A DNA stretch of 64,000 nt from Ferruginibacter sp. (GTDB lineage: Bacteria > Bacteroidota > Bacteroidia > Chitinophagales > Chitinophagaceae): positions 1 through 64,000 of the forward strand of contig JANYGZ010000080.1 in the NCBI GenBank assembly GCA_025362235.1, given 5' to 3'. The notes under the pieces are model-generated. The model had not been told where the DNA came from. It did no database searches and saw only the letters and a list, made by a program, of their open reading frames with translations. The position numbers and the translations under genes are program-made. Positions 1-64,000 of the stretch are shown one piece after another; the stretch's first letter is position 1; each line of letters opens with the position of its first letter.

Positions 1-70
1 TTTTAGTTTTAGAACAACCTGTTATAAGTATGCAGCTGAGCATTACACCAGCAAATAATTTATAGATCAT
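1..70 (-). CDS. N-terminus of a lipoprotein, truncated by window edge
   Basis: Reverse complement from ATG at 70 reads MIYKLFAGVMLSCILITGCSKTK..., a signal peptide with lipobox (ITGC); not in the ORF track because it runs off the edge. Confidence 0.6.
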   Translation of the reverse strand, partial: MIYKLFAGVMLSCILITGCSKTK

Positions 71-421
71 GTTAGTGTGTTGGTAAAAGAGAAACGGTAA
101 ATGATTCATGTATTTTTTATGTGACAACATAATTGCTTACAGGGTTGCAAGGCGTTGTAATAAAATTATAAAACATAGGCACGTCTACACACAAAGCAAT
201 TGCAGAGACTCACTTGTTAACGTTTAAGGATGCATAAATATCTGTGCTGATAAGATTGTTAGCTGCTTTAATTTATAACAAATTAGTTGGCACAGAAACG
301 CCTCGCTAATTTGCTGCGCCAGTAGCTGCAAATTGTGAAGAACACCTATAACGGCGGCCATCGGGCGTTATCTTTAAATGCCAACGGTGAAAGATATTTT
401 TTAAGAATTATTTTCTAAATA

Positions 422-763
422 TTACTCAATAATTATTTTTGAGTAGTAATACATGTCGGGATCTATTAACGGCAAAATAGTGTTCTTTACCAATATGCAT
501 TTTTTATTTACTTTAAAAGTTTGCCTGCCTTTGTCGGTAACAATCTGCAGCGGTAATTCCATATCAAGGGTGTCAAAATTTACATAGTAGCCTCCTATAT
601 TTCGCTTCAAGTGTATTTGCAATTTATCGGTAGAGCGTATCCTAAGATCGAATACAGGTTTTAAACTGCTGCCGTATTTTTTACTGAAAAAATCTTCTAT
701 ATCTTTAGTATTTACAAGGCTGTAGTAAGAATACGCTGGCGAGGTTGTGTAAATGATATCAAT
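422..763 (-). pseudogene. C-terminal remnant resembling an M1-family metallopeptidase
   Basis: Open frame extends upstream of the listed 66-aa ORF to a stop at 764-766 without an ATG: IDIIYTTSPAYSYYSLVNTKDIEDFFSKKYGSSLKPVFDLRIRSTDKLQIHLKRNIGGYYVNFDTLDMELPLQIVTDKGRQTFKVNKKCILVKNTILPLIDPDMYYYSKIIIE. Resembles the C-terminal part of M1 aminopeptidase-like proteins. Confidence 0.5.
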
Positions 764-901
764 TTATATAAACGCTATCGCATAACATAGTATAATTACC
801 CATCGCAGAAGAGACGCCAATGGAGTTCCACAAAGCTTCTCAGCCTGAGCAATGATTATTTTATACTAAAAATAATTGATCTACCAGTAATGCATAGACG
901 C

Positions 902-3900
902 TTATTTTTTCCAGAATTGACGCATGTCTAAAGTATATGGATACTCCTTATTGACAATAACCGCAGGTGGGTCGCAGAAAAATACTGGGCGATCCTGTTC
1001 TATATAATGCTGCACACCGGTACCTACACGTGGGGCCGGCCTTAATACTTCCTGCGTATGACTGGTATTGCTAAAACGGTTCCAGCGCCTGCTTTCAGCC
1101 TCATAACTATTGATGGGGAAACTGTCGTAACTTCTTCCGCCGGGGTGCGATACATAATAAGTACAGCCCCCAATGGAGCGGCTGTTCCAAGTATCAACAA
1201 TATCAAAAGTTAGTGGTGCATCTATACCAATGGTAGGATGCAATGCAGAAGGTGGCTGCCATGCACGGTAACGGATGCCGCAAACAAACTCGCCTTTTAT
1301 AGCGGTTGCTTTTAAAGGCACCCTGCTGCCGTTACACAATAAAATATAACGGCTACCATTTAAACCGGTTAGTTTTACCTGTATTTTTTCAATGGAAGAA
1401 TCTACAAACCTTGCGGTGCCGCTGCTGCTCATTTCTTCGCCCAATACATGCCATGGCTCAATGCCCATTCTTATTTCCATTTCAATATCCTGCAACTGTA
1501 TTGTGCCATAATGCGGAAACCTGAATTCGAAGAAAGGCTCAAACCAGGCAATATCAAATGCATAACCGGCACTGTTTAAATCACTCACTACCTCTTTCAA
1601 ATCTTCCCGCACATAATGCGACAGCATAAATTTATCATGCAGCTCGGTGCCCCATCTTACCAAATCGTGTTTGTAAGGTTTTTTCCAGAACCATGCAATA
1701 AGCGCACGAATTAGTACCATTTGTACCATACTCATTTCCTTATGCGGCGGCATATCAAATGCCCTGAATTCGAGAATGCCCAAACGGCCCGAAGATGAAT
1801 CGGGTGAATATAATTTATCGATACAAAATTCTGAGCGGTGTGTATTGCCTGTAATATCTGTTAGTAAATGACGGAAGATTCTGTCTACAATCCAGAAGGG
1901 CACAAATTCATTTTCAGGCACCTGGCTAAAGGCGATTTCTATTTCGTACAATTTTTCATCACGGCCTTCATCTATACGTGGCGCCTGGCTTGTAGGGCCA
2001 ATAAATGCACTTGAAAATAAATACGATAAACCGGGATGGTGCTGCCAGTAAGTGATTAAACTACGCAACAGATCGGGCCTGCGCAACATGGGGCTATCTG
2101 AAGGGGAAGCGCCGCCAATGGTAATATGATTGCCACCGCCGGTTCCGGTATGCCTTCCATCCAGCATAAATTTTTCTGTGCCCAGCCTCGATAAAAAAGC
2201 CTGGTCGTATAAAGTATCAATAATACCCCTAAGCTCTTTCCAGTTTTTTGAAGGATGAATATTTACCTCTATAACACCGGGATCAGGAGAAACTACCAGG
2301 CGCTCCATACGGTAATCTCTTGGCGGCTCGTACCCTTCAATGCGAACAGGTATCTGTAATCTTTCGGCAGTAGCTTCAATAGATGCAATAACATCCAGGT
2401 AATGCTCCAGGTAATCCAAGGGTGGAAGAAAAATATAAATAATGCCATCCCTTGGTTCGATACACAAAGCTGTTTTGATAGTTTCAACTTCATACAAAGG
2501 TTTTATCTCCTCCTCTTTTTCTTCTACCTTTTTTACAGGTTTCAGGTGATCCTTTTTTTCTTCCCTGGTATCTTCATATTTTATTTTTGCATGCTTTGCC
2601 GGATGAAGTGTTATGGTATCATATCTTGCCGTAATAATTTCATCAAAATGTTCCAGTTCGGGCAGGTTGTCAAATAAACTTCTTTCCACTTTTTGTGGTT
2701 CATCATCTTTTGCCACTGCTGGCAAAGATTCTAATGGCAGCCTAAGCCCCATCGGTGAATTGCCGGGAATGAGAAATAAATAATCCCGTGCCAATATCCA
2801 TTTACAACTTTTCCATTTGCTGTTTTCGTAATTCCATTTTAATGGCAGCGCAAAACCAGCCGGTGTATCAAGACCTTTTTGTAACAACTGCGTCAGCGTT
2901 CTTCTTTCCAACGGGTCATTCATATTTATTTTAGAAAGGTCGATATTAACGGGCATTTTCCCCTCCGTCCATAAAAAATAAAACATGTCTTCATAAGCAA
3001 TGCTCATATTTTCAGGACTAACGGCTAACTGCTTTGCCAGTTCTTTTGTAAAAAGTTCAGCTTCTTCATACGCATATTTTTTTTCTATTTTTTCATGGGC
3101 AATCAGCTTAATATTTTTCCAAATCGGGTAATTGTCTTTTCTCCAGAACAGCCCGTATTGCCACCTGGGCAATGGTTCGCCGGGATACCATTTTCCCTGG
3201 CCATAATGTATCATTCCACCAGGGCCAAATTTATCACGCAGCCTAAAAATAAGTTCATGTGAAAGAATACGTTTTTGTTTTCCATCAGCAGTAGTATTCC
3301 ATTCATCTGCTTCCATATCGTCAATAGAAACAAAAGTGGGTTCACCACCCATGGTCATCCTTACATCCCCTTCTTCCAAATCTTTATCTACCAGTAAGCC
3401 CGTTGCATCTATATTGCTCCATTGCTCTTCTGTATATGGTTTGGTAACCCTCGGGGCTTCGTGAATGCGGGTAACTTTATTATAAAAAGTAAATTCAGTT
3501 TCACAAACATCTGTGGCGCCTACAACGGGTGCAGCGCTTGCATAATCGGGTGTGCAAGCCAATGGAATATGCCCTTCGCCTGCAAATAATCCTGATGTAG
3601 GGTCAAGCCCTATCCAACCAGCGCCGGGGATGTATACTTCTGTCCAGGCATGCAAATCAGTAAAATCATTTTCGGGGCCTGATGGTCCGTCCAGTGATTT
3701 TATATCAGCGGTCAACTGAACCAAATAACCCGACACAAAACGTGCTGCCAAACCAAGGTGACGTAAAATTTGTACCAGCAACCATGCCGAATCCCTGCAG
3801 GAACCAAGAGCCTTACCCAATGTTTCTTCGCAGGTTTGTACCCCAACTTCCATGCGGATGGAATAGTTGATATCCCTGCTTAATTTTTGGTTGATATAGA

Positions 3901-4336
3901 CTAAAAAATCGTTGATAGTCTTTTGGCTTTTGTCTACACCCGCAATCCATTTTCTTAACAGCGGGCCATATTCTTTAAATTCAAAATAGGGCACCAATTC
4001 TTTGCGCAATTGCTCCTCGTAACGAAAAGGATATTTTTCTGCATACTCATCTACAAAAAAATCAAAGGGATTAATCACCACCATATTGGCAATTAATTCT
4101 ACTTCTACACTTAGCTCTTTTGTTTTTTCGGGAAACACCACCCTAGCCTGGTAATTACCAAAAGGGTCTTGCTGCCAGTTTATAAAATGCTCTTCTGGTG
4201 TTATTTTAAATGAATAAGATTCTATACCTGTACGGGAATGAACTGCAGGGCGCAACCTGAATATGTGCGGAGATAAATTAACTAAACGATCGTAAGTGTA
4301 AGTGGTTTTGTGGTTGATTGCTACACGAATTGCCAT
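902..4336 (-). CDS. Transglutaminase-like / DUF2126 domain protein
   Basis: Transglutaminase core GSCRDSAWLLVQILRHLGLAARFVSGYLVQL and DLHAWTEVYIPGAGWIGLDPTSG, followed by a long DUF2126-like region (GGGNHITIGGASPSDSPMLRRPDLLRSLITYWQHHPGLSYLFS). Likely start is MAIRVAINHKTTYTYDR at 4336, not the ORF-track start at 4378. Confidence 0.9.
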   Translation of the reverse strand: MAIRVAINHKTTYTYDRLVNLSPHIFRLRPAVHSRTGIESYSFKITPEEHFINWQQDPFGNYQARVVFPEKTKELSVEVELIANMVVINPFDFFVDEYAEKYPFRYEEQLRKELVPYFEFKEYGPLLRKWIAGVDKSQKTINDFLVYINQKLSRDINYSIRMEVGVQTCEETLGKALGSCRDSAWLLVQILRHLGLAARFVSGYLVQLTADIKSLDGPSGPENDFTDLHAWTEVYIPGAGWIGLDPTSGLFAGEGHIPLACTPDYASAAPVVGATDVCETEFTFYNKVTRIHEAPRVTKPYTEEQWSNIDATGLLVDKDLEEGDVRMTMGGEPTFVSIDDMEADEWNTTADGKQKRILSHELIFRLRDKFGPGGMIHYGQGKWYPGEPLPRWQYGLFWRKDNYPIWKNIKLIAHEKIEKKYAYEEAELFTKELAKQLAVSPENMSIAYEDMFYFLWTEGKMPVNIDLSKINMNDPLERRTLTQLLQKGLDTPAGFALPLKWNYENSKWKSCKWILARDYLFLIPGNSPMGLRLPLESLPAVAKDDEPQKVERSLFDNLPELEHFDEIITARYDTITLHPAKHAKIKYEDTREEKKDHLKPVKKVEEKEEEIKPLYEVETIKTALCIEPRDGIIYIFLPPLDYLEHYLDVIASIEATAERLQIPVRIEGYEPPRDYRMERLVVSPDPGVIEVNIHPSKNWKELRGIIDTLYDQAFLSRLGTEKFMLDGRHTGTGGGNHITIGGASPSDSPMLRRPDLLRSLITYWQHHPGLSYLFSSAFIGPTSQAPRIDEGRDEKLYEIEIAFSQVPENEFVPFWIVDRIFRHLLTDITGNTHRSEFCIDKLYSPDSSSGRLGILEFRAFDMPPHKEMSMVQMVLIRALIAWFWKKPYKHDLVRWGTELHDKFMLSHYVREDLKEVVSDLNSAGYAFDIAWFEPFFEFRFPHYGTIQLQDIEMEIRMGIEPWHVLGEEMSSSGTARFVDSSIEKIQVKLTGLNGSRYILLCNGSRVPLKATAIKGEFVCGIRYRAWQPPSALHPTIGIDAPLTFDIVDTWNSRSIGGCTYYVSHPGGRSYDSFPINSYEAESRRWNRFSNTSHTQEVLRPAPRVGTGVQHYIEQDRPVFFCDPPAVIVNKEYPYTLDMRQFWKK

Positions 4337-4384
4337 AAGTACAATAGTTTTTAATGTAAGAGTATGCCTGGCAAGCAATCTTTA

Positions 4385-4496
4385 TTTCACACAAAGTACG
4401 CAAAGGATATAAAGTTTACAAAGGAAAATTATTTTTGATACCCCTATTTAGCCTTTTTCACACAAAGAACGCAAAGGATACAAAGTTTACAAAGGA
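4385..4496. repeat. Two 41-bp direct repeats TTTCACACAAAGWACGCAAAGGATAYAAAGTTTACAAAGGA
   Basis: 4385-4425 and 4456-4496 differ at 2 of 41 positions; inverted degenerate copies follow at about 4518-4584 (CTTTGTGTGAAA). Confidence 0.85.
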
Positions 4497-4622
4497 TATT
4501 GATACATAATATATTGCTTTGTGTTCTTTGTTTTCTTAGTGCGCTTTGTGTGAAATTTTTTCGTTGTGCCCTTTGTGTGAAATGTATACCTTCGGACAAA
4601 TTTTAAATGAATTTTAGTTTCA

Positions 4623-5420
4623 ATGGGGCATTTTAGTGATAAAGTAATATTGATTACCGGCGCATCATCCGGTATCGGCAAGGCAATGGCTTTGCAAATG
4701 GCCGATAAAAATGTGCATTTTATTTTGGCTGCCAGGCGGCTTGATGAATTGAAATTATTGCGGCAGGATTGTGAAAAAAAAGGTGCTACCTGCACCCATC
4801 TTTTTATTGATATGCAATCGCCTGATGCTATTGCGGCTTTTGCTGCAACTGTTTTACAACAATTTCAAAAAATTGATGTACTCATTAATAATGCAGGCAT
4901 TAGTCAGCGGTCGCAGGCAGAAGAAACTGCTATTGAAGTGGATAGGAAAATTATGGAAGTGAACTTTTTTGCACAGGTCAGTCTTACCAAAAGCTTATGG
5001 CCTTTATTGATTAAATCACCACATGCCAATATTGTATTGATCAGCAGTGTAGTGGGCACTTTCGGGTTTCCGCAACGAAGTGCTTATTCTGCTTCGAAAC
5101 ATGCATTGGAAGGTTTTTTTGAATCGTGGATGCTGGAAAATAAAAGAGAGAATATTTTTTTTACTACCGTTTCTCCGGGCCGCATTTATACCAATATTTC
5201 TTATTCGGCACTAAAGGCAGATGGCAGTGCCCACCAGCAATTAGATGAGGGGCAGGCGAAGGGGATCAGTGCCGAAGCTTGTGCAAAAAAAATTATCAAC
5301 GGCATTATCCGCAACAAAAGAAAAGTATATGTTGCCCAGCAGGAAATGGTGTTGGTTATTTTAAGAAAATGCCTTCCGTTTTTATTTTTCAGGCTCGTTA
5401 AAAAATTAAAATTATCATAA
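4623..5420 (+). CDS. SDR family NAD(P)-dependent oxidoreductase
   Basis: N-terminal TGASSGIGKAMA, NNAG, YSASKHALEGF catalytic motif. Confidence 0.92.
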   Translation: MGHFSDKVILITGASSGIGKAMALQMADKNVHFILAARRLDELKLLRQDCEKKGATCTHLFIDMQSPDAIAAFAATVLQQFQKIDVLINNAGISQRSQAEETAIEVDRKIMEVNFFAQVSLTKSLWPLLIKSPHANIVLISSVVGTFGFPQRSAYSASKHALEGFFESWMLENKRENIFFTTVSPGRIYTNISYSALKADGSAHQQLDEGQAKGISAEACAKKIINGIIRNKRKVYVAQQEMVLVILRKCLPFLFFRLVKKLKLS

Positions 5421-5454
5421 TTAGGCCGGTAAGTCGGCAAGTCGTTTAAACAAT

Positions 5455-5745
5455 AGTTTGTTGCCGTTAAGGCGTTTAGACGTTTAGATAGAAAACAAAA
5501 TTAGTTTGTTGCCTGTGAGGCGTTAAGACGATTAAATTAAAAACTAAAAAACGCCTAACCGACTTATCGGCAATTAAAAAAACGAGGCGGCAAGACAAAA
5601 TTAGTTTGTTGACGGTGAGGCGTTAAGACGTTTAAATTGAAAACTAAAAAACGTCTTAACGCCTTAACGGCAATTAAAAAATAGAAAACAAAAAAACGTC
5701 TTAACGTCTTACCGGCAATTAAAAAAACGTCTAAACGGCAAATTA
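5455..5745. repeat. Intergenic cluster of inverted ~30-bp repeats (core GGCGTTAAGACGTTT / AAACGTCTTAACGCC)
   Basis: Three forward-type units (TTGCCGTTAAGGCGTTTAGACGTTTAGAT; TTGCCTGTGAGGCGTTAAGACGATTAAATT; TTGACGGTGAGGCGTTAAGACGTTTAAATT) and four reverse-type units (e.g. AAAACGTCTTAACGCCTTAACGGCAATT) read directly; strongest hairpin 5609-5672. Confidence 0.85.
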
Positions 5746-5762
5746 AAACATCATCAATATCT

Positions 5763-6806
5763 ATGGCTTATATTTCAGGAATTCAGCAAGTGGGCATCGG
5801 TTGCACGGATGCGTCAAAAACTTTTACATGGTTAAGAAAAACTTTTGGCTTAAACGTCAAGATATTTGATGACGAAGCAAAAGCAGCATTAATGACCCAT
5901 TATACAGGCGGTGAAGTGCATGCACGCAGGGCTATTTTAGCAATGAATATGAATGGCGGTGGGGGTACCGAAATATGGCAGTTTACCAGCAGGGTTGCTG
6001 CCGCAGGTAATGCAATGAACTGGGGCGATTACGGTATAAATGCCATAAAATTTAAATCAACCAATGTTGAAACTGCCTATAATATTATCAACAAAAATGT
6101 TAGCTGTACCAGTCCAAAAGCCGGCCCGGCTGGAGCTTTATCTTTTTTGCTGAAAGATGAAGCCGGCAATCAATACCAGGTAGTGAAAGATGAATCGTGG
6201 TTCAAAAATGAGGCCTTTATGCAGGGCGGAATTTGCGGCGTAGTAATAGGTGTAAGTAATATGGAGGCATCTATTGCTTTTTACCAAAATGGATTTGGCA
6301 TCAACAATATTCTGTATGATACTACAGGCAAATTTGATGACCTTGGAGAAGATGCAAAAAATAAAACTTACCGCAGGGTGTTGCTCAGTTTTAAAAATCC
6401 CTTTACTGCTGCATTCAGCCGTTTGTTGGGCGATGTGCAGATTGAATTGATACAGGTATTGGACAGCCAGGCGAGCAAAATTTTTGAGAACCGCTTTTGG
6501 GGCGATATAGGATTTATTCATTTGTGCTTTGATGTGTCTAACATGAAGGCATTAAAAACAAACCTGGAAAAATATCAATACCATTTTACAGTAGATAGCG
6601 GCGATACTTTTGATATGGGAGAATCGGGCGGAAGATTTGCTTATGTAGAAGACCCCGATGGAACCTTAATTGAAATGGTAGAAACACATAAAGTGCCCGT
6701 ACTTAAAAAACTGGGGATTTATTTTAACCTAAAAAAAAGAAAATCGCAAAAACCATTACCTAACTGGATGGTAAGCTTAATGGGGTTAAATAAAGTGAAG
6801 GATTAG
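5763..6806 (+). CDS. VOC (glyoxalase/bleomycin-resistance fold) family protein, two-domain
   Basis: Repeated VOC-like modules: ISGIQQVGIGCTDASKTFTWLRKTFGL and GVVIGVSNMEASIAFYQNGFGI; C-terminal FAYVEDPDGTLIEMVE. Confidence 0.85.
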   Translation: MAYISGIQQVGIGCTDASKTFTWLRKTFGLNVKIFDDEAKAALMTHYTGGEVHARRAILAMNMNGGGGTEIWQFTSRVAAAGNAMNWGDYGINAIKFKSTNVETAYNIINKNVSCTSPKAGPAGALSFLLKDEAGNQYQVVKDESWFKNEAFMQGGICGVVIGVSNMEASIAFYQNGFGINNILYDTTGKFDDLGEDAKNKTYRRVLLSFKNPFTAAFSRLLGDVQIELIQVLDSQASKIFENRFWGDIGFIHLCFDVSNMKALKTNLEKYQYHFTVDSGDTFDMGESGGRFAYVEDPDGTLIEMVETHKVPVLKKLGIYFNLKKRKSQKPLPNWMVSLMGLNKVKD

Positions 6807-6819
6807 GAGGAAGGAGAAA

Positions 6820-7368
6820 TTATTCAATGATTCTTTCGGAAACTTTTATGGCAGGGTTTCCTTTGTAAACGCGATAAGGTTCAAGGTTTTTTGTAGCCAC
6901 TGAACCAACGGATAAAACAGCATGTGTACCACAGCTAATTCCAGGGCACACAATTGCAAAAGCACCAATCCATACACCGTCTTCAAGGATGATAGGCGCT
7001 GTCATTAAATCAAAACTTATTTTTTTATAATTATGATTTCCTGTTAATAGCAAAGCACCCTGCGAAATGCAGACGGAATTACCTATTGTAACTTCTACAA
7101 GATTATCTATCCATACTTTTTCGCCAATCCAGCTATACTCGCCAATAACAAGTTTCCAAGGGAACTTAATATTAACCGAAGGTTTTATAACAACCCCCCT
7201 ACCTACCCTTGCACCAAATATGCGAAGAAAAAAAACCCTGATTCCTGTACCGGGAAGAAATGAATTTTTTAGAATCAGCACATTTGTAAAATACCATAAT
7301 ACCTGTTTAAGTTTAGAAGCTCCGATTACGATGGAAGTTTTATATAACGCAATATTTACCTGTTTCAT
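6820..7368 (-). CDS. WcaF-like left-handed beta-helix acetyltransferase
   Basis: Hexapeptide repeats; GARVGRGVVIKPSVNIKFPWKLVIGEYSWIGEKVWIDNL, GNHNY, WIGAFAIVCPGISCGTHAVLSVGSVATKNLEPYRVYKGNPA. Confidence 0.85.
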   Translation of the reverse strand: MKQVNIALYKTSIVIGASKLKQVLWYFTNVLILKNSFLPGTGIRVFFLRIFGARVGRGVVIKPSVNIKFPWKLVIGEYSWIGEKVWIDNLVEVTIGNSVCISQGALLLTGNHNYKKISFDLMTAPIILEDGVWIGAFAIVCPGISCGTHAVLSVGSVATKNLEPYRVYKGNPAIKVSERIIE

Positions 7369-8519
7369 GAAAATAATTGATGGTAAGGTTTTATTAAGGA
7401 AGGGTTATTTATAAAATTATGAGCATACTGCCAGGCGGCATTGGCAAACACATTAAACTCCTGCTGGTTCCACGCAGTGGCTTTTTCAATAGCATTGATA
7501 AATGCTACAGGGACATCAAGGGGTAAATCCCAACCCACATTATCATTTGTCAAATTTAACCACGGGGTTTGGTCACTAATTAATACAGGCCTGCCTGCCA
7601 GGAAAGATTCAAAAATAGAATGGCCAAAATTTTCGCCGGTTGTAGGAAGTATAAAAAGGTGATTTTCCTGCATCAGCTTTGTTAACTCCCAATTATTTTT
7701 TGCACCTAAATAATTAACAGATATATTTTTAGGCAGATCCTCTATTTTATTTTTGCATTCATCCCAGTAAAGCATATTTTCTTGTGGGCCAACAATTGTA
7801 AAGTTTACCTGTCCCTTAATTTTTTCCAGCAACTTCAAAATAAACAAGAGATTTTTAATGGGTACAATTCGTGCTATAAATATACAATTGATTTTACACG
7901 GCTCTTTATGCAACATTGTAAAAGCCGGTTGATTTAGGTTGGGCAGGTTATTAGCAACCTGGATATTACTGTTTGGGAAAAAATGATTGATGGTTATTTT
8001 TTCCCGTTCATTTGTTGCATGAAATTTTACATGTTGCATAATATTCATTTTTTTGTATAACATCAGCATTGGCTTTTTTTTATACCATTTTAATGAAAGT
8101 GCACTATCATACAAATTGCCCCTTGGACATATAACTACGGAAGCACTTATTTTTTTTTTGTATTTTAACCACAAAGGGTAAATAATAAAATGCGGCGAAA
8201 AGAATAAGTTGAGGTAAATAAAATCAGGGGCAATTATGCTAATTTCATTTGCTATTTGTTTAAAAGAAATGGATTGCTTATTGACGTAATATATTTTTAT
8301 TCCCAATTGTTTATCCTCGATCCAACTATTTGCTTCAACACCAAAATAAGGCTGCGTTTCCCCATGATCCCTGTCGGTTGTTAGTACATGAATATCGTAG
8401 TAATCTTTTAATGCAAGGGCAATATTTAAACATGACTGTATGGGACCTCCTGCTTTATATCCAGGTGTAAACCATTCTATTAAGATCATTAATTTTTTAC
8501 GCTCGCTCATATTGGCCAC
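7365..8519 (-). CDS. Glycosyltransferase family 4 (XrtY-associated XYAG1-like)
   Basis: EWFTPGYKAGGPIQSCLNIA N-terminus and C-terminal ESFLAGRPVLISDQTPW; overlaps the exosortase gene. Confidence 0.8.
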   Translation of the reverse strand: MANMSERKKLMILIEWFTPGYKAGGPIQSCLNIALALKDYYDIHVLTTDRDHGETQPYFGVEANSWIEDKQLGIKIYYVNKQSISFKQIANEISIIAPDFIYLNLFFSPHFIIYPLWLKYKKKISASVVICPRGNLYDSALSLKWYKKKPMLMLYKKMNIMQHVKFHATNEREKITINHFFPNSNIQVANNLPNLNQPAFTMLHKEPCKINCIFIARIVPIKNLLFILKLLEKIKGQVNFTIVGPQENMLYWDECKNKIEDLPKNISVNYLGAKNNWELTKLMQENHLFILPTTGENFGHSIFESFLAGRPVLISDQTPWLNLTNDNVGWDLPLDVPVAFINAIEKATAWNQQEFNVFANAAWQYAHNFINNPSLIKPYHQLFS

Positions 8520-9054
8520 TCATTTCCCGTTTACCCGCTCTGTCAAAAAAATAAATCATTATAAAAATACAGCCATAGGCAGCAATATTAAACCAGGTAT
8601 GATGATCTAACCCTAGTGGCATAGACCAGTGTTTATTAATAGCAATTAATAAAAAAGAAATGCGCAGTACATTAATAATCCAGATCAAAAACAACCCACT
8701 AAAAATCCATTTTGTCTTTTTCATCCAGCTGCCTGCATTGGCAATAATAAAAGCTGCCCAAAAACTTAATACGCCATAACCCAGACAATCAAATCCTATA
8801 TGAACTCCCCTCCCACTCTGTACACGTAAAGTATAAATTTCCCAAACATAGGTTTTATATCCTGCTATAAAAAGAACCACTCTTGCTCCATACAATAACG
8901 ATGACCTTAACCAAGATACATAATTGAAATAATGATCGAAAAATGGAATGTAATAACCGCCTGGAGCAGTGAGGCCAATAAAAGCTATGGTACCAAAATA
9001 TAACAAACAAAAAATACCAATAAACTTAAATAAATATTTTAGGAAGGGTTTCAT
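8497..9054 (-). CDS. Exosortase family protein (XrtY-like)
   Basis: Multi-TM protein with the exosortase Cys/Arg/His pattern: FDCLGYGVLSFW, INVLRISFLLIAINKHW, GLDHHTWFNIAAYGCIF. Neighbours a Wzy-like polymerase and a KAGGP glycosyltransferase. Confidence 0.8.
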   Translation of the reverse strand: MKPFLKYLFKFIGIFCLLYFGTIAFIGLTAPGGYYIPFFDHYFNYVSWLRSSLLYGARVVLFIAGYKTYVWEIYTLRVQSGRGVHIGFDCLGYGVLSFWAAFIIANAGSWMKKTKWIFSGLFLIWIINVLRISFLLIAINKHWSMPLGLDHHTWFNIAAYGCIFIMIYFFDRAGKREMSGQYERA

Positions 9055-9122
9055 TTTTTGTTTGTTAAAATGCTATTATTGCCGGCCTCAATTTTTAGGA
9101 CTCATAAAAATAAAAAGACTGT

Positions 9123-11588
9123 TTAAAGCAATATAAAATTTTGAACAAAGCTGCCCCCTGATGTTATTACTTTTATGGAATACATACCAGGGGGCTGATG
9201 GCTAAGATCCAGCGCTTGTGTGGAATACAAACTTGCCCCCTCCTTTTTCAATACAATTTCGCCGATCGAATTAGAAACTATAAAACTTGTTCGGCCAATA
9301 TAACCATTCATGGAAATAAATATTTTACCATTTGACGGATTTGGATAAATAGTGAAAGATTTACTTGTATTGTCTTGGGATTTTATGGTTTTTATATCTG
9401 AGTAGCATATACTACCTGATTTTGCAACCACCCCTAGCCTGTATTTATATTCAATACCAGGCTGTATATTATCTGTCAATTCGTATAAAGAATCCGCAGC
9501 TATAGGTATGGTACTGATTATTTTAAAATTGCCATTTCCCGTTGCTCTTTGTACAACATACCTGTTAATATTATTTTGCTCAGTAATATTCCATTTTAGT
9601 TTTACCTGGCGGTTATTAATCGAATCCAATCCAAACGTAGCATTCACTTTTATAGAGCTTTGCGAGCAAGGATTTCTACAAGACTTTACTGATAATTCTT
9701 TATTTGTTCTGATTAGTTCTGCGGCTTCCTCATAAGTTGGCCTTTTTAAAAAACAGGATATAGCATCTGTCATGCCGGCCTGTAAACCTGCCGCCATATT
9801 CCCTTCCTTTGTATCAGCCAAATTATAATCACCATTTTCGGGATCTTTAAAAATTGCTTTTAAACCCCTTGGGTCATTTCTAAGATCAAAAAACAAACTA
9901 TGTTGATCCTGGCCGGATTGTTTTTTCCAATCGTCGAAATCGTCAATAATATAAGATCCATTATTTGTAGAAGGGTTGGTAACCGACCATTGAATGTTTT
10001 TACCTCTTAACAATACATATACATTATTATCCCAGCTGTCTTTTGATGTGGCTATACCATCAGTGGTATTGGTAGCAGCGGCTCTTAAAAACCCAGAAGG
10101 GCTTACATCACAAATAAAAATATTGCCAGAAGCAGTTATTTTATTGATAGCACCACCCGTACCTGAAACAAAGGAGCCTATTGTAGCATTTGGGTTATTG
10201 TTATTATTGCTGATATATATAATTGAATGGTGCAGGTTTATTGTTGTTTTATTCTGAGTAATGATCCCCGAAGCAAAACCAGTTTGCTTTGTTTTAATAA
10301 AAACATTTTCAATTGCAGCATTGATGGCATTATTTGCATCATTAAAGGCAATACCAAACGTTACATCTTTAAAAGAGGAATTACTGATTGTAACATGACC
10401 GGCATTTCCATAGTGATAGCCGGAATAAAAGCCATCTGCATAAATATTATTCAGCAGTACAGTATCGTTATTAGAAGTATACATAAATGGCCCAGCTGAT
10501 AAGCTATCAGCAAAAGCAACAACATTATCCATTTCTACAGCACCATAATTTGTTCCATAACTTGTATGGGCATATACAGGTGTTGGAATATCAAGAAATA
10601 TAGAATTTGTAACGTAGCAGTGCCTGTTTAATCCTTCCACATCATAAAAAACAACCGCAAATGCATTGGTATTTTTTGCGCCGGGTAAAAACAATGAATG
10701 ATTGATTGTTCCACTTCGCACTACTAAGTGATGGATGCCTGCCCCCGGTCCAAAAATAACTTTATTATAATAAGAATCAGCGCCACCTGGCAGCATACCA
10801 TTACCGGCACCAAAACCTCTTACCCATAAATTTTCGAAACGGTTATTTGCCTGGTAGGTACTGTTTACAGCCCAATCCTTCACTGTTACTTCGTAGCGGT
10901 ATTTTTTATTATCATTGGGCGAGCTTCCATCACTGGTATGAATGTATACGGGCATTGGATTTTGATTGGTAACAGGTGTGTAAAAAGAACCCGGTGTATT
11001 TTCTATATCCGTTTGGTTACTAAGAAATTTTAATAACCTTCTTGCTGTAAATGGTGCTGTTTTTTCCAGTTCCCTGTCAATTTCAAATACACTGATAAAA
11101 CTATATTGGCCAATAGTATTAATGCCATACCCAACAAACCCATTATAAAAAATGAGCTGATTAAAGGTATATATTTTACCAGCTTCTTTTAGCCAGCCTG
11201 CTCCAAATTCTTTTGTACCATTTAAAATAGCAAATTCATTCCCAGGCAAATTATTATCATAAGTATTTATTTCTATCGGATAAGAAGTAACAAGGCCTTC
11301 CTCAAAAATATTACCTTCTTTTAATCCAAGCTTTACTTTTTTGTTCACAAGCGAAAAAGTTTCAAGGGCAGGGGAAATGGCGGTAATTGTTTTTTTGGGG
11401 AATTGATAGGATGTTCCTGGAAAACTATCATTTCCATTATTACTCACATAAAAGTCAAATTTTTCCTGCGCCAGGCAGATAGTACAAAGATGAATTGCAA
11501 ATAAAAACATCACGCACCTGCTTAAGCGATTGGTTAACAGGCAAACTGCGCCGCTAAAAAAACAATATAGTTGGAAAAAATTATTCAC
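9123..11588 (-). CDS. Secreted right-handed beta-helix protein with FN3-like region and T9SS type A C-terminal sorting domain
   Basis: N-terminal hydrophobic signal; DFYVSNNGNDSFPGTSYQFPKKTI (DUF1565/beta-helix-type start); C-terminal SFTIYPNPSNGKIFISMNG...PPGMYSIKVITSGGSFVQNFILL. Confidence 0.8.
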   Translation of the reverse strand: MNNFFQLYCFFSGAVCLLTNRLSRCVMFLFAIHLCTICLAQEKFDFYVSNNGNDSFPGTSYQFPKKTITAISPALETFSLVNKKVKLGLKEGNIFEEGLVTSYPIEINTYDNNLPGNEFAILNGTKEFGAGWLKEAGKIYTFNQLIFYNGFVGYGINTIGQYSFISVFEIDRELEKTAPFTARRLLKFLSNQTDIENTPGSFYTPVTNQNPMPVYIHTSDGSSPNDNKKYRYEVTVKDWAVNSTYQANNRFENLWVRGFGAGNGMLPGGADSYYNKVIFGPGAGIHHLVVRSGTINHSLFLPGAKNTNAFAVVFYDVEGLNRHCYVTNSIFLDIPTPVYAHTSYGTNYGAVEMDNVVAFADSLSAGPFMYTSNNDTVLLNNIYADGFYSGYHYGNAGHVTISNSSFKDVTFGIAFNDANNAINAAIENVFIKTKQTGFASGIITQNKTTINLHHSIIYISNNNNNPNATIGSFVSGTGGAINKITASGNIFICDVSPSGFLRAAATNTTDGIATSKDSWDNNVYVLLRGKNIQWSVTNPSTNNGSYIIDDFDDWKKQSGQDQHSLFFDLRNDPRGLKAIFKDPENGDYNLADTKEGNMAAGLQAGMTDAISCFLKRPTYEEAAELIRTNKELSVKSCRNPCSQSSIKVNATFGLDSINNRQVKLKWNITEQNNINRYVVQRATGNGNFKIISTIPIAADSLYELTDNIQPGIEYKYRLGVVAKSGSICYSDIKTIKSQDNTSKSFTIYPNPSNGKIFISMNGYIGRTSFIVSNSIGEIVLKKEGASLYSTQALDLSHQPPGMYSIKVITSGGSFVQNFILL

Positions 11589-11649
11589 TGAAATTTTTGT
11601 TATTAACTCAAGTGTACTTTAGTAAAATCAAAAAAAGGCTATTGGCTAT

Positions 11650-13059
11650 TCAGGGATTGGGATTAATTTTTAAAGCATTATAAAACAGGGGGAATACAAA
11701 TTTAATCAATAATGCGTAAGTTAGCAAACTCGCAAATAGCCGGCCTATTAAAATAGTGGCATCCATTTCATACCCATAAAATTCAAAAAAAAAGGAACAG
11801 GTTACAGCATAATTGAACAACAGGTTTGGTGTAGCTTTGGTAATAAAATAATGATTTAATTTACCATATAATAAACCAAGCAGCAATAAAGGCATCATCA
11901 TACCGAGGTAACCAAAATCTACATAACACTCTGCAAAATATCCCAGGCTAAAGGATACACCTTTGTCTGCCCTTGCATAAGGTATCCCTGTATATTTTGA
12001 TGTTTTAACAGAATTATCAACGGTTGGCTTATCTGGGTTGAAAAAACGGGGAGTGGTAGTATATTCTAATACTGATATCCAATTGGCGCCTTGTTGGTAA
12101 GGTATTACAGAAGGAACTCTTTCTATGGTTTTTGCAAAATGATAGGTATACTGAAGCCTGTCAAGAAATCCTTTTGTAGCTCCTTCAAGATTGCTTTCAT
12201 CTACTTGGTTAGAGAGGTCATATAACTTATTCAATGCATCATCCCGGGATACAGTAACTGTTTGTTTCCCCGATCCGGCATTTAAAAATGATCGGTATTC
12301 GCTTTTTACACTTGTCCATACCAAAACAAATATCAGAAACACACCCCCAATCAATAAGGAATACATGATGTACTTGAAATTTATGGCTACCATAAAAGTG
12401 ACCATTAAAACCAACAAATAATAAATTACAGTTTTAAATTCAGAAAAATAACTAAAAAAGCCAAGTACAAATTCAATCCCGACAAATAAGTAAAAAAAGC
12501 CCTTCTTTTCATTCTTGATTATACATAAAAAACCAAACAACAAAAACAACAACCATTTTATTTTAACAAGGCTAAAGATGATTTGTGTAAGATTTGAAAA
12601 TAAAAATGCTACTGCTCCCAGTGAAGAACTAATAAAAAATGCGCCAATATAAAAATACATGCATTTTTCTGTAGATAAAGAACTGGCACTATTTTTAAGA
12701 TCCTGCAAGCTTGCTTTCGGCAATTTATTTTGAAAATAAAGTATAGGGGCAAATAAAAAGACCATACCAATCAATGACAGTACAATTGCTGTGCTGTTTT
12801 CCGTTGACCTGTAATTGATATTCTCACCCAGGTAATCAGCCTGGAAAACACTGGCAATGATTTGAAGAATATGTTGAACAAGGATAAGCGTAAATACACC
12901 CGGTCGATAAGGCTGCTGGACCTGGAAAAATAGTAAAATCAACGTTACCAGGCAGGCAAACAGGTAAAACCCATTAGCAAATATTAGCATTGACAATACT
13001 ATTGCAAATAAAAAAAAGTACGAAAGGCTATCCAGCCTTATTATTGTTTTTTGCGCCAT
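11650..13059 (-). CDS. Wzy-like O-antigen/EPS polymerase (exosortase-associated type)
   Basis: About 10 or more TM segments with a large soluble loop (EYTTTPRFFNPDKPTVDNSVKTSKYTGIPYARADKGVSFSLGYFAECYVDFGYLGM), typical of polymerases. Confidence 0.75.
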   Translation of the reverse strand: MAQKTIIRLDSLSYFFLFAIVLSMLIFANGFYLFACLVTLILLFFQVQQPYRPGVFTLILVQHILQIIASVFQADYLGENINYRSTENSTAIVLSLIGMVFLFAPILYFQNKLPKASLQDLKNSASSLSTEKCMYFYIGAFFISSSLGAVAFLFSNLTQIIFSLVKIKWLLFLLFGFLCIIKNEKKGFFYLFVGIEFVLGFFSYFSEFKTVIYYLLVLMVTFMVAINFKYIMYSLLIGGVFLIFVLVWTSVKSEYRSFLNAGSGKQTVTVSRDDALNKLYDLSNQVDESNLEGATKGFLDRLQYTYHFAKTIERVPSVIPYQQGANWISVLEYTTTPRFFNPDKPTVDNSVKTSKYTGIPYARADKGVSFSLGYFAECYVDFGYLGMMMPLLLLGLLYGKLNHYFITKATPNLLFNYAVTCSFFFEFYGYEMDATILIGRLFASLLTYALLIKFVFPLFYNALKINPNP

Positions 13060-13239
13060 TATATTGGAAATGCGTTTTTCAAGTAAACAATGGAATGATT
13101 ATAATAAACACTAATTAAGTTAAATACTTTCTTATCTAAATAATGAACGATTGCTTTTAATGCCGGTATTGCATCATTAATAAATTATTTTTTATAAAAA
13201 GATTAGTCGCCAAAAAATATGGGCATTAGATTTAAGGAC

Positions 13240-14190
13240 TTAATATTTACTGACATATGCTTTACCTGCTTTAAATAAACGGTTTTTTATAAAATAAACT
13301 GTCAAAACAAATATATTATCAAAACGATGAAGGCGGGTACAAAATTCCCAGGCCACATCCCGCTTTCCTTTTAAAAGAGCTTTGATCATTAACGTATAAT
13401 GAAATAACAATTTGTAATTGCGTAACAATAATCTCCCCTGTTTTTTTTGCTGTTCACTTACATAGCCCAATAAAATTTCATACACTTGTAAATCTTCCTT
13501 TAAATGATAAGTATAATATTTTTCCTGGCCACTCAGTTGTTCTGAGTGGTTACGTAACTGAACCAATGGCTCTCTTATAAAACCTACCGGATAATATTTT
13601 GCCATTCTTACCCACATTTCAAAATCACCACTTATTTTCATTTCTTCATTGAATAACCCTACTTTTTCTAATGCAACTTTACTAATTGCAACATTAGCAA
13701 TATTTCCCGCTATAGAACCTGTGAAAAAGGCAATATGTGCATGTAATTCTTTCGAAATAATTTCTGGTGTGTCATCGGGTTTTGAAATATTTAATAGTTT
13801 TCCAGAGGCATCAATATAATCCCTGCCGGTATAACTGAATCCAATTTCCGTATGCTGCTTGTGAAAGTTTACCACTTCATTAAAGCAATTGTGATACAAT
13901 ATATCATCCTGCGACCAAAGCTTAATAATGGGGGTATTTGCTTTTTTTATCAAAAAATTAAGATTAAAAAACAAGCCCTTATTTTGTTCATTTCTAAAAA
14001 GGCCTATTCTTTCATCTTTAAGTGATAAAAGGTATTCCCAGCTTCCATCAGTAGAGCAATCATCAATGATCAGAAATTCAAAATCAATAAAATCCTGTTT
14101 CAAAACAGAACTTACTGATTGATGTAAATATTTAATAGCATTATAAACCGGTAATATGATAGATATTGAAGCCATATTAAGTGGTAGCAA
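13240..14190 (-). CDS. Glycosyltransferase family 2
   Basis: ISIILPVYNAIKYLHQSVSSVLKQDFIDFEFLIIDDCSTDGS; WSQDD. Confidence 0.9.
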   Translation of the reverse strand: MLPLNMASISIILPVYNAIKYLHQSVSSVLKQDFIDFEFLIIDDCSTDGSWEYLLSLKDERIGLFRNEQNKGLFFNLNFLIKKANTPIIKLWSQDDILYHNCFNEVVNFHKQHTEIGFSYTGRDYIDASGKLLNISKPDDTPEIISKELHAHIAFFTGSIAGNIANVAISKVALEKVGLFNEEMKISGDFEMWVRMAKYYPVGFIREPLVQLRNHSEQLSGQEKYYTYHLKEDLQVYEILLGYVSEQQKKQGRLLLRNYKLLFHYTLMIKALLKGKRDVAWEFCTRLHRFDNIFVLTVYFIKNRLFKAGKAYVSKY

Positions 14191-14231
14191 GCAAAATGAA
14201 GAATAGGTTAGAGAAAGAATAATTATTTTAT

Positions 14232-15488
14232 TTATACAACAAGTTCCCGGTTATATGGCTTACTGTTTATTGCATTAGTCATAATATCTTCAATAGCATT
14301 TACAATATGATTAAATGTAAAAGACTGTATTTTTAAACGGGATTGCCGCCCCATTTCAAGTACAATTTCCTTATTAATCAATGAGTGTTGTATAAGCTGC
14401 AGAATTTTATCATTATTTTTTAAATCTATAATCAATCCATTAATACCTTCATCAACCAGGTTTATCGCCCCTCCTGTTTTATTACTAGCTATCACCGCTT
14501 TACCCGAGGCCATCGCTTCATTTAAAGCCAGCCCCCATGTCTCTCCGGGCCCTGTTGATGGCAGAACAAATAAATCGGCAACCCGGTACATTACAGGCAT
14601 CTGCTGCTGATTTTTAAAACCCATCAACAATATTCTGTCATCCGACGCTGCTGCTGATTGTATAGTCTCCATGAGCTCCCCTGTTCCAACAAAAATAATT
14701 TTTAACCGCTTATCGTCGACAGATTTTAATAAGCTTATAAGAAATTGCGGGTTCTTTTTTTCCTCCAGTTTACCTGCAAATAATAGTATAATATCTTCCT
14801 TTTGTATTCCTGCATTTTTTCTTAGAATATCTGCATCAGCCTTGTAAATATCATCTGGTTCAGCAAACCGGTTATTATCAATGGCATGTGGTGCATACAG
14901 TAACTGGCCAGGTTTTAATCCATTAGCAAGAAAATATTCCTTATTGTTTAAACCCACATATAGCGCAATGTCTACATGGCTGTATACCCATTGTAAGAAT
15001 AGCCTGCGAAGATTTTTTTTGATACCAATATCTTCATCCAGTAAGGTAGAATCTCCTCTAAAAAGCACAGGCATTTTTTTATGAAAATACCGAAGGCATT
15101 TTAAATGACTATAAAAACTCCAGCCAAATACTAATATCGCATCCGGTTCCCATTCTTTTATTTCCTTATTTAATGTTGGGTTAACAATCCCTTTAAAATG
15201 ATGTGTTCCCGGTTTAGTGGCGGTATTCTTCACAAAGGTAAAATCGTAGCCTTCCAGTAATGGAATATCCCAGGCTACTTTTTCTCCAAAACCAGGATCA
15301 TATTTGGCATCCTGTTCCAATTGACCCCATGTATAAAAAACCATAATGGCCAGTTTTTTTCTTTCGGCCAATAGCCTGAACCAGGGCGCATTGTATTGAA
15401 TAGGGTGAGAAGTTATAATGGCGAGCCTTTTCAAATTAATTGTTGTTTTTGCAAAAGTGATTACAGGAAATGCAATAAAGCATATCAA
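14232..15488 (-). CDS. Glycosyltransferase family 4
   Basis: ITSHPIQYNAPWFRLL N-terminus; LLFAGKLEEKKNPQFLISLL; PGETWGLALNEAMASGKAVIAS. Annotated start is probably too far upstream (MICFIAFPVITFA...). Confidence 0.88.
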   Translation of the reverse strand: MICFIAFPVITFAKTTINLKRLAIITSHPIQYNAPWFRLLAERKKLAIMVFYTWGQLEQDAKYDPGFGEKVAWDIPLLEGYDFTFVKNTATKPGTHHFKGIVNPTLNKEIKEWEPDAILVFGWSFYSHLKCLRYFHKKMPVLFRGDSTLLDEDIGIKKNLRRLFLQWVYSHVDIALYVGLNNKEYFLANGLKPGQLLYAPHAIDNNRFAEPDDIYKADADILRKNAGIQKEDIILLFAGKLEEKKNPQFLISLLKSVDDKRLKIIFVGTGELMETIQSAAASDDRILLMGFKNQQQMPVMYRVADLFVLPSTGPGETWGLALNEAMASGKAVIASNKTGGAINLVDEGINGLIIDLKNNDKILQLIQHSLINKEIVLEMGRQSRLKIQSFTFNHIVNAIEDIMTNAINSKPYNRELVV

Positions 15489-16231
15489 AGGTTTTCATTT
15501 ACAAAAATTGCATCACACCAGGCTATTTTACCTTTCCCATAAATCGGGTTATAAATATCCTGTAACCGGTATCCAAAATTTGACAGGTATAATGCTATTT
15601 CAGGAAATAGCGGTTGATCAACATACTGCTGTATAAAATATGCCTCGGTATATATAATGTCTATTTTTTTTTCTTTTAATAAATTTTCTGCCCCTTTTAA
15701 TGCTTTCAATTCGCTTCCCTGGATGTCAAGTTTTAGTATATGTATTTGTTCAATATTCTCTTCCAGATAACTTTGTGCCAATGTTTTAACAGGCATTTTT
15801 TTTTGCTCTATTGTCTGTACCTGTGCATCAGAATTTAGCCCTGCTTTTTGTGATGGAAGAAAGGAACTTGTATCAATACTTTTATTTAAATGAAATATGA
15901 GCTCCCCTGTACTATCAGAAATACCTGCATTTTCAATCTTTATATTTGTATTATCATGAAATAATTTCCGCAATCCTTCACACAGGTAAGTAACCGGTTC
16001 AAATGCAATAATTGTTGAAGAAGGAAAATGTTCCAAAAATTTTACAATAGTATCACCACGGTTGGCCCCTACATCATAAATTACTATTGGTTTACTTTTA
16101 AAAACCTGTTTAAAAAAATCGAATTCATTTTTTTTAAAATCTCCTTTTGCCAATGCCTGTAAATAATTACTCCCATGAAGTTCAACTCCAAATTTTCGTA
16201 AATAGTGATTTAATTTATTTTTAATTGACAT
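15485..16231 (-). CDS. FkbM family methyltransferase
   Basis: VIYDVGANRGDTIVKFLEHFPSSTIIAFEPV...ILKLDIQGSELKALKGAENLL. Confidence 0.9.
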   Translation of the reverse strand: MSIKNKLNHYLRKFGVELHGSNYLQALAKGDFKKNEFDFFKQVFKSKPIVIYDVGANRGDTIVKFLEHFPSSTIIAFEPVTYLCEGLRKLFHDNTNIKIENAGISDSTGELIFHLNKSIDTSSFLPSQKAGLNSDAQVQTIEQKKMPVKTLAQSYLEENIEQIHILKLDIQGSELKALKGAENLLKEKKIDIIYTEAYFIQQYVDQPLFPEIALYLSNFGYRLQDIYNPIYGKGKIAWCDAIFVNENL

Positions 16232-16310
16232 TATCCGTTATTTATAAAAGTGCATTTATATGCCCGTAATTTTAAAATAGAAAAACCAATCATTGTCGCT
16301 TTTATCTATT

Positions 16311-17417
16311 TCAGGGATATGAAGAATAATTTGATGTTTGCCTATTAGCAGATAATTTGAAATAAAAAGATTCGAGCAAATTATAACTGACATAACTAAA
16401 CGGGATCAGAAAAATAAGTGTTATTATTATAAGCACGACTGTGCCCGCAGCACTTATCGATATGTATTGCCTGAAATATTGAAAACACAATTCAAGTACC
16501 AGCATATGCCAAAGGTAAAAACTGTAAGATATCCTTCCCAAAAATACCAAAACCCCGTTACTAAATATTTTGTTTATAAAGCTATTCCTAAGTGAGCTTA
16601 GTATCATTATACTGAAACCAAGTGTCATAATCAATGGGCCGGCGCTTTCAAATATGAAACCCCAGTTCCCCATATATTTTACGAATGCCGAATAAAAAAA
16701 AATCTTTCCGGTATAAGAAACAAACAAGCCTAAAAAGAAACCTGTTATTCCTGATAAAAAAGAACGGGATAAAATTTGCTCCTTAAAAATAAATCCAAGA
16801 AGCATTCCCCAACCAAAATGTTCAAAATTTGCAAAAATGGTATAATACCAGCCAAAATCACCAGCATAAATATAACCGCAATAATGCAGCAGGTTAAGCA
16901 AGAACCCAACAATCAACATACCTACAATTATTGGAATGTAGCCGAAGCTTTTAATTAGTATAAAAATGGGGGGAAGCATAATATAAAAAAGCCATTCTAC
17001 AGAAAGTGACCAAAACAAGGCGGCAATACTTGTACCTGGAATATAGGTTTGAAGAAAAATAAAATTGGCAAAGAGGCTGAATAAAAGTTCTCTCGAAAAA
17101 GATCCATACCTATGCAAGCCATAGACAATGCAGGCAATATAAAAAGCTGGTGCAATACGTAACCATCTTTTTTTCCAAAACCTTAGGAGTGCCTTAAGAG
17201 AATAGTCTTTATTTTTACTCATTACAAGTAAGAAACAGAATCCGCTGATTATAAAAAACAAATGAACACCATTTCCCCATATATTCACCACCTGAAATAA
17301 ATCAACGGGACCCAAATACAAGGATGGATGATTAAGAATACCAAGCGTATGAGTAAATAATACTCCTATAGCAGCAATTGCACGCCAGCCATCTATACAA
17401 CTTATTCTTCTGTTCAT
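16311..17417 (-). CDS. Acyltransferase family 3 (OafA/YrhL type)
   Basis: CIDGWRAIAAIGVLFTHTLG, GVHLFFIISGFCFLL, RFWKKRWLRIAPAFY, ISYSFYLWH; multi-TM. Confidence 0.92.
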   Translation of the reverse strand: MNRRISCIDGWRAIAAIGVLFTHTLGILNHPSLYLGPVDLFQVVNIWGNGVHLFFIISGFCFLLVMSKNKDYSLKALLRFWKKRWLRIAPAFYIACIVYGLHRYGSFSRELLFSLFANFIFLQTYIPGTSIAALFWSLSVEWLFYIMLPPIFILIKSFGYIPIIVGMLIVGFLLNLLHYCGYIYAGDFGWYYTIFANFEHFGWGMLLGFIFKEQILSRSFLSGITGFFLGLFVSYTGKIFFYSAFVKYMGNWGFIFESAGPLIMTLGFSIMILSSLRNSFINKIFSNGVLVFLGRISYSFYLWHMLVLELCFQYFRQYISISAAGTVVLIIITLIFLIPFSYVSYNLLESFYFKLSANRQTSNYSSYP

Positions 17418-17465
17418 TTATTAAATACCATTTTCATAATAAGCCGACTGATTGGTAATATAGTT

Positions 17466-18347
17466 TTAACTCAAAAATCTTTTTCCAACAATTAATCTCT
17501 TTTTCAACTCATGTGTTGACTCTTCTGCTTCGTAATTCCATATAATATCCTCGTAACCATTCATACTGTTATTCTTAATAAAGGGTTGCCAATCATTCAC
17601 CGGCCTTATTACAATAGCATCTGATAGAAAAGCGGCCCAATAACCAAATGTGCTGCTTTGAGACAGAATCATAATTTTACTTTTGCTTAACAAAATGATA
17701 TCCAGAATATCAGGCTTATCTTCTGCAATATGTATATTGGGTAGGCGCAATAAAGCCGTAAGTTCCTCTTCATGAGCATCTGTGAAAATGGTAACTGAAT
17801 AATTTTGACCCAATGCATCTCTTACTGCATTAATCCCTTTTATAAAATATTCAAGGGGCGTAGTTTGATTTCCTAATTTAAAATCCCCCCTGCGGATATG
17901 TACACCAATGACTGGATTTTGAAACTCCAATAATTTACTTCTCATTTTTGGTGTTATTGTGTTAAACAACTCTTTTGTAACCATTGCAGAATGATCCCTG
18001 ATAGAACCAAAAACGTCCGGGCCCGTTAACGCTTTATTAAAGAGGTAAACCTTTTTATCATTACCCCCAAAAGCGGCTACAACTTCAACAACAGGGTCAG
18101 GTTCTATATCAGTGAATATGCAATATATCTTCATCGTCAAACGCTTCCACAAAGGTGTTTCTGTAAAGTAGCCGAAATATAACCTGCTTTTTCTCTCTCT
18201 CCGCAGCAATGCTCCCCAATGTAAACCCCACCATGATGTAGTAGTATAAGGCAAATTATTTAGCTGGGCAAATACTACTCCTTTTGCCCATACCAACAGC
18301 ATATTTCCCAAACCCGTTCCAGGAAACCTGATATGTACTTTCGCCAC
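17466..18347 (-). CDS. GT11-like alpha-1,2-fucosyltransferase family protein
   Basis: GVHIRRGDFKLG and SQSSTFGYWAAFLSDAIVI; N-terminal GTGLGNMLLVWAKG. Confidence 0.75.
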   Translation of the reverse strand: MAKVHIRFPGTGLGNMLLVWAKGVVFAQLNNLPYTTTSWWGLHWGALLRRERKSRLYFGYFTETPLWKRLTMKIYCIFTDIEPDPVVEVVAAFGGNDKKVYLFNKALTGPDVFGSIRDHSAMVTKELFNTITPKMRSKLLEFQNPVIGVHIRRGDFKLGNQTTPLEYFIKGINAVRDALGQNYSVTIFTDAHEEELTALLRLPNIHIAEDKPDILDIILLSKSKIMILSQSSTFGYWAAFLSDAIVIRPVNDWQPFIKNNSMNGYEDIIWNYEAEESTHELKKRLIVGKRFLS

Positions 18348-18348
18348 T

Positions 18349-19629
18349 TTAGTTTTGTTTTATTACACTGTTCAATAAATCCGCCAGCTCTTTTGTCACG
18401 GCATGGGCAGAATATTTATTGAACACTTTTTGATTTATATTTTCCGGGTTAAAAGAGGTAAGGTAATCAGTAAACTGTTTCCAGCTAATTGCAAAATCTT
18501 CACTTATAGAAGCAATATCCCCTGCTCCATTAAAAGTTAATACCTTACCCGCAGCAGCTTCTTCAATAATAATAGCTGCAGAACTTTTTGCATGCAGCAC
18601 AGCCAGTATGGGTTTACCCGCCAATATTCCCTGGTAAACCTTTGAAGGTGTATAATGTGGCTCTGTGCTTCCGAGTATAAAAACTGCGTCCGCATTATCC
18701 AAATGCACCAGTACATCCAAGTAGGGTATCCTTTGTGGATATTCAAATATTGTTGTTTTCCATAATCCATATTTTTCTGCCATAGGTTTTATCGCAAATG
18801 ACCCAGGGTCATTTATTTTTTTACCTGTACCAATAAAGTGGAATTCAGCATTGCTGAACAATAAAGATTCCTGCTGCATTACTTTAAATATTTCTTCCAG
18901 CACATCATATGCTTTTGGCAGCATCGCACCGGCATACACTAATTGAATTTTTTCTTTATTTTTTTCAAAAAGATAGGGTTCAATATCAAGATTATTAATC
19001 CTGTTATGATCTTCCTTTTCTCCACCGTAAGGCATCGCTCCAAATATGGCCTGCTGTAATAGATGTGGGTTTCTTTCTGCCACAGCTTTATAATAGCCTT
19101 CTGCTACACCTGTTATTAAAGAAGCTTTTTTTACAGCGATAGGCTCCAAAATTTTTGCAGTTTTTGTACTTATCCAGTGACGTGAAAATGTTTTATTACT
19201 ACGCGGGAAATTATGTACCCATGGATCAATATAGTCAATTCCATATTTGATTCCTGTCGAATGATGCAGCCATCGACCTAGCAAGGCACAATAAAAAGAT
19301 GGAATGGGGATGTATAAAAAATCTACTTTTTCTGAATTAATTAATTGCTTCGCTTTTTTATATAATTGAAAAAATGCACGCAATCCAATATCTCCAATCA
19401 GCCTGGGTTTGGTTACTTTAAAAGCCTTAACTTTTTCTATTCGCAAGGTTGAAGGCAATAATTTTTCTAAATTAATATCCAATGTTTCTTCGTAATACTT
19501 TTGGTGTACAGTTAAAACAATCGGTTCCCAACCAAATGATGGAAGATGTTGCGCAAATAGTCTTGCCCTGTGCACACCCGCAAGATTGGAAGGTGGAAAA
19601 TGTGGGTAAAGAATAAGTATCTTCTTCAT
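18349..19629 (-). CDS. Glycosyltransferase (GT4-like)
   Basis: KILILYPHFPPSNLAGVHRARLFAQHLPSFGWEPIVLT; LVYAGAMLPKAYDVLEEIF; PSKVYQGILAGKPILAVLH. Confidence 0.85.
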   Translation of the reverse strand: MKKILILYPHFPPSNLAGVHRARLFAQHLPSFGWEPIVLTVHQKYYEETLDINLEKLLPSTLRIEKVKAFKVTKPRLIGDIGLRAFFQLYKKAKQLINSEKVDFLYIPIPSFYCALLGRWLHHSTGIKYGIDYIDPWVHNFPRSNKTFSRHWISTKTAKILEPIAVKKASLITGVAEGYYKAVAERNPHLLQQAIFGAMPYGGEKEDHNRINNLDIEPYLFEKNKEKIQLVYAGAMLPKAYDVLEEIFKVMQQESLLFSNAEFHFIGTGKKINDPGSFAIKPMAEKYGLWKTTIFEYPQRIPYLDVLVHLDNADAVFILGSTEPHYTPSKVYQGILAGKPILAVLHAKSSAAIIIEEAAAGKVLTFNGAGDIASISEDFAISWKQFTDYLTSFNPENINQKVFNKYSAHAVTKELADLLNSVIKQN

Positions 19630-19635
19630 GCTGAA

Positions 19636-20265
19636 CTATAATTCATTCTTAACAGCCCTGGCTATTCGCCTTATTTTTTTTATCCATGTATTCCCAAACC
19701 CCCTGATATCAATTTTCTCCTGCGACAGTAAATATATAGCCCCGGCATTTAAATACTGAGCATTTAAAAATCCAAGTTTTTTAAAATCCTTTACACTCCA
19801 GTGTGATACATGGTTTTCAAATTCACTTTCATATAAATCTTGCCGGAAGAAATTTCTAGGAGTAGCTATAATTATTTTACTTCCTTGCCGTAATAATTGT
19901 TTTACTAAAACCAATGCTTCATTCTTATTAATATGCTCAATAATATCAATCATTAATACAAGGTCATATGCAGGAAGCTGTGTATACAGCTGTAAAATAT
20001 CTCCGAAATAAACCTTGTTATAAATATGCGGCAAATGAGGCAACATAAGGTCGGGATCTATTTCCACAGCATCAACAACAATACTGCTTTGTTCTTTTAA
20101 TGATTTGGCCGGGTCAATTTTCTTTGTGTTATCTATCCCCAGGTATTCGTGCAACAAAAAACCATATTTACCAAATCCCTTTCCTATATCCAAAATCTTT
20201 TTTGGTTGAAGTTTCTGAAGCAGGTGAATAATCGCCGGAGTTTGATCAATGAAAGAAGATGCCAT
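19636..20265 (-). CDS. Class I SAM-dependent methyltransferase
   Basis: KILDIGKGFGKYGFLLHEYL; YDLVLMIDIIEHINKNEALVLVKQLLRQG. Confidence 0.8.
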   Translation of the reverse strand: MASSFIDQTPAIIHLLQKLQPKKILDIGKGFGKYGFLLHEYLGIDNTKKIDPAKSLKEQSSIVVDAVEIDPDLMLPHLPHIYNKVYFGDILQLYTQLPAYDLVLMIDIIEHINKNEALVLVKQLLRQGSKIIIATPRNFFRQDLYESEFENHVSHWSVKDFKKLGFLNAQYLNAGAIYLLSQEKIDIRGFGNTWIKKIRRIARAVKNEL

Positions 20266-20444
20266 TTGTACTTAAATTACTTCCAAAACTTATGTTGCTT
20301 TTAATTATCAGCCAATTGGGTTATTTAAGAAGCTTAAACATAGCTGCTTAAAAACCATCCCCATATCCAGAATGCGTGAGATTTTAGAAAACTCTTGTAC
20401 TATTGAGTTCTACAATAGATATAAATTGCATCCTTTTCTGTAAT

Positions 20445-21632
20445 TTATCTATTCCATTCGGTTAATAAATCCATCGATGCAGTTTCCCAATTTCTATTTT
20501 CAAAATTTTTGTAGCGCATGGTTCTTTGACTCTTAATAACATTTAATTCAGTTAATGTTTTTTTAAATACCCATTCCGCATTATCGTTTTTATAATCGAT
20601 ACATACTCCATGACCTGGCAAGTTTCTTAATAACGTTTCCTGTGCGGGAGTATTTGTAGCTACCACAAATAGACCTGCCTGCAGGTAGGCCATTATTTTA
20701 TTTGATATAGCCAACTGATTATTTTCATCTTTTGCGGGTTCCAATGCTAAGCCAATATCATAATTATCCAGGCTATGATGTAATTCATTTTGTAGCATCG
20801 GTGGATGGATAATTATATTTGAAATCCCCTTTAACCATTTTTCATAAAATTCTGTGTCAAGATTTCCGACCAGGTGCAGTTCTACATTATCATTTGCCTT
20901 TTTTACAAAAGGCAATATTAATTCCAGCCCACGATCAGCATTAATATTTTGAGAAAACCAAACCATTTTCGCCGGTCCTTCAATCAGGTTGATTGGTACC
21001 GTAAAATCATCAAACGGAAAATAGTTTAATACAACAACCCAGTTTCCTTTGTCAAATTTCATATCCATTTTTACCCGTTGCATTATAAGTGGTGCAGCAA
21101 ATGAAACATAGTTCATCTTTGGTAAGGCTGCAACCATTAATTTTCTGGCAAGGGTTTGTAAATATTTATTATGCCCTTCACCCGCATGGTAATCTTCTAC
21201 ATCAAACCCAACTTTGCAGTTAAACTTTTTAGCAGCTTTTAATGCAGGCCAAATAGCTCCCGGGTTATGCCCAATTACCCAATCGGGTTTTGAGACTTTA
21301 TTGAGCGCTTTTATTATCAGGTTACTCCTCCGTGACACAGCTTGTGATAAAGCTGGAAACGGTAAGGAAATAAACTTTCCCATTATACGAAAAACTGTTT
21401 CTGTAACAACAGACCAGAGCCATATAAAATAAGGAGCCCGCCCTGCCGGAATTGAAATCACTTCTACACCCTTTAACTTTGTTATAAGCGCTTCATTTAT
21501 TTCTTTACTCCAGTTATCAAATTCAAAGCAAATTACTATTGGTTGAAAACCTGATTGCTTTGCTAAAAGAATTTCTTTATATAACCGTGGGTTGGTTGCA
21601 AGGCTATTTGTTGTGAGAAATAATATCTTCAA
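20445..21632 (-). CDS. Glycosyltransferase (GT4-like)
   Basis: MKILFLTTNSLATNPRLYKEILLAKQSGFQPIVICFE; GLALEPAKDENNQLAISNKIMAYLQAGLFVVATNTPAQ. Confidence 0.82.
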   Translation of the reverse strand: MKILFLTTNSLATNPRLYKEILLAKQSGFQPIVICFEFDNWSKEINEALITKLKGVEVISIPAGRAPYFIWLWSVVTETVFRIMGKFISLPFPALSQAVSRRSNLIIKALNKVSKPDWVIGHNPGAIWPALKAAKKFNCKVGFDVEDYHAGEGHNKYLQTLARKLMVAALPKMNYVSFAAPLIMQRVKMDMKFDKGNWVVVLNYFPFDDFTVPINLIEGPAKMVWFSQNINADRGLELILPFVKKANDNVELHLVGNLDTEFYEKWLKGISNIIIHPPMLQNELHHSLDNYDIGLALEPAKDENNQLAISNKIMAYLQAGLFVVATNTPAQETLLRNLPGHGVCIDYKNDNAEWVFKKTLTELNVIKSQRTMRYKNFENRNWETASMDLLTEWNR

Positions 21633-21861
21633 AAAAGTTTTATTTAATTTAAAATGCTACTTTTCCCAGTACCCCGCATTCGATTAATAAAGAATATTTT
21701 GTTCCATTGACTGTGATTTTAATATCACAATAGAATTACAAAATATTCCCATTTAATGTTCAAGACTAGCTACTACCATTACCTCCCTTAAGGCAGGAAA
21801 TTGCATGTAAAATGCTTATTGCTTTATTAACATTGTTTACCATAGAGTTTCAAAATGTGAA

Positions 21862-23223
21862 CTATAAAACCATGGTTTTTGCTGTGAGTAAACTGTTGTA
21901 CAGCAGCATTACTTTATTATAATTTTCATTTTGTGAAATTGCATTATAAGCAACATTTGAAAATTTAAAATTCAGGATGGCTTTAGTAAGGCTTTGGGTA
22001 TTACCTGCCCTGAATAATGAAGATTTCCTGGGATAAACATCAGCCAATTCCTTACAGCCTCCAATATCTGACGCTATTACATTACAGCCGCAACTTATTG
22101 CCTCATGAAAAACCAGCGGGCCAATCTCCACCCATTCAGATGGAATAATAGTGCAATGTGCCTGCTGCATTATGGAAGCAATTTCATTTTGATTTTTTCT
22201 GCCATGCCATATAATATCTGTTCTTTTAAGTGCAGCTTTTATTAAGCTGGCCAAGGCATCATCCGCAACCAGCATATCACCAATTATTTCCAAACGCCTT
22301 ATAGGTGATTCAACTAGTTTAATCCAAGTCTTCAACAAAGTATAGAAGCCTTTCTCCTTTTCAAACCGGCCAACAAATAAAAAACCAGTTACCAGGCTAT
22401 CAAGTCTCTTATCCTCAGTAGCAATCATTGATTTATTATTAAGAAAAAAATCGTTTACTCCATGCTTTAGAACAATAATTTTATTTGGCAAAACATTATT
22501 CAATAGAAGTATTTGTTGTACCTGATTTGAAAATACATGCCACTGCTGAATAGAATTATCAAACTTTTTAAACGCAGCAATGGATTGGCCTACTAAATAT
22601 TTAAGCCGCAAAGCCATTGGGGCAGATTGTGCTGCAACCAAAGGAATATAACTGGCATAAGCTTTTGATAAGAATAACGAAACTTTCCAGGAGCTATTTA
22701 TAAAACAGGCTGTACATTCCTCTGCAGTTGGTTCTTTGATACAATCTGTAAAAGTGTCGCCATACAACAGCGTATTTTTTATACAGGATAAAGGCAAATG
22801 ATAAGAAGCAACTACTTTAACCCCTGCACACTTTTGCAGAACAGCTTTTAATATGCCAAAGCCAATAGCCGAAGTAAATGCATGAAAATGCATTATATCC
22901 CATGATTGTTGAGGTAGTTTATCTATTAGATTTATCCACGATTGTATCCATTGATGCCTGTATTTTGTATAAATTTCTTCAGTACTTACATTTTTATTAA
23001 TTACTCCTATTACAGCTATATTATCAATTGTATACTTAACAGTTTGTATTTCTCCATCTTCATAAAAAATGGGGTGGTCAGTAAAAGCCTGTGTAGGCAT
23101 GCCTGCAATTACAGTAACGCAATGACCCTGCAATTGCAAAAAATTTGCAAGGCCGGCAATATACACTTCTGTACCTCCAAAATTGTAAGGATAAAAACTG
23201 TATGTGGGCATTAGTATATTCAT
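21862..23223 (-). CDS. Glycosyltransferase family 4
   Basis: YPYNFGGTEVYIAGLANFLQLQGHCVTVIAG; GFLFVGRFEKEKGFYTLLKTW; PLVFHEAISCGCNVIASDIGG. Confidence 0.9.
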   Translation of the reverse strand: MNILMPTYSFYPYNFGGTEVYIAGLANFLQLQGHCVTVIAGMPTQAFTDHPIFYEDGEIQTVKYTIDNIAVIGVINKNVSTEEIYTKYRHQWIQSWINLIDKLPQQSWDIMHFHAFTSAIGFGILKAVLQKCAGVKVVASYHLPLSCIKNTLLYGDTFTDCIKEPTAEECTACFINSSWKVSLFLSKAYASYIPLVAAQSAPMALRLKYLVGQSIAAFKKFDNSIQQWHVFSNQVQQILLLNNVLPNKIIVLKHGVNDFFLNNKSMIATEDKRLDSLVTGFLFVGRFEKEKGFYTLLKTWIKLVESPIRRLEIIGDMLVADDALASLIKAALKRTDIIWHGRKNQNEIASIMQQAHCTIIPSEWVEIGPLVFHEAISCGCNVIASDIGGCKELADVYPRKSSLFRAGNTQSLTKAILNFKFSNVAYNAISQNENYNKVMLLYNSLLTAKTMVL

Positions 23224-23245
23224 CTACGCTGTTTTTTACCGCTGG

Positions 23246-24151
23246 TTATTTAAAAAACCCAAATAGATAATTATAAAAGGAAAAACCCGTTTCTTTCATT
23301 ACACGTTTTACAGTTTTACTATTTTTAGTGCGCCCCCAATATTTAGTTAAGTTTACTGAATGCCTTTTCTGCATTTTCCGAAACAAATATTTTTTTTCTT
23401 TTGCAGATAGTGGCAACTCAACTTTTTCAAGTAATTCCTTAAAATATAAATACCCATATTTTAAATATCCTTCCTGGTTTTTATTTTCCTGCTGATCGTG
23501 GATACGGTAGTGAACAAACAATTTTGGTAAGAGAACAATAGGAGAAGCCGAAGCAAAACAAATATTGAAATACATATCCGATGCTACTCCAAATCTTGTA
23601 TCAAACCCTCCCGCATTTACAAATTTTTCCCGCCTGATTATAGTACCACTTGGACCAATGGAAAGATGTTGCCGTACAAAAAAATGCTCGTGTATAATTT
23701 TTTCACCTAGCCAACATGCCCATTCATTTTTACCTAATCCATCACTTCCATAGAGATAATACATTCCGAGGTCTGCTTCACTAAATCTTTCCATAGCTTC
23801 AACACAGTACGCAAGCCCAAAATCATACAAAGCATCATCAGAATCAACATATTTCAGGTACTTGCCTTTAGCATAAGAAGCTGCTTTATTTCTGTTTGCG
23901 TAATCGCCCAGGTTCTCTTTGTTCTGATAAACTTTTATTCTCGCATCATTTACCTCGTATCTTTTTGCAATCGAAAATGTAGCATCCCTTGAGCAATCAT
24001 CTACAATTATCAATTCAAAATTTTTATAAGTAGATGCCAATACACTTTCAATTGCCTCAGCAATATATTTTTCCCTGTTATAGGATGTCATTAATACGCT
24101 CACTAAAGGCTCAAAAGTATTCAAGTGCTCAGTTTCATTTATAAATCTCAA
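23246..24151 (-). CDS. Glycosyltransferase family 2 (paralogous N-terminus to 26322..27233)
   Basis: PLVSVLMTSYNREKYIAEAIESVLASTYKNFELIIVDDCS; KYVDSDD. Confidence 0.93.
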   Translation of the reverse strand: MRFINETEHLNTFEPLVSVLMTSYNREKYIAEAIESVLASTYKNFELIIVDDCSRDATFSIAKRYEVNDARIKVYQNKENLGDYANRNKAASYAKGKYLKYVDSDDALYDFGLAYCVEAMERFSEADLGMYYLYGSDGLGKNEWACWLGEKIIHEHFFVRQHLSIGPSGTIIRREKFVNAGGFDTRFGVASDMYFNICFASASPIVLLPKLFVHYRIHDQQENKNQEGYLKYGYLYFKELLEKVELPLSAKEKKYLFRKMQKRHSVNLTKYWGRTKNSKTVKRVMKETGFSFYNYLFGFFK

Positions 24152-24158
24152 CTCAGTA

Positions 24159-24980
24159 TTACTTGTATTGCCGGTTTACTATCCAGATGTTATTTTCGGG
24201 AATTTCGTTCTTATCATTTATAAGTTTATTGCCGGCAACAGTAAAAAAATCAAACCCTTTTTGGTCAAAAAAAAGTTGCAATTGTGCAAAACATACTTCT
24301 GAAAGAAAGTTGAATTCAAGTATAATATTCTTAATGTTTATTTTATCAAAAGGGAAATTTTTCAGCACAGCAAATTCATTTCCTTCAATATCAATTTTAA
24401 GCAAATCTACCTGGCAGATATTGTTTGATTGAAGTAAAAAATCAAGAGGACAGCATATAACAGCAATACTCCCGGTATTTGCATTTGACACAAAAGTGGT
24501 ACCCAAATTATTCTGAACAGGTAACTGTAAAAAAACCTGGCTGAAAATTTCGCCGATGGCTGCATTAATTACTGTAACATTGCCTGTCAGTTTATTGATA
24601 GCAAGATTATTCATTAACCTTGACACAACTTTGTAGTTGGGTTCTACAGCAAAAACCTTTACTTTTTCATTCGAGTATTTTATCTGGCAACTATACAATC
24701 CAAAATTTGCACCAACATCTATAAAAATTCCGCCATTTTTTAAAAGACGTTTCCCCAGTTCAATTGATCCCTGTTCATAGTTTCCGTCTTCAATCATTAT
24801 TCTTGTTATCCAGTCATTGGCATCCAATTTAAATACTACGCCTTCGCTGTTTTTTATGCTAATACCATCCCGAAAAAATAACCTGCCCAGGTAATTTTCT
24901 ATCCTGATTTTGGCTGGATGTTGCGGACATAATAAATACCATTTAAAAAATTTACCGGCAAATGAAACAGGTATGTACAT
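24159..24980 (-). CDS. FkbM family methyltransferase
   Basis: GGIFIDVGANFGLYSCQIKYSNEKVKVFAVEPN...VDLLKIDIEGNEFAVLKNF. Confidence 0.9.
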   Translation of the reverse strand: MYIPVSFAGKFFKWYLLCPQHPAKIRIENYLGRLFFRDGISIKNSEGVVFKLDANDWITRIMIEDGNYEQGSIELGKRLLKNGGIFIDVGANFGLYSCQIKYSNEKVKVFAVEPNYKVVSRLMNNLAINKLTGNVTVINAAIGEIFSQVFLQLPVQNNLGTTFVSNANTGSIAVICCPLDFLLQSNNICQVDLLKIDIEGNEFAVLKNFPFDKINIKNIILEFNFLSEVCFAQLQLFFDQKGFDFFTVAGNKLINDKNEIPENNIWIVNRQYK

Positions 24981-25074
24981 ATAAACTAAATATTATCCGG
25001 ATAGCTTTTATGGCAGATGCAACATTAAATATTTGAGCAATCTGTAGTTAAACTCAAATACTATGGGTTAAAAA

Positions 25075-25200
25075 CCTATAGGTTGAAGAAGGACTGAAAG
25101 TCCATATGGAGGCTTCGCCATTCTTCTTATTGTGTTATCAAAGCGATTGTTAGAAGTTTGTAGAAGCTAAAGCCTTGGACTAAAGTCCATAGCTTGAAAC
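25075..25200. repeat. Intergenic palindrome-rich element (GGACTGAAAGTCC, GGACTAAAGTCC, CCTATAGG)
   Basis: GGACTGAAAGTCC at 25091-25103; GGACTAAAGTCC at 25177-25188 within AAGCTA...TAGCTT flanks. Confidence 0.6.
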
Positions 25201-25222
25201 TAACGTGTTGTGACCAGTCAAT

Positions 25223-26224
25223 TCATTTATTTGCTGCCTTATATATCTTACTGATTATTTCAACAGTTTTTAATCCTTCGAAAGCACTTGTTGTAATTGA
25301 TGCATTGTTATTTAACACATCAATTACATTATCATACACTTTATCATGGTTGCTCATTGACCCAACATAATTTCCATAATTGTTAGGTGTACTACCCGCT
25401 GGCAAATGCTCAATTTTATAACCATCTATATTTTGATATTCCAGTTCATTTAAATATTGCCCGCCAATTTTTACTGTTCCTTTATCACCAAAAACTGTCA
25501 GGGATCCTTCCATGTTTTTTTGAAAACTATTAACTGTATAATTGATAGTACCGATTGCGCCATTGACTAATTTTATTATTACCACACCGGTATCTTCAAA
25601 TGCTATAACATCCTCATGCAAGTAATTGCCGGTAAATGCCTGCACTTCTTCAATATCACCAAGTATCCAGTAAAGCAGATCTATAAAATGACTAAACTGT
25701 GTAAAAAGTGTACCCCCGTCAAGTTCCATCGTTCCCCGCCACGAATCCTTGTAATATTCAGTTTTCCTGCTCCAGAAGCAATTTAATTGAAAACTATTTA
25801 TTTTCCCCAATCTTCCCTCGCCCACTATTTTTTTCAAAGCCGCCACAGGTGGATTAAACCGGTTCTGCTTAATGGAAAATAAACGCCGGTTAGATTTTTC
25901 TGCGGCTTGTATCATTTCACCACAGTCTTTTACACTAATAGCCATTGGTTTTTCGCACAACACATGAAACCCGGCCTGGAGGCTCTTGATAGAGTGCTCT
26001 GCATGCAACCCGTTTGGTGAACAAACAGCAATAACATCAGTATCCCTTTCGTGTTGCAACAAATCTTCCAGTGTGTAATATGCATTCGCAGCATATTTTT
26101 CAGCCAGGACATCTGCCTTTTCTTTCACCACATCGCATACGGCCAGTAATTTCCCTTTATTGAATATATGTTCTGCATGCCTTTCCGCTACTCTTCCACA
26201 GCCAATAATTACAAACTTCATCAT
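25223..26224 (-). CDS. Gfo/Idh/MocA family oxidoreductase
   Basis: KFVIIGCGRVAERHAEHI, VCSPNGLHAEHSIKSLQAGFHVLCEKPMAI, DGGTLFTQFSHFIDLL. Confidence 0.95.
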   Translation of the reverse strand: MMKFVIIGCGRVAERHAEHIFNKGKLLAVCDVVKEKADVLAEKYAANAYYTLEDLLQHERDTDVIAVCSPNGLHAEHSIKSLQAGFHVLCEKPMAISVKDCGEMIQAAEKSNRRLFSIKQNRFNPPVAALKKIVGEGRLGKINSFQLNCFWSRKTEYYKDSWRGTMELDGGTLFTQFSHFIDLLYWILGDIEEVQAFTGNYLHEDVIAFEDTGVVIIKLVNGAIGTINYTVNSFQKNMEGSLTVFGDKGTVKIGGQYLNELEYQNIDGYKIEHLPAGSTPNNYGNYVGSMSNHDKVYDNVIDVLNNNASITTSAFEGLKTVEIISKIYKAANK

Positions 26225-26321
26225 AGTTCTTTTTTGCTTCGTGATTTTGCTGCTGATATACCTATTCCAATTGCTGATAAACTAACCAAAGGGGAAATTG
26301 ATTTATACAAATTCACAATAA

Positions 26322-27233
26322 TTAAACTGAATGGTAAAAATTTTTCTTAACCATCCTGTATGGTAAAAATCCTTTTGTTAATTGCAATAAATTAAAGTCA
26401 GATTCTTTGAAAATAGTATATGCTGTTTTCAAATGGCCCTTTTTTAGCGCCAGCATTAAAATATCTCTTGCATGTTTCCATTGAAGCCGGTTTTTTATAA
26501 TAGTAATATCTTCAGGTTTCAAAGGGCAATTTTTGTTACTTAAGGATGCCATAAAAACAGGATAAGATAAACGTAAATAGGAGTAATCATTATGCCCGTA
26601 ATGATATTCCTGTTGAGTATGGCGTCGCCATACTACAACACCGGGTTCAATCTTCACAACTGGGTAAATAGCTGAGAGCTTCAACCACATTTCCGTATCA
26701 CTTATGTAACGTTCATTTGCAAATCCATTCAGGGCCACAAAAGTGTCCCTTCTAATAATAGCCCCAATTGGGCCGTAACTTAAAATTCTTAGACCAAAAT
26801 AATGATCCATATATGCCTGTTCAGAACTAACCAATTGCGGGTATACTGTATTCTCTTCAAAGTCAAATTGCGATATGCCGAGAGCAGCTTCGGGATGTGC
26901 TTCCATTGCTGATACCATTTTATATAATCCACCCTGGCTAATGGTATCATCTGAATCAACATATTTTATGTACTTTCCTTTTGAGTAAGATGCAGCGGTA
27001 TTTCTATTTGGGTAATCCCCTGAATTTACCGGATTTACAAATACTTTTATCCTGTTATCTTTATCTGCATAACGTCGGGCAATTTGAACAGTAGTATCTG
27101 TTGATGCATCATCTGATATGATTAATTCAAAATCCGCATGGGTAGATGCCAACACACTTTCAATAGCTTCGGCAATATATTTTTCCCTGTTATAGGATGT
27201 CATCAATACACTTACAAGCGGACTTTCAGGCAT
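26322..27233 (-). CDS. Glycosyltransferase family 2 (paralogous N-terminus to 23246..24151)
   Basis: PLVSVLMTSYNREKYIAEAIESVLASTHADFELIISDDASTD; KYVDSDD. Confidence 0.93.
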   Translation of the reverse strand: MPESPLVSVLMTSYNREKYIAEAIESVLASTHADFELIISDDASTDTTVQIARRYADKDNRIKVFVNPVNSGDYPNRNTAASYSKGKYIKYVDSDDTISQGGLYKMVSAMEAHPEAALGISQFDFEENTVYPQLVSSEQAYMDHYFGLRILSYGPIGAIIRRDTFVALNGFANERYISDTEMWLKLSAIYPVVKIEPGVVVWRRHTQQEYHYGHNDYSYLRLSYPVFMASLSNKNCPLKPEDITIIKNRLQWKHARDILMLALKKGHLKTAYTIFKESDFNLLQLTKGFLPYRMVKKNFYHSV

Positions 27234-27234
27234 G

Positions 27235-28392
27235 CTACTTAAAATTTCTGATAGATTTAGTCAATATATTGAGCAACCATTTTTGATCAAGCAGGGAACC
27301 ATATACCCTTTTTGCTTTTTTACTTTCTAAAGGTTTTAAAAAAGTTGTATAAATTTCTGCTTCAATCAATTTGGTATTTTTATAGGGATCAAATAGCTCA
27401 CTTGATATAGCAATGGAATTGTTCCTGATATTGGAGCACAAACTATTATTTTGAATTAATCCTTCAATGCAATCAGCATAAAAAGCAGGGACATTGTTAC
27501 GAATTTTAAACCCTGTAATACCATCATTAACCAACTCCTGAATACCTCCTTCCATATCATTAACAATGGGAACCACACCCGCCTTCATTGCTTCAATTAG
27601 TGAAACCGGCATACCTTCTGCTGATGATGGAAGAATAAAATAATCCATATTTTGAAGAAGTGATAAAACAGCCTCATTGTCTATTTGTCCATAAAATTTT
27701 ACCGAACTGGCGTCGGGCCAATCAACCTTACAATTGTTATTGCTTTTATTATCTCCAACAATATGCCAGTTAAGCTGTATATTTTTTTTCCTCAGTAAAC
27801 TATCTACCACGGGTAACAAATGATACCCCTTATCTTCACTAAGCCTTCCATTAAAAACAATATTGTTATTGTACACTTCCTTTTTAGGGTAAGTGAAAGA
27901 AGGAACAGGAAAACGCAAATAATAGATATCTGCTTTTCGTTCAGGTAATACCACATTTAATTTTATAGCAATGCTGTTTGTTATTGCAATAAAGCTATTA
28001 ATTGATGGCTCGTGCAATTTTGCCAATTGATAATAATAACTGTAATCTCCATGTACAAAATTGATGACCCTGTTCTGTAATCCCAGTTGACTCACCATCC
28101 CCAATTCGAGCCAATCGTGAGCAACAATAATAGCCTGCTCATTTGGAATGAATACAGATAATTGAGTACAGGTATAATAAAAATTCCATTGGGGTGAATA
28201 ATAAAAAACTTTTTCTGTTGTTGCTCCTTCAAAGTGTTGTATAGAAAAAAAAGGAGCCTGTTCTTTATTAATCGTATAAATTATATGGTTTTCAATTAAT
28301 GGATTAGCAGAATATTGCAGCAGGTTCCTGATAACTGAAAGTACCCCACCTACCTTTCCATTGTGAAAATGATATACTTGTATCTTATTCAC
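27235..28392 (-). CDS. Glycosyltransferase family 4
   Basis: NNIVFNGRLSEDKGYHLLPVVDSLL; FILPSSAEGMPVSLIEAMKAGVVPIVNDMEGG. Confidence 0.92.
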   Translation of the reverse strand: MNKIQVYHFHNGKVGGVLSVIRNLLQYSANPLIENHIIYTINKEQAPFFSIQHFEGATTEKVFYYSPQWNFYYTCTQLSVFIPNEQAIIVAHDWLELGMVSQLGLQNRVINFVHGDYSYYYQLAKLHEPSINSFIAITNSIAIKLNVVLPERKADIYYLRFPVPSFTYPKKEVYNNNIVFNGRLSEDKGYHLLPVVDSLLRKKNIQLNWHIVGDNKSNNNCKVDWPDASSVKFYGQIDNEAVLSLLQNMDYFILPSSAEGMPVSLIEAMKAGVVPIVNDMEGGIQELVNDGITGFKIRNNVPAFYADCIEGLIQNNSLCSNIRNNSIAISSELFDPYKNTKLIEAEIYTTFLKPLESKKAKRVYGSLLDQKWLLNILTKSIRNFK

Positions 28393-29606
28393 TTTTGTTC
28401 AGCTATTAGTTGGCTGTAATAATTAACAAATTTATCTACTGCAAATGCTGCGTCGTATTTTGTCAAAACACGTTCACGGGCATTCATTGAAAGCAGATAT
28501 CTCAATTTATTATCCTCAATTAATTTTTTCAGTGCCGTATATATTTCCGAATAATTTTCTGGGTCTATAAGCAGGCCGCTTTTGTTATTTTGCAAAATGT
28601 CTTTCATGCCACCCACCTTGCTGCCAACAACAGCTTTACCAGCAGCCATTGCTTCAATACAGGTATAAGAAAAACTTTCAAACAAACTCGGCAGAAGAAT
28701 TATCTCCGAATTTTTTATTGAAGCGGGGATTTTTTCATAATTCATTCCATCTAAAAATTCTACCCTTTTAATAACAGGGTATAATGTTTTTTTTATCCAT
28801 CGCTTCATACTGGTTCCAGGGTAAGGGCCGCCACCATCATCTCCAATAACCCTAAATTGCCAATCGGGGTATTCTTTCAATATTTTTTTCATTGCTTTTG
28901 TAGCATTCACTAATCCTTTAAGCACATTTAAGCGGCCAAAAAAAACAATCCTTTTATGAGAAATTTCTTTTAAAACCGGAATTTGTAAAAACTCCGGCGG
29001 CGGAAAAAAAATATTTGGAATAACTTTAATCTTTTTTTCCGGAAAGTTCCAATGTTTTACAGCCCAACTTTTCATTGCTTCAGAAGGTGCTGTTACGCCA
29101 TCTGCCAATTGTGCGAACTGGTATTCAAAGTCGCTCTCCTTTTTGTAACTACCCCAATAACCCAAGTCCCATTTAAGCCTACGCAACCCGCCCAGAAAAA
29201 AACGAAGTTTAACAAAGAAAGGAGTATACCTTTTCTTTAAATTTTCTACTAAATAATTGGGAGCATGTAGCCGGATTACCAGGGGCACTTGAGGGTATCT
29301 CCTTTTTATTCCCCATGCATCCCTATTTATCTCGGCACTTTCTATCAAATCAAATTTTGCCTCACCCTGGTATATTTCATACACAGGCACCACTTCATTT
29401 CTAAAATCATTAACGTTATCGCATTTTATCAAATGCACCCAGTACCCACTTGTATATTCAGTAAAATTCCTGGTGCTGCTTCCTGCAAATACATGTACAT
29501 CAAAACCCTTAGATGCTACCGCGGCGGCTATTTGTTGCACATAAGTGCCTATCCCTCCTCTGCCGTTATCAATTGGATATTCATACGAAATATAAGCAAT
29601 GCGCAT
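28389..29606 (-). CDS. Glycosyltransferase family 4
   Basis: GRGGIGTYVQQIAAAVASKGFDVHVFAG; RIVFFGRLNVLKGLVNATKAM; LLPSLFESFSYTCIEAMAAGKAVVGSKVGG. Confidence 0.95.
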   Translation of the reverse strand: MRIAYISYEYPIDNGRGGIGTYVQQIAAAVASKGFDVHVFAGSSTRNFTEYTSGYWVHLIKCDNVNDFRNEVVPVYEIYQGEAKFDLIESAEINRDAWGIKRRYPQVPLVIRLHAPNYLVENLKKRYTPFFVKLRFFLGGLRRLKWDLGYWGSYKKESDFEYQFAQLADGVTAPSEAMKSWAVKHWNFPEKKIKVIPNIFFPPPEFLQIPVLKEISHKRIVFFGRLNVLKGLVNATKAMKKILKEYPDWQFRVIGDDGGGPYPGTSMKRWIKKTLYPVIKRVEFLDGMNYEKIPASIKNSEIILLPSLFESFSYTCIEAMAAGKAVVGSKVGGMKDILQNNKSGLLIDPENYSEIYTALKKLIEDNKLRYLLSMNARERVLTKYDAAFAVDKFVNYYSQLIAEQK

Positions 29607-29608
29607 TC

Positions 29609-30625
29609 TTATACTTTATCGGCATATTGTAAAGGCTGCTTTTCCTTTTTTAAATTTGCCTTAAGCCGTTCTGCTATCTCTTCCATTTTACTATTGTTGA
29701 TAATTGATGTTAACCGCATACTTAACTGTTGGGTAAAGTCTGCGCAACGGGCATTTTTAAAAAAAGAGGAAAAGAGGATATATTTAAAATGCCAAATGGC
29801 AAATTTTATGCATGATAAAATTTGTTTTAGTTTATTGCTTTCCTGCGGGTATTTTCCTGTAAGGTTTACCTCACCATACAATTGCAGGTAACTCATAGCA
29901 TTACCAAAAGATCGACGCAACTTTAAATAATATTTCCATTCAAGGCGGTTACTGCTTATATAATGTTTAAATTTTAGTGAGCTGTCAAAATATATTTTAT
30001 ACCCTTTGTATTTAAAGAGTAGGCATATTTCGGTATCGCCACCCGATGAAAGTTTTGCACCCGATCTGTCTGAAAGTATAAAAGAAAATTCGTTATTTAT
30101 AATTGAGGTAAATACAGTTTTCCGTAAAGCCATACCAGCTCCATATACCGAATCAACATAACCGGTTTTTCTACTTTCAGCTCCAACAGCATATCCAAAA
30201 CCATTCAGTTCGTTAAACCATTTTGGAGCAGGGGTTTCAAAAACAGCTTCTCCTACTCCACCTATTAAGGCTACTGCTGGCGTGTTGTCAAATAGCTGGT
30301 ACACTTTTGCTAAATAATCTTCACAAAGCCAGTTATCATCATCGCACAAAATGATGTAATCGTAAAGTGCAGTTTGTATACCCTTTTCCCTTGCATTACT
30401 TAACCCAGCCACTGGTTGTTGCACAATAACGAAAGGGAATGGATCACCCAAACTTTGCCATGTTTCTTTTGCCGTATCATTTGTATTGTCAGTACAATTA
30501 TTATCAACAATAACCACCTCGTAAGCAATGCCGGGCACTATTTGTTGCTTTGCCAAATGGTTTAAAGTTGCAATTAATTTGTTGCCGCTATTATAACAAC
30601 ATATAATAACTGAGATACCTTTCAA
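29609..30625 (-). CDS. Glycosyltransferase family 2
   Basis: ISVIICCYNSGNKLIATLNHLAKQ; EVVIVDNNCTDNT; ILCDDDNWL. Confidence 0.92.
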   Translation of the reverse strand: MKGISVIICCYNSGNKLIATLNHLAKQQIVPGIAYEVVIVDNNCTDNTNDTAKETWQSLGDPFPFVIVQQPVAGLSNAREKGIQTALYDYIILCDDDNWLCEDYLAKVYQLFDNTPAVALIGGVGEAVFETPAPKWFNELNGFGYAVGAESRKTGYVDSVYGAGMALRKTVFTSIINNEFSFILSDRSGAKLSSGGDTEICLLFKYKGYKIYFDSSLKFKHYISSNRLEWKYYLKLRRSFGNAMSYLQLYGEVNLTGKYPQESNKLKQILSCIKFAIWHFKYILFSSFFKNARCADFTQQLSMRLTSIINNSKMEEIAERLKANLKKEKQPLQYADKV

Positions 30626-31575
30626 TTAATTATTTTTTTCTTTGCATTTATAAAAATTGAAGTAATAGGTTCAGGGCACATAAGGTATAGCAGATAGTTA
30701 AGATTAACATTTCTGCCTTTTAATTTAGCCCCAATAATATAAAACACATCGCTAAAATAAGTAAACCCAAAATGAAATTTTTTAGAGTATTCTTTTATTC
30801 TTCTTTGTTTTACACTCATAATAATTCCGTAAATATCATTCTGTTCATTTTCAGTAAGTGGCAAATTTTTAAGAATATGATTTTGCAGATCGATTAGTTT
30901 TTGATCTTTCATTTGGGGACCTTGCCCCGACCACATACCTCCATGATGTAACCTATAAACCGACATGAATTCATCAGACATATAAAAATTTCCAAATTTC
31001 GCTAATGAAAAATAAAGAATGATATCAATACTGAACTTCAAAAGATAATAATCTCGCATTTTATCCAAAACATTTCTGAAAGTGACTGAAGCTGTCGGTA
31101 TCCCAAAATTTGAAATAACATCCCGTCTTGTTAATTCTTTTGGTTCCGATAGGGAGTTATAAATAGAAACCAATGCCCCATCTTGCCATACTTCAGCATT
31201 GTGACAATGACAAACAAAATCCCTATTTCTTTCTAAAAAATCTACTTGTTTTTGAAGTTTATAAGGATCTGTCCAATAGTCATCCCCGTCGCATAGAGAT
31301 ATATACCTCGCAGTACAAGCAGCAAATAATACTTTACTATTCTCGTGAGCGCCAATATTTCTATCTTGAGAAATCGTCTTTATCCTCTCAGGGTATTTGT
31401 ATTGATATTTTTCTACTATTGATCTAGTGCCATCTGTGGAACAATCATCACCTATAATTAATCTGTATTTAAAATCCGTTTTCTGCTTTAATACACCTTC
31501 AATAGCCTGCCCAATAAACTTTTCATGATTAAATGTGCACATTGGTATATCCACTGTATATTGATCGTCTCTCAT
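30622..31575 (-). CDS. Glycosyltransferase family 2
   Basis: VDIPMCTFNHEKFIGQAIEGVLKQKTDFKYRLIIGDDCSTDGTRSIVEKY; LCDGDDYWTDPYKLQKQVDFLE. Confidence 0.92.
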   Translation of the reverse strand: MRDDQYTVDIPMCTFNHEKFIGQAIEGVLKQKTDFKYRLIIGDDCSTDGTRSIVEKYQYKYPERIKTISQDRNIGAHENSKVLFAACTARYISLCDGDDYWTDPYKLQKQVDFLERNRDFVCHCHNAEVWQDGALVSIYNSLSEPKELTRRDVISNFGIPTASVTFRNVLDKMRDYYLLKFSIDIILYFSLAKFGNFYMSDEFMSVYRLHHGGMWSGQGPQMKDQKLIDLQNHILKNLPLTENEQNDIYGIIMSVKQRRIKEYSKKFHFGFTYFSDVFYIIGAKLKGRNVNLNYLLYLMCPEPITSIFINAKKKIIN

Positions 31576-32258
31576 ATTTTATTAGCAACAACAATGAAAA
31601 AATTAATCTGTACACCCCAAAAGTTATCTTCGCATTTACAAATAGTTATGTTTTTGAAGTAAGGGGAAAATGTTTTTATTATCTCTTCTTCATCTTCGAA
31701 AGTTTTGAATATATATCCATTTCTTAATCCATAAATATCATTCGTGATTATCACGTGTCCCTTGTCTAATCTTTTACAATCTTTTAGAATAAAATTATTC
31801 GGTGCAGGTAAAGAGGCAATAAAAAATGCTCCAGATTTTTGAACACGAAAAATCTCTTTCAGGTTATCATTAAATGTTGTATCCTTATCTACATAATAAC
31901 ATGAATGACATGCAAGCAGAAAATCGAAATAATTTTCGTCAAAGGGAATATTAGCATTTACGCCTCTTTTTAAAGTGGCTGATATCCCTAATTCAGTAAG
32001 GGTCTTCTTTCCTAATGTTACGATCTCATCCGAGATATCCACGCCATAAATATCAAAATCGCAATTATTCAATAGAGGCATGTTTCTACAATCCCCAAAG
32101 CCTAAATCCAGAATTTTGGAATTTTTATAGCTACCCGTATTCAAATGAAGATTAGGGTATTTGCCCAAAATAGTGCGAATTACCCATTCAGTAGGATAGA
32201 CATGTTTAGAGTGCTTTCTTTCATGAAAATCCGTATATGTTTTCTGTACATTTTCCAT
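31572..32258 (-). CDS. Class I SAM-dependent methyltransferase
   Basis: SKILDLGFGDCRNMPLLNNCDFDIYGVDISDEIVTLGKKTL; FDFLLACHSCYYVD. Confidence 0.85.
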   Translation of the reverse strand: MENVQKTYTDFHERKHSKHVYPTEWVIRTILGKYPNLHLNTGSYKNSKILDLGFGDCRNMPLLNNCDFDIYGVDISDEIVTLGKKTLTELGISATLKRGVNANIPFDENYFDFLLACHSCYYVDKDTTFNDNLKEIFRVQKSGAFFIASLPAPNNFILKDCKRLDKGHVIITNDIYGLRNGYIFKTFEDEEEIIKTFSPYFKNITICKCEDNFWGVQINFFIVVANKI

Positions 32259-32259
32259 T

Positions 32260-33219
32260 TTAAAAATTTTCTAGAACAGCAACGCCGAATCCGCTTTGTC
32301 CAAAGTTGTTGCCGCAATAAAACATATAAATTTTCTCATTCAATTTGATAACATGAGGATAACAAACCATTTCAGAATCCCAGCCACTATCAGAAATATC
32401 CAAATCGCTCATTTCGTCTGCTCTTGTCCAATTTTGATAATCACTACCATATGCGTAACCAATGCGGTAACCTTTTTCTTTGTTACGAAAGTTTAATCCG
32501 TACCTGTATGAAAAGAATACATGATTTTGTCCATTAAAGGAAATAAAACTGGTGCTTGTTTGACATTCCTTCTCAACTTTTGTAGGTATTACCTGCCGGT
32601 TGTTATCAGACCAGTGAATGCCATCCTTAGAATTAGCAAAGCGGGTTATATATACAGATTCGTAATGCCCATCTATTAAATTCCATTCAATGCCGGAATT
32701 ATACCACATAATGAATTCGTCATCTCCTACTTTCATTACCCGTGGACATGCCTGCAAATAAGGATCATTAAAAATTGAACCCATTATCGGTCCTTTTGTA
32801 TACCGTTCAAATGTCTTACCATTATCACAGCTAATTGCTAACCCATTTGACCATTTGTAAGGAACTGCATCCATTCTTGTCCAACCAACATAGTATAACC
32901 AAATCTCATTTTTCTCCTTCACATTAAGAATGGAACCCGGCATAATTCCAAATTGATCAAAATCACCTGGACCTCCAAGTTGTAAAATTGGTCTGCCAGC
33001 TATTTGAATTAGTTTAAAAGGTTCTTCCTTTTCGAAGTCAGCATAGGCAGTTATACTTACACTATTACCGTTATGATCACTTTCAGGCCGACATGTAAAA
33101 TAAATACGCAACCTGTCTTCTAATTCAAGAACATTTGGGTTTTGGCCATAGTGATACATCCAACTAGTTCTATGCTCAACGGGATTAAAAATTTGGCCTA
33201 ATTTTTTCCATTTTAACAT
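32260..33219 (-). CDS. Five-bladed beta-propeller glycosidase-like protein without signal peptide
   Basis: IYFTCRPESDHNGNSVSITAYAD; ACPRVMKVGDDEFIMWYNSGIEW; DSGWDSEMVCYPHVIKLNEKIYMFYCGN; GH43/GH32/GH130-type blade pattern. Confidence 0.65.
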   Translation of the reverse strand: MLKWKKLGQIFNPVEHRTSWMYHYGQNPNVLELEDRLRIYFTCRPESDHNGNSVSITAYADFEKEEPFKLIQIAGRPILQLGGPGDFDQFGIMPGSILNVKEKNEIWLYYVGWTRMDAVPYKWSNGLAISCDNGKTFERYTKGPIMGSIFNDPYLQACPRVMKVGDDEFIMWYNSGIEWNLIDGHYESVYITRFANSKDGIHWSDNNRQVIPTKVEKECQTSTSFISFNGQNHVFFSYRYGLNFRNKEKGYRIGYAYGSDYQNWTRADEMSDLDISDSGWDSEMVCYPHVIKLNEKIYMFYCGNNFGQSGFGVAVLENF

Positions 33220-33233
33220 AATCTAAAATTGAT

Positions 33234-34238
33234 TCACTTTAATTGATTTTGTGCTGCCCTTTTTATCACATCATCTAACCACTCAGACATTCCTTTGCCC
33301 AATTTTTTTCTTGCTTTATGAGCAAGTTTTTTTGTTTCATCAGTAATCCCTTCCAACTGCCCGTGATAGCGGCTCCAATGTGTCCCCCCCCTTTCACTCG
33401 GAATTGGTATATGATAATTAGCTTTGGGTTCGCCTTCTCCCACCGTAAATTCTATTAAAAAAAAGGCCCCCATCATTATCCATTCAACTTTAACATCTCG
33501 TGCTTCTAGGGGTAATAATTCAAAAGGTACATTATACCCAATTAGAGGATTGGAGTTTATCATTATTTTCCCAAATTCTGTATTTCGTAGCCAGGGGCCG
33601 ATACCTTCGTCTCCTATCAAAATTTTGCCGCCAGGCTTAACAACCCTTGCTAATTCTTTAAGACAACGTTTTACTTCAGAAAAAGTATTTATTCCCCCGA
33701 AATGGATTGCTGAATCAAAATAATTATCGTTGAATGATAAATAACTTGCATTTGCTATTGAGTAGCTAATAAAATTTTTATACTCCTTTAGTCTATCAAT
33801 TGCCCTATTCAAAAAAGCCGGTGATAATTCTTGAAAAAAAAGATGCCCTTCACTATTTAATCTCTTAACTATGTGTTGTGCGCCACGTCCGTCACCTCCG
33901 CCAATTTCCAGCACTTTACTGTTGCTTTGAAGATTTAATTTAGCAGTCATTTTTTCTCTAACATCCTCTTCATTAGCAAAAAATGTTTGAAAGGGAATAT
34001 TGGCAAATTTTTCATATTCCTTAGCAAGTTTATCATATAATCTTTTCGTTTCTTTATCAACGCTAGCTAATTCCTTAGGCCAGGTAAAGTCGGGAATTCC
34101 TTTAGAAATTGAGAAAGTATGTTTATTGATACAAGTAAGTTCCCCAGTTTTTACAATATCATTTTGGGAAGTCTTTACTCGTAAAAAATCTGAATGACAT
34201 ACTGGGCATTTGTATATATTTATATCTGAAAGTTTCAT
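33234..34238 (-). CDS. Methyltransferase with N-terminal Zn-ribbon (Trm112-like)
   Basis: YKCPVCHSDFLRV...TCINKHTFSISKGIPDF followed by KVLEIGGGDGRGAQHIVKRL and ARVVKPGGKILIGDE. Confidence 0.85.
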   Translation of the reverse strand: MKLSDINIYKCPVCHSDFLRVKTSQNDIVKTGELTCINKHTFSISKGIPDFTWPKELASVDKETKRLYDKLAKEYEKFANIPFQTFFANEEDVREKMTAKLNLQSNSKVLEIGGGDGRGAQHIVKRLNSEGHLFFQELSPAFLNRAIDRLKEYKNFISYSIANASYLSFNDNYFDSAIHFGGINTFSEVKRCLKELARVVKPGGKILIGDEGIGPWLRNTEFGKIMINSNPLIGYNVPFELLPLEARDVKVEWIMMGAFFLIEFTVGEGEPKANYHIPIPSERGGTHWSRYHGQLEGITDETKKLAHKARKKLGKGMSEWLDDVIKRAAQNQLK

Positions 34239-34242
34239 TGAA

Positions 34243-35007
34243 CTATTTTATAAATATTGATAATAAATCGTACTGATAGACGCTACAAAATCCAACTCCT
34301 TGGGCTGTATTTAAAGAGCTAAGATTATCTTCAAAACAATCCCAGTTAGCAGTAATATTATTTGCGAGGCAATATTCAACAAACTTTACTGCTGCTACTT
34401 TGCCAAACCCTTTTTTTTGATAGGCTTTTAATGTAGCTATATCAATCTCTGCCTCATTGTTCGCAACGCAGGCAGTATAGCAAATAGATACTGGTTCATG
34501 ATTATCATTGTACACAGAAAATCCAAATCCATTATTCAAAAAATCAATTTTCGATTTCCAGTATTTTGAATCTATGTTTAAATCAAATACAGCAAGCGAT
34601 GCAAAATTTTTCTCTGTAATCTTTTCTATATTATAACCTGACGGTAAGGTCAGATCCAGCAGACTCAATTCTTTACTGACAAATTTCATTTGTACCCGCT
34701 TCCTTAATTTCGTATTTATAAGTTTACTCTTTTCACATTTATTTATCAAGTGTTTAGGTGCATCATATATGTGAAAGTAAGAAGGGATATTGTTTATGCT
34801 TAACAAGTGTTCCACAATATTTTCTGAACCATTAAAACTCCTGTCAGGCATTAACCACGAAAATGCCGACTTGTGAATTATAAACAAACCATCACCATCA
34901 TCATATAATTCACCTTCCTGTTTACCGTTAAGCACAGCATTAATTAACGGAAAAGGTGTAAATGCTTCTCGTGGCGATTCATTTTCTTTTAATAGTTGCA
35001 GTTGCAC
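34243..35007 (-). CDS. GNAT family N-acetyltransferase
   Basis: EAEIDIATLKAYQKKGFGKVAAVKFVEYCLANNITANWDCFEDNLSSLNTAQGVGF. Confidence 0.8.
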   Translation of the reverse strand: MQLQLLKENESPREAFTPFPLINAVLNGKQEGELYDDGDGLFIIHKSAFSWLMPDRSFNGSENIVEHLLSINNIPSYFHIYDAPKHLINKCEKSKLINTKLRKRVQMKFVSKELSLLDLTLPSGYNIEKITEKNFASLAVFDLNIDSKYWKSKIDFLNNGFGFSVYNDNHEPVSICYTACVANNEAEIDIATLKAYQKKGFGKVAAVKFVEYCLANNITANWDCFEDNLSSLNTAQGVGFCSVYQYDLLSIFIK

Positions 35008-35008
35008 T

Positions 35009-35692
35009 CTAAAGTGATGAAAAATTGGAAATCTTTAAAAACTGTTTACTATTTAACCTCATTGGTTTTGTTGATTCAACAATAACTACTTTTTCATCTT
35101 CGAGGTTTTTTGTAACCAGGGCATTAGCTCCTATAAAACAATTCTTCCCAATCGTTATGCTATGCCCAAGCGTTGCATTTACAGCCATAAAAGTGTTTGC
35201 GCCCAAATGTACATTACCAGAAATATTACAACAGGATGTTAGCCAGCAATTGTCTTCAATTACAGAATGGTGCCCCACCATTGTGCCACTCCAAACAAAC
35301 ACATTATTTTGTATGCTGACGCAGGGATGGATGATTGCTGGTGGCATAATGAAACAATTCCATCCTACACTCACATTGGCAGGTACATTTGCCAACGGGC
35401 TGATGATGGATACCAGCCTATATCCTTTGGCAATCGCCTCCCTGCACCTGGCTTCCCTTAGCCTGTTAAGATCATGGTAACCCACCGCAATAAACATATC
35501 GTGAGATTCGGGCGGAAACTTTTGACCTGCCTGATCAAATGATACTACAGGCAATCCCTGGAAATGTGTTGCTGTTTTATATTGTTCATCCACGCAAAAA
35601 CCAACAACATTAAAACCACATTCATTGACTGCATAATAGAAAACAACTTCTGCTATTTTACCAATACCAAATATTACAATATCTTTTTTCAT
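35009..35692 (-). CDS. NeuD/PglD-like sugar O/N-acetyltransferase
   Basis: DIVIFGIGKIAEVVFYYA (Rossmann-like) then hexapeptide repeats NNVFVWSGTMVGHHSVIEDNCWLTSCCNISGNVHLGANTFMAVNATLGHSITIGKNCFIGANALVTKN. Confidence 0.85.
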   Translation of the reverse strand: MKKDIVIFGIGKIAEVVFYYAVNECGFNVVGFCVDEQYKTATHFQGLPVVSFDQAGQKFPPESHDMFIAVGYHDLNRLREARCREAIAKGYRLVSIISPLANVPANVSVGWNCFIMPPAIIHPCVSIQNNVFVWSGTMVGHHSVIEDNCWLTSCCNISGNVHLGANTFMAVNATLGHSITIGKNCFIGANALVTKNLEDEKVVIVESTKPMRLNSKQFLKISNFSSL

Positions 35693-37236
35693 ACTTGTTG
35701 AACTAATTGTTTACGGTCAATTTTACCATTGCTGTTTTTTGGCAGTGAAGATAATATAACCACTGCTTTGGGTACCATGTAAGAGGGTAGTAAATTTTTT
35801 ATTTCATCAAGGATCGCCCTGGTATCTGTTATAGTGCCGGCAACACTTACAAATGCTTTTATCTGGCCAAGTTCAGGGGTAATCTTTTCATAAATAACAG
35901 CTGCCTCATGTATATAAGGCAATGTGCTGAATGCAACTTCTACCTCCTCCAGTTCAATACGGTAACCCATATGCTTTACCTGGTTATCTGTTCTGCCTTT
36001 AAAATGCAAACGCCCATCTGCTCCTTTTTCGACTATATCACCGGTTTTATACATCAGTTGCATAGACAGGCTCTTTTTATTTTGAACAAATGATTTAGCT
36101 GTTCTTTCCACATCATTATAATAACCTAATCCTACACAGGGCCCAATGAGTGTCAATTCTCCAAAGTCGATATTATCATCCGTTAAAGGCAGTATCTCGT
36201 AACTGAAGTTAGCCGCTATATATCCCAATGGGGCCAATTCATTCATGTTGTCAAAGTCCAGTGCCGTGACAATGTAAGAAGAACAAATGCAGGTGCATTC
36301 TGTAGGGCCATATACATTGTATAAAGTAACCCTGTGGCCAAACAGGTCAAATAATTGTTTCAGTTTATTTTTAGGAAATCCTTCTCCGCCGAATGATATC
36401 CTGCGAATGGAATAAAAATCATCTTTTGAAAGTGCTTTTGTAGTAAGCAGGTATACCAGTAACGAGGGTACGGAAAACCAGAGTGTACACTGGGATTGAT
36501 TGATTGCCTTTACCAGCTGTTGGGCATTTTTGACCAGCTCATGTGCGAGCGGAACAAGTGTTGCCCCATTGTAAATTGATATGTAAAAATCAAACACTGA
36601 ATTATCAAAATATACAGGGTTGGCATTTGTTAAGATATCTTCTTCTGTAACATTAAATGTTTCCTTTCCCCATTGTATAAAATTCAATACGTTGCTATGG
36701 CTCATCACTGCACCTTTCGGAAAGCCAGTGGAACCTGATGTAAACATAATATATGCGGGGTTATTGCCATCAATGCCAGTGGTAACTGTCACATTTTGGT
36801 CACTGAAGTTTTCTAATGTTATTTTAAATGTTTCATCCTGTAACCCGATACACTCAATCATTGAAAAACATTGACCGATATTTTCTTTTATAGCAGGATC
36901 GATAAGATCAAAAAAAAATATACGGGGAACACAGGTATCAATTATTTTTTGCAGTCTTGGCCATGGGCTGGTAATATCAAGATTGGTGTAGATAGCGCCA
37001 ACCTTCAAACAGGCTATCATCAAAGAAAATGCAAAGTGAGATTTATCATTAAATATTGCTACAACATTTCCTTTCTGAATTCCCTTGCTCAATAAAAAGC
37101 CTGCTATTTTATTTGACAGTTTATTAATCTCGGCATACGAATAAGCATCTCCTGACGGATATTGCAACGCTATCCTTGCCTGGTGCCTGGCTGCAACTTC
37201 ATAAAATTTTATTCCTAAATTATATTGATATTCCAT
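35689..37236 (-). CDS. AMP-binding adenylation enzyme (amino-acid/acyl activating, DltA-like)
   Basis: YIMFTSGSTGFPKGAVMSHSN, NVYGPTECTC, YKTGDIVEKGADGRLHFKGRTDNQVKHMGYRIELEEVE, NSNGKIDRKQL. Confidence 0.93.
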   Translation of the reverse strand: MEYQYNLGIKFYEVAARHQARIALQYPSGDAYSYAEINKLSNKIAGFLLSKGIQKGNVVAIFNDKSHFAFSLMIACLKVGAIYTNLDITSPWPRLQKIIDTCVPRIFFFDLIDPAIKENIGQCFSMIECIGLQDETFKITLENFSDQNVTVTTGIDGNNPAYIMFTSGSTGFPKGAVMSHSNVLNFIQWGKETFNVTEEDILTNANPVYFDNSVFDFYISIYNGATLVPLAHELVKNAQQLVKAINQSQCTLWFSVPSLLVYLLTTKALSKDDFYSIRRISFGGEGFPKNKLKQLFDLFGHRVTLYNVYGPTECTCICSSYIVTALDFDNMNELAPLGYIAANFSYEILPLTDDNIDFGELTLIGPCVGLGYYNDVERTAKSFVQNKKSLSMQLMYKTGDIVEKGADGRLHFKGRTDNQVKHMGYRIELEEVEVAFSTLPYIHEAAVIYEKITPELGQIKAFVSVAGTITDTRAILDEIKNLLPSYMVPKAVVILSSLPKNSNGKIDRKQLVQQV

Positions 37237-37242
37237 TATTGA

Positions 37243-37989
37243 CTAAATGCTTAATCCCCCGTCCAGGGCAAGCACTTTCCCATTAAAATATTCGTTCTCT
37301 ATAATAAATTCAACGGCTGATAAAAGTTCTTCCATTTTACCTAACCTTGCAACAGGAACTAATTTTTGCCATTTTGAAAGCATATTTTCTGAAAGACTTT
37401 GTTGCGTAGAAGGAGTATCAAAAAAACCCGGAGCAATGCATGCACACCTGATTTTAAACATACCTAATTCCTTACTCCAGGTTTTGGTTAATGCCTCCAC
37501 AGCTGCTTTAGAAGCGGCATAAGCAGATTGACCTGCATTACCCTGCGCTGCAATAGAACTAATATTTATAACCAGTCCTTTTTGCTTTTTCAAAATCATC
37601 TTTTCTGCAACATTGGATGTTACATAAAAAACCGCATTTAAATTTACATCAATTACTCTCTGCCAGTTTGTAATGCTATGCTTTTTTTCTTGCCTTGATA
37701 AAAGATTCACCAACGGCTCACTATGAATAATACCAGCGTTGTTGATACAAACATTAACACCCCCGTCCTTTTCAAATATTTGCTCAACCAATCTTTCAAC
37801 AGCTGAAAAATCAGTAACATCGCAGTGATATTTAACAAGGTTTTCATGTTCTGCTAAATCATTGATCAATTGTTCATCCTGGTCGACAATAATCACCCTG
37901 GCTGCCTTTTGCAACAACCCGTTTGCTATAAAATTACCTATGCCCTTTCCGCCACCTGTAACTAAGACTCTTGACTGGGATATTTCCAT
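37243..37989 (-). CDS. SDR family oxidoreductase
   Basis: VLVTGGGKGIGNFIANGLL, NNAGIIH, SAYAASKAAVEALT, GGLSI. Confidence 0.93.
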   Translation of the reverse strand: MEISQSRVLVTGGGKGIGNFIANGLLQKAARVIIVDQDEQLINDLAEHENLVKYHCDVTDFSAVERLVEQIFEKDGGVNVCINNAGIIHSEPLVNLLSRQEKKHSITNWQRVIDVNLNAVFYVTSNVAEKMILKKQKGLVINISSIAAQGNAGQSAYAASKAAVEALTKTWSKELGMFKIRCACIAPGFFDTPSTQQSLSENMLSKWQKLVPVARLGKMEELLSAVEFIIENEYFNGKVLALDGGLSI

Positions 37990-38217
37990 TTACAATTCTT
38001 TTCCTTTAGAAATAATAATTTTTTTTACATCCCCCACGGTTTGCATATCGGCTATCTCATCACCTGTAAGCTCTATTTCAAAAACTTCTTCCAGCCTGGT
38101 TATAAAAAACATATGTGTCATTGAATCCCATTCACCATACTCCATAAGCTTTGAATCGTCATTCATTTCAGGTTCATTCACATTAAATGAATCCTTTAAT
38201 ACAGTATACAATTTCAT
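37990..38217 (-). CDS. Acyl/peptidyl carrier protein
   Basis: 75 aa, YGEWDSMTHMFFITRLEEVFEIELTGDEIADMQTVGDV; Ser in DSM is the likely phosphopantetheine site; adjacent to adenylation enzyme. Confidence 0.88.
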   Translation of the reverse strand: MKLYTVLKDSFNVNEPEMNDDSKLMEYGEWDSMTHMFFITRLEEVFEIELTGDEIADMQTVGDVKKIIISKGKEL

Positions 38218-38225
38218 TATGATTA

Positions 38226-38933
38226 TTAATTAAATGAAAATTTATTCAGCAATTGGGTTGTTTGATCCTGGCCATTAAACATCAACACATCTATAATAGA
38301 TAAATGAGGTACAAATTGATGAGCCTTAAACTGTAGATAATTTATCTCCTGCATATTCATAAATTTCAGCTGAATATTACTGGCATTAAAATGCTCCTTG
38401 TTATATAGATCCCTTCCATTTGTTGGGTTGATATATCTTTCGCCACCCAAAAGCTTACAGATTTTTATTACTTTCTGCTCACCGTTATTTGCATCGCTTT
38501 TATAATCAAGTGAACTTGAATATTTAAATTGAGTGGGTAATTCCAATAAACCGGCAACAGACATAATACTTTCAGCAGCAAGATCATTAATCAATAAATA
38601 ATCTTTAAGAAAAAGAAAATCATTGAGCCATTTAAACACAAACTGAAAATATGGCGCTTTCTTATAGTTCATTTCAACAGTTTTAAGAAAACTCTTTCGC
38701 CAGCCAATATAATCATACAATGCTATTTCATTTATCATTTTGTTCTGGCTTGCCTCTACCAATGGAACAGAAAACTTTAATGGACGATTTTGTTGAAGCA
38801 GCTGGTTGCGGTTTATCCAACCTTTATTAATGTAATTAACATCATCAAAAAATACAAATTCATCTACAGCACTTACCAATTGGTAATAACCCAGGTAAGG
38901 AAAAATATAAGGCTGCATGATGGCCAATGTCAT
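38226..38933 (-). CDS. WbqC family protein
   Basis: LAIMQPYIFPYLGYYQLVSAVDEFVFFDDVNYINKGWINRNQLL; start corrected to ATG at 38933 (MTLAIMQPY). Confidence 0.9.
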   Translation of the reverse strand: MTLAIMQPYIFPYLGYYQLVSAVDEFVFFDDVNYINKGWINRNQLLQQNRPLKFSVPLVEASQNKMINEIALYDYIGWRKSFLKTVEMNYKKAPYFQFVFKWLNDFLFLKDYLLINDLAAESIMSVAGLLELPTQFKYSSSLDYKSDANNGEQKVIKICKLLGGERYINPTNGRDLYNKEHFNASNIQLKFMNMQEINYLQFKAHQFVPHLSIIDVLMFNGQDQTTQLLNKFSFN

Positions 38934-40009
38934 TTTATAGAATTTATTATCACCGAAACAATCATGGCTATTTCGCTTTCCTGCAACCCAGGATACAGCG
39001 GTAAACAAAGTATCCTGCTACTAATATCTTCCGATATAGGGCAGCTTGCTTTAATGCCACTAATGTGTGGGAGCAAATTCAATGACGGATAAAAATATCT
39101 TCTTGTAAAAACGCTATTTTTCTCCAGCCCTTCTTTTGCGGCGTGCATTAATTTTTCATTTTCAAAAATTACAGGGTAGTATGAATAATTATATTCAAAC
39201 TGCTCTATATTATAAGAAGGCCTGCTGATACAGTCCGGCAGCAAGGCGTTGTAACTTTCAAATACAATTTTTCTTTCCGCTATTATTGCAGGTATTTGTG
39301 GTAAAACTGCTAACCCCATTGCTGCATGCAACTCTGAATTTTTACCATTTATCCCTACAGAATAATAATCGTCACCAATGTGTCCAAAACTCCTGTAAAG
39401 AAGCAATTTTTTTCTCAGCTCATCATCATTAGAAATGATGCAGCCTCCTTCTACTGTATGAAATAATTTTGTCGCATGAAAACTACAGGTCGCTACATCA
39501 CCATAATTAAGTAATGATTGCCCCTTGTATTTACATCCAAAAGCATGCGCAGCATCATAGATAATTTTAAGATTATGCCTTGCAGCGACATCCGCAATTT
39601 TATCAATATTGCAGGGAAGCCCGTAAACATGTGTTGCGAGGATTGCCTGCGTATTTTCTGTAATTAGGTCTTCAATTTTATCAGCATCAATACATAAAGT
39701 TGCAGGGTCAATATCTGCAAAAACAGGTGTGCAGCCTTCCCACAAAATAGCATTTGTTGTAGCAACATAGGAGAACGGTGTTGTTATTACTTCTTTAGTG
39801 ATATGAAATGCTTTTAGTGCCATTTGCAAAACCACCGTACCATTATTGCAAAATAACAGGTTCCTGACGCTAAGGTACTCCTGGAGCTTTTGTTCCAGCT
39901 CCTGCACTAATTCACCATGATTGGTAACCCAGCCCTTGTCCCAGGCCCGTTTCAATATAGCCGCGTATTCTTCAAAAGGAGGGAGATATGTTTTGGTTAC
40001 ATTGATCAT
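38930..40009 (-). CDS. DegT/DnrJ/EryC1/StrS aminotransferase (VioA-like)
   Basis: INVTKTYLPPFEEYAAILKRAWDKGWVTNHGELVQELEQKL; TTPFSYVATTNAI; DAAHAFG; SFHATKLFHTVEGGCI. Confidence 0.92.
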   Translation of the reverse strand: MINVTKTYLPPFEEYAAILKRAWDKGWVTNHGELVQELEQKLQEYLSVRNLLFCNNGTVVLQMALKAFHITKEVITTPFSYVATTNAILWEGCTPVFADIDPATLCIDADKIEDLITENTQAILATHVYGLPCNIDKIADVAARHNLKIIYDAAHAFGCKYKGQSLLNYGDVATCSFHATKLFHTVEGGCIISNDDELRKKLLLYRSFGHIGDDYYSVGINGKNSELHAAMGLAVLPQIPAIIAERKIVFESYNALLPDCISRPSYNIEQFEYNYSYYPVIFENEKLMHAAKEGLEKNSVFTRRYFYPSLNLLPHISGIKASCPISEDISSRILCLPLYPGLQESEIAMIVSVIINSIK

Positions 40010-40010
40010 G

Positions 40011-40787
40011 CTAAATCCATTTATGCAAATCTATTACACCACCCTTTTTAACAAACACTAATTCCACCAACCATAACACCTCAGGAACAAATGGCCTGTT
40101 CATATCCGTAATTTCAAATAACCGGTACCCATTTTTATCCATCAAATTTATTAACGCCAAAAAACTATTTGAAATTAAGGTATTTGCTACTCCTGCCTCC
40201 ACCATAAAAACTTCCGTTTTTCCGAAAAAATCATTGGCACCTTCCAGCACTTCTATATCCAAACCCTCTGCATCAATTTTAATGATATCGGGCACAGGTA
40301 AATGCTGGTCTTTAATAAGTTGATTTAGTGTTATTACAGGGACCTCGATTTGTTTATATCCCTTTTCTTTAGCCTCCTTTTCCGAATAGGAAAAACTGCA
40401 ACTATCATCTCTATCCACAATTGTGAATTTGGATGTACCAGAAAGTTTTCCAGCTCCCACGGCATTAAAAGAAATATTGGAATTAGTTTCCAACAAATCG
40501 CTTATTGAATCTTTCATCCAGAATTGTGGTTCAACCAAGGTATATTGGGCCATAGGAAATGCAACTAAAGCCTCCCTAGTCCAGGTGCCATGATTAGCGC
40601 CAACATCTACAATATGCTTTGGATTAAAACCAGTAGCTTTTAAATTGTTGAAAAATATAGTTAGCAAAGCTTCTTTATGAAAACCCTTCGTGTTAACAGT
40701 GTCTTTAAATACCTCTTTTTTGTAGCCCAATCTAAAAGCTATGGGATCAAAAGCTTTCTGCAATATCTTTTTTAAAAAACTTTTCAA
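40011..40787 (-). CDS. FkbM family methyltransferase
   Basis: PKHIVDVGANHGTWTREALVAFPMAQYTLVEPQ...DIIKIDAEGLDIEVLEGANDFF. Confidence 0.92.
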   Translation of the reverse strand: MKSFLKKILQKAFDPIAFRLGYKKEVFKDTVNTKGFHKEALLTIFFNNLKATGFNPKHIVDVGANHGTWTREALVAFPMAQYTLVEPQFWMKDSISDLLETNSNISFNAVGAGKLSGTSKFTIVDRDDSCSFSYSEKEAKEKGYKQIEVPVITLNQLIKDQHLPVPDIIKIDAEGLDIEVLEGANDFFGKTEVFMVEAGVANTLISNSFLALINLMDKNGYRLFEITDMNRPFVPEVLWLVELVFVKKGGVIDLHKWI

Positions 40788-40788
40788 G

Positions 40789-42051
40789 TCAATTTATACT
40801 TTGCCAGTTAAAAATAGGTTTTATAAATCCAGGCTCATTTCCCATCCATGATCCAATACCTCTTTCTCCCACCTGGATACCAAAAGAAATAATATCCTTT
40901 TCAATAAAAATTGATTCCTTTGAATCCTGTATTAAATAAAATGAGAGATAATAAGTTCCTACATTTAAAAATCCTTTTGGTAAAAAACATATAAGATGGT
41001 TAAACCCATTTTTCAATGATATACCGGATGATGAATGCGAAAAGGTAAAAATAGGTTCGCCTTCTTCGTTATTTAATACAAATGTAATTTTGCGTCTTTC
41101 TGCCATTTGCTTAATATCAATTTTTATATTTATTTCTATCTCCTGGTATTCATCCAATATTGCATTAAAAGTTTCACCTTTCGGGTTAAAGCTTATTTCT
41201 TTTAAATTAAAATCTTCATTATTATAGCCCCCATCAAACATTTTTCGATTCTCACTTTCAGAATCGCCTTTTAAATAAGCACTCACAATATCTGTTGCAT
41301 TACCAATTAATTGTATGATTCCATTTTTCAGCAAAATCCCACTGCTGCATAAACTCTTTACTGCTGCCATATTATGGCTAACAAACAAAACTGTTCTTCC
41401 TTCATTATTACTTACCGCTTTCATCTTACCCAAACATTTTTTTTGAAACTCAGCATCCCCCACGGCCAATACTTCATCTACAATTAAAATTTCTGAATCC
41501 AAGTGTGCTGCTACTGCAAAAGCCAGCCTTACATACATACCGCTGCTATACCGCTTTACAGGTGTGTCAATATATTTTTCCACGCCGCTAAAATCAATAA
41601 TCTCGGCCAGCTTCCGGTCAATTTCTTTTTTTCGCATACCCAGTATGGCGCCGTTCAGGTAAATATTTTCCCTTCCCGAAAGTTCAGGATGAAATCCTGT
41701 ACCAACTTCCAATAAACTTGCAATACGACCCTTTGCTTTAATACTACCTTTTGTTGGCGCTGTAACCCTGCTTAAAATTTTTAAGAGTGTACTTTTACCT
41801 GCACCATTGCGGCCAATAATACCCACCGTATCGCCTTGCTGTATTTCAAAACTGATATCCTTTAGGCTCCATACAATATTAGTTTGACTTATAGTGGCTT
41901 GATTATTTTCTTCTCCTATTTTTAAAAATGGATCCTCCTTTTGACGCACACCTGCCCACCACCTTTCAAGATCACGGGATAATGTACCCGTGCCTATCTG
42001 GCCCAGCTGGTAGGCTTTTGAAAGGTTTTCAATTTTTATTGCTGTTGGCAT
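40789..42051 (-). CDS. wzt: Polysaccharide ABC transporter ATP-binding protein with C-terminal domain (Wzt-like)
   Basis: GIIGRNGAGKSTLLKILSRVTAPTKGSIKAKGRIASLLEVGTGFHPELSGRENIYLNG; RYSSGMYVRLAFAVAAHL; about 160-aa C-terminal beta-rich extension. Confidence 0.93.
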   Translation of the reverse strand: MPTAIKIENLSKAYQLGQIGTGTLSRDLERWWAGVRQKEDPFLKIGEENNQATISQTNIVWSLKDISFEIQQGDTVGIIGRNGAGKSTLLKILSRVTAPTKGSIKAKGRIASLLEVGTGFHPELSGRENIYLNGAILGMRKKEIDRKLAEIIDFSGVEKYIDTPVKRYSSGMYVRLAFAVAAHLDSEILIVDEVLAVGDAEFQKKCLGKMKAVSNNEGRTVLFVSHNMAAVKSLCSSGILLKNGIIQLIGNATDIVSAYLKGDSESENRKMFDGGYNNEDFNLKEISFNPKGETFNAILDEYQEIEINIKIDIKQMAERRKITFVLNNEEGEPIFTFSHSSSGISLKNGFNHLICFLPKGFLNVGTYYLSFYLIQDSKESIFIEKDIISFGIQVGERGIGSWMGNEPGFIKPIFNWQSIN

Positions 42052-42072
42052 TTAGTATATTATCTTAAAAAA

Positions 42073-42927
42073 TTAAACCGTATCAATAAAATTCCTTTCT
42101 ACTTTATTAAAAATAAAAATCCCGATAAGAGCAATGCACAGTGTTACAAGGGTACAAATACCCAGTGAGGCCCAGCTAAAAGTACCCCGCCCTAAAAATC
42201 CATAGCGAAATGTTTCAATAATTGGCGTCATCGGGTTAAGTGAAAATAACCAGCTGTATTGTGGGTATTTTTTAAGCGCCTCAGACAATGGATAAATAAC
42301 AGTGGTTGCATACATTAGCAATTGTATGCCAAAACTTACCAAAAAAATAAGGTCACGATACCTGGTAGTTAAGGCAGAAATGATCATTCCCGAACCAAGA
42401 CCCAGCAAAGCCATCAATGCTACCAGCAAAGGGAATAAAAATACAAAGGCATTGATGTGTAATGGAACGCCCTTGATAACATAATAAGCTATCATTAAAA
42501 AAAATAACAGCACCTGAACACCAAACCTCACTAGGCTACTGATCACAATACTCATGGGCATAATAAGCCGTGGGAAATATACTTTCCCAAATAGATTTGC
42601 ATTGTCTTTAAAAACAGTAGAGGTTTTTGTAAGGCATTCGGCAAAATAATTCCATGCTGTGATACCAGCCATATAAAACAAAGGGGCAGGCAAACCTTCG
42701 GTAGAGATACCAGCCAAATTGCCAAAAACAAAAGTGTAAATGATGGTTGTAAATAAGGGCTGAATAAAAAACCACAGAGGACCCAAAATAGTTTGTTTGT
42801 AAAAGGATACAAAATCACGGCGAACCAACAGCAATAACAGATCCCTGTAATGCCATACTTCCCTTAGCTTTAAATCAAAGATGCCGGCATGCTCTTCTAT
42901 AATCAAATCCCACGCTTCCTCTGCCAA
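42073..42927 (-). CDS. wzm: Polysaccharide ABC transporter permease (Wzm-like)
   Basis: LVRRDFVSFYKQTILGPLWFFIQPLFTTIIYTFVFG; SLNPMTPIIETFRYGFLG. Confidence 0.93.
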   Translation of the reverse strand: MAEEAWDLIIEEHAGIFDLKLREVWHYRDLLLLLVRRDFVSFYKQTILGPLWFFIQPLFTTIIYTFVFGNLAGISTEGLPAPLFYMAGITAWNYFAECLTKTSTVFKDNANLFGKVYFPRLIMPMSIVISSLVRFGVQVLLFFLMIAYYVIKGVPLHINAFVFLFPLLVALMALLGLGSGMIISALTTRYRDLIFLVSFGIQLLMYATTVIYPLSEALKKYPQYSWLFSLNPMTPIIETFRYGFLGRGTFSWASLGICTLVTLCIALIGIFIFNKVERNFIDTV

Positions 42928-42983
42928 AATATTTTTTTTAGTTGTGATGCGGCTTTTTTAAATACGTTATGTAAAATTTCCCT

Positions 42984-44102
42984 CTATCCAATTATCTTTC
43001 GCAAATTTTGTTTATACACAGGGTAACTGAATTTATTCATTACGTGTTGCAGGTTAGGGATAAAGGCCGGTTTATTTTCAAGAACCGTAATAATCGCATT
43101 ATTAATTTGTTCTGTATCATCGGGGTTGATGAGTATACCTAAATTACCATTATCTAATGCATCTGCAGAGCCATCTACATTTCCCGCTATTACTGGTTTT
43201 CCATAAAACATGGCTTCAATAAATACAATGCCAAAACCTTCTTTTTTACTTGGCATAATGTACAGATCGGCAAGAGCATAATGTGCTGCCAGCTCTTCAT
43301 CAGCAATAAACCCGGTTAAAATAATATGATCCTGTAAACCAAGGCGGCTAATAATATCATCCACCCTTTTTTTTTCTATTGCGTCATATTTGCCTGCTAC
43401 CAGGTATCTGATATCCGTGTATTTCGCTCTTAGAGAATGTACGGCTTGAATTACTTTGTCGTACCCCTTATACCCTTCGTTGCTGGCCAGGCGGGTAAGC
43501 GTAAATAAAACTTTATCATTGGCATCAATACCATAACGCATAAGTAAATTTTCATCCTTTGGTTGTTGTTGCGCCGGAGGCAAAAAAGGGTCAAGACAAT
43601 TGTTGAGTATAGTAAATTTTTCTTCCGGAAGATTGTACAATTGCATCATCTTCTTTTTTGTAAAATCGCTTACCGGTAAAATCTGGTCGCATTTGGCCAG
43701 CATCATTTTCTTCCACCTGGGGAAATTGCGCCATACCTCAATACCATGAGCAATTAAAAATAATTTTGTTTTTGGAGAAAATAATTTGATGGCGAAGCCT
43801 ACTGTTAACAAATTAACGTGGCTCAAAATTACCATCCTGCTATTACTGCCTTGTTTAATAGCGGCAAGCAAAAACTTAAGCCGTTGCTTACCAAAACCTA
43901 AAAAAACCTGTGCCGGAAAATAGATTGGATTTACTTCATCAGTTTCATCATACAAAGAAAAAATTTTTACTTTTTTATTCACTTGCTCCCCCGACAATTC
44001 GTATAAAGCCTTACCGGCCGCCATGCATACTTTTTCAATTCCGCCTGTTTCAGAAAACAACCTTAGCGTTAAAAATAAAGTATCGGTTTTAGGCGGCTTC
44101 AT
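42984..44102 (-). CDS. Glycosyltransferase family 4
   Basis: RLFSETGGIEKVCMAAGKALY; LFTLTRLASNEGYKGYDKVIQAV; PSKKEGFGIVFIEAMFYGKPVIAGNVDG. Confidence 0.95.
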   Translation of the reverse strand: MKPPKTDTLFLTLRLFSETGGIEKVCMAAGKALYELSGEQVNKKVKIFSLYDETDEVNPIYFPAQVFLGFGKQRLKFLLAAIKQGSNSRMVILSHVNLLTVGFAIKLFSPKTKLFLIAHGIEVWRNFPRWKKMMLAKCDQILPVSDFTKKKMMQLYNLPEEKFTILNNCLDPFLPPAQQQPKDENLLMRYGIDANDKVLFTLTRLASNEGYKGYDKVIQAVHSLRAKYTDIRYLVAGKYDAIEKKRVDDIISRLGLQDHIILTGFIADEELAAHYALADLYIMPSKKEGFGIVFIEAMFYGKPVIAGNVDGSADALDNGNLGILINPDDTEQINNAIITVLENKPAFIPNLQHVMNKFSYPVYKQNLRKIIG

Positions 44103-45873
44103 GATTTTCCATTAGCAACACAGTTAAAAATTGCGCCCAATGCAGCTTTCCATTAACAAATTGTTTATGATAATCAGCATTTTTTATTCCTGCATGGCGA
44201 CGGGCATATTGATCGTTTATCAGCCAGTCTTTAAATGGAAATGAAAAGCCCATTTTTGGCCTGTTCCATACCTGCTCAGGTATTGATTGTTTAAAACTAT
44301 CTACCAGCAATTGCTTATTAACCGTTCCTGAATATTTTACTGTACTGCATATTTGAAGGGAAAGTTTTAGAAATTCCTTGTCCAAAAAAGGTACCCTTAT
44401 TTCAACCCCATGTGCCATGCTCATTGTATCTGCATCTCTTAATAACTGGTTCTGCATAAATAAATTTGACTCTATCCAGCTGACCTGGTTTTTTGCAGTT
44501 AAATTATTTATATCCGGCAGCTGAGGGTGTTTCTCCAAAAGATTCCATACTTCCGTTTCACTTGCATCTAAATATTTGGCTATCTCATTAGGTATAAACT
44601 GGCCACGTAAAAAAAGATATATGCCCGCAGCACCAGGAATACTTAAGTAACAAAGACGACGTAATTTTCTTGAACTGCTGTGGCTGGCATACCTCAATAT
44701 AGAGGGGGACATTTTTTGCAACAATAATGCCGGGTGTATTCTTTTAAAAGAAGGGTAACCGCCATAGAGTTCGTCACCTCCAACCCCAGATAGAACCGCT
44801 TTTAAACCATGCTCTTTTGCATACCTGCTTATAAACCAGGTATTGATACCATCACAGCTTGGCAGGTCCATTGCTTTAATAATGTCCTCAAAGTGGGCAT
44901 GAAAAATTTCTTCTGTTAATAATTGCTGATATTGGTTGCCTTGTAAACCCCTTTGTACAAGATCCTGGTATTTTTTTTCAGAATAATGATCATCATCAAA
45001 AAAAAGCGAGATGGTATTTATGCCGGGTTGTTGTTGTTCAGCAAGCAGTGCAATGATGCTCGAATCAAGTCCTCCACTTAAAAATACGCCAATAGGCGCA
45101 TCAGACAACAAGTGACGTTTAACTGATTTTTTCAAGGTTGCCTGTACAAGGTCAATCGCTTCTTTTCTATTATTTATTAGCTCAATATAACTATAATGCG
45201 TAAACGCTTGTTGCTTAACTGCGCCACTTTCAATATTGTATTGAATCCAGTATCCTTTTTTTAGTGGCTGCACCTCTTTTAAAGTAGTAATAGGCTCCGG
45301 CAAATGTCCGTAAGCCATCAGGTAGACCTGCCAATTAGGATGCTCCGTTTGCAGGTAGGGGATATTTTTAAATGCCCTTACTTCTGATGCAAATGCCAAC
45401 CCTTCTACGGTATGTGCAAAATACAAAGGTTTTATACCGGCACCGTCTCTTACAAGGTAAATATTACCGGTATTATTATCCAAAAGTGCAAAAGCAAACA
45501 TACCATTAAATTTTTCAAAAGCTTCAACGCCCCAGGTTGCAAATGCCGCAAGAATTACTTCCGTATCACTGGCGGAGGAAAAACAACAACCTTTTTTTTT
45601 GAGTATCTCTTTTAACTCCAAATAATTATATAATTCGCCATTATAACTAATTACATATGCCCCATTATGGTATACCATTGGCTGATGGCCAGCCATTGAA
45701 AGATCTATTAAAGAAAGCCTTCGGTGGCCTAATACCAAGTGATGATTAGCGCTGGTATATATCCCTTCATCATCAGGCCCCCCATGTCTCAATATATTGC
45801 ACATTTCAACAACAGTAGCATGTATTGCATCCAGCGGCATTGAACGATTAATAAGCCCGGCAATTCTACACAA
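44089..45873 (-). CDS. asnB: Asparagine synthase (glutamine-hydrolyzing)
   Basis: MCRIAGLINRS (Cys2 nucleophile), RHGGPDDEG, GHRRLSLIDLS, SYNGELYNY, GVFLSGGLDSS, VLSGVGGDELYGGYP. Confidence 0.95.
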   Translation of the reverse strand: MCRIAGLINRSMPLDAIHATVVEMCNILRHGGPDDEGIYTSANHHLVLGHRRLSLIDLSMAGHQPMVYHNGAYVISYNGELYNYLELKEILKKKGCCFSSASDTEVILAAFATWGVEAFEKFNGMFAFALLDNNTGNIYLVRDGAGIKPLYFAHTVEGLAFASEVRAFKNIPYLQTEHPNWQVYLMAYGHLPEPITTLKEVQPLKKGYWIQYNIESGAVKQQAFTHYSYIELINNRKEAIDLVQATLKKSVKRHLLSDAPIGVFLSGGLDSSIIALLAEQQQPGINTISLFFDDDHYSEKKYQDLVQRGLQGNQYQQLLTEEIFHAHFEDIIKAMDLPSCDGINTWFISRYAKEHGLKAVLSGVGGDELYGGYPSFKRIHPALLLQKMSPSILRYASHSSSRKLRRLCYLSIPGAAGIYLFLRGQFIPNEIAKYLDASETEVWNLLEKHPQLPDINNLTAKNQVSWIESNLFMQNQLLRDADTMSMAHGVEIRVPFLDKEFLKLSLQICSTVKYSGTVNKQLLVDSFKQSIPEQVWNRPKMGFSFPFKDWLINDQYARRHAGIKNADYHKQFVNGKLHWAQFLTVLLMENHEAA

Positions 45874-45939
45874 TTTGAGTTGTAAGTTTTAAGTAGTGAA
45901 TGATGGGTTGTGAGTAGGTAATTTCAAACCGGGGAATTA

Positions 45940-46446
45940 TTAATTACCTAAAAGTTCTAAATTTTTTTTATCAAATTGTGCACTCAGTTGTAAACCCATA
46001 CTCTCAATTCTTACCCTTGCTTTATTGCCAATCAACTCAACCAATATGCCATGGTAATTCATCAATACCCCTGTTTTTATTTTAACGGTGCTGTTTACAC
46101 GCAATGACAAGTCACTAACCTCAACATCTGTAAACTCGTTTAAAAATTTACGAATTGTCAATATTTCTTCTTCCCGTATAGGTGCCGGTTTACCAAGCCA
46201 ATGCACATAATTCAATACGCCGTTAATTTTTTTCACTTCCCATTTTTCCTCAGCACTAACCTTTACAAAAACATACCCTTTAAAAACAGGTTCCAGCACC
46301 ACTTTCTTACGATCGCTCCATTGCCTGGTAACCTTATTAATGGGACAGTAATTTTCAAAGCCCCACTGATCGAGTAACTGGGCTACTTTTTTTTCCCACC
46401 TTGGTTTGGTATACAGGGCATACCATTGTGCATTATTTTCTGTCAT
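45940..46446 (-). CDS. UpxY-like NusG-family transcription antiterminator
   Basis: WYALYTKPRWEKKVAQLLDQWGFENYCPINKVTRQWSDRKKVVLEPVFKGYVFVKV plus KOW-like C-terminus; likely start at MTENNAQ (46446). Confidence 0.9.
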   Translation of the reverse strand: MTENNAQWYALYTKPRWEKKVAQLLDQWGFENYCPINKVTRQWSDRKKVVLEPVFKGYVFVKVSAEEKWEVKKINGVLNYVHWLGKPAPIREEEILTIRKFLNEFTDVEVSDLSLRVNSTVKIKTGVLMNYHGILVELIGNKARVRIESMGLQLSAQFDKKNLELLGN

Positions 46447-46730
46447 TGCATAGCTTCGCTTATCCTCAGTTACAATATTTTTAACTGGGCTTTTAATAAA
46501 TAATTTCTTCTTCAATATACCTTCCCAAAGCAAATACCCATTATAAAAACAACAGGTTTTTACAATGAATTTACAAAAAAGTTACCCGATAATTCGCATT
46601 GATGGCTTAAGCAATAAAAGAGGCGGTTAAAATGGTACAGATTTATATGGATGTAAAAATACTGATTCAGCTGCGCTAATTTCATTGTACAATTTCTCAC
46701 CCTGATCAGCATTTTTTATAAGTACCAAAC

Positions 46731-49136
46731 TTACCGGCTCGAAATAATCCGCTTAACCTTCCGCCACCATTGTTTTATCCCAAAAAATTTCGACTTATTG
46801 TCATCTATTGCATACCCATATCCATAGCCATATCCGTAACCATATCCGTAACCATATCCATAACCGTAGCTATTATTAAAATTACCAATAGAAATGCCCC
46901 TCTTTTTTAATCCATTAAAAACAATACACATATTATTGAATTTCTTCGTTTCATTTAGTTCATTGATCATCCTCAAAAATACTTTGGGGGTTCGGTCGTG
47001 CCTGATAACATATAGTGTTACATCACAATAAACATTTAACAACAGGGCATCCGTTACAGGGCCAATGGGGGCTGTATCAATGATTACATAATCAAAGTCT
47101 TGTTTAACTTTTTGTATAAGGGCCTTAAAACCAGGCTTACCAATCAGTTCCGTGGGATTTGGTGGAATTATACCCGCAGGAATAATATACAAATTTGGTA
47201 TGGATGTTTCCCTTAATATGTCTTCAAATTTGGCTTTACCTACAATATAGTTAGAGATGCCCGGGTCCCTTGCCACTTCCATCAGCTTACTCAGTTTTGG
47301 CTTGCGAAGATCCATTTCCAAAAGAGCAACTTTTTTTCCGGTTAAAGTAAGGCTAATCGCAAAGTTAATGGCTATAAAACTTTTGCCCTCACTGGAAATA
47401 CTGGAGGTTACCAGCAGGGTTTTATTTTCTTCATTAAAACCTATGTAGCCAAGGTTGGTTCTTAAGGCCCTGAATTGTTCTGCTATAACTGTTCTTTTAC
47501 CTTCAAGAATTACAATAGGACTTTTAGTAGCAGCCTGTACAATTTCGCCCACAAATGGCACAGAAGTTTTTCCCTCAATTTCATCCCTAAATAGTACTTT
47601 ACTCTTAAACTGCTCCTTCATTAAAACCAAAAAAACAGCAGAAAGCAACCCAACAATAAACCCCGCTAAATAATAATTTTTGGGAACCGGGCTAACCGGG
47701 CCGTAAGAATTTGGTTTTTCAATAACCCTGAGATCAGAAGAAGTAGATGCAGATGAAAGTGCAGTCTCTTCTTTTTTTTGCAGCAAATAGGAATAGATGC
47801 TATTTTTAACAGCCTGTTGACGGCTGATCTCCAATAAACCTCTTTCTTTTTGGGGTATATGGCTAAGCAGGTTATTATTTGAAGTGGTTTTGTTGATTAT
47901 ATCGTTTTTAATAGTCAGAAGACCGGCCCTTATATTATTTAGATTTTCATCGATATCAATTTTTAATCGCCTTACTTTTTCATTGGCCAATAATACAGGT
48001 TCACTTTGCTCTCCGGAAATGCTGATTGCTTTATCCAGTTCAAATTCAGCCGAATATAATTCTTTTAATAAATCACTTAAAATGGGGTCTGTAATTAGAT
48101 TTAGCGATGGAACGGTACCGTTTTTTTTCCCTTTTTCCTGTATATATTTTTTTACTTCATTCAGCACATCTAACTGAAGGTCAATGTCGCCTTTACGCTT
48201 GTCAAGATCTTTTACTTTGTCAAGAAAAAGATCAGCTTCTGCCCCTACCCCTACTCCATACAATGATTCCTTTGATTTGTATAATACTATATTTCTTTCA
48301 ACACTGTCAAGCTGGTAAATTACCAAACTAAGCCTGTTTTCAATAAATTTAAGTGTTTTAGAAGCTATCAGGTTTTTATCTTCAATGCCTTCCGAATTGT
48401 AAACTTCAAATAATTTAGTTAATATAGCTTCCCCTTTTAAGGGTTCCGGCGTTTGCAAATTTACATCCAGCACAGTAGAAACATTCGATAACGGTGCGGC
48501 TCTTATGCTTGCTGATATTGCTGCAGATACTGCTGCTACCGGGCTTATTATAACATAATAATTTTTACCCACAACATTTTGATTGTAGTTATTATTTATA
48601 AAAAGGCGATAAGCGGTATTACCCAATACAACTGAAGAGTCAAAAGGTATAGATTCGTTATTAATGCCTACGATTCTGCTATTCCAGTTAATTGTAAAAT
48701 AGTATTTATTATAACCAATAACACTATCTTCATTTATTGCTACAAAACGTAGAGGGGAGTTTTGTCCGTACAATTCTTCCTCTCTTACTTTTCCCTGGTT
48801 ATATACTGTTGCATATAAATTAAGATCTTTTACTACCTCTTGTACTATACTGGATGATTTAAGAACCAATATTTCATTATCAACAATCTTTTTTTCACTA
48901 AAAATATTTAGAGCATCCAATACTTTGGAGTCGCCGGTTCCTTTATTGGGGTCTTTTAATAGCACTTTGGCACCTGCAACATAAATGGGTACCTGTGATC
49001 TTAAATAGATAAATGATACACATAGTGCAATAGGAATGGTAAGTGCAAACAGTGGCCAAAAGGGAAGGTATTTTTGTAATAATTGTACAAAAATATTTGT
49101 CTCCGGCTTTTCCTGATATAAAGGTTGTTCGTTCAT
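46731..49136 (-). CDS. wzc: Polysaccharide biosynthesis tyrosine autokinase (Wzc-like)
   Basis: Wzz-like N-terminus; LLVTSSISSEGKSFIAINFAISLTLTGKKVALLEMDLRKPKL Walker motifs; YVIIDTAPIGPVTDALL; Tyr-rich C-terminus. Confidence 0.95.
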   Translation of the reverse strand: MNEQPLYQEKPETNIFVQLLQKYLPFWPLFALTIPIALCVSFIYLRSQVPIYVAGAKVLLKDPNKGTGDSKVLDALNIFSEKKIVDNEILVLKSSSIVQEVVKDLNLYATVYNQGKVREEELYGQNSPLRFVAINEDSVIGYNKYYFTINWNSRIVGINNESIPFDSSVVLGNTAYRLFINNNYNQNVVGKNYYVIISPVAAVSAAISASIRAAPLSNVSTVLDVNLQTPEPLKGEAILTKLFEVYNSEGIEDKNLIASKTLKFIENRLSLVIYQLDSVERNIVLYKSKESLYGVGVGAEADLFLDKVKDLDKRKGDIDLQLDVLNEVKKYIQEKGKKNGTVPSLNLITDPILSDLLKELYSAEFELDKAISISGEQSEPVLLANEKVRRLKIDIDENLNNIRAGLLTIKNDIINKTTSNNNLLSHIPQKERGLLEISRQQAVKNSIYSYLLQKKEETALSSASTSSDLRVIEKPNSYGPVSPVPKNYYLAGFIVGLLSAVFLVLMKEQFKSKVLFRDEIEGKTSVPFVGEIVQAATKSPIVILEGKRTVIAEQFRALRTNLGYIGFNEENKTLLVTSSISSEGKSFIAINFAISLTLTGKKVALLEMDLRKPKLSKLMEVARDPGISNYIVGKAKFEDILRETSIPNLYIIPAGIIPPNPTELIGKPGFKALIQKVKQDFDYVIIDTAPIGPVTDALLLNVYCDVTLYVIRHDRTPKVFLRMINELNETKKFNNMCIVFNGLKKRGISIGNFNNSYGYGYGYGYGYGYGYGYGYAIDDNKSKFFGIKQWWRKVKRIISSR
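46812..46868 (-). repeat. In-frame (Tyr-Gly) tandem array in Wzc tail
   Basis: 19 codons encoding Y-(GY)9 (10 Tyr, 9 Gly), partly from repeats of 12-nt GGTTACGGATAT. Confidence 0.95.
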
Positions 49137-49157
49137 AAATTAAGAATCCAAAAAAAT

Positions 49158-49982
49158 TTATCTAAGCCTAATCAAACTCAAAATAATAACTATAATAGAT
49201 GCTACAGATAATACATTGGAAAGTACCTGCTGATTCCTTTTTTCGCTTTGTTCAGTATACATTTTTTCAACATAGGGGTTTATAACAAGGATATCTTTGG
49301 GCTGCAAATAATAAAAGGGCGATGAAAAAATGGACTGATCTTCGAGGTTAATATGTTTAAACTCCCTGGAGCCAGGCATTTCCCTAATAACCAGCATGTT
49401 TTTATAAGTACCTTTTTCAGTTACATTACTGCTTAACGCAATAACATCTATCAGTGAAATTTTTTCGTTGGGCATATTTAACACCTGTGATTTGCCGACA
49501 TCGCCCATTACAGTAACAAAATGATTGGCAAAACTAACTGTTACAATAGGGTCTTTTAAATAAGGGAGTAAATCCTTTTCAAGTTTTATTTTTAACTCGG
49601 CCCTCGTCATACCTTGAACATATACTTTACCCAATTTGTGTAAATAGATGTTTCCGTCTACACTAACTAGATAACCACCTTCTACTCCACCACTAGTTGT
49701 AGTAAGCTCTTTTCCCATTGCAGAATTAAAAAACTGGTCTTCAACAGGATTCAAGCTGGAGATGGCCAGGCTTAACAGGTCATTTTTTTGAATTTTTAAT
49801 TCTGTGTCAATATTTGTATTACTCTTTATAACAGTATCCCTGGTAATATCTTTAAAAGGATAGGTAGGTTTTGATATAGCACAGGAAGTAAAAAGAGCGG
49901 CAGATAAGAAAATAATAACCGAAAATTGTATAACAAACAAAAAGTATCCCCTTAAAGGCAGATAAGTATAGGGTATCACCAT
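49158..49982 (-). CDS. wza: Polysaccharide export outer membrane lipoprotein (Wza-like, SLBB)
   Basis: Lipoprotein signal (LFTSCAISK); GGYLVSVDGNIYLHKLGKVYVQGMTRAELKIKLEKDLLPYLKDPIVTVSFANHFVTVMGDVGK. Confidence 0.93.
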   Translation of the reverse strand: MVIPYTYLPLRGYFLFVIQFSVIIFLSAALFTSCAISKPTYPFKDITRDTVIKSNTNIDTELKIQKNDLLSLAISSLNPVEDQFFNSAMGKELTTTSGGVEGGYLVSVDGNIYLHKLGKVYVQGMTRAELKIKLEKDLLPYLKDPIVTVSFANHFVTVMGDVGKSQVLNMPNEKISLIDVIALSSNVTEKGTYKNMLVIREMPGSREFKHINLEDQSIFSSPFYYLQPKDILVINPYVEKMYTEQSEKRNQQVLSNVLSVASIIVIILSLIRLR

Positions 49983-50174
49983 AATAAGTTCTTTAAAAAA
50001 AGGTAATAATAATTAAAAGAGAATACCATAATAGTACAGTATACCAAACTATTTATCCTTTTTACATTGGTATTCAGTCAAATTTCGTATAAAAAACTGA
50101 CAGCGCCAACAAACAGGCTTTGAGTAATCATTTTAAAAAAGAAGTAGTTTCATATAACAAATCATGATAGCAAG

Positions 50175-50393
50175 TTATAGTAAATGAGTTGTTCTTTTTT
50201 TTTTATTATCCCTTGCTTTTTTAATACCATAGCCGATACCGGCTGCGAGTAATAAACTTATACCACCATCAATAGGAGCATCGGGATCAACTGCACCATC
50301 ATCAGTAGGTTGAGCCCTGAGACTTCCAGGTAAAACAATTAAAAAAATAAAAAGTGTACTCCACATCAATAGACATTTGCCATATTTAGTCAT
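50175..50393 (-). CDS. Tiny secreted protein with PID-CTERM-like exosortase sorting domain
   Basis: Signal peptide MTKYGKCLLMWSTLFIFLIVLPGSLRA, about 12-residue spacer QPTDDGAVDPDA, then PIDGG-ISLLLAAGIGYGIKKA-RDNKKKR (motif, TM helix, basic tail). Confidence 0.8.
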   Translation of the reverse strand: MTKYGKCLLMWSTLFIFLIVLPGSLRAQPTDDGAVDPDAPIDGGISLLLAAGIGYGIKKARDNKKKRTTHLL

Positions 50394-50633
50394 CTATATA
50401 TAAATTTTACAGGTGTTTAATATTTAATTTGAACTATAAAATTAAGGTTTGTTTTTTATAATATTTTTTCAATATTACGATTGTTATTATTTTATAATTT
50501 ATCGTTCAAAACAATAACGAATTTTTTATACCGAAATTACGTAAAGGAGGCTTAATACATTTTAATTATTTGGTAAAAAAAGTAAATGAATTCCGAAAAC
50601 TTGTGGATAACAATCGCAGAAATAAATCGTTTC

Positions 50634-53600
50634 CTATTTTACCTGTACCAATATCTTTATAGCTCTTTTGGTTTTATCAGGAAAGATCACTTCTAACAGG
50701 TATGATTCATTAGAAGGTGTTTCTATCATAGGCTTTATTGTGGCTATAAGGTTGCCTCCGCCGTGATTGATAGTTTGTGTATGCAATACCTGCCCTATAT
50801 TATTAAGTAACCTTGTTTGGTACTTACCTGCCGGTTGATTGATTAATTGAAGATTGATGTTACCATCTGTTACAGGGTTTGGATAAATATTAATGGTTGC
50901 AGCTCCGTTGATAAATGCGATTTTTACAATGCGGCTAAAAGTTCTATCACCTGATAAGCCAATACTTTTAATACGGTAAAAATTATAACCCAAAAATGGG
51001 TTCACATCCAGCCATTGATATTTAGCAGAACGGGTGGTTCCTATTGCAAGGGTAGAATTTACCCTGGTGAAATATTCCCCATCAACAGATTTTTCTATTT
51101 CATATTTATTAATGTTCAACTCATTTTCTACTTCCCATTCTACCGCAATAGCATTGTTTTGCCTGGTGACTTTAATTGTGCTGAAAGTTACAGGTAATGG
51201 TTGTTCACGATTTTTAAAGACCAATCTAAAGCGGTTAGCCAATGCACTTTCGGCATCTCCATTCACAGAAAAGTTAATATTCGTATTACCCGTCAAATTT
51301 ATCAGCGTGGATAATTTGGTATAACTGTCTTCTAAATATCCTTCCAACCCATTTGCAAAAATATTGGTGGCAAATTGAAATTGGTAATTCCGTTGAGTTG
51401 CATGAGTTAAAAAATAAAAGATGGTATCACTTTCTGTAATAAAAGGCCTCCTTTCAACAGCCAGTTTTTGATTGCTCCTTGTTAAAGAAAATGTTTCATT
51501 TACATTACCAAATTTCAGGGCATCATTTATATCAATATCATTGCTGTATGTATCGCCAAATTCCACCGTGTTACCATCTGCAATGCTGGTGGCACTATCG
51601 TTATGCAGCAGGTGGAGATTAGTTCGTATAAATTCACCTCTGTTACCAAGCTCAGCAACAGGGCGAAAAATAAATGGATTATTAAAGGGGGCTTTATTGC
51701 TTTCCTGAAAAGTGATGGAAGCAGAAGCAGGCAATATTCTTTCAACAAAAAATGCCTGGCTGCTTTGAATATAATTATTCTGCGAAGAACCGCCATACGG
51801 AGCAGTAGGTATAAAAATACCAGGAGTGGCTAAATCTTCCATAGTAACGTAGGCGCCAACCTGGTTAATGTTTGGATCAAATACATAAAAGCGATGCGTA
51901 TAAATGTTATCAGATTTATCAATCAAATTAAAATCTATTGGTGAGGGATAGGGGTTGCCGACAAGGCCATAGGTGTATGGTAAACTAATATTTACAGGCC
52001 CTGTTTGTAACTTGCCGCTACAACTTAAAGTAGTATAATCGCTATTGGCAATATTGGTTAAAATGGGGTTTCTGTCTCCCCTTACAAATAAAAAGTAACC
52101 GGTTCCTTTAGAAGGGGATAATGGCGTATGTGTATTATCTACATTAATAAAATTTGTGCCATCATATTTTTTTAAAGAATAATTATTAGTGGGCGTAATA
52201 TCTAAACCGTTACCTGCTATTTGAGGTCCCGTAATTAAAGTACCGCGGTGATAATTGCCCGGTCCATAAACTGCTCCACCCAACTGCCAGGTATCATAAA
52301 TATCACCTGTTTCATTTAAGGGAGTTGTAACTAAGCGCCATGCCCGATGCGAAACAGGGTTATTATTTGGAAAAAATCTTTCTACATAAAATCTACCAAC
52401 ACCATAATTTATACTTGCAGTGACAGGAATTTCAGCTACTCTTGCTGTATTTGTAGCTGTTGATAGCAGCGTGATATCGCCAAACGTGCAATTTAATTTG
52501 CTGTTATCCAATAGCGTTAGTGTATTAACTATGCCCATATTATTTACTATGTTTATGCCAGTGCTGGTATTATTAATATTGAGATTATAAAAATTAACTG
52601 GTACCGTAATTGTACAAATATAATTCTGCCCATTAAGGGCATTAGCAAAAACAACTGTGCCATTGTTGTGTGCAAAATCGCTGGTTCCTGATTTGGTAAA
52701 ATTGCCCAAAATAGTCAATATACCTGATGGTGCTGTTTTGATACCGGCAATACCGGAAATAACAAAATGCTGATAACTAAGGCCATTAGCATTAGTAATT
52801 GGTTGGTTATTATCTCTTGAATAATTGATGGTGCTGCCGGGCTGGAGCACAATATTTTCAATATTTGAATGTATAGAAGAATTGTTACTGAAGGTAGCCG
52901 TGAACCCATGAAACCCTTCATTATTACCACTGTTAAAAGTTCCTCCACTTTCCACAATTACAGTTTGTGTACCTGCAGGGCCACTAATACCATTATCATT
53001 TATAGTAAAAACTCCACCGTTTTTTATTGTAAACGTTCCAAGATTATTTAGCACAATATTGCTGCTCGAATTATTTACATCCGATCCTGTTACTTCTATA
53101 TCCTGGTATGTTTTTGACCGGATACTTTTGGAACTGCTTCCTGCAAATTCAACAACACCTCCTGTTAAATTATATACTCCGCCCATCATTGGCTGTACAC
53201 CCCCAGTTGACACTATCAATCTTCCTCCATCCATTGTTAAATTAGCATTTGTACTTCCATCACCTACATTATGGCCGGTACAATCCAATACTGCCGTACC
53301 AGTAATTTTCACTGTTCCAACCGGGGCAAAACCATTGCCAGGGTTTTTAATTCCGCTTTCAGAAAATACCAGGTTTTTAAAGTCTGCACGGGCATTAAAA
53401 TTTTGATTGCCCGCCTTGTTAAATTCAATGGTACCGTTGGTTTCCAGTATTATTGGTTCTGCAACTATTGCAGCTCCCACTCCGCTAAAGCCACCGCTAT
53501 TACTTGTTTTTAAAATTCCGCCGCCAGCTATGGTAACACTTGCCGAGGCTCCGTTATTATTTATCCTGCAATTAGTAATATCAAGTGTGCCATTTACCTG

Positions 53601-54545
53601 CAAGTTACCTGCCTGTTTATTGATGTTTTGATTTTCAGCGGGAACTGTAATTTTTACATTTGCCCCTACGGGTACGATAGCTCCGTTGGTAAAACGCAAA
53701 CCACTACTTATGGTATTAATGGTTAAAGACCCATCTAACACAGATGTTGAATTTGGCAATGTTATAAATCCATCTGTTTGGTTTATTACACTTGCTCCTG
53801 TTAATCCGCCACGAAAAATTTTTATACCACTACCGGCAATGTTGAACGGAGCATTTACTTCAAGGATACAATTAAGGATATTGTTGAAAGATGTTCCAAA
53901 AGCTGCAATTGGTGCAGCGCTTATTCTTAAAATAGGGATGTCGGTTATTAAAGGAGTTTTGAAATAATCCTGCGCACCTGTTTTATTAAAAATATAATTG
54001 ACTATATTCCACTCAAATACAGATTTATCCTGGTAAATAAATTTAGAATTTATGTTTAAGTAATTATCTCCAATGGCATTAGCCGCCGCTACACTACCAG
54101 CTGCATTTGCAATAACTTTTCCGCCTGTTTTAATTAATGCAGTACCTGAACCTATCGGAGCAGATAGTGTGGTAAAATTCAATAATAAAATACCTCCATT
54201 TTCCACCACGAAATTATCGCCAACACCACCAATTGTATAAGCAGCCGTTAAAGTTAATTGCAGGGTTCCACCGCTTTGAATAGTTGTATTTTTTAAAGAT
54301 ACCCCTCCTGTACTTACTGTAACGGTGTGCAGGTTTTGAATACGGATACTTGTTGCTGTTGACGTAGGTACAAGGGTTGCAGCAAAATAACTAATATCAT
54401 CATGAGAAGATTGCCAACTTGCTAATGCTGACCAATCGCCGGTTGCTACAGATTTAAAGTAATCTGTATTTAAGCTTGGTTGAGTAAAACAAATTATTGG
54501 CAATAATAAAAATGAAATTGAAAGAACCGCATAATTTTTTTTCAT
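50634..54545 (-). CDS. Large secreted beta-rich protein with T9SS type A C-terminal sorting domain
   Basis: Signal peptide MKKNYAVLSISFLLLPIICFTQ; many repeated G/N/T-rich beta-helix-like segments; C-terminal AATINIYPNPVTDGNINLQLINQPAGKYQTRLLNNIGQVLHTQTI... Confidence 0.85.
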   Translation of the reverse strand: MKKNYAVLSISFLLLPIICFTQPSLNTDYFKSVATGDWSALASWQSSHDDISYFAATLVPTSTATSIRIQNLHTVTVSTGGVSLKNTTIQSGGTLQLTLTAAYTIGGVGDNFVVENGGILLLNFTTLSAPIGSGTALIKTGGKVIANAAGSVAAANAIGDNYLNINSKFIYQDKSVFEWNIVNYIFNKTGAQDYFKTPLITDIPILRISAAPIAAFGTSFNNILNCILEVNAPFNIAGSGIKIFRGGLTGASVINQTDGFITLPNSTSVLDGSLTINTISSGLRFTNGAIVPVGANVKITVPAENQNINKQAGNLQVNGTLDITNCRINNNGASASVTIAGGGILKTSNSGGFSGVGAAIVAEPIILETNGTIEFNKAGNQNFNARADFKNLVFSESGIKNPGNGFAPVGTVKITGTAVLDCTGHNVGDGSTNANLTMDGGRLIVSTGGVQPMMGGVYNLTGGVVEFAGSSSKSIRSKTYQDIEVTGSDVNNSSSNIVLNNLGTFTIKNGGVFTINDNGISGPAGTQTVIVESGGTFNSGNNEGFHGFTATFSNNSSIHSNIENIVLQPGSTINYSRDNNQPITNANGLSYQHFVISGIAGIKTAPSGILTILGNFTKSGTSDFAHNNGTVVFANALNGQNYICTITVPVNFYNLNINNTSTGINIVNNMGIVNTLTLLDNSKLNCTFGDITLLSTATNTARVAEIPVTASINYGVGRFYVERFFPNNNPVSHRAWRLVTTPLNETGDIYDTWQLGGAVYGPGNYHRGTLITGPQIAGNGLDITPTNNYSLKKYDGTNFINVDNTHTPLSPSKGTGYFLFVRGDRNPILTNIANSDYTTLSCSGKLQTGPVNISLPYTYGLVGNPYPSPIDFNLIDKSDNIYTHRFYVFDPNINQVGAYVTMEDLATPGIFIPTAPYGGSSQNNYIQSSQAFFVERILPASASITFQESNKAPFNNPFIFRPVAELGNRGEFIRTNLHLLHNDSATSIADGNTVEFGDTYSNDIDINDALKFGNVNETFSLTRSNQKLAVERRPFITESDTIFYFLTHATQRNYQFQFATNIFANGLEGYLEDSYTKLSTLINLTGNTNINFSVNGDAESALANRFRLVFKNREQPLPVTFSTIKVTRQNNAIAVEWEVENELNINKYEIEKSVDGEYFTRVNSTLAIGTTRSAKYQWLDVNPFLGYNFYRIKSIGLSGDRTFSRIVKIAFINGAATINIYPNPVTDGNINLQLINQPAGKYQTRLLNNIGQVLHTQTINHGGGNLIATIKPMIETPSNESYLLEVIFPDKTKRAIKILVQVK

Positions 54546-55027
54546 TAAAGTAAGATTTAAAAGGTTGTTACCTGCAAATGCTTATCGAAAAAAATAATTT
54601 ATTTTATTGACAGAACCAGACAATCAGGTGTGGTAAAAGAAGTAGCATCTCCCGGCAAGGAAGATGTCTTTTGCTTTTATATAGGATAGGTAAATAAAAC
54701 GATGGTAAAATATATAAAAAAACAATAATAAGCAATACTTGAAAAATATTTATTTATAATGGGCAAAATATTTTTTTTGTGCAAAGTGCAGAAACTGGCG
54801 TGCGATATTATTAATTGGTCTACTTTCTACTTTTTGTAAAATGGGATAAAATACATTTTGAAGGACTATGATACTCTACAATTACTATTATCGTATCATT
54901 TGTTCCATAGGGACATTTGGTTGGTAGCAATTAGCCAACACATAAGTATTTTCGTTCAGTAGGAACGATTGGTATTTATCCCTAGCATTAGTACAAGGAA
55001 TGTATTTATATATTGGCAATCAAAAAA

Positions 55028-56704
55028 TTATTCCAACCTTTCTTTAATACCCAATCTAAATTTCCGGCTGGTATCTTTAGCAATATCGTAACCGGCATCT
55101 GCATGTCGTATAACGCCTATACCCGGATCGTTACGTAAAACACGGCTTAACCTTGCCGCTGCTTCTGGTGTTCCGTCGGCCACTATCACCATTCCGGCAT
55201 GTATACTGTAGCCCATACCCACACCGCCACCATGATGAAGGCTTACCCAGCTTGCCCCGCCCGCTGTATTCAGCAATGCATTTAATATCGGCCAATCGGC
55301 AATGGCATCGCTGCCATCAAGCATCGCTTCCGTTTCCCGGTTTGGGCTTGCAACAGAACCTGTATCTAAATGATCCCTGCCAATTACAATGGGAGCCTTG
55401 ACCTTGCCGGTACGAACCAACTCATTAAAGGCAAGGCCCGCCTTTTCCCTGTCTCCCTGCCCTATCCAGCAAATACGTGCCGGCAATCCCTGGAAGGCGA
55501 TGCGTTCCTGTGCCATTTTTATCCATCGCTGCATACTTTCATTTTCTGGAAATAATTGCATCATAACATCATCGGTTACACGGATATCTTCCGGGTCACC
55601 ACTTAATGCAGCCCAGCGGAATGGCCCTTTACCTTCGCAAAATAAGGGCCTGATATAAGCTGGTACAAACCCCGGGAAATCAAAAGCATTTTTTAGTCCG
55701 GCTTCCTGTGCCCTGGCCCGTAAATTATTTCCATAATCAAAAGTAATGGCACCCATTTTTTGCAACTGCAACATTAACTCTACATGCAGTTTCATACTTT
55801 CATAACTTCTCTCTATATATTGCTGTGGATTTTGCTGCCTCAATATATTAGCCTGTTCATTGGTAAGCGTATTTGGTATGTAACCAATCAAGGGGTCATG
55901 GGCAGAGGTTTGATCAGTAAGCGTATCAGGAATAATTTTTCTTTCCACAAGGCGTTGTAATAAATCAACTGCATTACATAACACACCAATTGATAATGCA
56001 AGGCCTTTTTGTTTTGCATCAAGGGCTTTATCAATGGCTTCATCAATATTAATAATTTTTACATCAAGGTATTTTGTTTCAATACGTTTGTCTATTCTCC
56101 ATTCTTCTACTTCAGCAATCAATGCAATGCCGTTATTCATTGTAATGGCCAGTGGTTGTGCTCCTCCCATTCCACCAAGACCAGCAGTTACATTCAGTGT
56201 GCCTCTTAATGTACCGCCAAAATCTTTATTAGCTGCAGCAGCATAGGTTTCGTAAGTGCCTTGTACGATGCCCTGCGAGCCAATATAAATCCACGAGCCT
56301 GCTGTCATTTGCCCGTACATGATTAATCCCTTTTTCTCTAATTCATCAAAATGCTCCCATGTAGCCCATTTAGGTACCAATTGACTATTGGAAATTAAAA
56401 CCCTCGGTGCATCTTTATGCGTTTTAAGCATGGCAACCGGTTTGCCACTTTGAATAAGCAGTGTTTCATCATCATTCAAATCTTTCAATGCCTTTATGAT
56501 AAGATCGAGGCTCTCAAAATTTCTTGCAGCCTTTCCTCGCCCACCATACACAATCAATTCCCCCGGCCTTTCGGCCACTTCAGGATCAAGATTATTGAGG
56601 AGCATTCTTAAAGCTGCTTCCTGTATCCAGCCCTTGCAGGTTAGTCTATTACCTGTTGGTGTTTTGTATTTTACGGCATCGTATGTTGAAGTAGTAACCT
56701 GCAT
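55028..56704 (-). CDS. hutU: Urocanate hydratase
   Basis: [79 protein letters not shown]. Confidence 0.95.
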
Positions 56705-56728
56705 ATTTAAATTAATTTATTAAAAATA

Positions 56729-58327
56729 TTACAATGCCGGAAATGACATTTCTTTAAACTTACTTTTTTGAGCGGCCATTTTTTCTATATCATCCCATTT
56801 ACGAGGGGCATCAATTGATAAAATTTCGTAACTGTCTTTTTTTATCAAAACATCATCTTCAATACGTACACCTATGTTCCACCACTTTTTATCACAGGGA
56901 CTGTTTTCAGTAATATATATACCGGGTTCTACCGTAATCACCATGTTGGCTTTTAATGGCCCATAATTTCCTTTGTCATGTACATCTAATCCAAGATAAT
57001 GGGAGCATCCATGTGGATAATATTTATTTACTTCACTTTCATCTTTTATGACCCCAAGTTTAACCAAACCCTTTGCCAATATTTCGTTCGCCTTCTTGTT
57101 TAAGCTGCTAAAAGGAGTCCCTTCTTTACAAAGTTTAAAAATTTCTTCCTGTGCTTCATACACTAAATTATAAATTGCTTTTTGTTCTGCAGTAAATTTT
57201 CCAGTTGCAGGAATAGTCCTGGTAACATCAGCAGAATAACCGTGGTACCCTGCCCCTACATCCATCAGCAATAATTGATTTTCTATTTTGGTACTGTTAT
57301 TAGTTTCATAATGTAAAATGCAACCATTGGCACCAGCGCCTACTATTGGCGGATAACCTTCATCCTCTGCGCCATATCGTCTATGTATATACCTGTGTAT
57401 GCCCTCTATTTCATTTTCACTCATATCCGGGCTTACAGCTTTCATTACTTCTGCATGGGCAATGCTGGAAAGTTTAATGCTCTTGCGCAGCGGTACTAAT
57501 TCTTCTGGAGTTTTAATTTCCCTAAGGGAATTTGTTATTTCCAGGTAATAATCTGTACCCCACATAGGTTCTTTTAAATTTGCCTTTATTTTTTCGATAG
57601 CTGCAGAATCAGGATTATTTAATACCTGGTTAATAACAGCATCGTTTTTAAAAGCATCATTTGTTGTTACCTGCTTTTGATAATTTGTTACAAAATATTT
57701 TAAATTGCCCGGGCGTAAATATTTTTTTATCAGCAGATGCTCTTTATGTAATTCTATATCGCCTTGTTCTGATACCAGGCCCACTTTAAAGGTTTGCAAA
57801 AGGCCAAACAAATCGTACCCACTATCATCTCCTTTTATATCAGTTGGCAACTCATCGTGAATTACTACGCTGAATTTTTTATGATCAATAACAAAGTTTT
57901 TGAAATTGTTGCCATCGGATACTTTTTTAAAACCCAGTTGTTTTATAACACCTTCTTTGCCTAACCTTCTTCCCTGCCATTGTTCCCGTTGTTCATTGCG
58001 CTCCTGAACAAAGAAAATTTCATTGTATGCAGTGTCTCCCTTTCCCTGCCAATCTTTAAATAATATCAGTACGGCATTGGGCTCTTTGTAACCGGAGAGA
58101 TAATACAAATCGGGGCTGGGATGAAAAACATAATCGACATCATTGGAAAAAACTCTTTCGGGGTAGGCAAATATAACAGCTACCGAATTGGGCGGCATCG
58201 AATCACGGAATGCTTCCCTTCTGCCCTGGTGAAATTCTTTTGAAAGATAATCAGTTGGCAAGTTTTTTTGTGCAATACCAATACTTATAAAACAAATAAA
58301 TACTAAGGTGGTGGCTATTTTTTTCAT
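56729..58327 (-). CDS. pepP: Aminopeptidase P family (M24) with signal peptide
   Basis: LLMDVGAGYHGYSADVTRTIPATGKF; HGCSHYLGLDVHDKGNYGPLKANMVITVEPGIYI; GVRIEDDVLI. Confidence 0.93.
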   Translation of the reverse strand: MKKIATTLVFICFISIGIAQKNLPTDYLSKEFHQGRREAFRDSMPPNSVAVIFAYPERVFSNDVDYVFHPSPDLYYLSGYKEPNAVLILFKDWQGKGDTAYNEIFFVQERNEQREQWQGRRLGKEGVIKQLGFKKVSDGNNFKNFVIDHKKFSVVIHDELPTDIKGDDSGYDLFGLLQTFKVGLVSEQGDIELHKEHLLIKKYLRPGNLKYFVTNYQKQVTTNDAFKNDAVINQVLNNPDSAAIEKIKANLKEPMWGTDYYLEITNSLREIKTPEELVPLRKSIKLSSIAHAEVMKAVSPDMSENEIEGIHRYIHRRYGAEDEGYPPIVGAGANGCILHYETNNSTKIENQLLLMDVGAGYHGYSADVTRTIPATGKFTAEQKAIYNLVYEAQEEIFKLCKEGTPFSSLNKKANEILAKGLVKLGVIKDESEVNKYYPHGCSHYLGLDVHDKGNYGPLKANMVITVEPGIYITENSPCDKKWWNIGVRIEDDVLIKKDSYEILSIDAPRKWDDIEKMAAQKSKFKEMSFPAL

Positions 58328-58451
58328 TCCGTTTTATTTAATGATGCAAAATTGGCATCCCTAAAAGTAACAATTTTATTTTTTTATTTAATTTATAAAT
58401 TACTATTTAGCTGCAAAAAAATGATACTTGTTGTTCGTTAGTTGATACAAC

Positions 58452-58479
58452 AAAAAATCCCCTCCAAAAATGAAGGGGA
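58452..58479 (-). terminator. Rho-independent-like terminator after groEL
   Basis: On the minus strand TCCCCT...AGGGGA stem followed by TTTTTT. Confidence 0.7.
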
Positions 58480-58505
58480 CCTTATTATTTTGAAATGCGA
58501 TCATA

Positions 58506-60212
<1,707 letters not shown>

Positions 60213-60260
60213 CTATAAAGTTTAAAAAACTACTAGTTTAGCACATATCTTATTAGCTAA

Positions 60261-60542
60261 TTACACAATTGCCAATATATCGCTCTCTCTCATTATCAGG
60301 TATTCAATACCTTCGAAAGTGATTTCGGTGCCTGCATATTTGCCATATAAAACAGCGTCCCCTGCTTTAACGGTAACAGGTTCGTCTTTTTTACCCGGGC
60401 CTGCTGCCAGTACTACACCACGCTGTGGTTTTTCTTTTGCCGTATCCGGAATAATAATGCCTCCTGCAGATTTTTCTTCCGCAGCTGCTGGTTGCACAAT
60501 CACCCTGTCGTGTAGGGGGGTAATGTTTAACTTCTTCGCCAT
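60261..60542 (-). CDS. groES: Co-chaperonin GroES
   Basis: [42 protein letters not shown]; immediately upstream of groEL. Confidence 0.98.
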
Positions 60543-60626
60543 AATTGTATTGATTTTGATTTGATTAAATTAAATGCCTTTAATAATAGGCAAAAGTGGT
60601 ACACCAATTTTATACCAAATGGCAAT

Positions 60627-60665
60627 ACTGGCATACTTGTCAGTTTTAATGAGATACCTGTCAGT
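60627..60665. promoter_or_regulatory. Candidate operator upstream of groES: ATACYTGTCAGT direct repeats and imperfect palindrome ACTGGCATACTTGTCAGT
   Basis: ATACTTGTCAGT at 60633-60644 and ATACCTGTCAGT at 60654-60665, start-to-start 21 bp; palindrome 60627-60644 with 7-bp arms and one mismatch. Confidence 0.4.
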
Positions 60666-60845
60666 AAAAGTCAAATTATGGCAGTCATTTTTTCATTTTT
60701 ACCACAGCTTGTAATTAAGCCATGGGGCAACAAGGCCATCCTTATTCGATTCGCTAATAGAAATATTTTATTGCCGTTAAATAACAGAACAGGCCCTGCC
60801 AAATTTTAATCCCCTAAATTTGCCATCCATAAAAGTTCTTTTAGA

Positions 60846-61778
60846 ATGATCAGCAGAAGAAATATCCGGGTTAAAGTAATGCAAAGCCTATATACTTTAG
60901 ATAGTATGGGCAACGATGTAAAACCAGCCGAGGCTGTAGGCCTTTTAAGAAATCAGATTGACCAAAGCCGCCGGTTATTTGTTTACCTCGTTTTCTTTTT
61001 AACCGAAGTTGCCCGGTACGCTGAAAAAGATGCACTAAAAAAAGCATCCAAGCATTTACCTACCAAGCAAGACCTGAACATAAATACCAAAATTACCGGT
61101 AATGAGTTACTATGGAAAATAGTGGAAGAACCGGGATATGTTACTGCCTGCATGGAAACAAAGCCTCAATTACTGGTTGATGAAGAACTTTTAAAAAAAA
61201 CTTATCAGGCCTTGGCCCAGTCCGAAGAATACATAGACTATATTACGCTTCAAAACAGGGATAAAAAGGGTGAAAAAGATATACTTGAATTTATTTTTAC
61301 CAACCTGATGCTGCCAAATGAAAACTTCATCAGCCATGTTGAAGAGCATTTTATAAACTGGGACGATGATGCGGAAATGATGAATGTGCTTATGCTGAAT
61401 TTTTTACAAAAACCTGGCAGTTTTAATTTTAATGAATTTGTAAGTAAAGAAAAATGGGATTTTGCAAAGGGGCTATTGGAAACTACCATTGAAAAGAAAG
61501 AGATAAGTATGGAATTGCTAAAACCCAAATTAAAAAACTGGGACGCAGACCGTATAGCCTCGCTGGACCTGATTATTATTGAAATGGGCATTTCAGAATT
61601 CCTGTTTTTTGAAACTATCCCTACAAGGGTTACCATCAATGAATATATCGATCTTGCAAAAGATTATAGTACACCACAAAGCGGCCAGTTTATCAATGGT
61701 ATTTTAGATAATATCCATAAAGAACTTACTGCAGAAGGAAAAATAAATAAAAAGACTTTTAAGAACAGTACGCTTTAA
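60846..61778 (+). CDS. nusB: Transcription antitermination factor NusB (long Bacteroidetes-type)
   Basis: SRRNIRVKVMQSLYTLDS; C-terminal DRIASLDLIIIEMGISEFLFFETIPTRVTINEYIDLAKDYSTPQSGQFINGILDNI. Confidence 0.93.
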   Translation: MISRRNIRVKVMQSLYTLDSMGNDVKPAEAVGLLRNQIDQSRRLFVYLVFFLTEVARYAEKDALKKASKHLPTKQDLNINTKITGNELLWKIVEEPGYVTACMETKPQLLVDEELLKKTYQALAQSEEYIDYITLQNRDKKGEKDILEFIFTNLMLPNENFISHVEEHFINWDDDAEMMNVLMLNFLQKPGSFNFNEFVSKEKWDFAKGLLETTIEKKEISMELLKPKLKNWDADRIASLDLIIIEMGISEFLFFETIPTRVTINEYIDLAKDYSTPQSGQFINGILDNIHKELTAEGKINKKTFKNSTL

Positions 61779-61905
61779 TGGATAATTTTTTAATTGATAA
61801 TGGATAATGAATGCATTTGCTATTGCCAGTAGAAAATCAATATTTATTAAAAGCTTTTACTTTTTGCCTTTAGCTTTTAAAATATAACTTTGCAAAAAAC
61901 AGCGG

Positions 61906-62340
61906 ATGAAAAAAATTGTTTTGTTTTTAATTACAGTAATGGCCTTTGTTTGCTGTGATGTTCGCAGAAAAGATAAGGTTTCAGATGGTACAGCTACCAT
62001 GGCAGAAATGGCATCAACTGATACAACTTCTGTACAAATTATTGACAGCGTTTATGATTTCGGCAAAATAGCAGAAGGAGAAAAGGTAACCTATAATTTC
62101 AGGTTTTTAAATAGCGGTAAAAAGCCATTGATTGTTACAGATGCCCACGCCAGTTGTGGGTGTACGGTACCTGAAAAACCCGAGAAACCAGTTATGCCCG
62201 GCGAAACTGCTTTTATAAAAGTGGTGTTTAACAGTAAAGGAAAGATGGGGCCCAATGTAAAAACAATTACCGTTAATTCCAATGCAAACCCGGCCTTTCC
62301 GCCGCTATATTTAAAAGGAGAAGTAACAGCAGTAAAATAA
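61906..62340 (+). CDS. DUF1573 domain-containing lipoprotein-like protein
   Basis: DSVYDFGKIAEGEKVTYNFRFLNSGKKPLIVTDAHASCGCTVPEKPEKPVMPGETAFIKVVFNSKGK. Confidence 0.92.
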   Translation: MKKIVLFLITVMAFVCCDVRRKDKVSDGTATMAEMASTDTTSVQIIDSVYDFGKIAEGEKVTYNFRFLNSGKKPLIVTDAHASCGCTVPEKPEKPVMPGETAFIKVVFNSKGKMGPNVKTITVNSNANPAFPPLYLKGEVTAVK

Positions 62341-62376
62341 ATAAATATCAATTTTTAATAACTCAATTAAACACAC

Positions 62377-62718
62377 ATGCAACTATTAAGTATTTTTTTA
62401 ATGATGGATCCCGGGGGAAAAGGCAGCAGCAGTTTTTCCTTAATTTTTATGGGGCTGATGATTTTAGTTTTCTGGATGTTCATGATCCGTCCGCAGGCTA
62501 AAAAAGCAAAGCAACAAAAAACATTTATCAGCGATTTAAAAAAAGGTGATAAAGTAGTAACCATTGCAGGCATACATGGCACTATTAACAAAGTAAATGA
62601 AGATGGTACTTTAAGTTTGGAAGTTAGCCCGGGCAGCTATCTTAAAATTGAAAAAAGCACTATTAGTTTAGAAATGTCTGCAGCAGTTAATAAAGCAATC
62701 ACAGAAACTAAGGCATAA
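62377..62718 (+). CDS. yajC: Preprotein translocase subunit YajC
   Basis: FWMFMIRPQAKKAKQQKTFISDLKKGDKVVTIAGIHGTINKVNEDGTLSLEVSPGSYLKIEKSTI. Confidence 0.95.
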   Translation: MQLLSIFLMMDPGGKGSSSFSLIFMGLMILVFWMFMIRPQAKKAKQQKTFISDLKKGDKVVTIAGIHGTINKVNEDGTLSLEVSPGSYLKIEKSTISLEMSAAVNKAITETKA

Positions 62719-62742
62719 ATAATTTTAATTAAATTACATTTG

Positions 62743-62772
62743 ACCGGTTGTTTTGCAGCAACCGGTTTTTTT
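62743..62772 (+). terminator. Rho-independent terminator after yajC
   Basis: ACCGGTTG - TTTTGCAG - CAACCGGT followed by a T run. Confidence 0.85.
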
Positions 62773-62781
62773 ATTTAATCT

Positions 62782-62837
62782 ATTACACGAATTATAAAAA
62801 CAAATTACACGAATTACTATTTTCAATTCGTGTAATT
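62782..62837. repeat. Inverted/direct repeat AATTACACGAATT...AATTCGTGTAATT
   Basis: Perfect 13-bp arms at 62803-62815 and 62825-62837, 9-nt loop; extra direct copy ATTACACGAATTA at 62782-62794. Confidence 0.9.
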
Positions 62838-62869
62838 AGCAATAATCAGTATAATTAAAATAAAAAATA

Positions 62870-63460
62870 ATGATAAAGGTTGGTATAACAGGAGGCATTG
62901 GCAGCGGTAAAACTACTGTAGCTAAAATATTTGAAGTGCTGGGCATTCCTGTTTATTATGCGGATGATGCTGCTAAAAGACTGATGATAGAAGATGTTGT
63001 ATTAAAAGAAAAAATTGAACAGGCTTTTGGAAAAGATATTTATGACAATGGAATATTAAACCGAGCAAAGCTTTCTACACTGGTATTTAATAATCCTGAA
63101 AAATTATCACTGCTGAACAGTATTGTACACCCTGTTACTATTGCAGATGCAGACAAATGGATGCAACAACAAACCACTCCTTATGTGCTTAAAGAAGCAG
63201 CACTGATATTCGAAAGCGGTGCTTCAACACAACTTGATAAAGTGATTGGTGTATTTACACATATTGAATTGCGCATACAACGTATAATGCAAAGAGACAA
63301 TATTAGCGAAGATGCTGTAAAAGCAAGAATGAGTAAGCAGATGGACGAGGCCGAAAAAATGCGTTTATGCGATTACGTTATTACCAATGATGAACAGGAA
63401 TTACTGATACCGCAGGTTTTGAAAATTCATGAAGATTTGATTAAGAAAGCTGAAAGATGA
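62870..63460 (+). CDS. coaE: Dephospho-CoA kinase
   Basis: IKVGITGGIGSGKTTVAKIFEVLGIPVYYADDAAKRLM; LNSIVHPVT; KEAALIFESG. Confidence 0.96.
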   Translation: MIKVGITGGIGSGKTTVAKIFEVLGIPVYYADDAAKRLMIEDVVLKEKIEQAFGKDIYDNGILNRAKLSTLVFNNPEKLSLLNSIVHPVTIADADKWMQQQTTPYVLKEAALIFESGASTQLDKVIGVFTHIELRIQRIMQRDNISEDAVKARMSKQMDEAEKMRLCDYVITNDEQELLIPQVLKIHEDLIKKAER

Positions 63461-63521
63461 AAACACAACACTTCAAAAAGCTTTGCCTTTAGCCTTCTGC
63501 TTTAAGGCCTCAGCCCCTAAA

Positions 63522-64000
63522 TTATTTTAATTTAGCCAATGCATCAATTATCCTTACCCATGCCCTTTCAATATTAACCATACTATTGGCAAAAGAAAAA
63601 CGTACACATTTAGGTTCGCCAAAAGCCTCTCCCATTACAGATGACACATGTGCAATGTTCAACAGGTACATAGAAAAATCAGCAGAATTGGTAATAACAT
63701 TTTCACCATCTGATTTACCATAGTATGAAGACACATCCGGAAAAATATAAAAAGCCCCCTCCGGTTCGCTGCATTTTATACCGGGTACATTTTTAATTAT
63801 TTCCATTACTTTGGCCCTTCTTCTTGTAAACTCTTCCGCCATTTCCATAGACGGTTTAAGATCGGTTGTTAAAGCTACTACTGCGGCTTTTTGAGTGATG
63901 GAGCAAGTAGCACTTGTAAACTGCCCCTGCAATTTTTCACAGGCTTTTGCTACATCAACATTAGCAGCAATGTAGCCAAGACGCCAGCCCGTCATTGCAA
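63522..64000 (-). CDS. PLP-dependent aminotransferase (aspartate aminotransferase-like), N-terminus beyond window
   Basis: MTGWRLGYIAANVDVAKACEKLQGQFTSATCSITQKAAV...EPEGAFYIFPDVS...RFSFANS; the ORF begins in the class I Lys-region context and continues past the edge. Confidence 0.9.
   Translation of the reverse strand, partial: AMTGWRLGYIAANVDVAKACEKLQGQFTSATCSITQKAAVVALTTDLKPSMEMAEEFTRRRAKVMEIIKNVPGIKCSEPEGAFYIFPDVSSYYGKSDGENVITNSADFSMYLLNIAHVSSVMGEAFGEPKCVRFSFANSMVNIERAWVRIIDALAKLK

Follow-up and report, generated by a model that had tools for sequence, protein, structure and literature searches.

PID-CTERM mini-proteins encoded behind type IX secretion cargo genes in Ferruginibacter and other Bacteroidota: candidate helper or anchor peptides

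What could a secreted protein do if, once matured, it consisted of little more than a short peptide? This question is raised by a 72-aa open reading frame in the 64,000-nucleotide stretch of Ferruginibacter DNA analysed here (the window). A first-pass annotation had read it as an almost cargo-less exosortase substrate and had proposed that its product is an anchor or acceptor peptide, a signal, or a regulator of EPS assembly. We asked what kind of gene it is, which enzyme would process its product and which gene it accompanies in other genomes.

The mini-gene and its locus

The ORF lies on the minus strand and its translation is MTKYGKCLLMWSTLFIFLIVLPGSLRAQPTDDGAVDPDAPIDGGISLLLAAGIGYGIKKARDNKKKRTTHLL; the opposite (plus) strand of the same interval contains 7 stops. 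By sequence inspection, the signal peptide (residues 1-27) has a hydrophobic core followed by LRA, with Gln at +1. The mature stretch QPTDDGAVDPDA-PIDGG, in which the spacer QPTDDGAVDPDA holds a single Thr, precedes a TM helix and a basic tail. Every element of the anatomy first described is thus present, and PIDGG, TM helix and basic tail together form the architecture of an exosortase substrate. The assignment to the PID-CTERM family also stands, with 48.8 bits against model NF046080 (E=4.2e-13; cut-off 26). A genome-wide search for PID-CTERM paralogs returned no second copy: in 4.33 Mb, the ORF alone exceeds the cut-off (runner-up 12.3 bits).

Lack of conservation in homologous loci had been named as a result that would speak against the gene; we find orthologues in five Ferruginibacter MAGs. 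Compared with the orthologue at L158, the window ORF has dN 0.18 and dS 1.43, and compared with the remaining Ferruginibacter orthologues dN 0.29-0.39 and dS 1.2-2.0. The resulting dN/dS ratios among these relatives (about 0.13-0.3) are approximate, as dS is near saturation. Nonetheless, dN is well below dS in each pair with the window ORF, which identifies a protein-coding gene under purifying selection. Together with the NF046080 match, this rules out a spurious ORF at 50175-50393. In Ferruginibacter relatives, an A/T-rich element resembling AAACAAwCsTTAwTTTTATA recurs some 40-60 bp ahead of the PID start codon (window 50394-50633, minus strand; L158, L159, L162) and is possibly a promoter or regulator site.

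The mini-gene heads an EPS locus, as had been claimed. Read 5' to 3' on the minus strand, the 1303-aa T9SS cargo gene is followed after 241 bp by the PID ORF and, about 193 bp further on, by the genes for Wza, Wzc and UpxY (Table 1). The cargo gene upstream had gone unnoticed in the first-pass annotation. Beyond UpxY follow, in the same direction, the amidotransferase, Wzm/Wzt and many glycosyltransferases; the far end of the locus holds the second T9SS protein (821 aa), the exosortase and a glycosyltransferase. The cluster also contains an amino-acid adenylation/DltA-like AMP ligase (35689-37236; TIGR01733 302 bits, just under cut-off), adjoined by a NeuD-type acyltransferase, and the ligase could make an aminoacyl sugar.

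Table 1. Features of the window around the PID-CTERM gene and at the far end of the EPS locus
Feature	Position	Strand	Evidence
Secreted T9SS cargo, 1303 aa	50634..54545	-	C-terminal type A sorting domain, TIGR04183: 24.2 bits on last 110 aa, 23.9 bits genome-wide (cut-off 23, marginal); 17.2 bits in whole-protein scan (under cut-off)
PID-CTERM mini-protein, 72 aa	50175..50393	-	NF046080 match
Wza-like polysaccharide export protein	49158..49982	-	PF02563 51.3 bits, cut-off 28
Wzc-like chain-length/tyrosine autokinase	46731..49136	-	TIGR01007 155.9 bits, cut-off 108
UpxY-family antiterminator	45940..46533	-	NF033644 133.5 bits, cut-off 100
Asparagine-synthase-type amidotransferase of the EPS cluster	44089..45873	-	TIGR01536 390.5 bits; TIGR03108 (XrtA/PEP-CTERM amidotransferase) 343 bits, under the model's cut-off
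Second T9SS cargo, 821 aa, neighbouring the exosortase gene	9123..11588	-	TIGR04183 31.5 bits, cut-off 23
Exosortase, XrtY-like	8497..9054	-	NF046083 124 bits, short of cut-off 160; TIGR04178 36.8 bits, cut-off 23
Glycosyltransferase overlapping the exosortase gene	7365..8519	-	Nearest XrtY-associated GT XYAG1; NF046085 107 bits, cut-off 400 not reached

PID-CTERM proteins and their exosortase

Nearly all of about 200 PID-CTERM proteins are mini-proteins; of the roughly 155 matches listed for the phylum, only one falls in an open frame longer than 200 codons. A signal peptide is predicted for 151 members. Counted through P-I-D, their mature parts have a median length of 15 residues (quartiles 14 and 19) and are 55% Pro+Asp+Gly. 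The tiny product claimed for the window ORF is thereby upheld. Its near lack of cargo, which had been taken as a peculiarity of this ORF, turns out to be the rule across the family, and we discard the idea of an oddity confined to the window locus. The single long exception, L134 (G304:C1:2167132), is a 995-aa PID-tailed frame. We reject it as a secreted cargo, since it encodes a multi-TM membrane protein of about 965 aa ending in VPIDGE, a TM segment and basic residues; presumably it is the single target of another exosortase, of the XrtN type. In another member, L019 (G041:C1:4120520), a lipobox (LLFSC) replaces the ordinary signal peptide.

Across the family, the helix is far better conserved than the spacer. 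The spacers are acidic in Chitinophagaceae and Pro- or Gly-rich elsewhere. The acidic, Ser/Thr-poor spacer singled out in the first-pass annotation is therefore real, but it is a lineage flavour. N-terminal Gln is predicted in 125/151 mature peptides, a count somewhat inflated by a cleavage rule that gave a bonus to Gln at +1, and Lys is absent from 139/151. The window peptide likewise has an N-terminal Gln and is without Lys. Bacteroidota convert N-terminal Gln of this sort to pyroglutamate (PMC5837995).

An exosortase in the same locus is likewise supported: one is encoded 41 kb from the PID ORF, at the opposite end of the EPS locus. It carries the TIGR04178 superfamily signature, and its residues C90, R131 and H151 are invariant across 24 exosortases. 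Since it stays under the cut-off of the XrtY model NF046083, which no genome in our sample of the order exceeds, we call it XrtY-like only. A PF09721 search of the window genome did not detect it; the NCBIfam models do, so we dismissed the absence of an exosortase from this genome. No other gene of this genome matches the XrtY family, and the product of this one is presumed to be the processing enzyme for the PID ORF.

This pairing of substrate and enzyme is consistent with their distribution. Among 149 genomes of the order, PID-CTERM is found in 31 and an XrtY-family match (E<=1e-5) in 46; the match is present in 30/31 PID-positive compared to 16/118 PID-negative genomes (Fisher 1e-18). In the window's family, the PID-positive and exosortase-positive sets are identical, and no PID-negative genome has the exosortase. 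The PID gene often abuts the exosortase gene; in G058 and G126 the two are 24 kb apart on one contig.

NCBIfam has curated families for PID-CTERM, XrtX and XrtY (NF046080, NF046081, NF046083), and the window ORF thus belongs to a known kind. It shares with that system a sorting domain above cut-off, an exosortase with invariant Cys, Arg and His, the co-distribution and the short protein; the difference lies in the sub-threshold XrtY score of its exosortase. A comparable system is PEP-CTERM/EpsH (XrtA) of EPS-producing Gram-negatives, the substrates of which are mostly full-size secreted proteins. According to the mechanism proposed for exosortases, the enzyme cuts close to the motif and joins the new C-terminus to an acceptor compound. 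The likeness to the PEP-CTERM system comprises motif, TM helix and basic tail, an exosortase inside an EPS cluster, and relatives of the amidotransferase and the AMP ligase. Here, however, the substrate is almost only a tail, and the large protein is a separate one carried by the T9SS.

Genes upstream of PID-CTERM genes

We found that 43 of 49 PID loci have an upstream gene on the same strand, and that 32 of these 43 genes encode at least 700 aa, compared to 15% of background genes. The C-termini of the large upstream genes resemble T9SS C-terminal domains (CTDs). Of 66 neighbours upstream of PID genes on the same strand, 45 match TIGR04183; the model is missing among the families listed for 71 downstream neighbours, which bounds its presence there at no more than 2/71. 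With a profile built from another T9SS protein as seed, the picture is much the same (48/66 upstream versus 1/71 downstream). In a set of named genomes, T9SS cargo pairing is found at 58/75 PID loci and in 31/46 assemblies; these genomes were found by sequence similarity and a few are shared with the first set, so the two are not fully independent. In multi-copy genomes, 36 of 38 PID genes are paired with T9SS cargo. By mechanical gene calls, gaps from cargo to PID gene are mostly 10-250 bp.

The most conserved neighbour of PID genes is thus a large T9SS type A gene directly upstream, rather than EPS genes. About a dozen of some 150 PID genes precede Wza, and most are directly behind a T9SS cargo gene. 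The cargo-PID-Wza-Wzc order of the window recurs at five Ferruginibacter loci (L158-L162) and at two others in Chitinophagaceae (L182 and L202). Close relatives come from MAGs of Ferruginibacter and other Chitinophagaceae, which fits a position of the window in or near that genus. Cargo, PID and exosortase genes form three-gene runs in G009, G065 and G041 (loci L142, L145 and L068). On this evidence, the PID mini-gene is very probably partnered with the T9SS cargo.

Paralogous cassettes within one genome illustrate the pairing. The cargo CTD is 92-100% shared in most pairs and 52-72% in some, and the PID proteins are 53-100% identical and often almost the same. Cargo homology is limited to the C-terminal part, and the N-termini do not match. 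For example, the two tandem cargo genes of L118 differ in their N-terminal parts but agree in all of the last 90 residues, and their PID proteins are identical.

Other arrangements exist. In G058, of the same genus, the gene upstream of PID encodes 502 aa and is not a T9SS cargo. In G007, G102 and G117 the exosortase is the sole neighbour of the PID gene, with no T9SS neighbour. In eight f7 genomes (L006, L010, L011, L012, L017, L021, L023, L026), the PID gene follows immediately after a gene for a methylated-DNA-cysteine methyltransferase (ogt); several of these ogt-associated PID genes encode poly-Pro spacers. A Chitinophagaceae-like cargo-PID pair (L172) sits on a contig filed under a Verrucomicrobia MAG and is probably mis-binned.

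Pairing is not general among cargo. The window genome (G000) has 38 type A CTDs versus one PID gene, so most cargo manage without PID. A single PID gene might act for more than one cargo in this genome, where the unpaired CTDs L263, L267 and L270 resemble that of the window cargo (L274; YPNPV...NH..G type). Among paired CTDs, a subtype with HxGG is common. A unique signature of paired cargo is nevertheless rejected, as other subtypes occur among paired CTDs and HxGG members also occur unpaired. An RGDR-motif module lies 360-490 residues before the C-terminus in the window cargo (50634-54545) and in 17 further paired cargo (L158-L237), and RGDR is in none of 281 other genes of at least 300 aa at these loci.

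We also considered absence of PorU as the driver of PID. SprA is present in the window genome (2316 bits) and in G058, G126, G108 and G120, and the PorU model NF033707 is under cut-off in all five. The window genome has one large C25 peptidase, and the C25 peptidases found in G000, G058 and G126 are all large (frames of about 1620-1720 aa). PorU scores under cut-off in several genomes of the family, but these low scores do not track PID presence, and we dropped PorU absence as the driver.

What the mature peptide may do

Two precedents suggest a role for such a partner. Cargo of T9SS type B have a SprF/PorP-like holding partner encoded next door (PMC9143113, PMC12618676). As in PID loci, a cargo gene there adjoins the gene of a dedicated partner and the adjacency is conserved; PID-paired cargo, in contrast, have a type A CTD, and instead of an outer-membrane barrel their partner is a mini-protein predicted to be cut by an exosortase. 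Other T9SS cargo are anchored to A-LPS through an amide bond to an amino-acid-bearing linking sugar (PMC7468200), and glycan attachment of type A cargo at the surface is likely the context here as well. The linking sugar, however, offers an amine, whereas the PID peptide is mostly predicted to be blocked at its N-terminus and has no Lys. The N-terminal Gln, expected as pyroglutamate, and the missing Lys make a PorU-type amide bond to the peptide unlikely, and its amine is disfavoured as a PorU acceptor.

Based on the cargo-PID gene order and these precedents, we propose that the PID peptide is processed by the exosortase, is dedicated to the T9SS cargo encoded upstream and serves its retention at the surface or on polysaccharide (probability of roughly 55% for the explanation as a whole). 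Signal peptidase I would take off residues 1-27, and the XrtY-like exosortase would cut at or near PIDGG, leaving a Pro/Asp/Gly-rich peptide of about 12-17 residues. The enzyme would pass this peptide on; a plausible acceptor is a glycan or glycolipid of the EPS locus in which the enzyme itself is encoded. There the peptide, as partner of the cargo, may help to hold it at the surface or on polysaccharide, by non-covalent binding or another chemistry. Cleavage, transfer and retention are all predicted from sequence and gene order. Retention or anchoring as the specific role is put forward tentatively, at somewhat less than even odds. That a peptide attached by the exosortase to EPS or glycolipid forms a surface anchor for the adjacent type A cargo, as an alternative to A-LPS attachment, is a speculative extension that we consider doubtful. 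Of the roles first suggested, an anchor or helper is still the most plausible, though one that serves T9SS cargo.

The main rival to surface retention places the function in the inner membrane, where the anchored PID protein would escort the T9SS cargo or hold it in the periplasm before secretion, exosortase cleavage would release PID, and the peptide would have no job at the surface. Cargo-PID adjacency is equally expected in that case, and the much better conservation of the TM part (PIDGG...AAGxGYGxKK) than of the spacer would fit a role within the membrane. A conserved TM part is, however, also what recognition by a single dedicated exosortase would predict, and the spacers are conserved within lineages (for example QPGLPxxPxxAPIDGG); we regard such an escort as unlikely. 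A peptide or mini-protein that tunes Wza/Wzc-dependent EPS export, close to the EPS-assembly role first suggested, would explain why the position before Wza, Wzc and UpxY is kept in Ferruginibacter and relatives, even in G058 without an upstream T9SS cargo, and it fits the placement of the exosortase gene inside EPS clusters. Yet most PID genes are distant from Wza/Wzc, and genomes with up to ten PID genes place them behind different T9SS cargo, not in EPS operons. The position at the head of the locus therefore holds, but EPS export as the primary role is weakened and appears quite improbable.

Two further readings dispense with a cargo partner. PID genes could merely travel in duplicated T9SS cargo cassettes without a functional tie to the cargo, and the paralogous cassettes are indeed recombining repeats, many at contig ends. 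But many families show the pairing although their cargo N-termini are unrelated, the PID gene always lies on the same side of the cargo gene, and PID genes and exosortase are lost together, which makes hitch-hiking very improbable. We give hardly any credence to a pheromone-like signalling peptide matured by signal peptidase and exosortase, a version of the signal first suggested: the sequence is short and lineage-specific and a pyroglutamate N-terminus is expected, but where a genome has several PID genes, each goes with its own, different cargo gene.

Among 5.39 million open-access papers searched, none mentions PID-CTERM and none is relevant to XrtX or XrtY. In the portions available of open-access work that joins exosortases and type IX secretion, we found no description of the PID-T9SS cargo pairing. 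The pairing may already be known to NCBI curators.

What is known of how type A cargo are retained at the surface comes mainly from work on A-LPS of oral pathogens. A one-peptide exosortase substrate behind a T9SS cargo gene would link the question of cargo retention with that of the exosortase acceptor and make both testable: the PID product is short enough to be analysed in full by mass spectrometry, and the cargo-PID pair occurs in environmental strains available in culture, such as Segetibacter koreensis DSM 18137 (locus L180). The presence of PID mini-genes behind genes for large secreted surface proteins across Bacteroidota suggests that they encode a dedicated helper or anchor peptide.
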